From positions 3,348,001 through 3,412,000 of the forward strand of contig NC_089437.1 of the NCBI RefSeq assembly GCF_026210795.1: 64,000 nucleotides of DNA. Direction: 5' to 3'. Positions 1 to 64,000 of this stretch are shown here, piece after piece; positions within the stretch are counted from its first letter, which is position 1; each line of letters starts with the position of its first letter. The DNA is from Rhizophagus irregularis. Taxonomy: Eukaryota > Glomeromycota > Glomeromycetes > Glomerales > Glomeraceae. Below the pieces are notes generated by a model that ran no database searches, was not told where the DNA came from, and worked only from the letters and a program-made list of their open reading frames with translations. The position numbers and the translations under genes were made by a program.

Positions 1-745
1 TACCGCCTACAAAAAATTACATTTTTGATTTTTTGGATGTAAATTTTTAAGATAAAACCTCTTAATATATACGCGATGAAATTGTATCACCAATCTATCG
101 TATTGTCATCTTTTCTAAATGGAAATAAAGATCTTGTGTAACATCATCCTGCACCCTCCCTTATTAAATTACGTCATTTCTGGCCCGCTCATATAGATTT
201 TCCTCTTAAAATGAACAACCTTTTTTTCAGAAACTTCGAATTGGTCGCTTTTTAACTTTCTCAACTTTCGACAGAATGAAGATAATTGGACATATAATAA
301 ACAAAAAGAACATAATACATATTTGAGAACTCTCGAACGAACAACTATCTGTGGGAACTTCGGCTTTGAATGACTTTACAGTTAAGTGATCATTTTAGAG
401 TAAAAGTAAGCTTAGCACATCAACAACAACTTAACAATCTTGACAGTTCGTTATATTGATCCATTTGTGTTTGATGCGAACTGTCCTAAGCTAAGTTGTT
501 AATGATCCATTCGTGTTCTGTTGTTGCCCATCTGCTGGTATTCGTTAGTACATCACAACGCCTTAACAATATGAACAGTTTGTTTGGATCCATTTGTGTT
601 TGATGCATACTGTTCTAGGCTAAGTCGGTGATGATCCATTCGTGTTCGATGTGTTTACGGATACCAGCTGACAATCACATCAGTTATTATAGATGATCGC
701 TAATCCATCTCTCATAAATAGAAAGAGATAAATACTGATGAGGTA
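1..745. other. Intergenic sequence upstream of the first gene
   Basis: No open frame or RNA gene is supported here. It contains a short segment at about 145-175 (ATTACGTCATTTCTGGCC-like) that recurs in similar form at about 28140-28170, and an imperfect tandem duplication listed separately. Confidence 0.5.
430..645. repeat. Imperfect tandem duplication, period about 132 bases
   Basis: Two units start at about 430 and 562. Each runs through the same ordered blocks: CTTAACAAT, an ACAGTT block, GATCCATTTGTGTTTGATGC, an ACTGT-CTA-GCTAAGT block, and TGATCCATTCGTGTTC. The units differ by scattered substitutions and small indels. Confidence 0.6.
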
Positions 746-1923
746 ATGAACTTCTGGAAAGATGTTGAAAAGGATAGAAATGCTAAGGAATACGAAGCTA
801 CTCTCGAAAATTTGGATGTAAATATTTGCTCTAAATTTTCTTCTTTGTTATATAACTATTAATAATCTTATATTTCTTAGGTGGAATTTACCATTGAGCG
901 TACATTAGAATATAATGATTATATTAGAGAAGTGGGACATCGACGCAGGCAGGTCATGGCTACTTCCGTAATATGAATAATTTGGAACAAATCAAGCGAA
1001 CATCAAAGAAAAAAGTTAGTATATAACTTAATTTTTGTTCGCTTTTAGATTAATGTGTTGCCTGATGGACAATTGTCTATATATCATTTTTTAGGATGCA
1101 CCAAGACGAATTAGATGTTGCATGGTAAATATCAATTTTAAAATTCGAAGTTTTGGATTATTAAACCTACTAATCTTTGCTGTTTAACTAAGGATTGAAC
1201 AAACTACTCCGGACACAAAAGACCATAAATTTGATGGATTGTACAAAGTGATCAGGACGACTGGTAAGACCAGGTCATAATTATTGTAGAATTTTCGTAT
1301 GGAAGAAAGGCACCCGAGTCCAAAAAAGATGGCGATCAGTTAAAATTGTGTCGAAACGCAATGAGAACTCTAAACAAATTGTTAATAACTATACCAAAGG
1401 ACCGTGCACGAGTATATTTAGTACAATCTTTTAGTAAGTATTGCAATCAGAAACCAAATATTATGAAGGTTGATTACTTATATATTCTTAATATTTTCTT
1501 ATAGATGGGTTAGATGGGTTTATCGAAATTAAATATTTAGTTCGGCCAATTCCATCGATATATATACTTCAACGCTTTAAGCGTACCAAATTACCCGCCT
1601 CCTTTGGAGACTTTGAACAATTCGCTAACGATCTAAAAGATCTAATGAATTGGCAGGTAAAGGATTGAAAATGGATATTTTTAGATAACTTGTTAAATAT
1701 TTATAATAACCACTCTTTGTTATTACAGGCTGATGTCCTGTCAACGGTCAGGGTAGTAAATAAAGCAATCGCAGTAGATAATACAAGAGGAGACAATAAT
1801 CTCCATTTAACTTCAATTGAAGATACACCATTAAAGAAAAGGAAGGCGGAAAAAAATCAAACATCATCTCCTAAATCTCCATGTCCCGGTGGATCGCCCT
1901 CAGAATTTTCACCATTGATTTAG
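746..1923 (+). pseudogene. Lineage-specific hypothetical gene with one in-frame TGA
   Basis: Exons by splice reading are 746-817, 881-1014, 1095-1124, 1193-1263, 1290-1433, 1505-1656 and 1729-1923, and all phases agree. The only break is TGA at 974-976 in exon 2. Visible features are an N-terminal acidic/basic stretch (MNFWKDVEKD), a KFDGLYKV segment followed by GEFSYG and KAPESKK, a leucine-rich middle (LNKLLITIPKDRARVY), a conserved-looking stretch ending in LKDLMNWQ, and a polar tail with a basic cluster (PLKKRKAEK) that could be a nuclear signal. The DG...E spacing recalls large Rhizophagus families suspected of a PD-(D/E)XK-like fold. That link rests on memory of the family and is weak. 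The gene may be recently inactivated, or the stop may be a sequence difference. Confidence 0.55.
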
Positions 1924-2283
1924 AAGATGTTTTTTTTTCCGCTATAACTTATATTTTTTTTCCACATTGTTAATTCACTAGCGTTTTTATTCATAACATT
2001 GAAAATAATAATACAATCATTTACACTAAAATAACGTGATTTTTTTTATTCGATCGGCACGATTTCGTGACGGAAATTACATGATTTATTATCCAGTTAA
2101 CGTAATACATTTAATGTGATTTATCTTGAATAGTATTACATTTTCGCAGTAATTTACCCCCAAAACTTTGTTTCTTCAGAAGAGAAACAGAATACTTTTT
2201 TTAATAAAACATTTCTCAGAATCAATCCATCAAATCTGTTAGACAATCATTGATTGAGGGAGTGAATTCCATTTTTTTGCGCA

Positions 2284-2502
2284 ATGTATAAATATATAAT
2301 GGCATTTAATCAGGCATATTCTAACTTGCTAGCAAAATTACCAGCTTCCCTAATAAATCTAATAAATGAGGCATGGGTACGTCTTACATCACGGAAGCGC
2401 AAACCATTATCTGAAAAAGAGGCCAGCGAAATTAATCCAATTGTAGAACCTATAATTATATCACTAAAGATAAAAGATAAATCAACTAAAATCAAAAATT
2501 AA
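2284..2502 (+). CDS. Small hypothetical ORF, 72 aa
   Basis: An uninterrupted ATG frame with a basic middle (SRKRKPLSEKE) and a lysine-rich end. No domain, signal peptide or homologue is recognised. It follows the first gene by 360 bases on the same strand and could be an unrelated short gene or a chance frame in AT-rich DNA. Confidence 0.25.
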   Translation: MYKYIMAFNQAYSNLLAKLPASLINLINEAWVRLTSRKRKPLSEKEASEINPIVEPIIISLKIKDKSTKIKN

Positions 2503-2849
2503 GAAAACTTTTGGGAAGAAAAAGGAAAATGAGATCGATATACTACGATATTAACATTTTATTTGGAAATTCCAATTACGAAGGTACTGTAGGTTGAGTA
2601 ATTTATGTGATTAAATCACGCTTAATTTCCAAATTGATTTAAATTTTTGATCTAGAATTTAAAAATAATTTAATCAAAAATTAAAAAAAATTAAAAAGTT
2701 TATTTTTTTTTTCTATAATAAATAAATTAAAATAATTATTTTTTAATCTCATAATTCAATAAATAGGTTATTAAAATAATTAAATAAATATATATATATA
2801 TATTAAAATATGTTTCTTAAATATTATTAATTTCATAATAAAATTATTA

Positions 2850-2880
<31 letters not shown>

Positions 2881-2950
2881 TGTAAATTTACAATTATAAA
2901 TTAAATACATTAAAGAAATTTCGTGTAAAAAAACTACGAAATTCTTTTAT
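2503..2950. other. AT-rich intergenic stretch
   Basis: Contains A/T runs, a TA microsatellite near 2785-2800 and a long T tract near 2850-2876. It includes the 3' flank of the deubiquitinase gene. No gene is seen. Confidence 0.5.
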
Positions 2951-5900
2951 TTACTTTTTGATCCATTTTGTTTTTGATGATTTTCCATGTTTCGTATAAT
3001 CTGAAATTAACGGATTTGGAGCATAGAGATCAATAGCATCTGAAAAAATCGATAAGATAAATAAATATATTAGAGTTTTAAATTTTTATAAAATTTATCT
3101 TTTTTCAAATTAATTTTCTAAATAAATTTCTTACTTCTAACACATACTGGACCTCCTCCATATACATGTTCAAAATAGCTCCAAACTCTTTCATTTATTC
3201 CTCGATAATTAATTCCTAAGATAAAAAAAAAAAATATAATATATATATTATAACGTAAAGAATACAAATTGTTTTTAATTAAAAATAATGCGAAAAGACT
3301 AACCTCTTTCCATTCCGACCTTTGGACTTCCATCCTCATTAAGAAAATGATAATTATCAATTGGTCCAGGTGGAGACCCTATTTTGATATAAAATAATAA
3401 TTAGTATTTAGTAAATATAATATACAATAAATTAGTTAATAATATCATTAATATTAACCTCCGGATTTAAAATAATGCCAACTTAAAAGCCATGGGGCAC
3501 TTATTAAAAACCAATATTCGCCACGCTTTATTGAATTAGTATCAATCTTCCTGATGTCTTCATCCTCTTTTCGACGTCTTTGTTCTAATATTTTTTCTTC
3601 TTGCTGCTTAAAATTAAAATATCAATTTATAATACTACATATTTAAGAATAATAATTATATTATTATTTAAAACTGTAAATATACCTCGCAAAAGGTGCA
3701 CCCCGATATAGCATTATCAGCTGAATGAAAGGGAAGACTGCCGTCCGTACCATACTTATTAACAAATGTTGTATAAACGCTAAATGGTACTTTAACCACC
3801 ATGTTGTGTATATTTGGGTACCGCCTTGTATTTACTCCTAAAATTCAATTAATTAAATTAGATACGCGAAAATCGGTTTTATTAATAAAGATTAATTATT
3901 GATGAAATACTAACCTCCATGTGGACATATGAAGTCATAATTGGTTATTGGACCAGGCTATTATTAAAGAAACTTAGCTTATTCAATTATTTAATAAAAA
4001 AAATGCACAAAAGACAAATATTGATTTACCGCCGTCATAAATTGCCATCTATTAAACCATAATCGCGAAATGAAATAACAAGTTTCTGCTGTAGACTAGT
4101 TAAAATATAACAAAAGATATGTTAATTGTCGGAATATATTGAAAAACACTCCAAGAATAATATACTAACATCTCCGTTAATCTTTGATGACATTTCTGTC
4201 CGTTCGCGATCTTTCTCTGAACCTTTTTTGTGATAAAACAAAACAAATGCTTCCAACCGAGATATATCTGCTTCAGATTTTCTGGTAACAAACTGATTAT
4301 ATATAATAATTAATAACAGAATTTATTGATAAATAATTAAACAAACATAAATTTTTATAATAAAACGTACAGTATCATCATATTCATACCAATTTTTATC
4401 AATTGGATTTTTTACATAAGCAATATAATGTCCACCTAAAACAAAAAGAAGAAAATAAACGATTGTTAATTAATTGATTGATTGATTGATCAATTGATTG
4501 ATTGATTGATCAATTGATTGATTGATTGATCAATTGATTGATTGATTGATCAATTGATTGATTGATTGATCAATTGATTGATAATAATAAATATACCTCC
4601 TAATACGCCACGATGATGAATAAGGCCATATAAATCATATTTTGTTATATTCAGTGTATCTGCAAGTTCAGGATTTCCTTTTTCGTTAGATAAATCTTTA
4701 CAATATGGTCTCATGTCTAAATCTTCCATTGGAAATTGAACATGTGTTGCAATTTTCGATGAAAAACAAGATTCATAGCGAAATCGTTTGAGTTGTATAC
4801 ATAACGTCTATGAAAATAAAGTTTGTAAATACCAATAATAAGATTAGTTAAAATATTTAATGTAAAAAACAAAAATAAAAACCTCTGGCAATCGTGTAAT
4901 TCTTAATCTCTTTTGACAATCATTTAGAGATTCGCATTTATCGCATCTGTATTTGTCTTCACCAGTCAAATTCTCAATTGCACAAAACGAAGACAAACAA
5001 TCCTGAAGTCTAACAACTCGACTATTCATTCTAAGTTGGAAATGCGAATATTAGATAAAGTCGTAATTTAAAACTATCGCGAATAAAAATATTTCGTAAA
5101 CGCAGCACACCCTAACCATCCAGCCAGAGAACCCATAACAGAACCAGAGCCAGATGATGATGATGATGATGATAAATTCTCTGGAAATTTTTCTGACGAT
5201 TTTAACTTAAATTTTTTATCGATTTGAATTTGCAAATCATAAAAATTTTCTTCCTTTAAATATTCCTAAAATGAAAGAATTCTATTAATAGACGAAGATT
5301 ATTATTATATTATGTTTCTAACTATTATATCATGATTAAATCACAATTTAAATTAAAATTAAAAATCACCTTTTTACAATGTAAACATTTGATTCTACTT
5401 TCAAGAGTTCCCTGGAAAATTTGACTGATAATACTGTTACGTGTAGATTGACGCCTCTGAATTCTGTCTGTTGTTGAAGTTTTCGTTGTTGTTGATGAAG
5501 TCGAAGAAATAGTCTCACATACATTATGACTATTATTTGAACTGGTACTAGTTGATATTGTCTGATTCATATATATGCATTCCCCGTTTTTCGATACTTT
5601 ACCAGGCATAAATTGCGGATATGGAAGTTCTTCATGAAGTATATCCAGTACACAACGAAGAAATTCCATAGAATCCTATAATTAATTAAATATCCATTGA
5701 AAATCTTGAAAATCATTCAATATATAAAATCGTAATTTATCTCACTTGTTGTCCATGACCTCGGAACACCTCATTATATTTTCTTATCTCATTCATCAAT
5801 TGTACTGGTACAAATATCGGGCTAAAAAAAACATATACGTTAGAAATTTAAAATAAATTAACCATATTTTTTAGAATAATAATAACCTGGTCCCATTCCA

Positions 5901-7156
5901 CATTGCTTTCACAAATTGACCGAAATATTCCCCCAATTTATAATTAGGATGCTTAGAAATATATAGAATTTGTGGTATATAAGCGTCACAATAATTAAAA
6001 AAATCTGCCAAAGCAGGTCTATAAAGAAGGGGAAAAAATTTTTAATACATTATAAACTAAATATAAATTGAATTAACGAATTACATACGTATTTGACAAA
6101 CATTGTAGAGCTGCACTTTTGTTAAATAAATTGGAAATAGATTGTGTAAATTAAATATGTAAATATAAAATTTAACAAGAATATATGATAAATAATTAAA
6201 AATTCCGCTCACTTTGCATAACACGTATTTCCTAGATTCTTTAATCCAACTAGGCCTGTATTATGAACATTTAAATTTTTTTTTTTTAATTCGATTCTTG
6301 ACTAATTAATATAATTGAAAAACAAAAATTAATTAGAGATACCTGGAACATCAATCGGTATTTGATCAATCGATATTTGTGACTTGTTTCGTTTCATTTG
6401 CTACTGACGATAAGAGATATCTTTAATGTACAAATAAAAATTTTGGGATCACATGTGCGAAAAAAAAATTAATTATAACTAACCAGATATCTTATAACAG
6501 TTTTTAAATAAGTACGTGCTTCCGACGTTAAAAAGTTATTATCTCCAAATGGATTCAATTCAGATGAACAAGCATGACACAATATCTTAAGTGTATGTGG
6601 GTTAACGAAAATTGAATGACATGAATCATCTCGATTTTCCTATTTTTGGAATAAACTAATTTAGTAAATTCAAAATGATTAAAAAAGAATTACTGATAAG
6701 ATTAAAATAAAACCTTGTCAAAATGATTACGCATATGCGATTTCGAACTAGTATGACACACAACTGCCCGACATCGATTCTAATAAAAATGAAAAGATTT
6801 AAAGTTTAAGTTTACTTAATACATATATAGCGTATTACACAAAAATATTTCCGGTTGAACTTTATTGAATGAATTTACATGCAGACAAATCCAAAGTTTT
6901 GGAGCTCTAGTCTCACAGATATCGCAATGAAGCGAAGAATTAGTAATTTGCTTCTACATTTATTAAGATAAAAGATAAGATTAGAATTATAATGAAAATA
7001 TATTCGAAAACATAGTAAAGTTTGATAAAAAAATTTAAAATGAACCTTAAATGAAGATGATTCAATTTTAGCTAGCGGGGAGTCCTTTTTTATTATTTTA
7101 TGGATGTGTGGACAATCAACTTGAACAGGTGTACGTTCTGAGGTTTTTGACCGCAT
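2951..7156 (-). CDS. Ubiquitin carboxyl-terminal hydrolase, USP20/USP33-like
   Basis: A multi-exon gene, about 15 exons and roughly 800 aa by my reading, from ATG at 7156 to TAA at 2951. Order of domains: (1) a zf-UBP finger spread over exons at about 7156-6480 (CPHIHK, CDICETRAPKLWICLH, CRAVVCH, ILCHACSSELNPFG); (2) a USP catalytic domain with Cys box GLKNLGNTCYANAALQC, formed by joining 6213 to 6115, then GHGQQDSMEFL, a CxxC pair (KYRCDKCESLN), LKRFRYE, His box GGHYIAYV and YEYDD; (3) two C-terminal DUSP-type domains (SRLWFNRWQF...PGPITNYDFICPHGG, and SAPWLLSWHYF...PPGPIDNYHFL). The zf-UBP-USP-DUSP-DUSP order is that of animal USP20/USP33, which remove ubiquitin from substrate proteins. Cys, His and Asp of the triad are present, so it should be active. 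It is divergent from the SND1 gene and probably shares its promoter region. Confidence 0.9.
4471..4583. repeat. 24-base tandem repeat in a USP intron
   Basis: ATTG-based tandem array. Three ATTG steps followed by ATCA and two more ATTG steps make a 24-base unit repeated about four times, nearly perfectly. It lies in the intron between the exons encoding RGVLGG and GHYIAY. The unit contains TTGATCAA, a palindrome. Confidence 0.9.
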
Positions 7157-7501
7157 TATTAAAATAAGATTTAAAAAAAAAAGATCGTAAAAATTCAAAG
7201 CGAATAAATTAAGTTTGATAGAATATTCATTGTTTTCATTTTATTAATTAGCATTCATGCAAATCATTTGACTGTCAAATGACATTATACTCCTGAGGTG
7301 ATGAGTAAGCAATCATCACTCGTGAAAATTTACAGATTAGAAAATTTTTTGATAAATGGCAAGTTCTTATTCGCTGTTAATCGTAGCACCAACATAAAGT
7401 TTTATCTATATATGCATCAAAAAAAAATTTTTTTCTTTTGAAAAAAAAATATTTTTCGATTTTTCTTCCTAAAAATCGACTTATTTATTTAATCATTAAC
7501 T
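7157..7501. promoter_or_regulatory. Shared divergent promoter region
   Basis: A 345-base gap separates the start codons of the deubiquitinase (minus) and SND1 (plus). No strong TATA box is obvious on either side. The plus side ends in T- and A-rich tracts just before the SND1 ATG. Co-regulation is inferred from arrangement only. Confidence 0.5.
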
Positions 7502-10500
7502 ATGGCAAATCAAAAAGCTATTGTTAAGTCTATCCTTTCTGGTGATACGTTGATTCTTCGTGGAAGACCCTCCGGCAACCAGCCCCCGCCTGAGAGGCAA
7601 TTAAACTTGGCTTATATTCAGGCTCCAAGACTCGGAAATCAAAAAAAGGAGGATGAGGTAAATTAAATTATCGGATAAATTTTTGATTTGCTATAGAGAT
7701 CTAGATCTTAAAATCGACATTTAATTAGACTATAATCAGGAATTTAAAAATTAGCTGAAATAATTTCTATAAAGAAATTAAAGAAATTTTTGTTCACGTG
7801 ATTTTCCTGTAGCCTTTCGCATTTGAAGCTCGTGAATATCTCCGTGGTTTCCTGGTTGGTAAAGAAGTTACTTTTCGTGTAGACTATAATATCCCAACCA
7901 CCGGAAGAGAATATGGAACCATATTATACGGTAATGAAAATGTCACAAATGTCACTCAAATGGTAATTAAAGAGGGATGGGCTAAAGTTCGAGAAGATGG
8001 AAGAAAGAATAAGGAAGAAAGTAGGGGGGAGGAAATCGAAACGCTTATTGCTTTGGAGTCTGATGCCAAATCTGCCGGTAAAGGTATCTGGCAGACTCAA
8101 GATCAGGAGGTACTTTAACATTATCAAATTTTAAAAGTTGTTTAAATTTGTTATATGAGTAATATTAATAACTATAATTTGTTCTTATTGCACGAAGAAT
8201 TCGCGCAAAGTTAATTATACTTTACAGGAAGAACCGAGAGAATATTTGGATAAATATAAAGGATTGGTTGTCGAAGGTAGATGATTTATGATTTGTTTTA
8301 ATAAATGCAAAACTATTTTGATTATTAATTCAAATTCTATTCTCTTAAATAGGCATTATTGAACAGGTTCGAGATGGATCAAGTTTGCGCGTTTTATTCA
8401 TTCCTCCCTCTCCCGCGCCACAACAATATCTGAATATAAACATTTCTGGAATAAAAGCTCCAATTGTTCGCAAAGATGTACCGGATGTTGAAGATTTGAT
8501 TGAACCATTTGGAGAAGAAGCTAAATATTTCGTTGAAACTAGATTATTGCAAAGAAATGTCAAAGTGATACTGGAAGGTTTATCAGGAAATCAGGCTTTC
8601 TTTGCTTCAATTTTACATCCTGCTGGTAATATAGCGGAAGCTTTATTAACGAGCGGTTTAGCCAAAGTTGCTGATCGAAGTATCACTATGGTTACTGATG
8701 GCCATACTAAATTACGCGCCGCTGAAAGGTAGGTTTTATTATTTTAGTTATTCTTATCACATCGGTTTATTAACAATTTCTTTAATTTAGCATTGCTAAA
8801 GAAAAGCAATTGCGACTTTGGCAAGGACATGTTGCAAGGAACAGAGCTGGTGGTGATGATCATGAATTTGAAGCCACTGTATGTAAATTATTAATTAAGG
8901 ACGATTATAATTGAAAAAAAAAAAATAATAATTAATAATAATTTTTATTTAGGTAACGCGTATAATTTCCGGTGATACAATTTCTGTAAAGCATAATCGA
9001 ACGGGAGTTGAAAGAAAATTGCAATTATCGAGCATTCGTCAGCCAAAGTATGTAAAATTTAATTTCATCATTATATTTTCTTTCCAAAACAATAAGACAT
9101 TTAAATTATTCTCTATTGATAATAGACCCAAAGATCCAAAATTGCCGGAATATAACTTTGATGCCAAAGAGCTTTTACGGAAGAAATTAATCGGTAAAAC
9201 TGTAAGTAATAATGTAACTTCTATTGTATAGAAATTAAATAAGGTGTAATAATTTCTTTCATTGCATTTAAAGGTTAAAGTGACCATTGACTATAGTAAA
9301 CCTGCGACAGATGGATTTGAAGCAAAAGATTGCGCTACAATTAAACTCGGAGAATTGTAATTAGAGATGATAATTATTTATTGCGATTTCGATTTATAAT
9401 GAATGTGTAGTAATTTTATCTTTATTTAGTAACGCAGCGGAGGCTTTGCTAGAACGCGGTTTAGCACATATTATACGCCATAGGAGAGATGATGAGGATC
9501 GGTCCAGCTTTTATGATCAACTTATGATTGCAGAACAAAAGTAAATAAATGTATTTCTTTTTGTTCTCAATTTTTTTTTCTTTTTTTTTTTAACAATATA
9601 ATACTGACATAAATTCATTATTTAGAGCGCAAAATAGCACTAAGGGAATACATAGTCCCAAGGATCCTCCAGTTTACAGAATTATTGATGCTTCTGAGGT
9701 TTGTCATATATATTATTTGATTATTTTACATTTAATACATTTCTTTTTTAATAACATTATTATGATTTCTCCATTTCTATAGAATGCAGCGAAAGCTAAA
9801 CAATTTTTGAATTCATTGCAAAGAGCGGGTCGAGTTCCTGGTGTAGTGGATTACGTATATAACGCATCAAGATTTAAAATTTATATTCCAAGAGAAAGCT
9901 ATAAGTTAACGTTTGTGCTTGGAGGAATACGTGCACCAAGGCCTGGACGTAATCCATCGGATAAGTCTGAACCATTTGCTGTTGAAGCATCAGAATTTGC
10001 TACACGTAGAACATTTCAGCGAGATGTGGATATTGAAGTCGAAAATATTGATAAAACTGGAGGATTTATCGGAACAATGTGGATTAAAAATGAAAATTTT
10101 GCCGTAATGTTGCTACGAGATGGGTTTGCTTCTGTTCATGATTATAGTGCAAGTCAAAGTTCTTATTCACAACAATTATATGCTGCCGAAGAAAGTGCCA
10201 AAACAGAAAAGAAAAATGTAAGCAATTAATAATAGTTTATTTTTTTTTTTTACAAATTTATTTAATCACGCTTACATGAATTTTATAATAGATATGGTCG
10301 TTACAAGATAATGAAGTATCTAAAGAGCAAGAAGTAGCAATTGTAACTGAAGTGGAGCCACGCAAAGAATACGTAGATATTGTTGTAACAGAAATTATTT
10401 CAGGAGGAAGATTTTATTTACAAGTCATCAATGATGATATTCATAAGTTAGAGAAAATGATGTCTGAATTTTCTTTATATCATAAAAATAATGCGAGTTC

Positions 10501-11396
10501 GTCATCATCATTTACTCCAAAAAATAATGAGATGGTTAGTGCTCAATTTACTGAAGATAATCGATGGTACGTGTTAAAAAAAAATTTATAAAAGATAGTA
10601 GAAATCTTCTTCAATATTAAATTTTTTTTTTTTGTGTGCAATAGGTACCGTGCAAAAATAAGAAAGGTTATACCAGATTCGAAGAGTGCCGAAGTAATTT
10701 ATGTTGATTATGGAAATGTAAGTTAATAATATTTGTTTAATTGAAAACAAGAATGTACTTTGAATTTTTTTTTTTTTTAAAAAAAAAATTATATATACAC
10801 ATATAGTCTGAAATGATTCCATTAAGTCGAGTTCGTCCACTTCCCGATAATTTTAAACAATTACCATCTCAATCTCAAGAAGCTATACTTTCATTTTTGA
10901 ATGTCCGCAATCGAGAGGTAAATTATATTTAGATCTTTATTAATTAAAATTCCATTTTATCAGATTCATTAAATATTCTTTCTTTCCTACGCCTACGTTA
11001 TAGGAAGAATATGGACTAGAAGCATATGAACATTTTAGAGATTTAGTTGAAAATAAACAACTTGTGGCTAATATTGATTATAAAGAAAATAATTTGTATC
11101 ATCTTACACTTTTTGACTCAAAACAATCTCAATCCATTGAAGATTCAATTAACACTGAAATGGTTAAAGCTGGATATGCAATAGTTGATAAAAAATCCAT
11201 ACTATATAGAAGTAATCCCACAGTTGTAGAAAAATTACTTGAAGCTCAAGAACAAGCTAAGAAGGGCAGGGTAAGTTATATAACAAAAACAAGATCGGTT
11301 TTATCGATTACTTGAAGATACTAAATATATTGAATTTTTTTTTTTATTTAGATGGGAATGTTTGAATATGGTGATATTACTGCCGATGATGAATAA
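7502..11396 (+). CDS. SND1: Tudor-SN / staphylococcal nuclease domain protein 1
   Basis: Sixteen exons with consistent phases: 7502-7657, 7813-8109, 8228-8276, 8353-8728, 8791-8878, 8953-9047, 9126-9201, 9274-9356, 9430-9540, 9626-9698, 9783-10217, 10292-10566, 10645-10717, 10807-10917, 11004-11270, 11352-11396. Together they encode 869 aa, close to the animal protein (about 910 aa). Four staphylococcal-nuclease-like repeats are visible through recurring starts ([55 protein letters not shown]), each followed by [27 protein letters not shown]-type helices. A Tudor domain ([29 protein letters not shown]) follows, and a final partial nuclease fold ends in [11 protein letters not shown]. In known members this protein binds RNA and takes part in splicing, small-RNA and stress-granule complexes. 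The Tudor aromatic residues appear kept. Confidence 0.95.
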
Positions 11397-12783
11397 AGAA
11401 AAAAATATATGAAATATTTATATATATTTATATATTTTTTATTTTTATTTTTTTATGTTTTTTTTCATTTTATATGTATTTCCTTTTTTTGTATGTGTGG
11501 ATTACAATTGTTATTTAATATAGTAATTATTTTTACCTTTAAAAAAATTTTGTTGCTTAGCGAGATAAATTTTTATATACTATAGTTTTGTAATAGAATT
11601 TTAAAAGTATTAAATATAATAGAAAGTAAGTTATTCATTAAATAATTTCTTTTTTTAAAATAATAGACAAATAAAGTAGAGAAAATTTAATATTAAGACA
11701 TTACTCTTCCTATTAACATTTGAAGTACTTAAATTTTGATGATGCCGATAATAATATAAAATATTTCTAAAATAGTCAAAATTGATTGTATTAAATTTAG
11801 ACGTAAAAGTATTATACAGTATCACAAACAAATAATTTAACGGTGTTTATATGTAAAAAAAAATATTCGGTAAATATTTTTATATACAGTAAATAATAAA
11901 AAGTTATTTGAATAAATCAACGCCCTTCTAATTTCTTACTACTCGATATCTGTCCTGTAAATTAAAATCTACACTTCGTGCCAAAAAAGATAATTTACGG
12001 ATCAGCAACTTTTAATAATAATTCGTCTAATACTTCATAAAAAGTTTAAATCATTTTTTCATCAAATACAGTTTGATTTTATAAATATTTAACGCCTCAT
12101 TAAATTTCTCTTTAGATTACGTGTTTTCGATTGATTTGGTGGGTCTGTGTATCCAAAATAATTAACATCATTTCAAATTTTATTTATAAAAAAGTTAATT
12201 AGTAATATTTTTTTTTACAATTTTATCAATTAATTACTAAAATACTTTATGGGTTAGAGGCTCTTTATAGTTTGGAAATTATCATGATCACAATTTTTTA
12301 ACAGACATTTTGTAAATTAATTATACACGTTTATCACCACATGCCACATGGTGAGTCAAAATATCTTAGTACTTAAATTCATTATTGTCTCTCGCGCGAC
12401 CTTTTGCCAATTTTATTCCGTCGTTCATGATAGTTTCAGCACTAATCAAGTTTATTATAAAATGTAATAATTGTTTTCACTATAAACTGGTCAGATCCCA
12501 TTTGAAAGAAAAATTTAAGCTCATTGAATCCCATAATTAGTGGGAGAATAACCACAATGATTGGTATATTTTAAAATCAAGAAGATTCTTGCATTTTATA
12601 AAACGACAAATTCATTTGATGTTTGATTAGTGTATTGAATGATCCAAACCATAATCTAGTACATAGGCGTTTGCGGTTTAAAAATATTTAAGTGATCTGT
12701 TAGCAGTTAACCGGCTGTTTCTGAGGATAAAAAGTAAAATTACAATAAATAAAACGATTATTAAATAATTTATTGATAATAAG
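11397..12783. other. Intergenic, no gene seen
   Basis: The 3' flank of SND1 is rich in TATATTTA and T tracts and then becomes plain AT-rich sequence. No open frame or RNA gene is supported. Confidence 0.5.
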
Positions 12784-12906
12784 TCTAATTCGGATTTAAT
12801 CCGGATAATATAATTTAATCCGGATTTTAATCCGAATTACAAGTCTTAATCCGGATCTAAATCCGAAATACGGATTTCAATCCGGATTCTAATTCGGATA
12901 ACGGAT
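12784..12906. repeat. Cluster of TCCGGAT palindromic motifs
   Basis: About eight copies of AATCCGGATT or the related AATCCGAATT/ATTCGGAT occur in 120 bases. The cores are self-complementary, so neighbouring copies can form alternative foldbacks. No coding potential is seen. Confidence 0.7.
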
Positions 12907-13380
12907 CGAAACCCTATTCAAGTGTCAATAGTCTATTTAAAAATACGAAGAAATAGACGTAATGTAAATAAGATTTTTTTTTTTTTTGCGGAAACAGGTA
13001 TATAATACATATATATATATAAACAAAAAAACTCCACTGTTAAAATTATATTTCATCGTTACTATACTAAATCTTTTTTTGTATCTAAATAAATCATACG
13101 ACCATAAAAAATTTCAGAGTGGAAATAATTTTGATCAAAAGAATATATCAATTGATGTATATAACAAGTAAATTACATTTACGTTAAGGAAGACATTACA
13201 ATTTACAATTATTTACGTTATTTACGTATCTTAGAATAATTTTTTTACGTTGATTCAATACTAAATCTTTTCTTTATTAATTTGGTTAAAGAGTGAATTA
13301 GCTTTTTTTCATTATATATGAAATAAATAATAATGAGATATGATCTTATGTATGACATTTTTGCTATTGTAATAATTTTT

Positions 13381-13636
13381 ATCAGGCATTTACTAATTGG
13401 TGATTTATGTTAGTACAACCAGTTACTAAGCTGTATAATAAATACCTATTACGTAAGCCTGATAAAACAGTTACTCGGCACAACGTGACCTCATAACTGC
13501 GGCACTGTCGTGCCTTACATGTATTTGCAATAAGAATATGATCAGTAAAATTTACTGAGCTGCGCTCAGTAAATCCCACCAATCATATTGCTTATTGCAA
13601 ATACAACAGTTACTCGGCACTTCGTGCCGAGTAACT
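13381..13636. repeat. Nested foldback element, MITE-like
   Basis: Several inverted repeats are packed together. A perfect 13+13-base hairpin (AGTTACTCGGCAC, loop TTC) lies at 13608-13636, with a direct copy of its left arm at about 13468-13480. Long arms at 13520-13542 and 13582-13605 (TGTATTTGCAATAAG and its complement) enclose a TTTACTGAGC/GCTCAGTAAA hairpin. GGCAC/GTGCC pairs at 13501-13514. This resembles a non-autonomous DNA element or an insertion of one into another. Confidence 0.6.
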
Positions 13637-13867
13637 ATTAAGTATTCTCGTTTAGATTTAAGATTTTTATGAATTTGAATAACTTCAATATCGATTTTCA
13701 ATACGCTACTCTACAAATAGTAAATAATATATTATATAATAATTTATTTAAAACGTTAAAATATGAATTATTCAAATCACAAACTAAGAGACGGATTTGC
13801 TAATTGCTACTCTATTCTTAGTGTTTAAATAATTAAATATATATATAAATAATACAACGTAAATAAT

Positions 13868-16182
13868 TTAGAATCCATCTGTATTTAAACGAAAAAAAAA
13901 AGTTATTACAAAAAGTCTATAACAAATTTCAAATATATGTTTAAATTGTAATTACCATTAGGAATTTCGAATTCATCTTGTTCTTCTGAATGGAAATTTG
14001 GTTTATTATATATTTCATCATTATCTAATAAAAAGAAAAAAAATAGGATAAAATTAAATATTTATTATAATTCAAAAACTTAAAAAAATTTATTATTAAA
14101 TAAAATTAATAAATTGTACCATTAATATCATCAATATTATTCTTTTTTACTTGTATAGTCTCTTCATTATATTTATCTCGATTATCTATAAAAAAAATTA
14201 TTATCAATATAGTAAATTATGATTTATTAGAATTATGATTGAACTTACCATTATTTGAATTAATTTGCATTTTCTTAAATACTTTAGACAGTTTTTTGCT
14301 ATTATCTAATTATTAAACCGAAAGAATTATTAATATATTATTTCAAAAAATAAGACTATAAAATTTAATAATTATTTATACCTTCAGGTATATTACTTGA
14401 ATTTGATGTATTATTATTACTTTTGTTATCAAAATCTTCAACTAAAAATAAAAACGAATAAGTTTACTATTTTAATTTACTGTATAACTTTAATTAATAC
14501 TCACTATTATAAGGAATGCTAAAGCCATAAGGTTTACTATGAAATTCTTTAAGATTAATCTAATTAATTAAATAATTTCAAATATAAAAATAATAAAAAA
14601 ATTATATACGTGTATACCTTCTTGTTCTTCTATTAAATTTTATATAAATGGTTATTTAAAAAATTATGTTAGTAATGCGTTGTATGATATACATTTTGTT
14701 AAATATAAAAATATAATTATACCGACCTTCAGTCGCATTTTTTGGTTCAGGAAGATTTTTAAATTGATAAACTTTACTTGTAAATAACCTGCTTGTACTT
14801 GTATTATTAGTCTCAAAATTATTCGAGACATTTATTTTTGTGGATAATTTAATTTTTTCGAATAATTTTTTAAATATACTTTTATCTTCATTTATTTCGT
14901 TTTGATAATTTAACCTATTAATTTTTCTTATTTTATTAAAGAAAGTTTTAATATCAGGTCTTTTTTCTGGATCAGCATCCCAACATTGTTTCATCATATC
15001 TTTATATTCTAAAGGAGTTCCCGGTATTATTTTTGGTCTCATTCCATTAATTATTTTTAGTGCAAGTTCATAATCATTTTCAAAATTAATAAAAGGCGGT
15101 CGTCCAGATGAAATTTCCCACATGACCATACCAATACTGTAAACATCAGATGCAAAAGTAGTTTCTTTTCCAGAAATAACTTCGGGTGCAATATAAGGGA
15201 GATTTCCATATATACTATTTAATGGTTTATCTGCTGGTCCACAAAATCCAAGATCACTTATACGAATATCTGTTGTAGATAATAATATGTTTCCGGAATG
15301 CAAATCTCTGTGAATTGCATTTTCTTCATGTATTTTACGAATTCCTTCAACAATATTATCAATGATTTGAAATCTTCTTTTCCATGTAAGTTTATCATGA
15401 TTTTGTTGTAAATATTCTCTTAAATTATAGTCCAATGCAAATATTACAAGTAAATAATTCCCATCTGATGGATCTTTTGTTAAACCATAACATTGAACAA
15501 CTTGTACCCATTTGTTACTTATAGATAAATGAGATTTACCCTATAAAAAAATAATGGATATTACTACATAGTAAATATTTAGTTACTTTCACAGATAATT
15601 CCTAAATTACATACCTCCTCAAACCAACTTCTATTAGCACTTTCAACATTTTCTAACTTTTTGAGTACTACATTATGTCCTCTATACCTTTTTAATTGTT
15701 TTTCTTTTAAATCCCATTCATTATAAAATCCATCAATCCAATATGCTTTATAAATTTCGGAACATCCACCTTTAGTTAAATATTTAATATTTTGTAATTT
15801 ATTATATGGGATCCATTCTATAATTCTATCTGGCCTAAATGTTTCCATTTGACATTGTTGTATTAAATTATCAATATCATTATTTCCAGATGTCCAGTTT
15901 GAAAATTTCGATTTCACAATATAATGTAGCTAAACATTCATTATGACAATTTTCACAAATTCTTTTTGTTCCTTTATTATAAAGAATTTTAAAATTGTCA
16001 AAATCTTCATTTAATATTTTTGCTGTATATGATTTTTCATCTTTTGTAAGAGATTTGTCAGCAAGAATAGTTCGTTGTCTAAATTCAAATTGTTTATTTA
16101 TAGTATTTTGAATATTATAATCTGTTATTGCATATGCTCTATTAAGTGCAGCAAAAACTATGTCTTCTCGAATAGAAGTCAT
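13868..16182 (-). CDS. CxxC / tyrosine-kinase-like protein, 5' part frameshifted
   Basis: Exons: 16182-15615, 15540-14727, 14629-14618, 14546-14505, 14441-14382, 14305-14249, 14185-14120, 14024-13956, 13878-13868. The architecture matches the plus-strand paralogue at 44355-46712 exon for exon. The N-terminal region carries CENCHNECLATLYC. The kinase domain has a degenerate glycine loop (TKGGCSEIY), VVLKKLE lysine, HRDLHSGNIL catalytic loop, SDLGF in place of DFG, and YIAPEVISG, so the catalytic residues are kept. A polar tail built from short exons follows. Relative to the paralogue, about 23 bases are missing near 15905-15920. This removes the second CxxC-like pair and shifts the frame, so the full protein cannot be made. 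A shorter kinase could start at the ATG at 15917. It is either a kinase-only gene or a recent pseudogene. Confidence 0.75.
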
Positions 16183-17355
16183 AATAAAAAAATTTTTTTA
16201 ATTTTAAACAATTGAAAAAAAATGAATTCGTTAAATAAATAAGACCTGAAACCGGAGTTTTTATTACAAAAATTGCACAAATCATACATTTAATTGTACG
16301 ACCTTCTAATTTAGGATTATATTTGTAAAAGTAGTCTTTCGAAGAATAAAATGAGAAATATTTTTTTAAGAGATTTGATAGTATTTTAATAATTGAATAA
16401 ACTAAAAACAATTATTAGAATATACCCCCCTTTTTTTTAAAAAAAAAAAACTATTTATAACATTTAATTGTTATTAAAAAAACTATTCATAGGTGCAGAT
16501 TTTTTGAACAAGAAATTTTATCCGTATTGTATATTATCGAAATATATTTAAAATAGTTACTTCAAACTGAATCTTGATATCTGATCTAATTAGATTTGAT
16601 TATTATTATTATATATTATTTATGATAATCTTAAATTAAAAATGTAATTTCTTTGGCTCTTTAGAAATAGAAATTTCATACTAGCTGCTATTCAACCTTA
16701 AGTCTAAAGAAAAAGAAATATAATACTATTAAATAGTGAATAAATTAAACAATTTGAAGTAGAAAAAGATTTTTGAAAGAGTAGATTAAATGAATTAAGG
16801 AAATAATTTATCGATATTTCACTTATAAAAACAGAGTAATGCAAACTAGAAAAAAAATATTTCTCTTTCTCTCTCAATACTGTATGAGCCAAATATAATC
16901 TTTAATCAATTACACATTATTTGTAAAGTTAATGCATCCCATAATATATACTATTTTTAACGCATAAAGAAAATGTTAAGTTTAAACAGTTTAATCATAA
17001 AAAGTTTCTTTTCTAATATGATAGTTACTAAACCAAAAAAATTAGAATAGAAAAGCGTTATTACATTTATTTGTATCTAATGTTTTCAATGTATTAGTTT
17101 ATTAAGAAGATAAACACCGATTACTAGGCTTTAAAATATAGCCATTTAATGTATTTCTTAAACGTTGATTAATAATTTATATGCAATAAGTCAAGATCTT
17201 TTTAAACGAATTTTGGTGCATTTGTTTATAATTTGTAAATTCGGCAGGAAATTTTTTAGGCGTAAACCTTCGACGGAGGTATAAACTTATGTAAATTTAA
17301 TTTCTGGATGTTGTTTCTTAATTGGCAGAATTTTGTTATAATAATAATTAATAAG
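16183..17355. other. Upstream flank of the kinase gene, then plain intergenic DNA
   Basis: 16183 to about 16500 is similar, in reverse, to the flank of the other kinase at about 44045-44354. The match includes the block GTACAATTAAATGTATGATT and a T-run/A-run palindrome, so the duplication includes the promoter. From about 16520 to 17355 no gene or clear repeat is seen. Confidence 0.55.
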
Positions 17356-17356
17356 G

Positions 17357-17503
17357 ATATTGCTAAATATCACCAGTGGTGACGGTCACCAGTGGTGGAT
17401 TTATGATGTAATGCCGGTCAGTGTTTTATTAAATTTTAATTCAGGCCAAAAGTGCATCTTAATGCTGGTATGGTGACAATTACCGCTAGTGAGCTTTAGC
17501 AAT
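17357..17503. mobile_element. Short inverted-repeat element, MITE-like
   Basis: Imperfect terminal inverted repeats of about 29 bases begin ATTGCTAAA on the left and end TTTAGCAAT on the right. The inner parts pair CACCAGTGGT with ACCGCTAGTG. The element is about 145 bases long with no coding frame. The left arm also holds a direct repeat of TCACCAGTGGTG. Confidence 0.5.
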
Positions 17504-17557
17504 TTTCAATTAATAAATATAATTTGTCATTTTTTATTGGATGAATAAATTTATATA

Positions 17558-17619
17558 ATCGGTCCAGACCGGCCCTAAAATCATGGACCAAGACCGCGAA
17601 TGCCGGTTCTGGGACCGAT
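17558..17619. repeat. Small hairpin repeat with ATCGGTCC ends
   Basis: The left end ATCGGTCCAGACCGGC pairs with the right end GCCGGTTCTGGGACCGAT. An internal GGACCAAGACCG may be a third related motif. The sequence is GC-rich against an AT-rich background. Confidence 0.5.
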
Positions 17620-19148
17620 CCTAATAAGATTTTACCTGAAAATACTGAAGGATATTATTCGACTGTTTTCTTTTATCAATTTTCTGTATAACTATTAGAG
17701 TATTTACTATAGTGAAATATTCAATATTTCGTACCATTGTTGTTATAGAATTCATTATGTATAAAGGATATAACCCTTGTAGTAGGATATTTCTTTTGTT
17801 TCTTTTATAAAAAATGCAATAAACGCAGGTTTCGGTTTATATTTTCAATACTATTATTCAGTATTTTAATTAGTTTGGATGCAATAAACATTCCCTGTGA
17901 TATGTTGTTAAATGCATTTCTTTGTTTAAATAGTTTTATGATTAATATAATGAATTTAAAATAACCTTATTTATTCAAATTTTTTACGACCAATAACAGA
18001 TAATTCTTGCTGACAAATAAATTTGACAAATCATAAAATTCTTTATAATGAATGAACAAAAAAATTAAAAGAATTTGTGAATATATCTAACTTTTTAGCT
18101 ATCTACTATATATATTATAATATAAATATTGTATTAGAAATGATTTAAAACCAAATTTTTTTATCGGATATCCAATCTATAATAGATAGATGCTCGTTGT
18201 GCAGGAAATCCTAAATAAGGGAATATTACAAAGAAGTATTGTTTGCCAAATACATAAGACAATATAGTATTATTTTCGTTGCACGACTCATCGAAAAAAA
18301 ATTTGATGCATTAACCTTATTATTTTTAGGACTCAAATATTTACAAAAAATCAGGGGTCGTTGTTTACGTAATATAATCAAATTTATTTGTCATATATTA
18401 GCGAATCTTCAAATTCTATCACAATACTTCTAGTACTTATTAAAATTGATATTGTCTAATATAGATTTGTTTAAGTTTCTTCAACAAATTCTTTAAAATA
18501 GGATCAAAATATTATAGATAGGTCAAAATATAATTGTTTGCGAAGTGTAACTGAATCTTCGAACTCTGCTGCAACACCTTTCGAAGTTACGTCCGATAAG
18601 ACTGCATATTCAGGTGATAAAAGATGAACCGGTCAAAATTTTTATAATGACGAGACCGGAAATATTATTTGTCTCTCCTACCATCGTATGTTACACAGTG
18701 CTATATGCTGTATCCGACCGGGAATTACCCTTACCGTACATTCCATCCAAATGTTAATGTACGCTCTTCTTTCGTCTTACCATGCAATCATTGACTATAC
18801 ACCACTCTGTTGCATTGACTGTACACCGCGCCTATCTCTCCTTTCAACTTACAGCACCTATATCTCCATACACCGCTCAATTATTGATCGTACGACACTC
18901 CTTTCGTCTTACTTAGTACGGGATTTGATTTGGTCTCAGAACTCAAACGATAAATCCTATCATATATATATATATTTATTTATTTATAAAAGCTTGGCTA
19001 TGCGGATTTTGTGGACGTTTTCTAAAAATCCATTTCAAGTGTACATCATTCATTATTTCATCTTATAAATATAAAAAGATAAATAATATTAACTTGAATC
19101 GTTTATTCTTCAATTTATCCAGACTTTTTATCATACGAAGTCATTAAT
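17620..19148. other. Intergenic sequence upstream of the secreted-protein gene
   Basis: About 18110-18460 is repeated in diverged form at about 21100-21350 as part of a tandem segmental duplication. A TATA-rich block (18961-18990) lies about 160-190 bases before the ATG at 19149. An open frame at 18688-19068 overlaps this promoter region and is not credited. Confidence 0.5.
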
Positions 19149-20110
19149 ATGAAATTTACTACTGTATTAGCAGGCACTCTGCTCTTTTTCTCAATTATTA
19201 TAAACAAGACAAATGCATCTTGTGATGACTGCCTAACTGTAGCTCAGAACATTCTCTATTGTGATTCAGCAAACGGCTCTGCCTGCGTTACTAACTCTAT
19301 TTCTATTTCTGATACCCCTCCTTCACCGCCTCTGTTAATTGATTGCTGTGATATTCAACAATTACTTATAGCGCAGTAAGTAATTTGTAATTCTAGAAGT
19401 GTTCACAAACTTTATAAAGCATAACTGATAATTATTTCCATTTAGGTGTATTAATGATTGCCAGGATCCAAGTAAGTATCTATTAATTATGCATTATTTT
19501 TCCCTAATAAAAATCATTGTCGTGAAGCTGTTAATTTATTTTTTACCAAATATTAGGTGCAGTATCTTTAGTTACATCTTATTGTCCGTACAAACCTCCG
19601 TGTTAAAAAATTTTCCATCAATTGGAGTGATTCACATCCTAGAGACAAGCTAAATTAGATATTCTTAACATTTATTATGTCTATACTTCAAATGAATTAA
19701 TACATATAATCAACGACTTTTTTGTTTTGCAAATTCATTTATTTTGTCCTAAATATATATTTAAATTTTTGATAATTTTTTCTACTTATATTTCATTTGT
19801 GATACTTCTAATTTCTAGAATACTCGATAATATAATTGCTAGTACCGTTTTCAAGACTAGTAATTCATGATTCACTCAAGCATTTATAGATTTAAAATCA
19901 GTATTATTATTACGTACAATACGAATTTAATTGTTTGTTTTTCGACGCACACTTGTATTTTTTAAATAATTAAAATTTAATGTTATCAGAGTTCAGAGAT
20001 AACTAAGTTCATTTGGTGCATTAAAAGTTGAGAATTATAACAACTGTTACAGTTTTAGTGAAAAATACTTTCAACTAGATTTAAAAATTGTTAATTACTA
20101 AATGCCATTT
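18110..20110. repeat. Tandem segmental duplication, left copy
   Basis: Shares ordered blocks with 21090-22700: a block with CGGATATCCAAT and AGAAATCCTAAATAA, the secreted-protein gene, the block after it, and a distal block with GAGATAACTAAGTTC and AACAACT(G/A)TTACAGTTTTAG. Divergence is substantial, so the duplication is not recent. Confidence 0.6.
19149..19606 (+). CDS. Small secreted cysteine-rich protein, 100 aa
   Basis: Exons 19149-19375, 19446-19471 and 19557-19606; phases agree. The start gives a clear signal peptide (MKFTTVLAGTLLFFSII, likely cleavage after NKTNA). The mature part of about 75 aa has ten cysteines, including CDDC, a CC pair and the final PPC, and few charged residues. 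It is therefore probably exported and disulphide-bonded. The size, cysteine content and intron-split 3' end fit the small secreted proteins of mycorrhizal fungi, some of which act at the plant interface. Such a role is not shown here. A decayed duplicate lies 2.6 kb downstream, indicating local family turnover. Confidence 0.8.
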
Positions 20111-21793
20111 AACAAATATTTTTACGTGAATAATTTAAGGGTAGACTATTCACTGCTGTATATAGTAAATTAGTACAATATGGTAATACAAATTAGTACG
20201 GACGTTCAAAAAAAACTTCAATTTCTCCATACTCATGCGGGTCTTTTTGTGAATTAATTGCAAAGACGTGACATTAAATAGAATTTTGAATTGGAGAAAC
20301 ATTACAATAATTCGGCCTGAAATATTTACAGTAAAATAAGAAGTTTAGCCAAAAAAAAAAAATTTTTTTGAAATTTTATTTTAATTAGTGAATAAGACAT
20401 TTTGGAATATTTCGAACAATTCTAAGTGATTCTGTATCCTAAAAACATAAAGTAAATGAACCTTTTCTTACTAAAAAAACGAGTGGTTTTTACTGTGGAT
20501 ATCATTTTTTGGGCTTACCATTGCGTGGTTAATGGGACCTTTTAATAATAAATTTTGAATTTCCGTACTAATAATTTTACATCGTACCATCATATGATTA
20601 AATTTACGAGAATATAATATTGTAAAAAAATTAAATTATAGAAGTTTTATTATTATTATTTTTTTTATAAAGCTGAATATCACTATAAAAAAGATGGAAA
20701 TTTATAAATTTATCGCCTAAACAATGATAAAATTTCGTTATTACTTAAATTTCTTTAAAATATAATATAAGAAAAGAAGAAAAATAAAATCATACCAAGT
20801 TTATAATCTTTACAACTTCTTGAAACTTTTACTGTATTCCAAGCGTTTAGAAATATGTAATGTGTAACAAAGTAACATGTCCTCGTTAAAATTATTACGG
20901 ATTGCATACGATAAAATGGATAAATTAGTGTAATGACGATATCGTCACTGAAATTTATAAATTTAATAATTTTAAAGAATTTAATATTTTTGTTCATGCA
21001 GCAGCTTATTTAGAATATTATTTGTGTGCGTAATTAATTACCTATATGGTTTAAGTTCATTGATCCCGATGCGAAGCAAAGGGCTGTTGCTAGTATTATA
21101 CTATAAATATTGTACTCGAAATCATTTAATTAAATCGGATATCCAATTTATAATAGATGCAAGAAATCCTAAATAAAGGAGATATTGCAGAGAAAGTATT
21201 GCTATCAAATACATAAGATAATATAGTGGTAACTTTGTTGTACGATTTATTTGTCTAATTTAAATTGATTTAATCGCAAGAACATTTAAGAATTTACCAT
21301 AATAGAATTGAAATTTATTTGTCATATTATAGTGAAATCTTCAAACCTTTTGCAACACTTATAGAGTACACGACATAAATTTGTTTATTTGCTCCTTTTA
21401 CATATTATAATGACATTATAATATTCGATATGACAACATATTCGAGTGATAAATAAGATGATCTGGTCAAAATTATTATGATACAAGCCGAAAACATTAT
21501 CTGTCGCACCATTATTTGTTACGCAGGGCTAGTTAATGTATTACCATACACCACCGGAATAACTATTGCATTAACTCTCCTTTCGTCTTACCATACACTA
21601 CTCAACCGTTGACCATACACAACTCAACTGTTGATTGTACACCGCATCTTTTTGTTTTATCTCTCTTTTTCGACTTACTTATATCATCATACACCACTCA
21701 AATGTTGATCAGTCTTGCCTAAAAATATTAACCTGAATCATTTATTTTCAAATATATCCAGATCTTTATCATACGAAGTCTTAAGAAACCAAT
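19607..21793. other. Intergenic sequence between the two secreted-protein copies
   Basis: 19980-20110 belongs to the left duplication block and 21090-21793 to the right one. Between them (about 20120-21080) there is AT-rich sequence with no supported gene. Confidence 0.5.
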
Positions 21794-22700
21794 ATGAAAT
21801 TCGCTACCGTATTAGCAGGCACTCTGCTCTATTTCTCGTAAGACTGAAGCATCTTGTGATGATTGCCAAACTTTAGCTAGTATCGTTGTCAGTTTGTGAT
21901 ATACAGAATAGATCTACCTGCGGCGTTAACTCTATTCTTGATGGCTCGACTAGTGGTTTAATGAATTGCTGTGATCAACAACTTTATGATCTGGGAGTAA
22001 TTTTCAATTCGACAATTATTTTCATTTAGGTGTACTAAGGGATGCCAGGATTATAGTAAGTAACCATAAATTATGAATTGTGTTTTCTGAATTAAAATCA
22101 TTACCGATGAGATAATTTTTTTTTTGGTCAAATATTAGATTTATTATACCTTATTGTCCGTACACCTATCCATGCTAAAAATTTTTCATCAACTGAAATA
22201 GTTCACATAAATTGGTAATTAAAATAATTAAGCAAAATGAAATAAAAGTTACATACTTATCAATTAAAGATAAATTAGATAATTTAACACTTATTACGTT
22301 CAATCATCGAAATTAATAAATATGATTAACTTTTTTGTCTTGCAAATTTGACTTCAAAAATTTTGTCTTGTGTCCCATATATATATATATTGTATACTTT
22401 TGCCTTTGATAGTTACTTGTATATTTTCTTGTGATACTGATACTTCTGAAATAATCGATTAAATAATTGCCATTACCGTAATTTATGATTAGTCTGAGTA
22501 TTTGTGAATTTTAAATTCAATATTATTACGTACAGTATGAATTTAAATTGTTTTACCTGAACAAGTTACGTGACGCACGCTGCGTATTTTAATTAATATG
22601 GAGTCCGGAGATAACTAAGTTCGTTTGGTAGTTTAAAAGTTAAGAATTGTAACAACTATTACAGTTTTAGTAAAAAGTTGTTAATTATCAAATGCCATTT
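21090..22700. repeat. Tandem segmental duplication, right copy
   Basis: The diverged counterpart of 18110-20110, about 3 kb downstream in the same orientation. It carries the broken secreted-protein copy. Confidence 0.6.
21794..22178 (+). pseudogene. Decayed copy of the secreted cysteine-rich gene
   Basis: It starts like the intact copy (MKFATVLAGTLLYFS), then a deletion places a stop straight after the hydrophobic core. A shifted frame continues as TEASCDDCQTLASIV and soon stops again. The two downstream splice junctions (near 22030-22060 and 22139) and the end YCPYTYPC-stop remain recognisable. The signal peptide, CDDC motif and final cysteines show common descent. The frame is broken at least twice, so no secreted protein is expected. 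Confidence 0.75.
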
Positions 22701-22862
22701 AACAAAATATCTTTATATGAAATAATTCATTATTAACTAGTATATATAAAGGCCATTTAAAAAATATTTTTATGTGAAATAATTAATTATTAACTATAAA
22801 GAAAATTTTAAAATATAAATTTCACCTTTTTTTTTTATTATATAAAAGTTTCTTCGAACTAG

Positions 22863-23060
22863 GTGGTAAAATTAAAAAATCCAATTTTATGGCAGACATA
22901 CTTCAATGCAACTATCCACGTTTATACCCCAGAAGGGATTATCAGTTGTCAAGAATGCCATGAAGCTGCAGACACTAATTCACACGTCGTTACATGTATC
23001 GAACACACGAATGCCATCCTAGAAAAACGATCATTTATCGGAGTTTTTTCCAAAAAATAA
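22863..23060 (+). pseudogene. LINE ORF2 C-terminal zinc-finger remnant
   Basis: A 65-aa frame whose middle (ISCQECHEAADTNSHVVTC, then EHTNAI) matches the pattern of the zinc-finger end of the LINE ORF2 in this window (ISCIECANAHDDNTHVGLC, then KEHSIHI). The spacing C-x2-C...H...C...EH is shared. No reverse transcriptase remains upstream, so this is a truncated fragment of a related but different LINE. Confidence 0.6.
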
Positions 23061-23760
23061 ATTTTTTATGGGTGAGAATATATAATAAAAATAAAAAGTG
23101 TAGAATGTGATGCAGCGTGATGAATAATATGAATAGCGTGATTAATGTGAGATAGTGAGAGTTATTTATTAAATTTATTTTGGTTTAAATACTGGCGGGT
23201 ATGATCTTATGTAGATGATTTCGTAATACCTGCTGTAAATCTCGAAGTAATACAAAAAATTTTTTAAAATTGTTTTGGCCAGATACAAATTTAAATCCTG
23301 TCAATATAATTGGCTGAAATAATCAGGCATTATCGTACTGTAAAATCGTACTTGATAAAAAAATACATAACAGCGCACTAAAATGACAAAACTTAAATAC
23401 AGAATAACTCGTAATGAAGTTTCTGTATCAGAGTATTTTTTCATAAACTTTAGTAATATGATATTTAAGTTATTTATTTCAACCGTAATGTAGAATCACT
23501 ATTTTATAGTATTTTCCAAGGGTGGCAGTAGTACAACCCAAGCATCACTTCGAATAATTATTAATAAAACAATACTAATATATCTAAATCGGAAATCGGA
23601 ATCTCAAATTGTGATTTTGATCAGTTAACCAGTTAACAATTTCCTATTATAATTATACGCGACGCGTAATATAATTATGAGTCATCTTTATGAAAAAAAC
23701 TTTTATTGATGTAAATATTAGTCACGCATAAAATTAGCCGAAGTTTTTCCTACTCTAAAG
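23061..23760. other. Intergenic, no gene seen
   Basis: AT-rich. A near-palindrome around ACGCGACGCGT lies near 23657-23667. Nothing else stands out before the TATA element. Confidence 0.45.
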
Positions 23761-23780
23761 TATAAAAACTATAAAAACCC
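23761..23780 (+). promoter_or_regulatory. TATA-like promoter of the repeat-exon locus
   Basis: TATAAAAACTATAAAAACCC is followed 15-40 bases on by a CT-rich stretch, an arrangement typical of fungal RNA polymerase II start regions. It precedes the spliced, non-coding-looking locus. Confidence 0.5.
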
Positions 23781-23789
23781 TTCACTTAT

Positions 23790-24980
23790 TCACTTGTCCT
23801 ACTTCCTTCTTATTCTTTCTGCTTTTTTCTCTTCCCTCTCATCTTTCCCACTGTTGTCTAGGACCACGGCTCTCTGGACATCTCTTGGACAGAATTTCGA
23901 AGGTAAACTGTTTTTTTTTTGTTTTTTTTTATTTAGCAAAACGCTTACTAACGTTTTGGCTTTCTCTTTTGTAGGTTCCAGACGTTTCATTTTGTCGTCT
24001 CTCCACCTTCCTCTAGCCCATAGTCGATTTTTATAACTTTTCTTTTTCACCGTCTGCTTATGGAAATACTTAAGTGACTTCTAGGTATTTTGTTGGGTCC
24101 ATATTAACTATGTTTTCGTCGTCATACTTTATATGTTTGGAAATATTGTAGTATGTTTAAGTAGTCTTCGGGTATTTCGATGGAGCAGCATGATGCTATG
24201 CATGGGTGGGAGCATAGCGTGCTTACTTTGTAAGTCTGTGAGTACCAGCTTATGCTGCAGTCTCACAGTAGGGCTGGTTGGGAACTTGGAGTGGTATAGT
24301 ACTATGCGAGGGTTGGAGCATAGACGCTTACTTTTAGTAAGCTCGCAGGTACCAGTTTTTGCTGTAGTCCTGCGATAGGACCGAAGGTAAGTGCACTTTT
24401 TTTGTTATTTTTCAGTTTTATTTTTATTATGACTTTTTTATTTCTTCATTATTTTTAGCTTTGGGTATTTCTTTTGGAGCAGCATGACACTATGCGTTGG
24501 GTGGGAGCATAGCGTGCTTACTTTGTAAGCCTGTGAGTACCAGCTTTTGCTGCAGTCTCATGGTAGGGCTGGTTGGGAACTTGGAGCGGTATAGTACTAT
24601 GCGAGGGAAGGAGCATAGACGCTTACTTTTAGTAAGCTCGTAGGTACCAGTTTTTGCTGCAGTCCTGCGATAGGACCGAAGGTAAGTGCACTTTTTTTGT
24701 TATTTTACAGTTTTTTTTATTTTTTTATTTTATTTCTTCATTATTTTTAGCTTTGGGTATTTTTATTGGAGCAGCATGATGCTATGCGTTGGGTGGGAGC
24801 ATAGCGTGCTTACTTTGTAAGCCTGTGAGTACCAGCTTTTGCTGTAGTCTCACAGTAGGGCTGGTTGGTTGTGGTACGGCATGGTGCTATGCGTAATTTT
24901 CATGGGAGGAGCATAGTGCGCTTCTTAGGAAGTCCCTTGTGGCAGGGCCGTAGTACTAAATCATATGATGAAGTGCAAGA
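23790..24980 (+). ncRNA. Candidate spliced structured non-coding RNA with repeat exons
   Basis: Four introns can be read, all close to 70 bases: 23903-23974, 24085-24151, 24387-24458 and 24682-24750, with GTAAAC, GTATTT, GTAAGT and GTAAGT donors and TAG acceptors. The exons from 24152 on are tandem copies of one unit. The middle exon is 223 bases, not a multiple of three, so repetition shifts the frame, which argues against protein coding. Each unit contains two related halves. Each half has a GCTTAC/GTAAGC hairpin and a longer hairpin around TACCAG...CTG, with stem arms that differ between halves by paired changes. No known RNA family is recognised. Transcription and splicing are inferred from sequence only. 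Confidence 0.5.
24182..24880 (+). repeat. Tandem units of about 293 bases with paired hairpins
   Basis: Units start at 24182, 24476 and 24768 (GGAGCAGCATGA). The third diverges after about 24865. Hairpin stems: CTGTGAG/CTCACAG at 24236-24242 and 24262-24268; TCGCAGG/CCTGCGA at 24343-24349 and 24369-24375; CTGTGAG/CTCATGG at 24531-24537 and 24557-24563; TCGTAGG/CCTGCGA at 24638-24644 and 24664-24670; CTGTGAG/CTCACAG at 24823-24829 and 24849-24855. GCTATGC/GCATAGC arms and GCTTAC/GTAAGC arms recur as well. Confidence 0.85.
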
Positions 24981-26048
24981 TTTTTAAAAATGTGGATCAC
25001 AACAATTTTTTGCTATGAAATAAAAAGCTGAGTATAATATATTTGCTAAATTTAAAAATTAAATAATTAAAATAATACTTTTAATAAATGATCATTTAAA
25101 TAGCTAAAATAAATTTGAAAATAAAGATATCTTTTAAATTAAATGTTATTTATTAAGAAATAATATTTTTCTTTTATGAAGTCATTATATTTGTTATTTT
25201 TTATATAATATTTGTGTAATATTAAAATTTTGCTTGTGTTATGTTATGTTATTTTTATTACATTCTTCACATTCTATACGGTATTTTATCATTATTTTAT
25301 TGCTAATTTGTTTATCAAAATTTTAAAAATATTTTTTTATTTAAAATAATCAAAAAATCCGGCAAATTTGTATATGGTTCACTAGTAATGGGAACCTGAA
25401 GGCTAAAACATTATACACACATAATCACCTATGTTAACGTTGCCATAGGCGCAGCATAATGGAAGATATTATATGAGTGAGCCCTGCTAGTATGCTTCGG
25501 ACAATTATGACTTACAAATATTACTAATTACAATGTAAATAAATACATGAAATTCAGTTACTGAAAATTTTTTTATTATCATTTATTTTGATTTTTCTTA
25601 GTATTGTTAAATAGATTTTTTTTATTATTATACATTTTATTGAATTTTTATTTATTAATTATTAATAATAACTAATAATGTCAATAAAGAAGGTTTTTTT
25701 TGTTATTATGTTTTTATTGTTCATTTTTTATTGCAATTTTTTTTGATTATCTCTATCCTCTAATAAGTTGTAGTAAAATTTAATGATATAAATAAAAATT
25801 TGATTATGGAAGCATATCTGATTTATAATTTATAATCAATATAATACTAATGCATAATATATGAAAGAAATATGGCAACTGCTTGAACAGTGCAAAAAAA
25901 ATTATGTAAAGATAAGCCTGTAGCAGGAAAAGGAAGGGTATAATTTGTATATTACCATAAATTAATCTTGTTGCAACGCAACAGATTACAGCAGCTAGTG
26001 CATTATAGAGTAATTAAGCTATCAATTATACTATAGCAAATAAATAAT
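24981..26048. other. Intergenic, no gene seen
   Basis: Mostly T/A runs. A moderately GC-richer patch at 25370-25510 was examined for a tRNA fold and did not give one. Confidence 0.45.
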
Positions 26049-27671
26049 TTAATTCACTAAATCATCAACCTTACTTTCATCGTCAATATCTAAATATCAG
26101 CAATATAAATATTATTAGAATATTAAAATGTATAGTATAATATTAAATTATGTTTAGTAATATAGCACCTCCTAATTGTATTGAATTAGATACTTCCAAG
26201 TCGATTAATTGAGAGTCAAAAACTATTAAAACAATAATTTAATAATTACTTAAGTAAAAATAAAAATTTTAAAAATAGAAAAATAGAAAATACCTTCATT
26301 ATTAACATATGATGTAATAAGGGATGAATTAACAGGTTTTGGTAATAAATTACCAAATGTAAACGTTCTACTGGTAAATACAGCATCAGAATTCTTTTTA
26401 TACGAAGTTGAGATGATATGTTTGTATTTCTTTATCAGCTTCTTCAAATGCTGCTTTAAATTCTTTTCTTTTATAACTGAATTTTTCTACTTCACCATAA
26501 CTACCTTCAATAGAATCATTCAAAAATTAAAAATATCGTAAAATTCTCTAGATGTTGGTCTTTCATTTGGATTAACATTCGTGCATTTATAAGCTAATTT
26601 CTTATAAATTTCTGGAGTTCCTTTTCCAAATTCTGGTCTGAGTCCATTACATATGACTAATGCTAAACTTAAATCATGTTTTTTATTGTAAAAAGGTGGT
26701 TTTCCTGATGATAATTCAGCCATAACTACACCTACACTATAAATAGTATCGGATGATAATGTATATGGTTCTCCATTTAAAACTTCTGGTGCAATATATG
26801 GCATTACTCCATAAACTTTACCATCTAATTTTTGTTCATTTGCTGGTCCTGATAACTCAAAGTCTGAAATATAAGTAGTATCAGCTTGTAAAATATTACT
26901 TTGAAAATCTTTATGGCAATATCCTAATTCATGTAAATCTTTTAGGTCTATGAGCATAAGATACAAATAATAAATTTTACTTTCCCACATAATGTTGTTA
27001 AATTTATTTGAAAGAATACTTCTTAAATTTCCTTCATTAGCAAATTCTATAATCATCATAAATTCTTTAGTTTCTGGGCATTTAGTTAATCCATAAAAAC
27101 TTTATCCACTCATATTAGAAATTTTCCAATGTATTTTAAGCTATATTTTAATAAATTTAAAATAAAAAAAATAAAATGATTTAATATTTTTAATATTAAA
27201 CACCTAAATGAAATAAATTAAATAAGATACAATATAGTATAAAAACGTACTTCATTTAAATATTTATCTGACATATTCTGTGATCCATTTAGCTTTTTCA
27301 AGGCAACTTTTTTAGTCCTAGGTTCTTCTTTTTTCCAACTTCCATCATCATTTTTATGATACTCTAATTTACCATCAATCCAAGTTGCAGAATATACTTT
27401 GGCAAATCCACCTTCACCAATTTCTTTTATATCTGTAAATCTATCAAATGGTACCCATTCAAGAAAATTATAACCGTCTTCTCTTTTATATACATTGTAT
27501 CTTTTATAAACTTATCAATATCAGAATTTCCACTGGTCCATCCTTCTATTATTCTAAATGGGTCACATTATTTACACCATAATTCTTCAGTAAAGGTTTA
27601 TTACAATACGAACAATTTTTGTAATTGGAATCTCCACCTGAGATATTTAATTTACTAAATTCGGTTTCCAT
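26049..27671 (-). pseudogene. Tyrosine-kinase-like protein pseudogene
   Basis: Starts METEFSKLNIS with one CxxC (CSYCNKP). The next segments read GWTSGNSDIDKFI, WVPFDRFTDIKEIGEGGFAKVY and KVALKKLNGSQNMS, but in different frames: at least two shifts lie between 27600 and 27490. Exon 2 has an in-frame TAA near 27105 before FYGLTKCPETKEF. The catalytic region 27059-26520 is open, with HKDFQSNIL, SDFELSGP where DFG is expected, and YIAPEVLNGEP. After FYDIFNF a lost base gives a stop at 26520, and another shift lies near 26415. Short tail exons continue to a stop at 26049. It belongs to the same superfamily as the other kinases here but to a different branch (a glycine-loop GEGGF type). Confidence 0.8.
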
Positions 27672-27699
27672 TAGGTTATTTTCGCATTATACAGTATTC

Positions 27700-29289
27700 A
27701 AACAAACTTTTTTTTTTTGAACGAAAAAAAAATATTTTTTTTTTATATTTATAATAAGGAGTTACTAAAAAAGGATATTTTAAATCAAAAGCGGAATTAC
27801 TCCGATTATGGGTGTTCATTTAATTTGTTTTCTTTCGGGCCGTATTTTTTCTGATTCATTTATCTACCTTCTTTTTAGATTTCGAGACATCATCAAAAAT
27901 TCTCAAATAAATTATACAACATTATTTGTAATTCCAAAATTTTTTATTATAATTTATAGTATTAGATTATTGATGAAAGCAACAGCGAGATTGTAGAGTT
28001 AAATCAAATTTTGAAAAAAATAAAAGTTCTAGTTAACTTTCCGTTACAGACACTTGTAGTTAATATAATTATGTTTTAATTTTACATTTCCTAAAATGGA
28101 TGATGACATAGAAAGGGGGGGGTCAAAAATCCTAAAATTTAAATTACGTCCTTTCATTTCTGGCCATCCCCTTACTGAGTCAAACAATAATTAGTGAGTA
28201 AACTAAGTAATATTTTATTTTATTTTTCTAAAATTCTTGAGCATAAATATTGCTTATATACGAATAAATATGAAATAAAGAATAATGAAGTTTCTTTCTT
28301 GAACAATATTGTTTTAGTAATAAAATTTTGCTAATATTTCAAATTCACTTTTGTCATTTGAATATTCTTCTTTTTTGGTTTATATGTTCTTCATGCGATG
28401 GGAGTATAATCCTATGTAAGTTTACACAAATTCACGTAAATTTTTCGTAAGAAATTTACAAAAATTTACACAAGCTTACGTATATTTACACAAACATGGT
28501 TACGCCTATCTAAAAAAAATTTCCTAATGAAGAAATTAAGAAGCTAAATTCACAGTTTTATAATTATGCCAGAAAGCAGCTGAAAAAAGTTCGAAATCTA
28601 ACCTCGAAATTTCCAGAGATTCCTGGTTGTTAACCTTACTGATAATCTCAATATAATTAAATATTTTAAACGCGTACTTTTTCTTCAAATATCTGCTTTC
28701 TTAATTTGTAATTACTAAATTTCTAAAAAAATATTACTAGAACTTAGGCCTTCAGCAAAAATTTATATTTAATTGAAAGTTAATTATATTAATATGTGTA
28801 TTGTTATTTATTTTGTTCATTTGACAATACTGTATACAAAATATATCAGTAAGAAAATAAATATTAGCGATTCAAGTCTTTTTGTTGGTCCGTCCATCAT
28901 CTCCATTATTCTTTATAATTTTAAGGAGTTTCCTGGCTTCATCTTAATGATCATAAAGTAAAAAATGGTTGGCCAAGTGAGATTTCTCACAAAGAACTTC
29001 GGGAATTATTTGAAGTAGTACTATACTATTATGACAAGATTCGAGATTACTAAGATTAAACAGTTTTAATATTATTCAAATAATACATTTCTATCATTAT
29101 GAGTTACAATATATAATTAATAATTTTGAATCTTTTCATTTCATGTAAGTTTGTTATAAATATTCATTTAAATTTAAATTTTATATCCATTTTATATATT
29201 ATTCTCGTCGGATACCTAGCATTGCGTTATTCGTTATTTATACTTTACCATAAAATATTAAATAAGTATTATTATCATACAATTTTTTC
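27700..29289. other. Intergenic, no gene seen
   Basis: 28140-28170 resembles a segment at about 145-175. 28415-28500 holds repeated TTTACACAA/TTACGTA motifs in both orientations. Short open frames at 27808 and 28773 have no support. Confidence 0.45.
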
Positions 29290-29800
29290 TTTAAATAACT
29301 TTTTTCAAATATTTAATCATTTATCTCTTCAAACCATCTTTTTATTAACACTTTCAAGTATTACTTTGAGTTCCCCAAAATTTTTCGATCGATTATAAAA
29401 TCCAATTAATTTATCTGTTGTCTTTTGATTACAATCATGACGTTTTATTTAAAATTTGTCAAATTAACATTATTTCTAGGTAATTAATTTAATAATTTCT
29501 ATAATTCTACAATATTCACAGTATATTATAACTAGTTAAACATTAATATTAACAATTTTCGAGAGAACTTTTACAATCATCAAGATTTAATTAATATATT
29601 TACTGCATAATGATTTTTTTCTTTCTTATAAGAGGTTCGTTAGCAAGAATAATTTCTTTTTTAAATTTATGTCATTTTCTAAATTATTTTAAGTGATGAC
29701 CTTTAATAATACATATACATTATGAAGTCCAATTAATTCTGAATGGTAGCCATAATATATTAAGTAAATCGCATGTTATTGTTATTTGAATTTATGAACT
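29290..29800 (-). pseudogene. Relic of kinase-family 5' exon
   Basis: On the minus strand, remnants of the family N-terminal exon can be seen in order: near 29620-29680 a segment matching the ILADKSL...EKQFEF region, and near 29300-29400 a segment resembling the WIDGFYN...LKKLENVES...W(F)EE region. The frame is heavily broken. Recognition rests on comparison with 15615-16182. Confidence 0.5.
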
Positions 29801-29999
29801 AAATAGAGCAATAGACGCTAATCGGAAGAGTTTGATTAAAAAAACTATAAAAATGTTTAACTTGAAATGACAAAAGCAATGAAAAGTCATTTTGTTATTT
29901 GTCATTTGAATAATAATACTTGTAATCGTTTTATTTATTTATTATGAAGGTTTAATTTTCATGGTATTAAAAAATAAATTGTTTTACTCTATTAAATCA

Positions 30000-30290
30000 T
30001 ATATTTATCTAAATATACTTATAAAATAAAGCATATTATTCAAATTACAAACTAAGAAACTTGCAAATATTGTTATTCTAAACCTTAGTGTTTAAATAAT
30101 TCTAAATAGTAATAATAAAATTTGATTTAATAGATAGTTAAGATCCATCTTACCTAAAAATTGGTTATTATAAGTTAATATTAATCATATACAAAAGATA
30201 TTCTAAAATCTTACTTACAATCAGAAACTTTTAATTCATTTTGTTCTTCTGAAAGAAAATTGAGATTATATATTCCATCTTCAACTAATC
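30000..30290 (-). pseudogene. Relic of kinase-family 3' tail and flank
   Basis: 30225-30285 corresponds to the last tail exon of the kinase family (SEEQ...E region), and 30020-30110 to the sequence that follows the stop in both longer copies (ATTCAAATTACAAACTAAGA and CTTAGTGTTTAAATAATT). No kinase domain remains upstream of it. Confidence 0.55.
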
Positions 30291-31119
30291 CGCTCTACCT
30301 CAAAATAGATTTTCTCGGGAGAAAATTAACCAGATAAAGCTATATTATTGTTAGTCTTTTTTCGAATCTAGTGAGAAAAAAGAGATATAAAACATATAGT
30401 GGAGAAAGTTCAGCCAACTTTCCTGCAAAAAATTTAAGGTATGTTTATACCAGGAATTTTGTATGCATGCAAGCGAAAATTTCTCACAATGGGCCTTGTA
30501 TTAGAAAAGCGAGATGTCTGATAAGACCGAGGTGCTCAATAAGACCAAGACTCCTGACAAGCTTGAAAAGTTTCTTGCTAATGGAGACATTATTCTTAAC
30601 TGTTTCATTTCTGATGAGGAAGTGAATGATATTTAAAACACTAAAAGATTTGTTGGTTGCCGATCGTACTAAAATAGAAAAGCTTGATTTGAAATGTATT
30701 TATATAATCAGCAAATCAATACCAAAGATGGGGGATCAGCATCTTAAAATGGAAATCACTCAAAAACTAATCTTATGTTAACGTTAAGTTAACGTTAACC
30801 TATCATGACATGTCAATCATTTCAAGTCATAACAATAACGTGACGCGCCACCCACCCCACCCATAGGGTGATATTGCACTTATATAGAATGATCTTTCTT
30901 GCTTAAAAATTATGGGATAAAATTTTTAGCAAATCATGTGAAAACTGAATAATTTTTTTGTTAGCCAAAAATGATCAACAACCGGATGACAAATTTTAAT
31001 ATTATGTAAATAAACAATTTGTTTGTATTACTTATTTAAATATAGATACATTTTTTTTTTATTTTGAACCAAAAAATAAACAATAATCAAATGGTAAATT
31101 TTCATTATCGTCGTCATTA
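30291..31119. other. Intergenic with an interspersed repeat
   Basis: 30400-30510 is related to 37425-37535. A fragment at 30560-30760 could be transposon-derived but has no recognisable frame. 30955-31100 shares motifs (AAATGATCAACAA, ATAAACAATAATCAAATGG) with the repeats at 32070-32600. Confidence 0.5.
30400..30510 (+). repeat. Interspersed repeat, copy 1
   Basis: Shares with 37425-37535 the ordered motifs AAGTTCAGCCAACTTT, AAGGTATGT, TATNCCAG, TTGTATG/TGTATG and TTCTCAC...TGGGC. The surrounding sequences are unrelated. Confidence 0.6.
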
Positions 31120-32046
31120 CATTATCGTTATAATTAAAGTTCCCTGCCGAAATTAGGGAGTTTCGGCATGTCAAAATTGTCAAAACTATTTTGACATGTC
31201 AAAATTGTCGAAACCTAAAAATATTACATTTCACGTAATAACTCGGCGTCCAATGATCATAGAAAGATGCACCATAGCTCGTTGGAATCGTCTCATAACG
31301 ACGAGTCGAATGGTGGCTAAATCGTCTTTCTACGATCACTGGATGCCGAGTTATTGAGCGAAACGTCAAAAATCGGCATTTTGTATTTTGCGCTACTGCG
31401 CCGTTTGACGCTTCGTCTATTATCTCGGCATCCAATGATCGTAGAAAGATGATTTAACCACCATTCGACTCGTCGTTATGAGACGAATCCAACGAGCTAT
31501 GGTGCATCTTTCTACGATCATTGGATGCCGAGTTATTAAGTGAAACGTCAAATGGCGCAGTATCGCAAAATACAAAATGCTGATTTTTGACGTTTCGCTC
31601 AATATCTCGGCATCCAGTGATCGTAGAAAGACGATTTAGCAACCATTCGACTCGTCGTTATGAGACGATTCCAACGAGCTATGGTGCATCTTTCTACGAT
31701 CATTGGATGCCGAGTTATTAAGTGAAACGTCAAATGGCGCAGTATCGCAAAATACAAAATGCTGATTTTTGACGTTTCGCTCAATATCTCGGCATCCAGT
31801 GATCGTAGAAAGACGATCTAACCACCATTAGACTCGTCGTTATGAGACGATTCCAACAAGCTATGGTGCAACTTTCTACGATCATTGGACGCCGAGTTAT
31901 TACGCGAAACGTAATATTTTTAGGTTTCGACAATTTTGACATATCGAAACTATTTCGGCATTTCGGCATTTCTACAGGTTTTAGTTTCGACATTTCGACA
32001 ATAGCCTGTAGAGTTTTGGCAGGCAACTTTAGTTATAATGCTATCA
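31120..32046. mobile_element. Composite foldback element with four palindromic modules
   Basis: The outer ends are inverted (left TTATAATTAAAGTTCCCTGC near 31132; right GGCAGGCAACTTTAGTTATAA near 32016-32036). Inside them a second, longer inverted repeat carries CGAAACCTAAAAATATTAC near 31209 and its complement near 31908. Between are four modules of about 115 bases, at about 31230-31350, 31420-31533, 31602-31716 and 31783-31897. Each begins with a CTCGGC(A/G)TCCA arm and ends with the complementary TGG(A/C)..CCGAG arm. The first module is inverted relative to the other three. Spacers with CGTCAAATGGCGCAGTA or its complement separate them. No transposase is encoded. Confidence 0.8.
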
Positions 32047-32049
32047 TGA

Positions 32050-32620
32050 AAATTTTTTCAGGGTAGTAATTCTAAAAATGATTAACAATCAGATAATAAG
32101 ATTGTTGTTTTATTATAATGTTATCATAAAATTTTTTTTTCTCAACAATTGGATGATAAAATTAAATAAATGTTATATCAAGTAATTTTTTATTTTGAAA
32201 CAAAACAATAAACAACAACTAAATGGTAAAATTTCATTATCATTGTCTTATTATTATGATATTCAGTTATCATAATTTTCCAGAACTAAAAATGATCAAC
32301 AATCGGATAGTAGAATTGTTTTATTACAATATAATCATGAAAAATTTTTTTCCAGAGCCGTAATTCCAAAAATGATGATAGTAAATATTAAATAAATGCT
32401 TTATCAAGTAATAAACAATCTTTCTGTATTGTTATTTAAAGTTAATCACATATTCTGATATATATATTTTTTTATTTTTAAACCAAAAAATAAACAACAA
32501 TCAAGATAATTAACCTTAAAATGATTAACAAGTGAAATAACTAAGCCAAAAATGATTAACAAGCAAAATAAACCGAAAATGATCATCCTTTACCAAATGA
32601 GAAAAAAATTATGTTAATAG
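32050..32620. repeat. Degenerate tandem repeats
   Basis: AAAATGATNAACAA, GATGATAAAATT, and ATTTTNAACCAAAAAATAAACAACAATCAA motifs recur at intervals of roughly 110-200 bases, with a further copy at 30955-31100 on the other side of the foldback element. The foldback element may have inserted into this older array. Confidence 0.5.
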
Positions 32621-33058
32621 CTAGTTAAGAGTAATTTCTCATTTTTTTTTATAGATATGTTAAATATAATCAAAAATTTTGCAAATAAAGTGAAAGTTAT
32701 GGTTTGGCTAGAAAAGCCCGGCGAGCGAAGCGAGCCAAATGAAATTGCATCATCATAATAAATCACATGAATATTTAATACACAATCACATGATCTACCA
32801 GTAATTTTTCCACCAGTTAAAATTTAGAAATTCTCTTTAAATCTTAAAAACTATTTATCATAATAATTATGATACTGTATGGTAGTATAAACCAACTTAA
32901 TTAAAAAAAAAGTCAGAATTATTACAGTTCTAATTATACTATGACTATAGCTCCCTGCCATGTTTAATGTTAACTTGTTTCAAAGTAACAATATCTAATG
33001 CTAATGACAATCAAGTTTCTTCTCTTGCAAATGAAATCAGTTAATCAATTTCAAGATA

Positions 33059-33255
33059 CAGTGACACCTCTCTAAGTGCACCCCCCTTGGGACCATAGTA
33101 AAAAAATAGTAGAATGTGCACTTAGAGAGGGTGTGCATTTATAGAGAGTAAAATATTAAGAGCTCTTATAAGTTGGGACCAGGCCCACCGTGCACTTAAA
33201 GAGAATTTATATAGTGCGTGCACTTATAGAGGGTGCACTTATAGAGGTGTCACTG
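33059..33255. mobile_element. MITE with TA target duplication, mariner/pogo-like ends
   Basis: A 197-base element bounded by TA on both sides (33057-33058, 33256-33257). Terminal inverted repeats of about 24 bases: CAGTGACACCTCTCTAAGTGCACC on the left, and on the right GGTGCACTTATAGAGG followed by TGTCACTG. The interior has further GTGCACTTA motifs and no frame. Ends reading CAGTGACACCTCTATAAGTGCAC with TA duplication are typical of Tc1/mariner (pogo-type) families, so a transposase elsewhere in the genome would have moved it. Confidence 0.85.
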
Positions 33256-33856
33256 TATAGATTTGACCAGTTTGACTTTATATAAGTCACGTTTATAGCT
33301 GATAGTGTCATAATCAACTACATCAATGAATATATATATATACTGTATATATATTGAACTGCAAGACACAATTTTTAATCATTTTCCCATACAGCTTCAA
33401 CGTATCTTTTCCAGTGAAAAGGGACAATGTTATCGTATCCTCCCACTGAAACAGTGCTAGAGGTACTAAGCAAAGATAATTAGAATTTTTTATTTGTATT
33501 GTGTAAAGCGATCCCGGTCCTGGTCGGACCTCTATTTGCAATTTTTTATGTATTATTGTCCGCTTCTGACGACGTAAATAAAGTATTATTATCTGTTATT
33601 ATTTTATCAAATGTACAAGAGAAAGCAGATCACGTGTAATTGTGACGTAGAATCTTTTATTTCACATCGGTATCACTACTCGTACGACCTGAAAATTTGC
33701 AATTAATGAGTAATGTACTGTACCTATTTGCTGTATTACGTCACCAAAAGTTTATGTACGAAAGTATATAAAGTATCAGTATCCCCGTGTACCATTATAT
33801 TCTTTATAAAAAACAATATTTTTTTGACGTATACTTTTTAAAAATAATCTTTAACT
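33256..33856. other. Intergenic and promoter sequence
   Basis: 33370-33545 is GC-richer and may be a fragment of a repeat, with no recognised family. A TATA-type element (GTATATAAAGTATC) lies at about 33764-33777, about 90 bases before the next ATG. Confidence 0.4.
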
Positions 33857-34513
33857 ATGGAAACACTTGAAACACTGGAATTTAATAGATTGATACAACA
33901 ACATACTAACCTCGTCAACCCTTTAAACACGCGTATTATTGAGGATGAAAGACTTAGGGAAGATCTCATGGGAAACGTTTGTGAGGAAAAATATAATGAT
34001 TGTATACAATGCTTGGAAAAACTAGGAGACAGTGCAAAACATTTATACAATTTAATAGGAAAACAAAGAAACGTTAATGATGATGTACTTGTTCTTGTGA
34101 AAAGACTATTAGTCAAATTAGAAGACAAAAATGCTTTTGGCAAGTATAGGGATTAGGTGACTTATTTTAATAAGAATCTAAAAGCTGAAGTAGAGTGGGA
34201 CGTATGGAGCAAGTCACAGAAAGCCATTTTTAATAAAGTGGCATTCGAGAACATCAATTATTCTGAAAAAGAAAAAGGCTATCTTTCAAAACTAGAAAAT
34301 GTTCTAATTTCTATGTCACTTGAAAATTATGAACTTTTAATCTTGCTAAAGTATAAAAGTAACCAAGAGTTCCATGGTGGAATACAACAATCTTTGAGAG
34401 ATGCTCAGAAAGAGCTAGACAATACATCATTTCATGGAATTATGGTATTTTTTAAAAATCCATTATATCAACTCTTTCGCTCTCTCGAGATATATGAATC
34501 TCCAAACCATTAA
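33857..34513 (+). pseudogene. Unrecognised helical protein gene with one in-frame TAG
   Basis: The ATG at 33857 opens a 99-codon frame ended by TAG at 34154-34156. The same frame then stays open for another 118 codons to the stop at 34511-34513. Both halves are charged and helix-rich (LGDSAKHLYNLIGKQ, LLVKLEDKNAF; SLRDAQKELDNT), with no signal peptide or known domain. A TATA element lies upstream. Base composition is less AT-biased than the flanks, supporting past coding use. It is either a 218-residue gene interrupted by one nonsense change, or a short protein followed by a relic. The next gene, 35891-36548, shows the same type of single interruption. Confidence 0.5.
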
Positions 34514-35890
34514 GAATGATAACGATTTAAGTTCAGCTTTCAGTGCTATTCCTGCTAATCAATTATTATATTTGAAGATGCTGACACACAATCAAGAGTT
34601 CTTCATAAACAAAAACTAAACGTTCAATTTATGAGGACCTTTCTCTGTCAAAACCAACATGATGATAAAAGATCTACTTATATAGTTTCTTGTTACAGGT
34701 TTGATTATCACTTTATTATAGATATTATTCAAAGATTTTATGATTTGTGTATGTCTTCAATTGTTAATTACAAGAAATTAACCAACCTCTTATTAGCAAT
34801 CATGTAAAATATGATTGTAGAAAACTTACCTAATAAATGTTGTTAAGTACAATCATCATGTATGAAGCAATTAATATATTCTAGCATGAGTTCCTAATAA
34901 AACCCTATTCCTAAATAAGTTTAATCCCTTATTCATTGAAATCTTTTTGATTAGCTGTATTTGAATGTAGAAAAACGATTCCAATTAATGTAATTACGAA
35001 AATAAAATTGGGCTTTTCTTATTAAGAATCAAAATCATAAGCTGAAAAATATTGTATTACGTTCTCTTTGTTGTTGAATGTACCTTTTGTTTTATATAAC
35101 CTTTTTTTCTAAATTGAAAGAAAAAAATTCAAGGCAATAAAGATAATTTACATACAAAACTCCGCATGTAAAATGTAAAATGTTCTAAATTAAAAGTGCT
35201 AGAATTTCAGCCGAAAATAGGCCTTTTGATTCCTATGATTATAAATCGAACCATCTTGTCCAAAATTGTCTACAATCCGCTTTCATTACATAATTGTCAT
35301 TCGAATATCAAATTTGAAAATTATTGCGTGTACGATATTGAATATCGGACTTGATTATAAAGAAAACTATAAAAACAGTTGGAAAGTCTAGATTATTCAC
35401 GGAAGATGTTTTTATTGGCTAAATCAGAACAACCAATCAATATATATTTAGTGATATCGTAAAAATTTTAACAAAATAGTAAAAAAAAAGTTCTATTTTC
35501 TTTCACTTTACTCAATTCCTTTGCATCGGCAAAAGTAATTTTATACAAGTTATTATAATGTCTGTTGTAGGTGCGTAATAATGTGATTATAATGTAATAA
35601 AATTATTCTAATATCCTACAGTGTTATTAAAACTATCCTAATGGGATTATGTCTGCATCATAAGAGACCCAAAACCTATAAAAGCAGTGCAAATTCATTT
35701 AGTTGGAATTTTATATTTGCTTTGTGCAAGAAAAAAAAATAAAATCTACTATCGTGTAAACCAATAAAACAATATTCAAGAAATATGGCAACGTGATAGT
35801 TTGTTTCTCCCTGCAACAACTACATCTAATCATAATCATTTATTCATAGAGGAAATGTAGAGTATTCAAGTCTTGTTCAATACTTCAGAA
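34514..35890. other. Intergenic and promoter sequence
   Basis: No gene is seen. A TATA-like CCTATAAAAGCAG lies at about 35672-35684, about 210 bases before the next proposed start, and may be its promoter. Confidence 0.4.
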
Positions 35891-36548
35891 ATGATTTACG
35901 CTTTATTCTACATTTCGGTGTTATCTGGTAAATCTTACGTGACAGTAGACTTTAACTTACTAATGATGCTTACGCACAAGCCAGCAAGATTTCTATGGCA
36001 GTTCAAACTCATTTGGAACTAATTTTTAACAAGAAGTTTGGTGATATTAATTCTACTTTAGAAAATATAGAAGTGAGTACAGATGCCCTTCTTAATCAAC
36101 TATATAATAAGGAAACGGGTTTGGATGATGAAATTAAAATATATCTGACCAAAAAGTTCAACGAAATTAATATCGAGAACCATAAAAACATGTTAGCATT
36201 ATATGATAAGTTTCTTAATATCAAAGAGCGTGTTTAGTTAGCAAATGACGAGCAATATGATAATTTTATAACAAATACAGCTCGCTTTAGTGAACAGCTT
36301 AATAAACATACTCGATCAAATGATGAGATCCTTACCATCCGTGAAAAACTTGACCACCTTGAAGGATATTTAAGAATTCTGGCCCCACATATTCTAAATA
36401 TTACTTCTATATCCGGCTTTAATGATTCATCCTCTTTTACAGGTAAATGTTTTAATATCTTAATGCTAGGTTTTAGCGTAATATATAGCTAAATACTTTT
36501 ATTAACTTAGGCTCAAGTGAAGAGGATAATTTGGATGATATACAGTAG
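35891..36548 (+). pseudogene. Unrecognised, possibly secreted coiled-coil protein gene with one in-frame TAG
   Basis: The best model joins exon 35891-35927 to 35981-36442 and 36511-36548. A TACTAAT branch-site-like motif precedes the second exon. The start MIYALFYISVLSA is signal-peptide-like. The rest is amphipathic helix (LNQLYNKETGLDDEIKIYL, FNEINIENHKNMLALYDKF, NDEILTIREKLDHLEGYL) with an acidic end (SSEEDNLDDIQ). TAG at 36235-36237 interrupts the frame once. No domain is recognised. The first exon is uncertain; the ATG at 35995 is an alternative start. Confidence 0.45.
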
Positions 36549-37555
36549 ATCTAAATTACATATAGTTCATTTGTATTATATGTAGTCTATTTTGAATTAT
36601 ATCATATAGATCTTAGCTTGTTATATTTCTCCTGGCTGACTTTTTCTCATGTAATACTTTACAAAAAATATTATGGTCCCAAATGGACCTTTTATTTCGA
36701 ATTTTATAAACATGTGTCCTGCTTTGGCAATTAAAAAAATAAACACTGTGCTATGAGTTATGACAGTTATAATGTTTCTTTTTTTAGCTATACAAAATCT
36801 GATTAACTGATCATCCCATGATTTTGAGAAACAACTCAGCGCTATGATAATATGCATGTAAATATAAAATTAGCTTGGCTGAGAAATGATTCTATATAAA
36901 TCCCTGATATGCTGTAATCGAATAAAAATGAATCTGATATTTATTGTAATTAGTACTCTTCCTATCTAACTAATCCAGAGCAGTGATCATTGATTTAGAA
37001 GAATTGCTGAGCCATGCTTAGATTGCTTAGTGCCTTGTGATAAAATAAATGATCAGATAGGCAAGTTTGTGTAATATTAATTTTCACATATCTAGCACAT
37101 TCAAAAAAAAAATTTGTTCTTTATTTTTTCCCTGTATAAACATGAGAAAAATGTAAAAGAGCGTTTAGTTGCAACAGAATCTACCCTATAAGTTAATAGT
37201 ACTGACAAAAGTATATGTTATGAAAAGCTGAGGACTTCGCAATTTCGAGATCGCCAGGTGTAAAACCAACTGTGTCTTGCAGAGTAGATCTCCATATGAA
37301 AAGGTATGAGGATTCCGTTTACATGTGCTTTCATGGAACTCTTGGCATCATACAACAATGCTAATCACTATTTTTATCCCTTATCTTTTTTTCCAGCAAG
37401 ATATATAGCATGTAGGAGTATGGAAGTTCAGCCAACTTTTCGCAAAAATATTTCCTGTAAAATAATGCAAAAATAAGGTATGTATATGCCAGAAGTTGTG
37501 TATGTATAGGGCAAGTTTTTTCTCACTATGGGCTTCATATTTAGGAATTGAAAGA
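36549..37555. other. Intergenic with an interspersed repeat
   Basis: No supported gene. 37425-37535 is the second copy of the repeat at 30400-30510. Confidence 0.45.
37425..37535 (+). repeat. Interspersed repeat, copy 2
   Basis: Matches 30400-30510 in the order GAAGTTCAGCCAACTTT, AAGGTATGTATATGCCAGAA, TGTATGTATAGGGCAAG and TTCTCACTATGGGC. Confidence 0.6.
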
Positions 37556-37564
37556 AGACTACCC

Positions 37565-37850
37565 TATCACTAGTATGTATCCGGGTATGTCATCCTAGTA
37601 TGTATCTGGATACATCATCCAGGGTATCTTTCTTCAGAATCTTTATATAAAATTATGGAAGAAGGATATTCTATTACTAGTATGTATCCGGATAACTGCG
37701 TAATCTATTATATAAATATTGGCAGAAGCCTCCACTCCGTTCCCATCTCAAAGTATGTACTCAGATATGGCATGAAGTCTTTTTTGAAATCTTTATATAA
37801 AATAATGGAAGAAGACTTTATCTTTCTAGATATGTACTCAAGTATGGTAT
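37565..37850. repeat. Irregular repeats of CTAGTATGTATCCGGATA and ATCTTTATATAAAAT
   Basis: TAGTATGTATC(C/T)GG(G/A)TA occurs at about 37572, 37598 and 37678, with a diverged copy near 37752 (AGTATGTACTCAG). The block ATCTTTATATAAAAT(T/A)ATGGAAGAAG occurs at about 37640 and 37788. Two larger units of about 150 bases are suggested. Confidence 0.6.
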
Positions 37851-37869
37851 AAATGGGCCGACCACTATA

Positions 37870-38530
37870 ATACATATCGCACCTCCAACTTCGGACACAA
37901 AATTGGCATATATGTACCGGCAATATTAAAATAGGCAATAGTTGCTTTGGTTGCAAGGTGCGCAGTTCCGGCAAACAAATAAGCTGACCATAATAATGCC
38001 TATTAAAACTCCAATCCTTTAACTAACTGACCCTTGAAAGTTACTCGAAAGATGCGAGAAAGTGACGGAAAAATGCTGGGAATTGGCGAGGAACTGAATC
38101 ACATGATTAGCGCAGTAAGGTGCAGAAAATTTTTGATTAATTTTGGCCAGCACTATTCCATAATTCTAGTCAGAACTTTGGCATAATATTTCGGCATCCA
38201 AGCTGGTGAATTAATAGAAATACTCTGGTTTCCTGCCAGTTCCAAGTCACTACCATGGCACTATCATGGAGCTGGATCTTCAAATCACGTATCCTAAAGA
38301 TCAGCCGAAATTATGGCATAGTGTCAGCCAAAATTAAACGCAAATTTACTGCGCCACCTGACACGATTTTTTTACCACAATTTGGCATTTTAACAGGCAA
38401 TCAAACAAGCGCAAAGGGTAAGCATTTCAATAAAGAATCCAGCATCCAACCAGGCACAGGAGGCCAGCACACTCAACATAAAACCAGATATCCAAAAAGC
38501 TACAGACAACTAGCAGCCCCAATATAGAAA
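37870..38530. repeat. Probable interspersed repeat, GC-richer segment
   Basis: This segment is clearly less AT-rich than its surroundings and repeats short motifs (TTTGGCAT, GCCGAAATTATGGCAT, AACTTTGGCATA). It includes an open frame at 38255-38527 that resembles sequence I remember as recurring in Rhizophagus predicted proteins (GTGGQHTQHKT). It is more likely a transposon fragment than a gene. Confidence 0.4.
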
Positions 38531-38688
38531 TTGATATGCAAAAGACTCAGAAACAAGAAGAAAAGCGTGGTTAGATTATATGGTGATAGTTAGATCAAAT
38601 GGTGAGTGGTAGTTAGATTATATGGTGGTAAAAAACGATGAATAACAGGAAAGGTTAAAGGGATATATAGAGTATAAAATAGATACAC

Positions 38689-38871
38689 AAATTCTTTTTG
38701 TTCCTTCATTAAAAGAAGTTTATAATAATCAAAATCTCTATCTAACGTAAGAGATTTATCCGTTTCCTAAATTCAAATTGTTTTTCTAAGTTATCTTGAA
38801 TATTATAATCTATTAATCCATATGCTCTATGAAGTGCAGCAAAAACTATGTTGTTTCGAATAAAAGTCATA
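38689..38871 (-). pseudogene. Truncated kinase-family N-terminus
   Basis: Begins MTFIRNNIVFAALHRAYGLI then DYNIQDNLEKQFEFRKR, clearly matching the start of the two longer kinase genes (REDIVFAA..RAYA.TDYNIQ). A deletion then breaks the frame. Similarity ends near 38689 at the first CxxC region. No kinase domain follows, so this is a 5' fragment. Confidence 0.8.
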
Positions 38872-40661
38872 ATGTGAAATAAACAATTTTTTTTATTAAA
38901 AATGAAATTTAATGGATTAAAAAATTCCGGAGCGAGTTTCATAAACAAAGTAAATAAATATCGTTTTTGGTCACACCCATGCATAATATATTAAATATTA
39001 TATGAAACAGGTGATAGAAGTGACGATTAATGTGGTGAACTTGCAGGTGCATTAATCACAAAGAATGGCCAATCACGTTATTGAATGTCGAACTCACATG
39101 AATCACGTGAATCAAAGAAACTGTTAAAAGAAAATGTAATTTGAAAATTTACATATAAGATTTTTTGCGCTTATTATTGCAGAATACCAAGGGTAATTTT
39201 TTTAAAACAGTAACTAGTGAGGAAAGTTCAGCTTCGCGAATTTGTAATTCCAGAATTTCTTTTATAACTTAAATGAAATCATGTTCAACCAAATCCTCTA
39301 AAATGTTTTTAGACAAATTACAGTTTAGTGTAGTATAATAATAGTTAGTGCTTTAAATTACACAATTATAACATTCGAATTAATTATAAGAGCAATAAAA
39401 AATAAGACTAATAAGAAACCATGGTATGAAGTTTAACAAGTCGCACGCTTTGTTCCACCACATTCATAACTATACAGTAATAGTAACGTTGTCGAATAAT
39501 TCGACATATCACAGAATTAATACTTATAAAATTAAAATTCTCCAAAAAATTACCTAATTTTTTTTTATAAAAAAAGGTACAGTACGTCAAAAATTGATAT
39601 AAAATTTTAAAAAAATATATATATCAGATATATATATATTTTTTTATTACGTAAAAATTCATAAATTGTGTAATAAAACTTTACGTTTAATTCGTTATGT
39701 CGTCTTCTCATATAATGGAATATCAAAATTACAAATATACTATATATTTTTTTAAATTAACTATTTATGTTAAAATATTTATAAAAATGATCTATTAGTT
39801 ATCGTATAACTTTGCACGGACAATCCGATCGCGCATAATTTAGGTTTAGATCTATCTACAATTACCAAATTTATTCAAAGTATAATTAAACATGGTTTAA
39901 CACTTTGCAGAAATTTTAGGGGTTCATAAAATTTATTGTTACTATATTTTCTTTTTTTGACCATACCTCATTTGATTGAATCCCTAAAAAAAATTTATTT
40001 GTTTGTTGTCTAACCATTTTATTTTTTTTTTTCAATTAATTGATTACAGATCTCTTATTGGTGCAGATTCATTTTTTTTTTAGGTAAAAAAAATAATTAT
40101 AAAATATAAATGTTGCGTAACTTGAAAAAATGATTTTTGTACATCCTTGTTATTTATTTATTTATAATAAAGTATTAAATTATATATAAACTTCATTCAA
40201 TGCAATGCATATAATATTAAAAACAAATTATTTTTTTTTTTAATTTCCTCTTTTTTTTACTTTTTTTCTACCCCGAATTTTTTATTTTTTTTTAAAAAAA
40301 TTTAAAAAAAAAGTAAAAAAATTATTAAAAAAAAAACAATTTCATGAAAATTATTTATATTGATTTTTGTATATTTGTGTCCCTTTGACGTGTAATAAAA
40401 AAAAAATTAAAATAACAATAATAATAATAATAATAATTCCTTACAATTAATAACAAAAAAAAAACAATCAATTAATTAAATAATAAATTTCGTACATAAT
40501 CTTTGTTTGATTAGTGTCCTTTATCTCCTTTACTCCCCAATTTTCTTCCCTTACAAAAAATTTTCACCACGGAAAGAACAAAGAAACTTTGGGGAAGTTA
40601 TAGTAGGAGATTTTCTAAACGTCATCAGAAACAATCGATCCTTTTTAATAATCCAACTGTA
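38872..40661. other. Intergenic and promoter sequence before ELMO
   Basis: Strongly AT-rich, with long T and A tracts (40200-40480) and an AAT microsatellite near 40410-40437. A CT-rich stretch with TCCTTTATCTCC and TCTTCCC at 40515-40555 precedes the ATG by about 110 bases and may mark the start region. No other gene is seen. Confidence 0.5.
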
Positions 40662-43507
40662 ATGTCAACTCCCGTTACCGTTCATCATGATAAATCTAAT
40701 GTATTATGTAATGTTGATGTTGCTCAACCTATAGAAAAAATTATTAAAACTTTGTGTATTGAACAATTTAATATACAAGAACCTGCAGCCCTTTATGCTC
40801 TTAGGTTGTTGGATACTGATGAATTGATTACTGATGAGGTATTTATACTAATTATTTAAATTATTTGTTTACAAAAAAATTGAAAATGATAATTTAATTT
40901 CTTTCTCATTTGAATTTAGAATCTCCGACGAAAAATAAAAGAGAATGAACGGTTGAAATTAGTTTCATCACCGTTGATCGAAGCGGCCGAAATTTGTGAA
41001 AAATTAGGTTCTAACGATGATAGAGTCCTAAAATTGGCTACCTTTTCTCTTCAAAAGTACATCAAGGTAAGTGAGCACAAATATGTTTATTTTAATAAAA
41101 CAATTAATATATATTCGATTTGTTTTTTTTTTAGGAAGTAGAATTCGCTGATGAGTTTTTAAAACGAAATGGATTAAAATCTCTTATTGATATAATAAAT
41201 AATTCAAGTGGAAATACTCTTGCTTATGCTTTAACTTCAATGCAAAATCTTATGGAACATGATCATGGATGGGAAGATTTAGGCTTTGATTTTATCAATA
41301 AGGTAAGGAGATCAATGTGATCAAAGCGATTTTTTCCGTCGTAAATAATTGTTTATCTAATCAATTTTCTTTTCCGTTAGGTGATAAATATTTTAGTGAA
41401 ACAAACGTTAGTGAATATTTGTAGACCTGCTACGGCAATAATTATTAAATTAGCTACAGCAGATAAAAATTCTACAACTTCGGCGATAAAAACATACGGT
41501 TTTGATGTATTACATGATGCAATGATAAAGCAACCAAATTTTTTTTCAACTTTAGTTCAACGTCTTTCATCTGCTGATTATGTCTTGTGTTCGAATAGTT
41601 TATGTTTAATTAATGCTTTAATGAGACATGTTACGGATCATCATTGGGAATCTTTTATGGATATGATGATTAAGCTAAAAGTTAGGAAAGCTGTCGCGGT
41701 ATGTATGAAATATTTACGAACAATCGAAATTTTTATTTTGATGACTTTTTTTAACGCTATTTGAACTCTTAGTTATTGATGAATGGAGTACATGGAGATG
41801 AATTATCAAAACATTTGCTAGAATTTCAATCCCTCTTCGTACGACAAGCATATCGATGGAAAAGGACACAAGTATCATTACATATTCCATCACATAAAGC
41901 AATGTTGGAAGAATTATGGTCAAAAGCAAATCTACCTGAAGAAGGTGGTAAATGGCGAAAAATTGGGTTCGCAACTGAAGCACCAAAATGGGAAATTCAA
42001 CGAGTCGGATATTTAGGACTTGAAAATATGCATGGATTTATGAAAAAAGATATTGATGATTACCAAAAAGTAAGTAAAATCGACCGACTGTAATATTATC
42101 ATTTTTTAACCGATTTCTCACGTAATTTTATTTTTGTTATTAGACAATCTTAGAACAACATAATCGTCCTGCAGAACGAAGATGTCCATTTGCAAAAACA
42201 TCGATAGAAGTTACAGAACTATTATGTGATTATTGGGATGTTAGTACTGGATGTAAGTGATGTTGTATAATTACTAGCTATTTACGTAATTTATATTTTT
42301 CTTTTAATAATTTTCTTTTTCTTCTTCCATTCTTTTTAGATACAACATCAACGTCATTTCAACCTTTATTGTTAGCGTTTGAAAAGATTCATTATATAAC
42401 AGTCAAATCATTTTTCAGATTATGGAATGAAATGGAAGCGACGGTTGATGATTTTCCTAAAGTATCGGCTTTAGTGAGAAGTCAATTAAAATTTGCATTA
42501 AGAGACGAGGCGACAAAACAATTATATGAATTTGAAAAAGATATGCTAGAAGTTGAATATAAAGTTATTAGAGATAGACAATTAAAAGAATTAGAATTAG
42601 GTGATGATTTATTAAGCAAAACTCCAGTGAGGTAAATAATTTATCAGATATGATTTCGATTTTAATTTATTAGCAAAATATTAATATATATTATTATATT
42701 TATATTTTTTTTTTTGTACCGTAGGAATTTACGTAGTAGATTATATACAGAATCGTACGAATTCGTAAAGAATCAACGTATTAAATGTTTATTAATAGGA
42801 GATTGGTTTCAAATTACAACAACTACAAATGTTCCATTAAATTCTACAACAAATCTTGGAAAAAAGACTATGATTAATAAAAAATGGAGATTTTATAGAT
42901 TAAGTCCGAATTTGAAATTTTTACATTATAGTGATTTTCCAGAGAAAACTTTTATTAGAGATGGAATTGAGGATCTTCCCGAAAGAAGTAAGTTAATAGT
43001 ATTAAATATTTGATTTGTTTTTTTAAAAAAATAAACGAATGATTTTTTTTATTAAAATTTTATCTTTTGATTTTAGTTGATTTATCTTTAGTGACTGATA
43101 TAATGACAGGACCTTCGCCACAGATAGCATCGACAATTGGATCACCACCTAAAGCCATCTCAAAACATCTTTCAACAAATATCATCATAACAAACAATAA
43201 CTTATCACAAGATTTAACGTTTTCATTAATGTCAGGACCAGATACAGTATTAACAGAATTTATAGCAAGAGATTATACACAATATTCAGAATGGACTGAT
43301 GGTCTTAATATGTTATTTGATAAAAATATTAATAGTAAAGATACAGCAGAATATATACATATATTAACAGAAATTGGAGTTAAAGTTAAATTATTAGATT
43401 TAAGTGGAGAAAAAGTTGAAATACCACAAAATATCGAAGTACCAAATAAATTACCTATCATTGGAACTGGTGGTAGCGGATTTTATTATGATGATCCTTT
43501 CTCTTAG
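40662..43507 (+). CDS. ELMO/CED-12 family protein
   Basis: Nine exons with consistent phases: 40662-40838, 40920-41066, 41135-41302, 41381-41698, 41773-42069, 42144-42252, 42340-42631, 42725-42987, 43077-43507. They encode 733 aa, close to animal ELMO1 (727 aa). An N-terminal helical armadillo-like region (ALTSMQNLMEHDHGWEDLG) is followed by the ELMO domain (about residues 280-450: GKWRKIGFATEAPKWEI, VGYLGLENMHGF, RRCPFAKTSIEVTELLCDYW, LLLAFEKIHYITVKSFFRLW), a helical linker, and a C-terminal PH domain (IKCLLIGDWFQI, KKWRFYRLSPNLKFLHYSDF, then FIARDYTQYSEWTDGLNML). Known members partner with DOCK proteins to activate Rac-type GTPases and remodel actin. A decayed second copy lies 4 kb downstream. 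Confidence 0.95.
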
Positions 43508-44354
43508 AGAAAAAAAAAAGTACAAAAAATTTAGGTTTCAAATTAATTTAATGTTTTTATTTATTTATTTATTTATTTATTTTATTATTTTGTCTAAAGG
43601 TTCAGTTTGAAGTAACTATTTTAAATATATTATAGTAAAAAAATTATTATTTATTATAATAATTAATAGTAATAATAAAAATTGAGGCATAATTTTTTTT
43701 TCGAGAATTAAAAGAATTTAATCTTATTTTTGTTGTAAGATATAAATTTATTTATTTTCATTGCAAGATTTAGATATTATCGAATCAATAATGATTTTTT
43801 CCTCATTATTATTCCAAATAAAATGAGTTAAAATACCAATGATGATAAAAACTTCTAAATTTACGTGAATTATTGAAGTTTTATTAATTCCGTTAAGAGG
43901 TCATGGTAGACAAAAAATATTTGAAAATATCATAATCAATTTTGAAGTTTGTCTTTTCATGCGAATGAACGATAATAATACAATATGGATAAAATTTTAA
44001 ATTTTTTTTCTATGAATAATTAATTTTTTTTCTAATAACAATTATATGTTATAAATAGTATTTTTTTTTTTTTTAAAAAAAAAAAGGGATAAGTTTGCCT
44101 CAAAATAATCTTATTCTAATAATTGTTTTTAGTTTATTCAATTATTAATAAACACTATCAAATGTCTTAAACAATGTTTCTCTTTTTTTCTTCGAAAGTA
44201 ATTTAAGATAATCCTAAATTAGCAAAGAAGGTCGTACAATTAAATGTATGATTTGTGCAACTTACTCGTAATAAAACTCCGTTTCAGGTTTTATTTAACG
44301 AATTCTTTTTTTTTTCACTTATTTAAAATTGATAAAAAAAATAAAATTTTTATT
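43508..44354. other. Intergenic; promoter of the plus-strand kinase gene
   Basis: From about 44045 it is a direct match, in reverse, to 16183-16500. The shared parts include a T-run/A-run palindrome at 44060-44090 and GTACAATTAAATGTATGATTTGTGC at 44234-44258, which is kept in both copies and may be regulatory. Confidence 0.5.
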
Positions 44355-46712
44355 ATGGCTTCTATTCGAGAAGATATAGTTTTTGCTGCATGCCATAGAG
44401 CATATGCATTAACAGATTATAATATTCAAAATACCTTAGACAAACAATTTGAATTTATGCAACGAACTATTCTTGCTGACAAATCTCTTACAAAAGATGA
44501 AAAATCACATGCAGTAAAATTATTAAATAAAGATTTTGACTATTATAAACTTCTTGATAATGAAGGAACAAAAAGAATTTGTGAAAATTGTCATGATGAA
44601 TGTTTAGCTACATTATACTGTGAACATTGTGTTCGAAATTATTTAAAATCAAATTTTTCAAACTGGACATCTGGAAATAATGATATTGATGATTTAATAC
44701 AACAATGTCAAATGGAAACAATTGCACCAAATAAAATAGTAGAATGGATCCCATATAATAAATTACAAAATATTAAATATTTAACTAAAGGTGGATGTTC
44801 CGAAATTTATACAGCAGATTGGATTGATGGATTTTGTAATGAATGGGATTCAAAAGAAAAACAATTAAAAAGATATGGAGGACATGATGTAGTACTCAAA
44901 AAGTTAGAAAATGTTGAAAGTGCTAATAGAAGTTGGTTTGAAGAGGTATGTAATTTAGGAATTATTTGTAAAGGTGACTAAAATAATTATTATGTAGTAA
45001 TATCCATTATTTTTTTATAGGGTAAATCTCATTTATCTATAAGTGGCAAATGTGCACAAGTTGTTCAATGTTATGGTTTAACAAAAAATCCATCAGATGG
45101 AAATTACATGCTTGCGATATATAAATTGGATTATAATTTAAGAGAATATTTACAACAAAATCATGATAAAATCATGTGGGAAAGAAGAATTCAAATTATT
45201 TATCATATAGTGGATGCCGTTTATTTAATTCATAATGAAAATGCCATTCATAGAGATTTGCATTCTGGAAATATATTATTTAATCATGGAAACATTCGTA
45301 TAAGTGATCTTGGATTTTGTGGACCAGCTGATAAACCATTAAATAGTATATATGGAAATCTTCCTTATATTGCACCAGAAGTTATTTCTGGAAAAAAAAC
45401 TTCTTTCGCATCTGATATTTATAGTATTGGAATGCTCATGTGGGAAATTTCATCTGGACAACCACCTTTTATTAATTTTGAAAATGATTATGAACTTGCA
45501 CTAAAAATAATAAATGGAATGAGACCAAAAATAGTACCAGGAACTCCTTTAGAATATAAAGAAATAATGGAACAATGTTGGAATGCTGATCCAACAAAAA
45601 GACCTGATATTAAAACTCTCAATAGTAAAATAGAAGAAATGAATAGGTTAAATTATCAAAATGAGTTAAAAAAAAATAAGAGTATAGTTAAAAAATTATT
45701 TGAAAAAATTAAATTATCCAAACCAAAAGCAAATACTATTGCAAAAATATATGAAATAAATAATTTTGAACCCACTAACACAAATAGTAGATTATTTACA
45801 AGTAAAGTATATCAATTTAAAAATCTTCCTGAACCAAAAAATGCAACGGAAGGTCGGTATAATTATATTCTTATATTTCACAAAAAAAGATGTATTTCAT
45901 ACAACGCATTACTAACATAGTTTTTTAAATGACCATTTCATATAAAATATAATAGAAGAACAAGAAGGTATATACATATATATATATATACATATTTTAT
46001 TTATATTCGAAGTTATTTATTAATTAGATTAATCTTAAAAGCATTTCATAGTAAACCTTACAGCTTTAGCATTCCCTATAATAGTAAGTATTAATTAAAG
46101 TTATATAGTAAATTAAACAGTAAACTTATTCATTTATTATTTTTTAGTTGAAGACCTTGATAACAAAAGTAATAATAATACATCAAAATCAAATGATATA
46201 TTTAAAGGTAAATAATTATTAAATTTTATAGTCTTATTTTCCAAATAATATATTAATAATTCATTCGGTTTTAATAATTAGATGATAGCAAAAAACTGTC
46301 TAAAGTATTTGAAACTATGCAAATAAATTCAAATAATGGTAAGTTCAATCGTAATTCTAATAATTCATAATTTATAATAATAATAATTTTTTTTATAGAT
46401 AATCAAGATAATTATAAAGAAGGAACTATACAAGTCAGAAAGCATAATATTGATGATATTAATGGTACAATCTATAAATTTTATTTAATAATAAATTTTT
46501 GAATTTTTGTATTAAATATTTAATTTTATCCCCCCTTTTTTTCTTTTTTATTAGATAACGATGAAATATATAATAATCCAAATCTTCATTCAGAAGAACA
46601 AGTTGAATTCGAAATTCCTAATGGTAATTACAATCTAAACGTATGTTTTTGAAATTTATTATAGACTTTTTATAATAACATTTTTTTTCGTTTAAATACA
46701 GATGGATTCTAA
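44355..46712 (+). CDS. CxxC / tyrosine-kinase-like protein kinase, intact
   Basis: Exons 44355-44945, 45021-45852, 45956-45967, 46042-46083, 46148-46207, 46282-46338, 46399-46464, 46555-46623, 46702-46712; 579 aa with all phases consistent. The N-terminus has CENCHDECLATLYCEHC, a likely zinc-binding four-cysteine module. The kinase domain (about residues 130-410) has TKGGCSEIY, VVLKKLE, HRDLHSGNIL, SDLGF, YIAPEVISG, FASDIYSIGMLMWEISSG and CWNADPTKRPD. Lys, both Asp and Asn are present, so it is probably active; the glycine loop is degenerate. The polar tail is made of small exons, one only 12 bases, nearly all phase 1 and starting with an Asp codon. It is the intact partner of the minus-strand copy at 13868-16182. 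Its substrate is unknown; such expanded families are thought to be signalling kinases. Confidence 0.9.
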
Positions 46713-47459
46713 TTATTTAAATTATATAAATTATATGATCATATCTTACGTTCATTATTTATATATATTTGTTTTTTTATTTAGAATTATTTAAACATTA
46801 AGAATAGAGTAGCAATTAGCAAATCGTCTCTTAGTTTGTAATTTGAATAATTCATATTTTAACATTTTAAATAAATTATATTTATTATACAAATGATTAT
46901 TTGTAGAAATTCATTGTTATATCACAGGATAGCGAGCAATACTTTATTCGAAAATTGAAATCAAACTCATGAAAACCTTACTTCCAAACGAAATACGAAT
47001 ATCAATTGAATGAAATTAAATGACATAAGGTCATATCTCATATTCTCATTATTATTGTCTTCATATATAATTAAAAAAAGCTAATTTCACTTTCTGAATA
47101 AATTAATAAAGATATAGTATTAAATCACTATTAATAAATTTTATCTTTTATAGTTGGGTAATTGCCTTTCAATAGTGCAATTATTCGTGATAAGGTGATA
47201 GATAAAGATTCGGAATATATTTTTCGCTACGAAATATTTTGACGTGTTTGATTAGTACTACCTGTACTACCTACATACTCTTGCATATTCCAAATTAAAA
47301 ATTTTGGATTGTTAATATTCGTTATTATACGGGCGTGCTTAAGATGTGACGCGAAGCGCCACATCATACCATTATCAAGCACGCCCGTACAATAACATAC
47401 AATTATTTAATTAAATGTTATTGCTTGAGTTTCCACCGATTATAATTAATTTATAATAT
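46713..47459. other. Intergenic; 3' duplicated flank and a hairpin
   Basis: 46790-46870 matches, in reverse, 13745-13825 beyond the other kinase, so the duplication extends past the stop. The remainder is AT-rich apart from the hairpin at 47321-47396. Confidence 0.5.
47321..47396. repeat. GC-rich foldback, MITE-like
   Basis: Outer arms GTTATTATACGGGCGTGCTT and AAGCACGCCCGTACAATAAC pair along 20 bases with one mismatch. Inside, ATGTG(G/A)CGC-type arms around GAA form a second hairpin. The segment is strikingly GC-rich for this region. Confidence 0.7.
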
Positions 47460-49685
47460 ATAAAATTTAGCTTTAGTGTATTACACGATGTAATGAAGCA
47501 ACCAAATTTTTACCAACTTTTCTATCATCAGATAATTAGACTTATGTTCAAATAGCTGACGACTAATTACCTATATGTATAAAATGGATCAAACAAAGAA
47601 TCTAATTTTTTTTTTCATTTAGCTTTAGAATCTCTGACGCAAATTAAAGAGAATGAACGGTTAAAATTAGTTTCGTTGTCGTTGGTCAGGAAGCTGAGAT
47701 TGAATTCTCCTCTTTTTAAAAGTGCATCAAGGTAAACTCTTATATCTATCTCATTTATACTAAATAAGTCGTGTAATATATATTCAAAACTTTTGAATTT
47801 TAAGGCGAAATGGTTTATCATCTTTTATCGATATAATAAATTATTTCGGGGTGAATACTCTTGCTTATGCATGATCGTGGGAATGGGAAGGTTCATGGTA
47901 GGATTCCTTTTATAAATAAAACTGAAGATTAAAATATGTTCTTTTTTTTTCATCTTAAATAACATTCATATATCACTTTGTTTATTTTCCTTAGGTGATA
48001 ACATTTAATAAAACAATCATTATTTGTAGACCTCTATGATCATAATATTAAATTGTTTATAGCAGATAAAAATTCTATTACTTCGGGAAAAAAATTGTAC
48101 AGCTTTGACAAATTATACGATCACAATTATAAATAAATTATAACCAATTTTATGGATATGATAACTAAGTTAAAAGTTAGGAAATATTTCGCGGTATGAA
48201 TAAAGAAGATACGAATAATAAAACCACATTTTTTTTATTTTGGACTTTTGTGATTTTTTTAACGCTGATTGAATTCTTAATTTGTTTTAGTTATTATTGA
48301 ACGGAGTACATGGAGAAGAATTATCAAAGTGATTGCTAGAAGTTCAATCCCTCCTTCGTATGACAATCATATCGATGAAAAGGACACATATTCCACCGCG
48401 TAAAGCAGCTGAAGGTTGGAAGAATTATGGACAAAAGCGAATTTACCTGAAGAAGGTGGTAAATGGCGAAAAATTGGGTTCACGACTGACGCACCAAAAT
48501 GGAAATTTAACGAGTCGGATATTTAGGGCTTGAAAATATGCATGGATTTATGAAGAAAGATATTCAAAAAGTAAGTAAAATTGACTGACTGTAATATTAT
48601 CATATATAACCGATTTCTCACGTAACTTTATTTTGTTATTTGATAATTTTAGACAACATAATCGTCCTGCAGAACGAAGTTGTCCATTTGCAAAAACATC
48701 AATTGAGGCGGAACTATTATGTGATTATTGGGATGTTAGTACCGAATGTAAGTAATATTGTATGATTACTAACTCTTTACGTAATTTATGTTTTTCTCCA
48801 ATATAATTTTCCTTCCTTTTTAGATATAACGTCAAACGTCATTTTAAGCTTTATTGTTGGCGCTTGAAAAGATTCATTATGTAGCCGACAGTCAAACCAT
48901 TTTTCAGATTATGGAATGAAATAGAAGCGATGGTTGATGATTTTCCTAAAGTATCAGCTTTAGTGAGAAGTCAATTAAAATTTGCATTAAGAGACGAAGC
49001 GATAAAACAATTATATGAATTTGAAAAAGATATGTTGGAAGTTGAATATAAAGTTATTAGAGATAGAAAATTAAAAGAATTAGAATTAGATGATGATTTA
49101 TTAAGCAAACCCCAGTGAAGTAAATAATTCATCTAATGTGATTTGATTTTAATCTACTGTATTGTAAAATATTAATATAGGTATCCTGATTCCTGAGTCG
49201 AAATCTATTTCACCGAAACACATTTCACCGAAGCCATTTCGCCAAAGGGACATTTCACCGAAGAGACATTTCATCGAATAGACATTTCATCGAATAAACA
49301 TTTCACCGGATAGACATTTCGCCGAAGGACTTGTCGAAGTCATTTCGCCGAAAATTTCAAATCATACTTTTCCAAAATATCCATAATATTTATGAAAATT
49401 TTGTTATTAAAAACATTAATAATAATGTTTATTTCGATTATAGTTTAATATTTATCAATAAAAAATCAGGTATTAGATTGAATTTTTATTGATAACAACG
49501 CTAACATTTTCGGCAAATGTCCTATTTGGTGAAGTATCAAATATTTAAGTGTTTTTTTTTTAATAAAAAAAAATAGAATAATTTATTTATTAAATGTTAT
49601 CTTTTGATTTTAGTTGATTTATCTTTAGTGATTGATATAATGACAGGACCTTCACCACAGATAACATCGACACCTGGATCACCAA
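47460..49685 (+). pseudogene. Decayed duplicate of the ELMO gene
   Basis: Segments match ELMO exons but are scattered with stops and indels: exon 4 part (47470-47560, out of order), exon 2 (47625-47740), exon 3 (47800-47870), exon 4 (47995-48200), exon 5 (48295-48570), exon 6 (48650-48750), exon 7 (48820-49118, still open over VSALVRSQLKFALRDE) and the start of exon 9 (49613-49685). Exon 8 is missing, replaced by repeat DNA at about 49185-49550. Another piece of exon 9 reappears at 55375-55445. Confidence 0.85.
49205..49350. repeat. CATTTCACCGAA minisatellite-like repeats
   Basis: About ten variants of CATTTC(A/G)CCGAA or CATTTCATCGAATA are spaced 12-18 bases apart. An inverted relative (TTCGGCAAATGTCC) lies at about 49511-49524. 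The array sits where ELMO exon 8 would be in the pseudogene. Confidence 0.75.
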
Positions 49686-49770
49686 AGTTTCGTTTAACCT
49701 TTAATGAACATTTTTGTATTTATATTAAAAAGGAATTTATTTTTGAAAAATAATTCAATAATTTATTTTA
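49686..49770 (+). repeat. Direct repeat, left copy
   Basis: About 80 bases matching 54653-54735 (AAGTTTCG...AACTTT, GACATTTTT, TATTTATATTAAAAAGGAAT, TTATTTT). It starts exactly where ELMO pseudogene exon 9 breaks off. Confidence 0.65.
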
Positions 49771-49829
49771 ATAAATTTATTTTGTAAAAAATTAAGCAGG
49801 TTAATCATAAATTTAACTATTAAATAAAA

Positions 49830-49965
49830 AAGGATACTCTCTATAAATGCACCCCCTCTTGAGACTGGATAAAAGCGTGCGATTACAAAGGGTGAATAGA
49901 GGTCATATATACTTGGGACTGAATCAAAGTGTGCATTTAATGCATTTATAGATACAGAAAACATT
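49830..49965. mobile_element. Degenerate relative of the TA-MITE
   Basis: TACTCTCTATAAATGCACCCCCTCTTG at the left and GTGCATTTAATGCATTTATAGATAC at the right resemble the ends of the element at 33059-33255, with an interior GGGACTGAATCAAAGTGTGC. The terminal CAGTG is not preserved. Confidence 0.5.
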
Positions 49966-49970
49966 ATAAA

Positions 49971-50578
49971 GATTCAAATGTATCTAATGAGTATTTTTAA
50001 AATTCTGATTAAGGAGCTTTAATTTATAAATATTATAATTTGGTTAGTGAATATTTCATAATATGTGTAAGCGTGTAAGCTCCCTAATATACAAAAACAA
50101 TTTGATCTTATCAATATAATATGATAAATAGTTATTGGATGGGGGAAAAGAGATATCATATCCCCATTCAATAACTGAGTTATAGTTCGGTCATTAGGAA
50201 TACTGCGGTGACCAATCAATCGACTGAGCAATAATATAATATAATGTCCTATGTTTCGCTCCAAACAATTAATTTATTATAATTTTATTTATAAAATAAT
50301 CTATTTTTATTTTTATTTTATCTTTATCTTTTTTTTCTTTTTTAAATAATTTGATAAAAGAATATTTTATTTCTTTGGATAATAATAAACTTTTTATTAG
50401 TTAAACCATTCAATGATATATATTGAAATTCGTTATAACGCGAGTATTTTAAAATTATATTAATAATAAATTTATAATTAATAATTTTAATGTATAACCT
50501 TACTTTTCCACTTCCTATATGCAAATTTAATTATATAATTTGAAAATTTAATTATTAATAGATTTTATATTATATTTT
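49971..50578. other. Intergenic, no gene seen
   Basis: AT-rich 3' flank of the bromodomain gene. Short frames on the minus strand have no support. Confidence 0.45.
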
Positions 50579-52586
50579 TTAAATTTTTTCATATGAATAA
50601 TTAGATGTTATTTCTTCCACAGGTTTCCATAAAATACGCCGAAACCCAATTACTAATATAACAAATCCTTTTAATTTATTAGGATTTGATTTAGTTATTT
50701 TGATTCTTTTATCAAATATTCCTGAACTATAATAATCAATTGATTTCCCTTTTGAAATAATATTCATATATGATTTCAATTGATTAACTCCATTATTTAA
50801 TATTTCTTCTATAGTTATTTGCTTAATTTCATTATGTTCTTTTGACCAATATTCATATAATCTTTTTAATAGAATTTTTTCATCTTCTTTTTCAATAATT
50901 TTATCTAAATTTTCCAAATCATTTGTATTAAACTTTTTTTTTTGAGTTTTAATTAATCCAACTAATGAAATGTATTTTAGTTCTAAACTAATATTATTAT
51001 TTCCTATTCCTTTTAAGATAAAAATATCTGAATACCCAAATCGGCCAAACCCTTTTAATTTTGTACCATCCATTACTAGTGATAATTCAGGAATACAATA
51101 TTTTAATGGTAAAAGATTTTCAACAATTGCTTGAAGAACAGGCTCACCTGCAGAAGATAATGATATTTGTGATCTTGTTGACAAAAATGTTTTTATAAGT
51201 TCAATAAAAGGTACAATATTATCTGCAACAAGATTTTCATATGCTAAAGCAATAAGAAGAGCATCATTTACAACTTGTTTATATACTAATTTATCTTTGT
51301 TTTGTTCCAAAATTTGAATTTGTTTTGTTACAAGTTCTAATAAATAATTATAAAGAGTTAATAATTAATACATTTATATAAATATAGAAGAAAGATAATA
51401 AAAATATTATAATTTACCAGAAGATGAATCAGTATCACTATCTCGTACTCTTTTTAATTTTTCTTTTTGTTTACCTTGGAAAATAAGTTTTTCAGCCCAT
51501 ACCTTATTAAAAGTTGATTCCAATGCTTCTCCTAAAGTATGCATTTCACTTCCTATATCATTATATATATAACAATTACGAAATATAAGACGAATATCTT
51601 TTTCAAATTCTTCTATACTTGTATATTGATCATTTTCTAATTTTGAAATTATGGTAAATAAATCCATTGGATTTTTTATTTCCTTTTCATCATATTTGTA
51701 AAATGGATGAATATTAGACTTAATATCAAGTTCTTGAAGAATATCATAACAAAAGTTAATAAGTTGAGAATTTTTAGAATGATCTTTAATAGGTATTTCA
51801 TCATTTTTTTTAAAATGGAATGAATTAGAAATGAAATGATCTTTATCAGAAATGTCAATGATTTCTTGTAAATCAGCAGGCATTAGAACTTTTTTTTCAT
51901 TATGATATTCCTCAGCAGACACTAGATCTTTTTTTTCATTATGATATTCCTCAGCAGGTACTAAATTTTCTTTATTTTTTTTATATTCCTTAATAATTTC
52001 TTGCCAAAATATTTTCAATGTTTTTGCATAACGCAACCGCTCTATAGTTATCTGTTACAAGAAAGACATTATTAATAGTGTGTAAATTTTATTTAGGATA
52101 GAAGAAGGTACATAGCCAATTCCTCCTCCAGAATTAGCAGACTTATATCAACAACAAAGTTAGGACACCTGAACTGAGAAACTTGGAGTGGTTACCAAAG
52201 ATTTGTCAAATCCAGTAAATTCCCTAAGGTAAGCACGCTTGCTTAGGGGTTACCCTTAACTTTGCAAAATAAAATAACACACCTTATCTTTTAAATCAGG
52301 TAAATCTTTTCCTTCTCTTAAAAAATGGATAGTCTAAAGATTATCAAGTTTGTTCCAATTGTCTAAAAAACTTGTATTAGTAGTAATTGAAGCAATAATA
52401 ATGTCACGGTGATTTTTCAAGAATCGCCAATATGACTTTGTTGTCCTATCGTTATCTGTTAAATAAGAGATAAGGGCTAGAAAGATTGAAAGATTGAAAT
52501 TTTGATTAGTTTATTAATATTACAAGTTAAAATACGGATCACAAGATTTTACCATTTTGACCAATATAGCTTTCAGATGTGCTCAT
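50579..52586 (-). pseudogene. Bromodomain plus PD-(D/E)XK-like protein with one in-frame TAG
   Basis: Four exons (52586-52553, 52455-52283, 52051-51418, 51336-50579) sum to 533 codons with consistent phases. The only break is TAG at 52336-52334 in exon 2. Residues about 160-260 form a clear bromodomain: NPMDLFTIISKLENDQYTSI, EFEKDIRLIFRNCYIYND and LESTFNKVW; the Asn that contacts acetyl-lysine is in CYIYND. The last exon (about 281-532) has a leucine-rich start, then FGYSDIFILKG, SLELKYISL and NNGVNQLKSYMNII, a D...ExK...Q pattern of PD-(D/E)XK-type nuclease-like folds. Two copies of an AEEYHNEKK repeat precede the bromodomain. Function is inferred: an acetyl-chromatin reader joined to a nuclease-like domain. 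Intron 2 (52052-52282) may contain transposon-derived sequence. Confidence 0.75.
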
Positions 52587-53720
52587 GTTTAAAATTGATA
52601 AAAAAAAATTGATAATTGAGAAATTTATAGTTGATAAAAAAAAATTAATAGAAAATATTGATGACATTTTAATGTCTTAAATAAAAAAGAATCCCTTGTA
52701 GATAGTATGACTCAGACTGACACATTGAGATATCAAAGTGAAATAAAATTAACACTATCAAATCTATTCTTTATCATATTGACAAATACAAACAAGGAAT
52801 GAATCATTTTGCCAAATATGGCATGATATAATTTTTGATTTAAAATCATATCATTAGAAATTATAGAAATTAGACATATATAGCTCAAGAGATTAAAGGA
52901 GTTTCATTTTAATTTCAGTTATTTTGTTTGGCAAATGACTCAAATTTCATCAGTCTGACCCATTTAACATATTCGCGTATAAATATGAAACATGTTGAAA
53001 TATATACATATACAGTAGGCGTTACAAATAATATATATATTTTGACGGATACATAGATTTATTGACTGCGAAAGTATTTGGCATCAAGAATAAGAGTTAA
53101 GAGATCGATGATCAGATTCTGTCGTTAAACTAAACAATCATATTAGTTTATATGGGGCGCATTTAATTCATTTACGTTTCACCAATTGGATTAATCTCAA
53201 CGACACAATTTTTTTAAAATATTAAATATGCTTTTTTATTACCGCATATCATATACGCGACATATATTTTTTTTAAACTTAGATTAGTTTTCAGTTTTCA
53301 TAAATACAAAAACAGAAACAGAAAATCAGCTTTTACATATAAAACATAACAATTTTATTATATATATAAAATGAGATAATGTATACATATAAAAGGAAAG
53401 ACATACTGTAGTATAAATTATTTCATTTTTTTCTAATTGATTATTTGCGAAATTGTTCCTTTTAAATATAATAAATATAAATTTATGCCAATGGATAATT
53501 TTTATCTCAGCTAAATATAATAATATTTTTTTTATAAAATATTCAATATTAAAACTGTCGGGGGAAACAACTGTTTGATGGCGAAATAAACCTGTCAGTG
53601 AAACGTGATACAGTAGCAACTTTATACTAATGATAATAAAGGAGTGCTAGCCAAGAACGAATGGATTTTTTATTAATCAGTTCCAAAAAAAAAGACCTAA
53701 TAAAGGTAGAAATTTGCATC
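52587..53720. other. Intergenic, no gene seen
   Basis: AT-rich sequence with TATATA tracts near 53000-53040. No supported gene or repeat. Confidence 0.45.
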
Positions 53721-53800
53721 ATGACTACTATTCAAAGAGAATTAATTCATGCAATAATTCATAGAGCAGATATTGGTTATAATATTCATGATAATAATAA
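53721..53800 (+). pseudogene. Kinase-family N-terminal fragment
   Basis: MTTIQRELIHAIIHRAD followed by IGYNIHDN matches the start of the kinase genes (REDIVFAA.HRAYA..DYNIQ) with a short deletion. Nothing of the rest of the exon is recognisable after about 53800. Confidence 0.6.
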
Positions 53801-55374
53801 TTTTTATAACGAAAAATTTTTGATGATACAGTATTACATTCACACGGCAGTTACATAGTATTTTTCAAAATATAAACTTGCTTTGGTAAAACAAAAACTC
53901 AGCAAATAGAGAAAGATGATGATTCGTTAATACAGTATATATTAAAGTTGCAGATAGTTTATCGAATTTAAAGCTTAATTTCTCTAAAACAAAAATCTAA
54001 TGAAAAATCCAATAGTTCTTTCTAAATGATAGTGTTGATAAATTTAAGGAATTAAATGAGCCAATGAAGTGTAAATCAATAAATTTTGTGTATAAACGTA
54101 TACATTTCTTCACAGTTGATGACGGACAGTAGACTGAGCTAACATTTTTTTTTTGATCACTTAATACTTTTATGACAATGTGAGATTCACCATAAACATA
54201 AATTTGATTGAATGGAACAATTATTTTGTGTATAGACAACGTAATTAATAATATAATTCACTTAAATTAATACATGTAAGAGTTGTAAGACGCGTCAGAA
54301 AATTTTGCTGCGGTCTTTTTAATAATAATGATCGAATCTACAGCAGTAACTAGTAAGCTAGTTAAAAAGTTCAAATACTTATTATCACTATAATTAAAAA
54401 ATTTGATCTTTGTAAGCGTAAATAGACTACATTAAATCACATATTAAATTTATTGAATTCCATTTCAAAGTTACGCGTTATTAATCTGGTATTAAAATGA
54501 TGTAATTTGTTGGATTTTATTTGACCGAATTTTAAGCCTGATCTAAAGATTATTTTTCAGGTTCATTTCCTTCAAAATCAAAAATTCCTTTAAAAAAAAA
54601 GTAACTGCATAAAATCGGTTTAGGCAATAATTTTCCAAGTTGGTATATATAAAAGTTTCGATCAACTTTCAAGGGACATTTTTCTTATTTATATTAAAAA
54701 GGAATTTATTTTGTAAAATAATATCATTATTTTTAAATGATTCAGGTTTTTTTGACTCTTTTGGAAGGGTTTGTTTTAACAAATTTTTTTTTGTAAAGTA
54801 AAAACTGATCAATTTGATCGATCACAAAGACAGCTTTTTTTTTTGAAAAGAAAAGGAACATTCTGCATTAATTAAATAAAAGAAATTAAAAGGGTAACAT
54901 GATATATAAGATCAAGGTGGTATGAATATTCATTATCTTGTTTGTTAAACGGAGGGGAATACCAAAGATCAAATAAAATAATTCCCCGAATCCTGAGAAC
55001 GGTTTAACCAAATAAAGGTTTATTAATACATTATTATTATCCAAAGAAATAAAATATTCTCCCATGATAATTTACCCGAATTATTTACCCAATTATTTGC
55101 CCAATCATTTAACCAATCATTTTTATTTTTTTTTTAAATGAAATTGAAATAGATTCTCTTTTAAAATGAAAAGTTGGTGCTACATTGCCACTAAAGTAGC
55201 AAAGAAAAACAAAAATTAGGATTTAAACTCCGATTATGAATGGTAATAAACTAATTACAGTAAATAATAGTGATAATAAATATTTGAATATTTAATAAGA
55301 TTAAACGTTTAGAGAAATGATTTGTATTTTATGATGTTGTGTTATAAATAATGAGTCATTTGATCATTTTAACC
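53801..55374. other. Intergenic, transposon-era debris
   Basis: 54653-54735 is the right copy of the direct repeat. 55080-55130 has short tandem CCAATCATTT/CCAATTATTT steps. No gene is seen. Confidence 0.45.
54653..54735 (+). repeat. Direct repeat, right copy
   Basis: Matches 49686-49770 in the same orientation at about 80 percent identity by eye. Beyond both ends the sequences differ. Confidence 0.65.
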
Positions 55375-55445
55375 TATAAACAAATGTCATCATAACAAAC
55401 AATAACTCTGTCATAAGATTTAACATTTTTATTAATGTCGGGACA
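55375..55445 (+). pseudogene. Detached ELMO exon 9 fragment
   Basis: About 65 bases (ACAAATGTCATCATAACAAA to TTAATGTCGGGAC) match 43177-43242 of the intact ELMO gene, continuing roughly where the pseudogene stops at 49685 after a gap of about 45 bases. The intervening 5.7 kb is therefore inserted DNA. Confidence 0.8.
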
Positions 55446-55519
55446 AGTAAGCTAAATGCAGCAAAAGAATAAAGAATACGCCAAGTCGACCAAGACTATT
55501 GCAAAAAAGGAAAAAGAAT

Positions 55520-55793
55520 TTTTTTTATTTTTTATTTTTTTATTTTTAGAAAACAGAAAAGCGAACCCGTAGATTCAATTATACAGAGAACATAAAAGTC
55601 TATATATAATACTATCACTACATGGCAAGCCACCCCAAAGCGTGACGATTTCTGTTCTTTATGGAATAGGTGAACACGAGTCAGAACCACGAACTTTCCC
55701 AAGAACACCCGCCTTAAAATAGAAAAAGAAGAAAAAAAAAGAGAGTAAAAAAGAAAAAAAGAAAAAAAAGAAAAAATAAAACAAAAGGATAAA
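55520..55793 (-). other. LINE 3' untranslated region and A-rich tail
   Basis: From the ORF2 stop the element continues through a pyrimidine-rich stretch and a unique segment with CGTCACGCTTTGGGGTGGC. It ends in AAAATAAAAAAATAAAAAAT. The tail abuts a short segment (55446-55519) joining it to the ELMO fragment. Confidence 0.7.
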
Positions 55794-58700
55794 CTATCTA
55801 ATGTCAAAAACATTTTTGAGAAAACTATTTTGTAAAATTAAAAATAAATCTATATTATTGAACCCTATATTATCTCTATAAGTAGTCCAATGTCCTGAAT
55901 GTAAATAATTACTTGTCATCCAACGAATATGGGCGAAATTATCATTAAAGCCGCCATCCCTATAATAAGGAGTAGTGGCGAAGTGCCGAGAATTATAATG
56001 TCGACTTGGAGATAAATTGTGATCAGGAGCACCTGGATCAGGAGGAGGAGGAGTTCTTTTCTTATGTCGTTTTCTGTAAAATCTTTTTTTGTTTTTTGTG
56101 ATAGATAAAGTACTTTCCCATTGTTTAACTAAGGAAGCACGACGTGTCCAAATAAGTGCATCAATTGAAGACATTAAAGTCAAAAAAAATTTTGAAAATA
56201 AGGAAAATCGTAATTTTTTATTAATATAAGTATTAAAAATTTTAGTAAGGTCGCTCGGGACCAAATGGTGTATAAGTAAATAACCAGGATGTGATTGTGG
56301 TAAGGCATCAACAAAAGAGGTATTAAAAAGGGAAATATTTTTAATGGTTTCTTCCAAAATAGAATTTCCATCCTTAGTATTCTTCATAATAAGGTCGTGT
56401 AAGTCATGAGCAGCTCGTATTAATATGTTTTTGATATGAATTGAGTGTTCCTTGCATAAGCCCACGTGCGTATTATCGTCGTGGGCATTAGCGCATTCAA
56501 TGCAAGATATGCTGCCTATAGGGTATAAACGGGGGTAGTTGCGTTGTTGTATATCGATTGTTGGATATATAAAATTACATTTTTTAATTCTACTTCCTTG
56601 TTGTTTGGAAAGTTTGGCGCTACATGGAACGTCCTGATCGTTAAAATTCAACCATTCTTTGGTGAAAGTCCAATCAATGTCACCATCGATAATTTGTTGT
56701 TTGATCGGAGATAAGGCTTTATTATTGACCATCGAATTGAATATTAAAGGTTGGATGACGTTATCCGCCCATTTTCTGACGTTGCGATCTACAACGTGTA
56801 AACGATTCCAAGAAATGAAACCTAAACTTTGTTTAACAAAAAATTTATGATTAACAATAATAGGCTCAATAACATGAGCACCAGCTTTTGCTAGTAAATC
56901 TGCTTCATCATTATAAGGGTTATTACTATGTCCAGAAACTTTGTACAAAGAGACTAAAAGTTGCTTTTCTTCAATTAAGAAAAAAATTAAATCCCATATT
57001 AAAAAATTTGATTGTTTCAATTTTTGTCGCGGACTAGCGATGCCTGATAGCATACGCGTGTTAAAAATGGTAATGCAGTTGGCTGAATCGGTGTAAATAT
57101 TGATTTTACAGTTAAAAGGAGATACAATAAGGGCCGTGAGTATACCCATGCTTTCACTTTTGGAAGACGATGGGAAGAAGACTGTAGATCCACTGAACTT
57201 GACTCGCGGCATGAAGGGTTGAACTTGGGTCCATCCGTATCCACTAATACTATGAGTTGTACCAATATGTTGGACAGAACCATCTGTGTAAAAAGTTAAT
57301 AAATTTTCTAATTCTAATTGTTTTGCATCAAATTTTAATTCTTCTTTAAGGTCTGGATGACAAATTAGAGCGTGATCAATATGGTTATCTATATTATTTG
57401 AAAGTAAAGAGGGATAAGGTGTAAGAATAGTGTCCAAAGGACGTTGTGAAGAGGTATTCAAAGGGGATTTATCTATTTTAATAAAATGTTCGTATGCAAT
57501 ATGCCTAAGCGTATGAAAAGGTTTCGTAGCTACTACGAAATTCTGACGATTATAAAATTCTAAAAGTGATTTGTGTTCAAAGGAAGATTTTTTAAAAATA
57601 TTAAATAATAATAATTTTTGTGTTCTAATTGCGATAACACATGTCGGACGAGCGTCGTGTGGATAGTAAGAGTGTAAAAGGCAACCCTTGCACGCAATAA
57701 GTCCAAGTAATTGTTTTTTAGGTGTTAAACTATTATTATGATGGGTTTGTTGGGGTATAAAATGTTGTAAATAAGAAATTGAAGTTGAACGATCTGTTTC
57801 CTGTGTTAAGGTCTTTCCAAAGATAACTTGTTTTTGTACATTATTCCAATGTATCGTCCATTGTGATTTAGGTGTTGTAACATCTGGTAGAGTTGGAGGG
57901 GATTTATGTGTTCTATTAATGTCACATACAACATCGTTAAGAGGGTGGATCAGACGTAAGTTGTTACTAAGTACGTAATTGTCGGTTAAATTTTTGTACC
58001 ATGCCGGGATTGGACCACTATAATTGTTATTATTATTTCTTTTAACATCATGCCACGAGAGTAAATAGTTCCCGTCTGATGAAACGACTTGATCCATGTA
58101 AATGATGTTCTTAGCTTTAAGAGATTTAATGTCAGTGGCAGAAAGATCTGACATATAATCTCGTATAGGGGTATTTCCTCCTAAAATGTTAATATCAAAA
58201 GTGTAATTAATTGAAAATCCATATTGATTAAGCAAGCCTAAAGCTTGCGTTAAATAGGTAGGCTTGACTATATGGTCCAAATAGGTATTAATGTTGGACG
58301 GAATAGTAGGATACCAGATTTCCGATAGCGTGTTATATATTTTCTGAGTCGCTATTTCTCGAAGGACCGGTGTATTAAAAAGTGCACCTAAAATATTGAG
58401 TTGTGATTTCATTTGGATATCAAAAAAATTATTAATAGATTGGAACATATGGTTATAAATAATATTATCCGCCGTATTTGACGGAAGATTCAAACGTTGT
58501 TTGAATAATCTTTTCAATGGTCCCATTAAAGATTGACATTGTTTCGAATTAAGGATCGTATGTTGGAAAATATATTCCAATTTTGGTATAACTATTTTGT
58601 TAATAATATATTGTATATGGTGATGTGTTAATTTTTTGTTTTTCATAGTGTTGTAGTGAGCCATCACTATTTGTTTGCCTTTTCGTATCGTTTGCGTATA

Positions 58701-61595
58701 TTTGTCTAATGCATTAATGTATAAACCTAATATACGTTCACTTTTGTTACGAGGCGTGACAGGTGTTGCGTATGGCCGATTATTAATTGTGAGGATGATA
58801 TTCGGTTGTTTGATGGTACGGTCATTAGTTAGGATTTTGTATTTATCCATATTAACTTTAATGTTATTGAGGTCATAAAAGGAATTGGCAATTGATAATT
58901 TTTCTTCGATTTGCAATTGTGAAGAGCCAAACCACGTAGTGTCGTCGAGATAACCTACTACGGAGATGTCAAAGGTATGAATGACATCATTCTCTATATG
59001 TTGACAATTTTTCTTTTGTGTCGCAAAGGTGGAGTAATGTAAATGTGTTAATTGATTGATGCGATGAAACATCGGGTCATAGTATATATTCCAGAGAAGT
59101 GGTGAAACAACTTCGCCTTGGTCAATGCCTTGGAGAACTGCATAAGATGGCAGTAAACCATTCGTGGTTATGATTTCATTATGTCTTTCTGTAAATAAAT
59201 TAAGAAAAAAAGTAATAATAATATCAGGAATCTTTAAGCGTTTAAGCGCCAATTTCAATAATCGTAGGTCGACGCGATCGTATGCTTTTGATAAATCTTG
59301 TAATACGATCCAAATGGGTTTTTTCTTAATGCGCGCATGTTCTATTAAGTGTTGTGTAATCATAAGCGGCTCTAAAGTTGATTGGCCCAGAATGCCCGCT
59401 TTGTTGTTGAATTGTAAAATTGGGTGTTTGGAAAGGGCTTGATTTAATCTAGTTGAAATAATATTGACTAATAATTTCCTAGGAGTTTCCAGGAGAGTTA
59501 TAGGCCTTGTGTTAGTTAGTTTACTATTCCAATCATGTGGTTTCGGTATCGGAAAAAGCAACGCGTGTTTCCATTTATCCGGAATCACTTTAAGTGTAAT
59601 GCAAGCGTTGAAGATTTTGACGAGGATCATTAAAACGTCCTCGTGTAAATGTGTGATATCTTCATATGTGATTTTGGAAGGACCTGGCGCTTTGTTGTTA
59701 TTCAATTTTTTGAAAATGGAGGAAAGGTCCAAAAGAGTGATTGGTTCAGTTAAATGATTCCACCATTCTTCATCAATATTTTGTAAAGCAGGATCATAAT
59801 GATCTTTCCAATCTTGTGGTAGGGAGTCTAAATTCCAAATATTCTTTTCATTTGGAGGCCCCGCTTGGTATTGGAAATGTTTGATGGCTTCTTTTTCTAT
59901 AATCTCTGGGTTATTAGTAAATACCTGTTCACCTTTGTTGTCGATGAAAGAAAGTCTGTCCAACACTATACGGCGTGGTTTACGATTTAAAATAGAGTTA
60001 ATCATTTTGGTTTGATCATGTTGTAAATTGTCGTTGCGTTCTGTGACATAAGAACTAATTTTGTTGGTAAGGTATTTATCGTACGCAGATTGGTAAGCTA
60101 TTTTCATCGTATGATATAATCGATAAATTTCATCCTTTGTTGATACAAAATTATCAGGAGTAACCGTTGATGGTAAAGTGATTGATAATTTATTAAAATC
60201 TATTAAAATTTTTAAACGAGGGAGGTATTTCATCCATCCTTCATAATAGGTGGCCCATACGTGTCGTGGAATGTTGTGGAGGGTTGAAAGTGTGGGTGTG
60301 AAGTATAATTTAAAACGAATTTTAATATGTTTTAAATTTAAAAATTGTTTCACTTGATATAAAAGAATCACGTGATTATTCATTTGTCGTAATTCAAGAG
60401 GCAAATCTAGGTTTGATGATGTATTAAAATTAATAGATTTTTGTGGTATAATATGTTCTTTGAGTTCAATTAAGCATTTCTCAAAGAGGTCCCATTGCCG
60501 GTTTAAAGTATTTTTGTTATTAATTTGTTGAGGTTCCTTGGAAAATCTATATTTGAAGGTTGAACGACTACGATTCGTATAAGAGGACCATAATTCAACG
60601 GTCATTCGATCGTATTTGAAGACTTTCTTAACTTCATCATTCCGTTTATTAAAAGGAAGGACGTTCATGAACTTTTCAAATAAATCCTTGTTTCTTGAAT
60701 CGAAAAAAGTTTTTTCTAAAAGGGTTATAACAATTTTGTGATCAGTATTAAAGAAAGATTGTGGTATCGATTGTGTGTATGAATGAATTGATTGTTCTAA
60801 TAAATTCCTATTTCCATAATGGTAATCGATTCTATTTGTACTATGGGTGAAATTGTTATCTAAGGATTCTTGATGATATTTAATCATATCTTTGTATCCG
60901 TTATTTTTAAGTAAGCGGATGAAAGGATAATTCGGATCTGATTTATTCTTTGTGGTCACATTAAAATCGCCGATAACAATGGCGTATGAATTTTTTGTGT
61001 TGTTGGATTTAATAATAAATTTGTTCAATTTATCGACGCAGGCAGCGCTGATTTTGGTTTTGGTGACATCATTCTTAGGACTGGATGGTAAGTAGCAACA
61101 AGTTACGTTCAGTTGTTTTGATTTCTTGAAACCGAAGATAAGATTGATGATACGTCCTTCTGAAAATTCTGTATGATGAAGATGTTTTTCCATTTTGTCA
61201 GTAATCATGATAGCCACTCCAGTGCCTTTATTAGCGCCAGAGGTGTCGTGAACTATATGTATAAAATTATTAGGTAAAGTAGGATGTTTATGTTTGTTGA
61301 TAATAATATTTGATTGATCTCCAAAGAGACTAGTTTCTGCTAAACCAAGGATATCAAAATTGTGTACGACAAAATAATTAATAATGTCGTTAAGCTTGTT
61401 GTTAAAGGCTGTTTGAATATTAATACTGCCTATTTTAATATAGTCAATAAAGAAATTATTATCATTGATGTTATCTTGATTGATCACGTGTAAATTTGTA
61501 ATATGTTCTTCATTAATCAAGTGATCAGGGTTTTGTGATAAAGAGCATGAAATATTAGGAAAGGGATCGGATATATTTAAGTTGTTGTATGACAT
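55794..61595 (-). CDS. LINE ORF2: endonuclease, reverse transcriptase, RNase H
   Basis: 1933 codons without interruption. An APE-type endonuclease is at about residues 45-295 (GSINIQTAF, LGLAETS, GTGVAIMI, VIGDFNV, NRIDYHYG, NTDHKIV). The reverse transcriptase is at about 620-960 (NNKAPGPSKITYED, NTRPITLLE, AGILGQSTLEP, LQDLSKAYDRVD, GIDQGEVVSPLLWNIYYD, and catalytic GYLDDTTWFG near 881-885, with Leu where most elements have Ala). RNase H is at about 1430-1570 (FYTDGS, SKSESMGIL, IYTDSAN, SGHSNNPYNDEADLLAKAG). A zinc-finger-like end (SCIECANAHDDNTHVGLC) is near 1697. All expected catalytic acidic residues are visible. The protein would nick DNA and copy the element RNA at the target. Confidence 0.95.
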   Translation of the reverse strand: MSYNNLNISDPFPNISCSLSQNPDHLINEEHITNLHVINQDNINDNNFFIDYIKIGSINIQTAFNNKLNDIINYFVVHNFDILGLAETSLFGDQSNIIINKHKHPTLPNNFIHIVHDTSGANKGTGVAIMITDKMEKHLHHTEFSEGRIINLIFGFKKSKQLNVTCCYLPSSPKNDVTKTKISAACVDKLNKFIIKSNNTKNSYAIVIGDFNVTTKNKSDPNYPFIRLLKNNGYKDMIKYHQESLDNNFTHSTNRIDYHYGNRNLLEQSIHSYTQSIPQSFFNTDHKIVITLLEKTFFDSRNKDLFEKFMNVLPFNKRNDEVKKVFKYDRMTVELWSSYTNRSRSTFKYRFSKEPQQINNKNTLNRQWDLFEKCLIELKEHIIPQKSINFNTSSNLDLPLELRQMNNHVILLYQVKQFLNLKHIKIRFKLYFTPTLSTLHNIPRHVWATYYEGWMKYLPRLKILIDFNKLSITLPSTVTPDNFVSTKDEIYRLYHTMKIAYQSAYDKYLTNKISSYVTERNDNLQHDQTKMINSILNRKPRRIVLDRLSFIDNKGEQVFTNNPEIIEKEAIKHFQYQAGPPNEKNIWNLDSLPQDWKDHYDPALQNIDEEWWNHLTEPITLLDLSSIFKKLNNNKAPGPSKITYEDITHLHEDVLMILVKIFNACITLKVIPDKWKHALLFPIPKPHDWNSKLTNTRPITLLETPRKLLVNIISTRLNQALSKHPILQFNNKAGILGQSTLEPLMITQHLIEHARIKKKPIWIVLQDLSKAYDRVDLRLLKLALKRLKIPDIIITFFLNLFTERHNEIITTNGLLPSYAVLQGIDQGEVVSPLLWNIYYDPMFHRINQLTHLHYSTFATQKKNCQHIENDVIHTFDISVVGYLDDTTWFGSSQLQIEEKLSIANSFYDLNNIKVNMDKYKILTNDRTIKQPNIILTINNRPYATPVTPRNKSERILGLYINALDKYTQTIRKGKQIVMAHYNTMKNKKLTHHHIQYIINKIVIPKLEYIFQHTILNSKQCQSLMGPLKRLFKQRLNLPSNTADNIIYNHMFQSINNFFDIQMKSQLNILGALFNTPVLREIATQKIYNTLSEIWYPTIPSNINTYLDHIVKPTYLTQALGLLNQYGFSINYTFDINILGGNTPIRDYMSDLSATDIKSLKAKNIIYMDQVVSSDGNYLLSWHDVKRNNNNNYSGPIPAWYKNLTDNYVLSNNLRLIHPLNDVVCDINRTHKSPPTLPDVTTPKSQWTIHWNNVQKQVIFGKTLTQETDRSTSISYLQHFIPQQTHHNNSLTPKKQLLGLIACKGCLLHSYYPHDARPTCVIAIRTQKLLLFNIFKKSSFEHKSLLEFYNRQNFVVATKPFHTLRHIAYEHFIKIDKSPLNTSSQRPLDTILTPYPSLLSNNIDNHIDHALICHPDLKEELKFDAKQLELENLLTFYTDGSVQHIGTTHSISGYGWTQVQPFMPRVKFSGSTVFFPSSSKSESMGILTALIVSPFNCKINIYTDSANCITIFNTRMLSGIASPRQKLKQSNFLIWDLIFFLIEEKQLLVSLYKVSGHSNNPYNDEADLLAKAGAHVIEPIIVNHKFFVKQSLGFISWNRLHVVDRNVRKWADNVIQPLIFNSMVNNKALSPIKQQIIDGDIDWTFTKEWLNFNDQDVPCSAKLSKQQGSRIKKCNFIYPTIDIQQRNYPRLYPIGSISCIECANAHDDNTHVGLCKEHSIHIKNILIRAAHDLHDLIMKNTKDGNSILEETIKNISLFNTSFVDALPQSHPGYLLIHHLVPSDLTKIFNTYINKKLRFSLFSKFFLTLMSSIDALIWTRRASLVKQWESTLSITKNKKRFYRKRHKKRTPPPPDPGAPDHNLSPSRHYNSRHFATTPYYRDGGFNDNFAHIRWMTSNYLHSGHWTTYRDNIGFNNIDLFLILQNSFLKNVFDIR

Positions 61596-61714
61596 TATTT
61601 AAAATTTTTATATAAAATTGAAATGTATGTAAACCAGAAGTTGGGATGAAAACAATAAGGGGAATCAAAAAGGTATATCTATTTTCTTTATGATTATAAA
61701 GAATGAATCACAAA

Positions 61715-63859
61715 TTAAACCTGGGGTTTATTGCCCCAATTAAATGGGTTAAGGATGAAGCTTGATTGTCCTGAAATTTCTTGTTCAGCCGCTTCATATG
61801 TATTTTCAATGGTACCCGTATCGGAGACATCTCCAGATTCAGTGTAATATTCGTCTGAAAGTGGGAGTGCATCACTGTCAGTCATAACCGATTCAGAGGA
61901 TGGTTGGATAAACCGTTTTTTCACATCCTTCAAAGGTGTTTTTTCATATGGGGTATTAGTACGTTTAGCTTTTCTGGCTGGTTGTTGTCGGGAGGATGGC
62001 GTTTGTGATGCTTGTAGAGTGTTAATGAGCGTTTGCATCTGGGTCATTAAGGTTTTATGTTGATTTTCAAGACTATCTTGTCTATGTGTAAGCAACGCTA
62101 TGTTAGTGTCAATTGTGGTTAATTGTTGATGATGTGAAGAGTATTGTTCCGTGAATGTTTGGTGGGAACCTTGTAATACGCTAACGTGATTTGTTAAGGT
62201 AGTAATTTGTTGTTCCATATGCGCAATTTTGTCTAAGATTTCTTGAGGGAGTTGTTGTTGGGACCAGGACGACGTAGACTTCTGATGCGTCCTATCCGGG
62301 TGACTCGGAGTGTTGTTATAAGTTTGTTTTTGTTTGCCTCGTGTGGTCAGTTGAGGGCGAGATTGTACAGTTGAATTACCAGGATTGTCTTTGGAGAGTC
62401 TTATGACGTGATTATAATTTTGTCTGGTTGTTTCGTTGATAAGAATACGTTCTTTGTTACGTGTGATGAAACGTCTTTTGAAAATTTTACGTTCATTTTT
62501 GTCTAGGGTGAAATCGGTACTAGTGCAATTTTTATATTCGTGTGTATGATTTCCACATGCATTGCAAGTTTTTTTGGTATTGGTATGGGGGAAGATGAAA
62601 ATTGTATGTTGTCCAAATTTTGTACCCGTAATTGTGGTATAATCCTTTTTAACGTCATTCGGGTGAACATATATGAATGCGTTTTTGAAAAATGATGAGC
62701 GTGAGGTTTGGGTAAATGTACACGTACGTCCCTTTAGATGTTCAACTAAAGGGCTTAAATCTTTTGCGTTCGTGTTTAAAGGTAGACCAGTGATTTTATA
62801 GAAAGCTGACGTTCGTTGTGTGTATATCGGATGTTTTGGATTGCCTGGTAAGATTCTGGCTACTGAGTCCTCAATGGCTAAGCACCAGTCTTGTTCTAAC
62901 AAGTAATCTGCCGCAGCTTTGTCCTCAAAGCTGATTATTAATTGTTTATAAATTGGTTTGATAAAAATTGGTTTATCATTTTTGTTGCGGTTTTGGATTC
63001 TTTGAGGTGGTTTCTTGGTTTCTTTGTAAGTTGTGATTCGTTTTCCCGTTGCATCAGTTATTTGTTTTATTAATAACGTGACATCGTAATTGACAGGGAT
63101 ATCTAATATTTTGATGATGGTGTCATCTTGTAATTGAAGTTTTCGTTCAATTAGGGTATCTATATTGTGTTGTGTATATTCATAAATTTTAACGTTAGGA
63201 AGGGTTGGAGGTGATGTTTTGATAAGGTGTGACAATTTCTCCTTAGTCGACACAGATATCATGTAAAATTTGAACGTCATCTTTTTAAGAGATCTGACTT
63301 TGATAAATTCTTTGTCTCCGATAAAGATGGTATTGAGTTTTTGTAAAATTTCTTTGTCTGTAAGTTTTGGTGGAAAACTATCTCGTGGGATAAACCCTTC
63401 AAAAGAAGTTTGTGTTTGTGTATTTGAGGCTGAAAATATGTTGTCGATCATGGGAATTTCCTCCATTGGTGGTGGATTGCCATTAATGGATGTAGATCCT
63501 TCTGAAAGTTGTTGTGTTTCATTATTATTGGTAACTTCTATTTCCATTTCATCAACCGTTTCAACGATTGGTGCATTTGGTAAATGGGGAGTGGAGTCAC
63601 GTGTTATTAAAGAATTATTCCCAGGGACTTGCTCCACGGAGGAGGAAGTTTGAGAAAGTGAAGTCAAAGCAGGCTCGGCTGTCTTATGACTATTATTGTT
63701 GTTAGTTGTGGGTATATTCGACATTTTTCTATTTCTGTTATTATTAACGTTAGGAGCGAAAGTTCTATATATGTCTTCTTTGTCGGTAGTAGAATGATAT
63801 GTTTTTTCAATATTTTTTAGAATTTTTTGAGAAAACTTGGAACGAGTGTTTCTACTCAT
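61715..63859 (-). CDS. LINE ORF1: nucleic-acid-binding protein
   Basis: 714 codons, uninterrupted. It has a polar Ser/Thr/Asn-rich N-terminus, a middle region with alternating strand-like segments (FKFYMISVSTKEKLS, QLIISFEDKAAADYLLEQD) suggesting RRM-like folds, a CCHC knuckle CNACGNHTHEYKNC near residue 430-445 followed by basic residues, and a glutamine-rich coiled coil at about 533-606 (MEQQITTLTNHVSVLQ). The tail is acidic. In LINEs ORF1 binds element RNA and escorts it with ORF2. The first ATG of the frame is used. Confidence 0.9.
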   Translation of the reverse strand: MSRNTRSKFSQKILKNIEKTYHSTTDKEDIYRTFAPNVNNNRNRKMSNIPTTNNNNSHKTAEPALTSLSQTSSSVEQVPGNNSLITRDSTPHLPNAPIVETVDEMEIEVTNNNETQQLSEGSTSINGNPPPMEEIPMIDNIFSASNTQTQTSFEGFIPRDSFPPKLTDKEILQKLNTIFIGDKEFIKVRSLKKMTFKFYMISVSTKEKLSHLIKTSPPTLPNVKIYEYTQHNIDTLIERKLQLQDDTIIKILDIPVNYDVTLLIKQITDATGKRITTYKETKKPPQRIQNRNKNDKPIFIKPIYKQLIISFEDKAAADYLLEQDWCLAIEDSVARILPGNPKHPIYTQRTSAFYKITGLPLNTNAKDLSPLVEHLKGRTCTFTQTSRSSFFKNAFIYVHPNDVKKDYTTITGTKFGQHTIFIFPHTNTKKTCNACGNHTHEYKNCTSTDFTLDKNERKIFKRRFITRNKERILINETTRQNYNHVIRLSKDNPGNSTVQSRPQLTTRGKQKQTYNNTPSHPDRTHQKSTSSWSQQQLPQEILDKIAHMEQQITTLTNHVSVLQGSHQTFTEQYSSHHQQLTTIDTNIALLTHRQDSLENQHKTLMTQMQTLINTLQASQTPSSRQQPARKAKRTNTPYEKTPLKDVKKRFIQPSSESVMTDSDALPLSDEYYTESGDVSDTGTIENTYEAAEQEISGQSSFILNPFNWGNKPQV

Positions 63860-64000
63860 GTAAATAATGTAAACAAGAGTGTAGAGTCCGAAAAATCACG
63901 ATTTAGACCAGGTTTATATGTAGGAAAAGTAGTTTCTATAGTATGTTTCTTTAGCAAAAAAAATGGTCAGAGTGATCGTCCGAAAAAGTTCCTCTTCAAA

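Follow-up and report, generated by a model that had tools for sequence, protein, structure and literature searches.

Does the array of repeated hairpins in this stretch of Rhizophagus irregularis DNA encode an RNA and, if so, of what kind? The stretch, hereafter the window, comprises 64,000 nucleotides of contig NC_089437.1 (positions 3,348,001 to 3,412,000, forward strand). The array had been put forward, from the sequence alone, as a candidate new structured RNA. This original prediction is supported as the best reading because covariation was found both between and within types of a repeated module, promoter-like and splice signals lie on the same strand, no reading frame is kept and no Rfam family is matched at gathering score; transcription is unproven. 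The following were established directly: a fold with covariation, a rule of module order, splice words, a promoter-like element and leader in several loci, the absence of a coding frame, and modules that are kept while their flanks decay. The best explanation, which we hold to be nearly as likely right as wrong, is a dispersed gene family for a spliced non-coding RNA of the Pol II type, made of a chain of folded modules and probably serving as a multivalent protein-binding scaffold; neither transcription nor function has been shown. Arbuscular mycorrhizal fungi help the roots of most plant species (PMC10234402), and little on their longer non-coding RNAs was found in the open-access literature searched.

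Genome searches and locus counts

The genome of R. irregularis DAOM197198 (32 contigs, 146,748,485 bases) was searched with the window array and three other copies as queries, and the 45 loci found were parsed with profiles built from 18 singletons. Pattern searches gave 10 further, divergent places, eight of which match the covariance model with best E-values of 3.2e-6 or lower; L059 and L060 matched the C pattern, but gave no covariance model match at E-values up to 1. Modules are carried by at least 53 loci (the 45 parsed and eight more divergent), and locus counts are lower bounds because 40 of the 75 candidates from the first search were scored and the pattern search took in 100 of 171 places. 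The P2 motif of the modules gave 171 genome matches, against none for the pattern read backwards.

Layout of the window locus

The features of the locus, all on the plus strand, are listed in table 1. The prediction had described tandem hairpins, two in each unit, at 24182-24880. Tandem hairpins as the layout held in part: each hairpin is one arm (P4) of a module of about 100 nt folded as a four-way junction (P1 to P4). In addition, the units are separated by putative introns, and a third module type, C, reaches beyond the proposed end.

Table 1. Positions of the array gene features in the window.
Feature	Position	Strand	Remarks
TATA-type promoter element (TATAAAAACTATAAAAACCC)	23761..23780	+	function inferred; aligned upstream regions
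Putative exon 1, pyrimidine-rich, no ATG	23795..23902	+	transcription start inferred only
Putative intron 1, GTAAAC donor, TTTTGTAG acceptor	23903..23974	+	TACTAAC branch site at 23946-23952
Module A1	24181..24280	+	profile match; covariance model match, 118.8 bits
Module B1	24286..24383	+	profile and covariance model match
Putative intron between units 1 and 2	24387..24458	+	AAG/GTAAGT ... TTTTTAG/CTTTGGG (slash, splice site); no TACTAAC
Module A2	24474..24575	+	profile and covariance model match
Module B2	24581..24678	+	profile and covariance model match
Putative intron between units 2 and 3	24682..24750	+	no TACTAAC word
Module A3	24766..24867	+	profile and covariance model match
Terminal module C, TACGGC/GCCGTA closing stem	24872..24953	+	profile match; A+B model, E 2.2e-6
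Candidate polyadenylation signal AATAAA	25019..25024	+	weak for a single locus, region AT-rich

Module fold

Three homologous module types were distinguished, A, B and the terminal C, all sharing the four-way junction. The closing stem P1 is CAGC/GCTG in A, CGGT/ACCG in B and as given in table 1 in C. The P2 stem (CTATGC/GCATAG) carries a loop in which GGG, one or two bases and GGA follow one another in 85 of 89 A, 53 of 59 B and 38 of 41 C copies, and P3 is GCTTAC/GTAAGC in A and B and CTTC/GAAG in C. For P4, the claim that each unit holds two homologous hairpins around TACCAG...CTG held, with arms CTGTGAG/CTCACAG in type A and TCGCAGG/CCTGCGA in type B, as did the claim that five of the seven stem pairs differ between these types, each change with its match on the other arm. 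A tertiary contact between loop and P4 (GGU with ACC) was considered and dropped because both sides hardly vary (judged by eye).

Within the putative exon, P3 of module A1 (24221-24235) and its equivalents form a CTTAC/GTAAG hairpin in which a 5′ splice-site-like word is locked in a stem. It is possible that this stem keeps the word from use.

Covariation of the module stems

Modules that did not cover their profile almost fully were excluded, which left 189 of the 195 parsed modules. For types A and B together, 67 of the 136 distinct modules were used, one per cluster at 95.5% identity. The 26 named pairs were formed in 99.0% of 1687 cells in these modules, and sliding the partner by 1-3 columns brought pairing down to 22-50%. 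Eleven pairs were changed on both sides (shuffled 7.0; 2 of 500 as high), the cells with two-sided changes numbered 151 (shuffled 55.7; 0 of 500 as high) and the score was 0.275 (shuffled 0.170; 0 of 500 as high); the number of further pair types in the same set was not unusual (28 against 26.7, 97 of 500 shuffles as high).

Each type was also tested alone, because most of the combined signal stems from one old split between A and B. Two-sided changes were found at six pairs and in 15 cells in type A (shuffled 1.9 and 3.2; 0 of 500 as high), at six pairs and in eight cells in type B (shuffled 0.7 and 0.7; 0 of 500 as high), and at three pairs and in three cells in type C (shuffled 0.4 and 0.4; 2 of 500 as high), a total of 15 pairs within types. 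These within-type tests, like the G-U tests given below, exclude one apical pair of B and five weak apical pairs of C. Across the genomic copies, two-sided changes exceed those in shuffles between as well as within types, with the caveat that the shuffle controls do not preserve the relatedness of the copies.

The fold of C was approached separately. A covariance model built from A and B alone found 10 of 11 C modules at full model length in the 10 sources searched (six at E-values of 5e-7 to 9e-6 and four at 3e-4 to 0.01), among them that of the window, with no C module used in model building; the C module of L029 was missed by this model. In 22 of the 39 distinct C modules the four-way fold shows four two-sided changes, a number reached by 1 of 500 shuffles. 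A rival fold of C as a long hairpin was tried and rejected: it shows two, both in a stem that the four-way fold also contains, a number equalled in 57 of 500 shuffles. Against the four-way fold, predicted energy favours this rival for C alone (-30.6 against -26.2 kcal/mol). Single-sequence fold z-scores of the six window modules are modest (-1.7, -2.5, -0.2, -2.6, -2.9 and -2.0) and count as weak evidence.

Natural hybrid modules were found at L035 (3836-3941 and 4140-4245 of that locus), in which the 5′ half resembles C and the 3′ half resembles B. The closing stem of these hybrids is paired as CGGC/GCCG, GCCG standing in place of the ACCG of B. We consider it very likely that the modules are a real conserved RNA fold.

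RNA or DNA as the target of selection

The original prediction had pointed to two single changes that leave G-U pairs, CTCATGG at 24557 and TCGTAGG at 24638, and had taken these to fit selection on RNA rather than only on DNA. Both pairs are as described when read from the sequence. The inference from them received modest support only: stem variants present in at least two loci comprise 24 of the G-U type and 11 of the A-C type (p 0.04, with equal opportunity), and all stem variants 43 and 36, respectively. In loops, the same classes number 11 (at 26 C+A sites) and 29 (at 90 G+U sites), no clear excess when base counts are allowed for. A Fisher test of stems against loops was set aside, the loops being uncorrected for base make-up.

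The rival explanation is that selection acts on the DNA, as a cruciform or recombination substrate. In its favour, inverted repeats could extrude, and minus-strand folds have z-scores of -3.4, -4.7 and -1.5 in three tests, the first two of which, for A and B, are below the plus-strand values. Against it, the splice words and the promoter-like element are all oriented on a single strand, and the excess of G-U-type over A-C-type stem variants, albeit from a modest test, points the same way. Selection on DNA is very unlikely in our judgement.

Module order

The 45 parsed loci contain 2-11 modules each, and their order is nearly fixed. All begin with A-B except L027 (A-C), and all end in C except L051 (A-B). 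The order A-B-C accounts for 28 loci, A-B-A-B-A-C for six and A-B-A-B-A-B-A-C for three, with eight other orders found once each; the longest consists of A-B, eight A modules and C. Linkers of 4-12 nt lie between A-B, B-C and A-C modules.

Putative introns, upstream elements and 3′ ends

Between modules, 47 gaps of at least 60 nt were counted, spread over 15 of the 45 loci. Each of them starts with a splice donor, which is GTAAGT in 38, and 45 end with an acceptor pattern, the resulting introns spanning 68-85 nt; the two without an acceptor are the C-A gap of L028 and the A-C gap of L037, where C is truncated. Neither TACTAAC nor even CTRAY is present in any of the 47 gaps, so that the branch site of these introns is unidentified; ATGA is present in 40.

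The region upstream of the window array aligns with that of only 8 of the 44 other loci at an E-value of 1e-4. Within these nine aligned regions, a TATAAAAACCC-type element is present in eight (the window and seven of the others; L037 differs), and a pyrimidine-rich leader is common to them, with AAG before GT in seven. The GTAAAC donor of intron 1 and TACTAACG, which includes TACTAAC, are present in seven and lost in L029 and L031, and the TTTTGTAG acceptor is present in all nine. For the 28 A-B-C singletons only 0.5-0.7 kb of upstream sequence was covered. Four singletons with longer flanks have a common ATAAAAGTTTG element of their own and a CT-rich leader, which by eye contains decayed B-like fragments. 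Downstream, 30 of 44 loci have AATAAA in the 150 nt that follow C, compared with 42.5% of base-shuffled stretches (p 5e-4).

A protein-coding origin of the exons was considered, in favour of which a 97-codon stop-to-stop frame spans unit 1. It was rejected on frame loss and is all but excluded: frames from a common ATG run for anything from 12 to 94 codons in 26 of the 28 singletons, two singletons are without that ATG, and the spacing of landmarks from A to C falls in all three phases (12, 7 and 6 of 25).

Conservation, duplication and mobility

Among the 28 singletons, 24 of 378 pairs have 3′ flanks clearly more alike than shuffled sequence, and in every one of these 24 the modules exceed the flanks in similarity (0.997 and 0.715, respectively, in one case). 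A strict identity measure was used for the flanks, a gap-excluding one being too lenient in AT-rich flanks. The loci L024 and L043 are recent duplicates with modules 0.997 alike and many substitutions and indels in the flanks. Purifying selection, or at least in part gene conversion, could explain this conservation; selection is favoured over gene conversion because of the compensatory changes. L024 is without promoter-side sequence that is present in L043, so that some copies may be dead.

Two tandem loci are homologous up to 2.8-2.9 kb upstream, near the 3 kb compared. In four singletons the homology has breaks and runs about 1.2-1.8 kb upstream and 200-320 nt downstream without a common end. 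We read this pattern as segmental duplication; target-site duplications were not scanned for. The joined B/A exon junction was not above noise in the genome (three matches at three mismatches, against eight for the reversed control). There is thus no sign of processed copies, as introns are retained and the joined junction was not found, a statement that covers the B/A junction only.

These data bear on the main unresolved rival, a non-autonomous mobile or selfish RNA resembling a SINE, whose fold would be kept for spreading. Like SINEs and other non-autonomous retroelements, the modules form many dispersed copies of a short folded RNA, and both the number of loci (at least 53) and the varied number of modules suit this reading; a curation study adds SINE families for R. 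irregularis (PMC11075540), with whose sequences the modules were not compared. Unlike such elements, the modular loci retain introns, show no processed B/A junction above the control, and resemble segmental duplications in that their homology extends past the modules, by varying distances, in both directions. Inspection by eye showed no common 3′ tail, and compensatory change continues within the module types. With ARAGORN as the only test that touches on internal Pol III promoter boxes, what several tandem loci have in common is a TATA-type upstream element. On balance a SINE-like origin is unlikely.

Comparison with known RNA families

The prediction had named no known family with this layout. 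Rfam 15 gave no match at gathering score in the window or in eight loci; at E-values up to 5, three minus-strand matches were obtained (E 1.2-2), far below gathering scores. ARAGORN found no tRNA genes in the window. No relatives were found in plasmids (blastn), viral contigs or bacterial and archaeal genomes (one exact degenerate pattern each), a search that did not cover fungi, and no description of the modular RNA was found in the titles and abstract starts of the open-licence PMC literature searched. Since no Rfam model exists, pipelines based on Rfam would miss the modular RNA, and those that annotate repeats may treat it as an unclassified repeat and mask it.

A precursor of siRNAs or miRNA-like RNAs was considered, since a small RNA pathway is active in R. 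irregularis and miRNA-like loci are present (PMC6399891); these loci share with the array the organism and the form of hairpin RNA loci of similar length. Against this, the window and the loci examined contain no match, with up to three substitutions, to the 10 published mature miRNA-like sequences, and no stem in the consensus folds runs unbroken for more than nine pairs. A small-RNA precursor is accordingly rated as very unlikely.

The remaining rival is a polycistronic precursor, in which the spliced RNA would be cut into single module RNAs that act singly. Clusters of snoRNAs are cut from such precursors, and resemble the array in having several folded RNAs of about 100 nt in one intron-bearing transcription unit; the modules are indeed self-closed domains of near constant size joined by short linkers. 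The linkers are, however, too short for an obvious processing site, the retained splice words would join the modules as a chain, and the terminal position of C points to the end of a chain. The modules also differ from snoRNA clusters in lying in putative exons rather than introns and in matching no snoRNA or other family of Rfam. We regard such a precursor as unlikely.

A multivalent scaffold as the preferred reading

The preferred reading is thus a spliced chain. Each RNA would consist of modules mostly in the order A-B-(A-B or A)n, with C as the closing module at the 3′ end. The loci are inferred, in the absence of transcript data, to be transcribed and their units spliced together. The repeated modules would then bind the same protein many times and so form a multivalent scaffold or sponge, although no binding protein is known. 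Candidate contacts for such a protein are the G-rich P2 loop and the word GGAGC, which occurs in A and B at the junction and again in P2; both are inferred. Module C may mark or protect the 3′ end, and the many loci, with their differing module numbers, may serve dosage and valency.

Long non-coding RNAs with repeated folded domains are known, among them the roX RNAs and the A-repeat of Xist. The proposed RNA would resemble these as a spliced Pol II-type RNA with repeated stem-loop domains able to bind protein repeatedly. It differs from them in its four-way junctions of about 100 nt, its near fixed order, its terminal module and its dozens of dispersed fungal loci, and has no Rfam link to them.

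A bolder reading, against which we lean slightly, is that of a new RNA class in arbuscular mycorrhizal fungi: an encoded chain of four-way junctions that follows a start rule and finishes in an end cap, its length varied by gain and loss of exon-intron units, acting as a valency-tuned scaffold of a nuclear body, an RNP or packaging. The modular chain is called new because no family tested has its layout; its mechanism class is not established. Natural copies of 2 to 11 modules, together with the natural hybrids, offer a ready system for the study of modular RNA function and of how length is set.

Related leaders and micro-exon arrays

The leader of the window array has at least 60 matches in the genome, including the own leaders of array genes (40 of 132 candidates scored). 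At L071 (960-1190) sequence without modules follows a promoter and leader that resemble the array gene's. The leader may possibly serve other transcription units too.

Units similar to the region of intron 1 are repeated elsewhere in the genome, and 23859-23987 of the window is a related unit. Four loci (L067, L068, L069 and L070) are non-coding micro-exon arrays, with exons typically of 30-42 nt, introns of about 78 nt and up to 20 introns parsed in 3 kb; A, B and C modules are absent from them, and we take them to be possibly introner-like. In many units the end of the exon pairs with the start of the intron, forming a hairpin whose loop holds the 5′ splice site, and a second hairpin has a TACTAAC-type branch site within or next to its loop. 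Over 52 units, the complementarity of the exon to its own intron was 17.4, compared with 15.3 (s.d. 0.41) with swapped introns (0 of 1000 as high), and the second hairpin scored 15.9, compared with 9.9 in base shuffles.

Other features of the window and genome

A LINE-type element with two long open frames, one of which contains RVT_1 and RNase_H, occupies 55794-63895 on the minus strand, and a piece of a frame similar by eye to its own lies upstream of the array (22863-23060). For 5S rRNA there are 11 genome matches at 103 bits, mostly dispersed, and few, non-tandem rDNA copies have been described in R. irregularis (PMC6123716). Two simple arrays were also noted in the window: a 182-bp tandem repeat of 2.8 copies with 94% matches in AT-rich surroundings (31404-31912), and an array with periods of 32 and 48 bp whose 16-bp unit is close to ATTTCACCGAAGAGAC (49207-49327).
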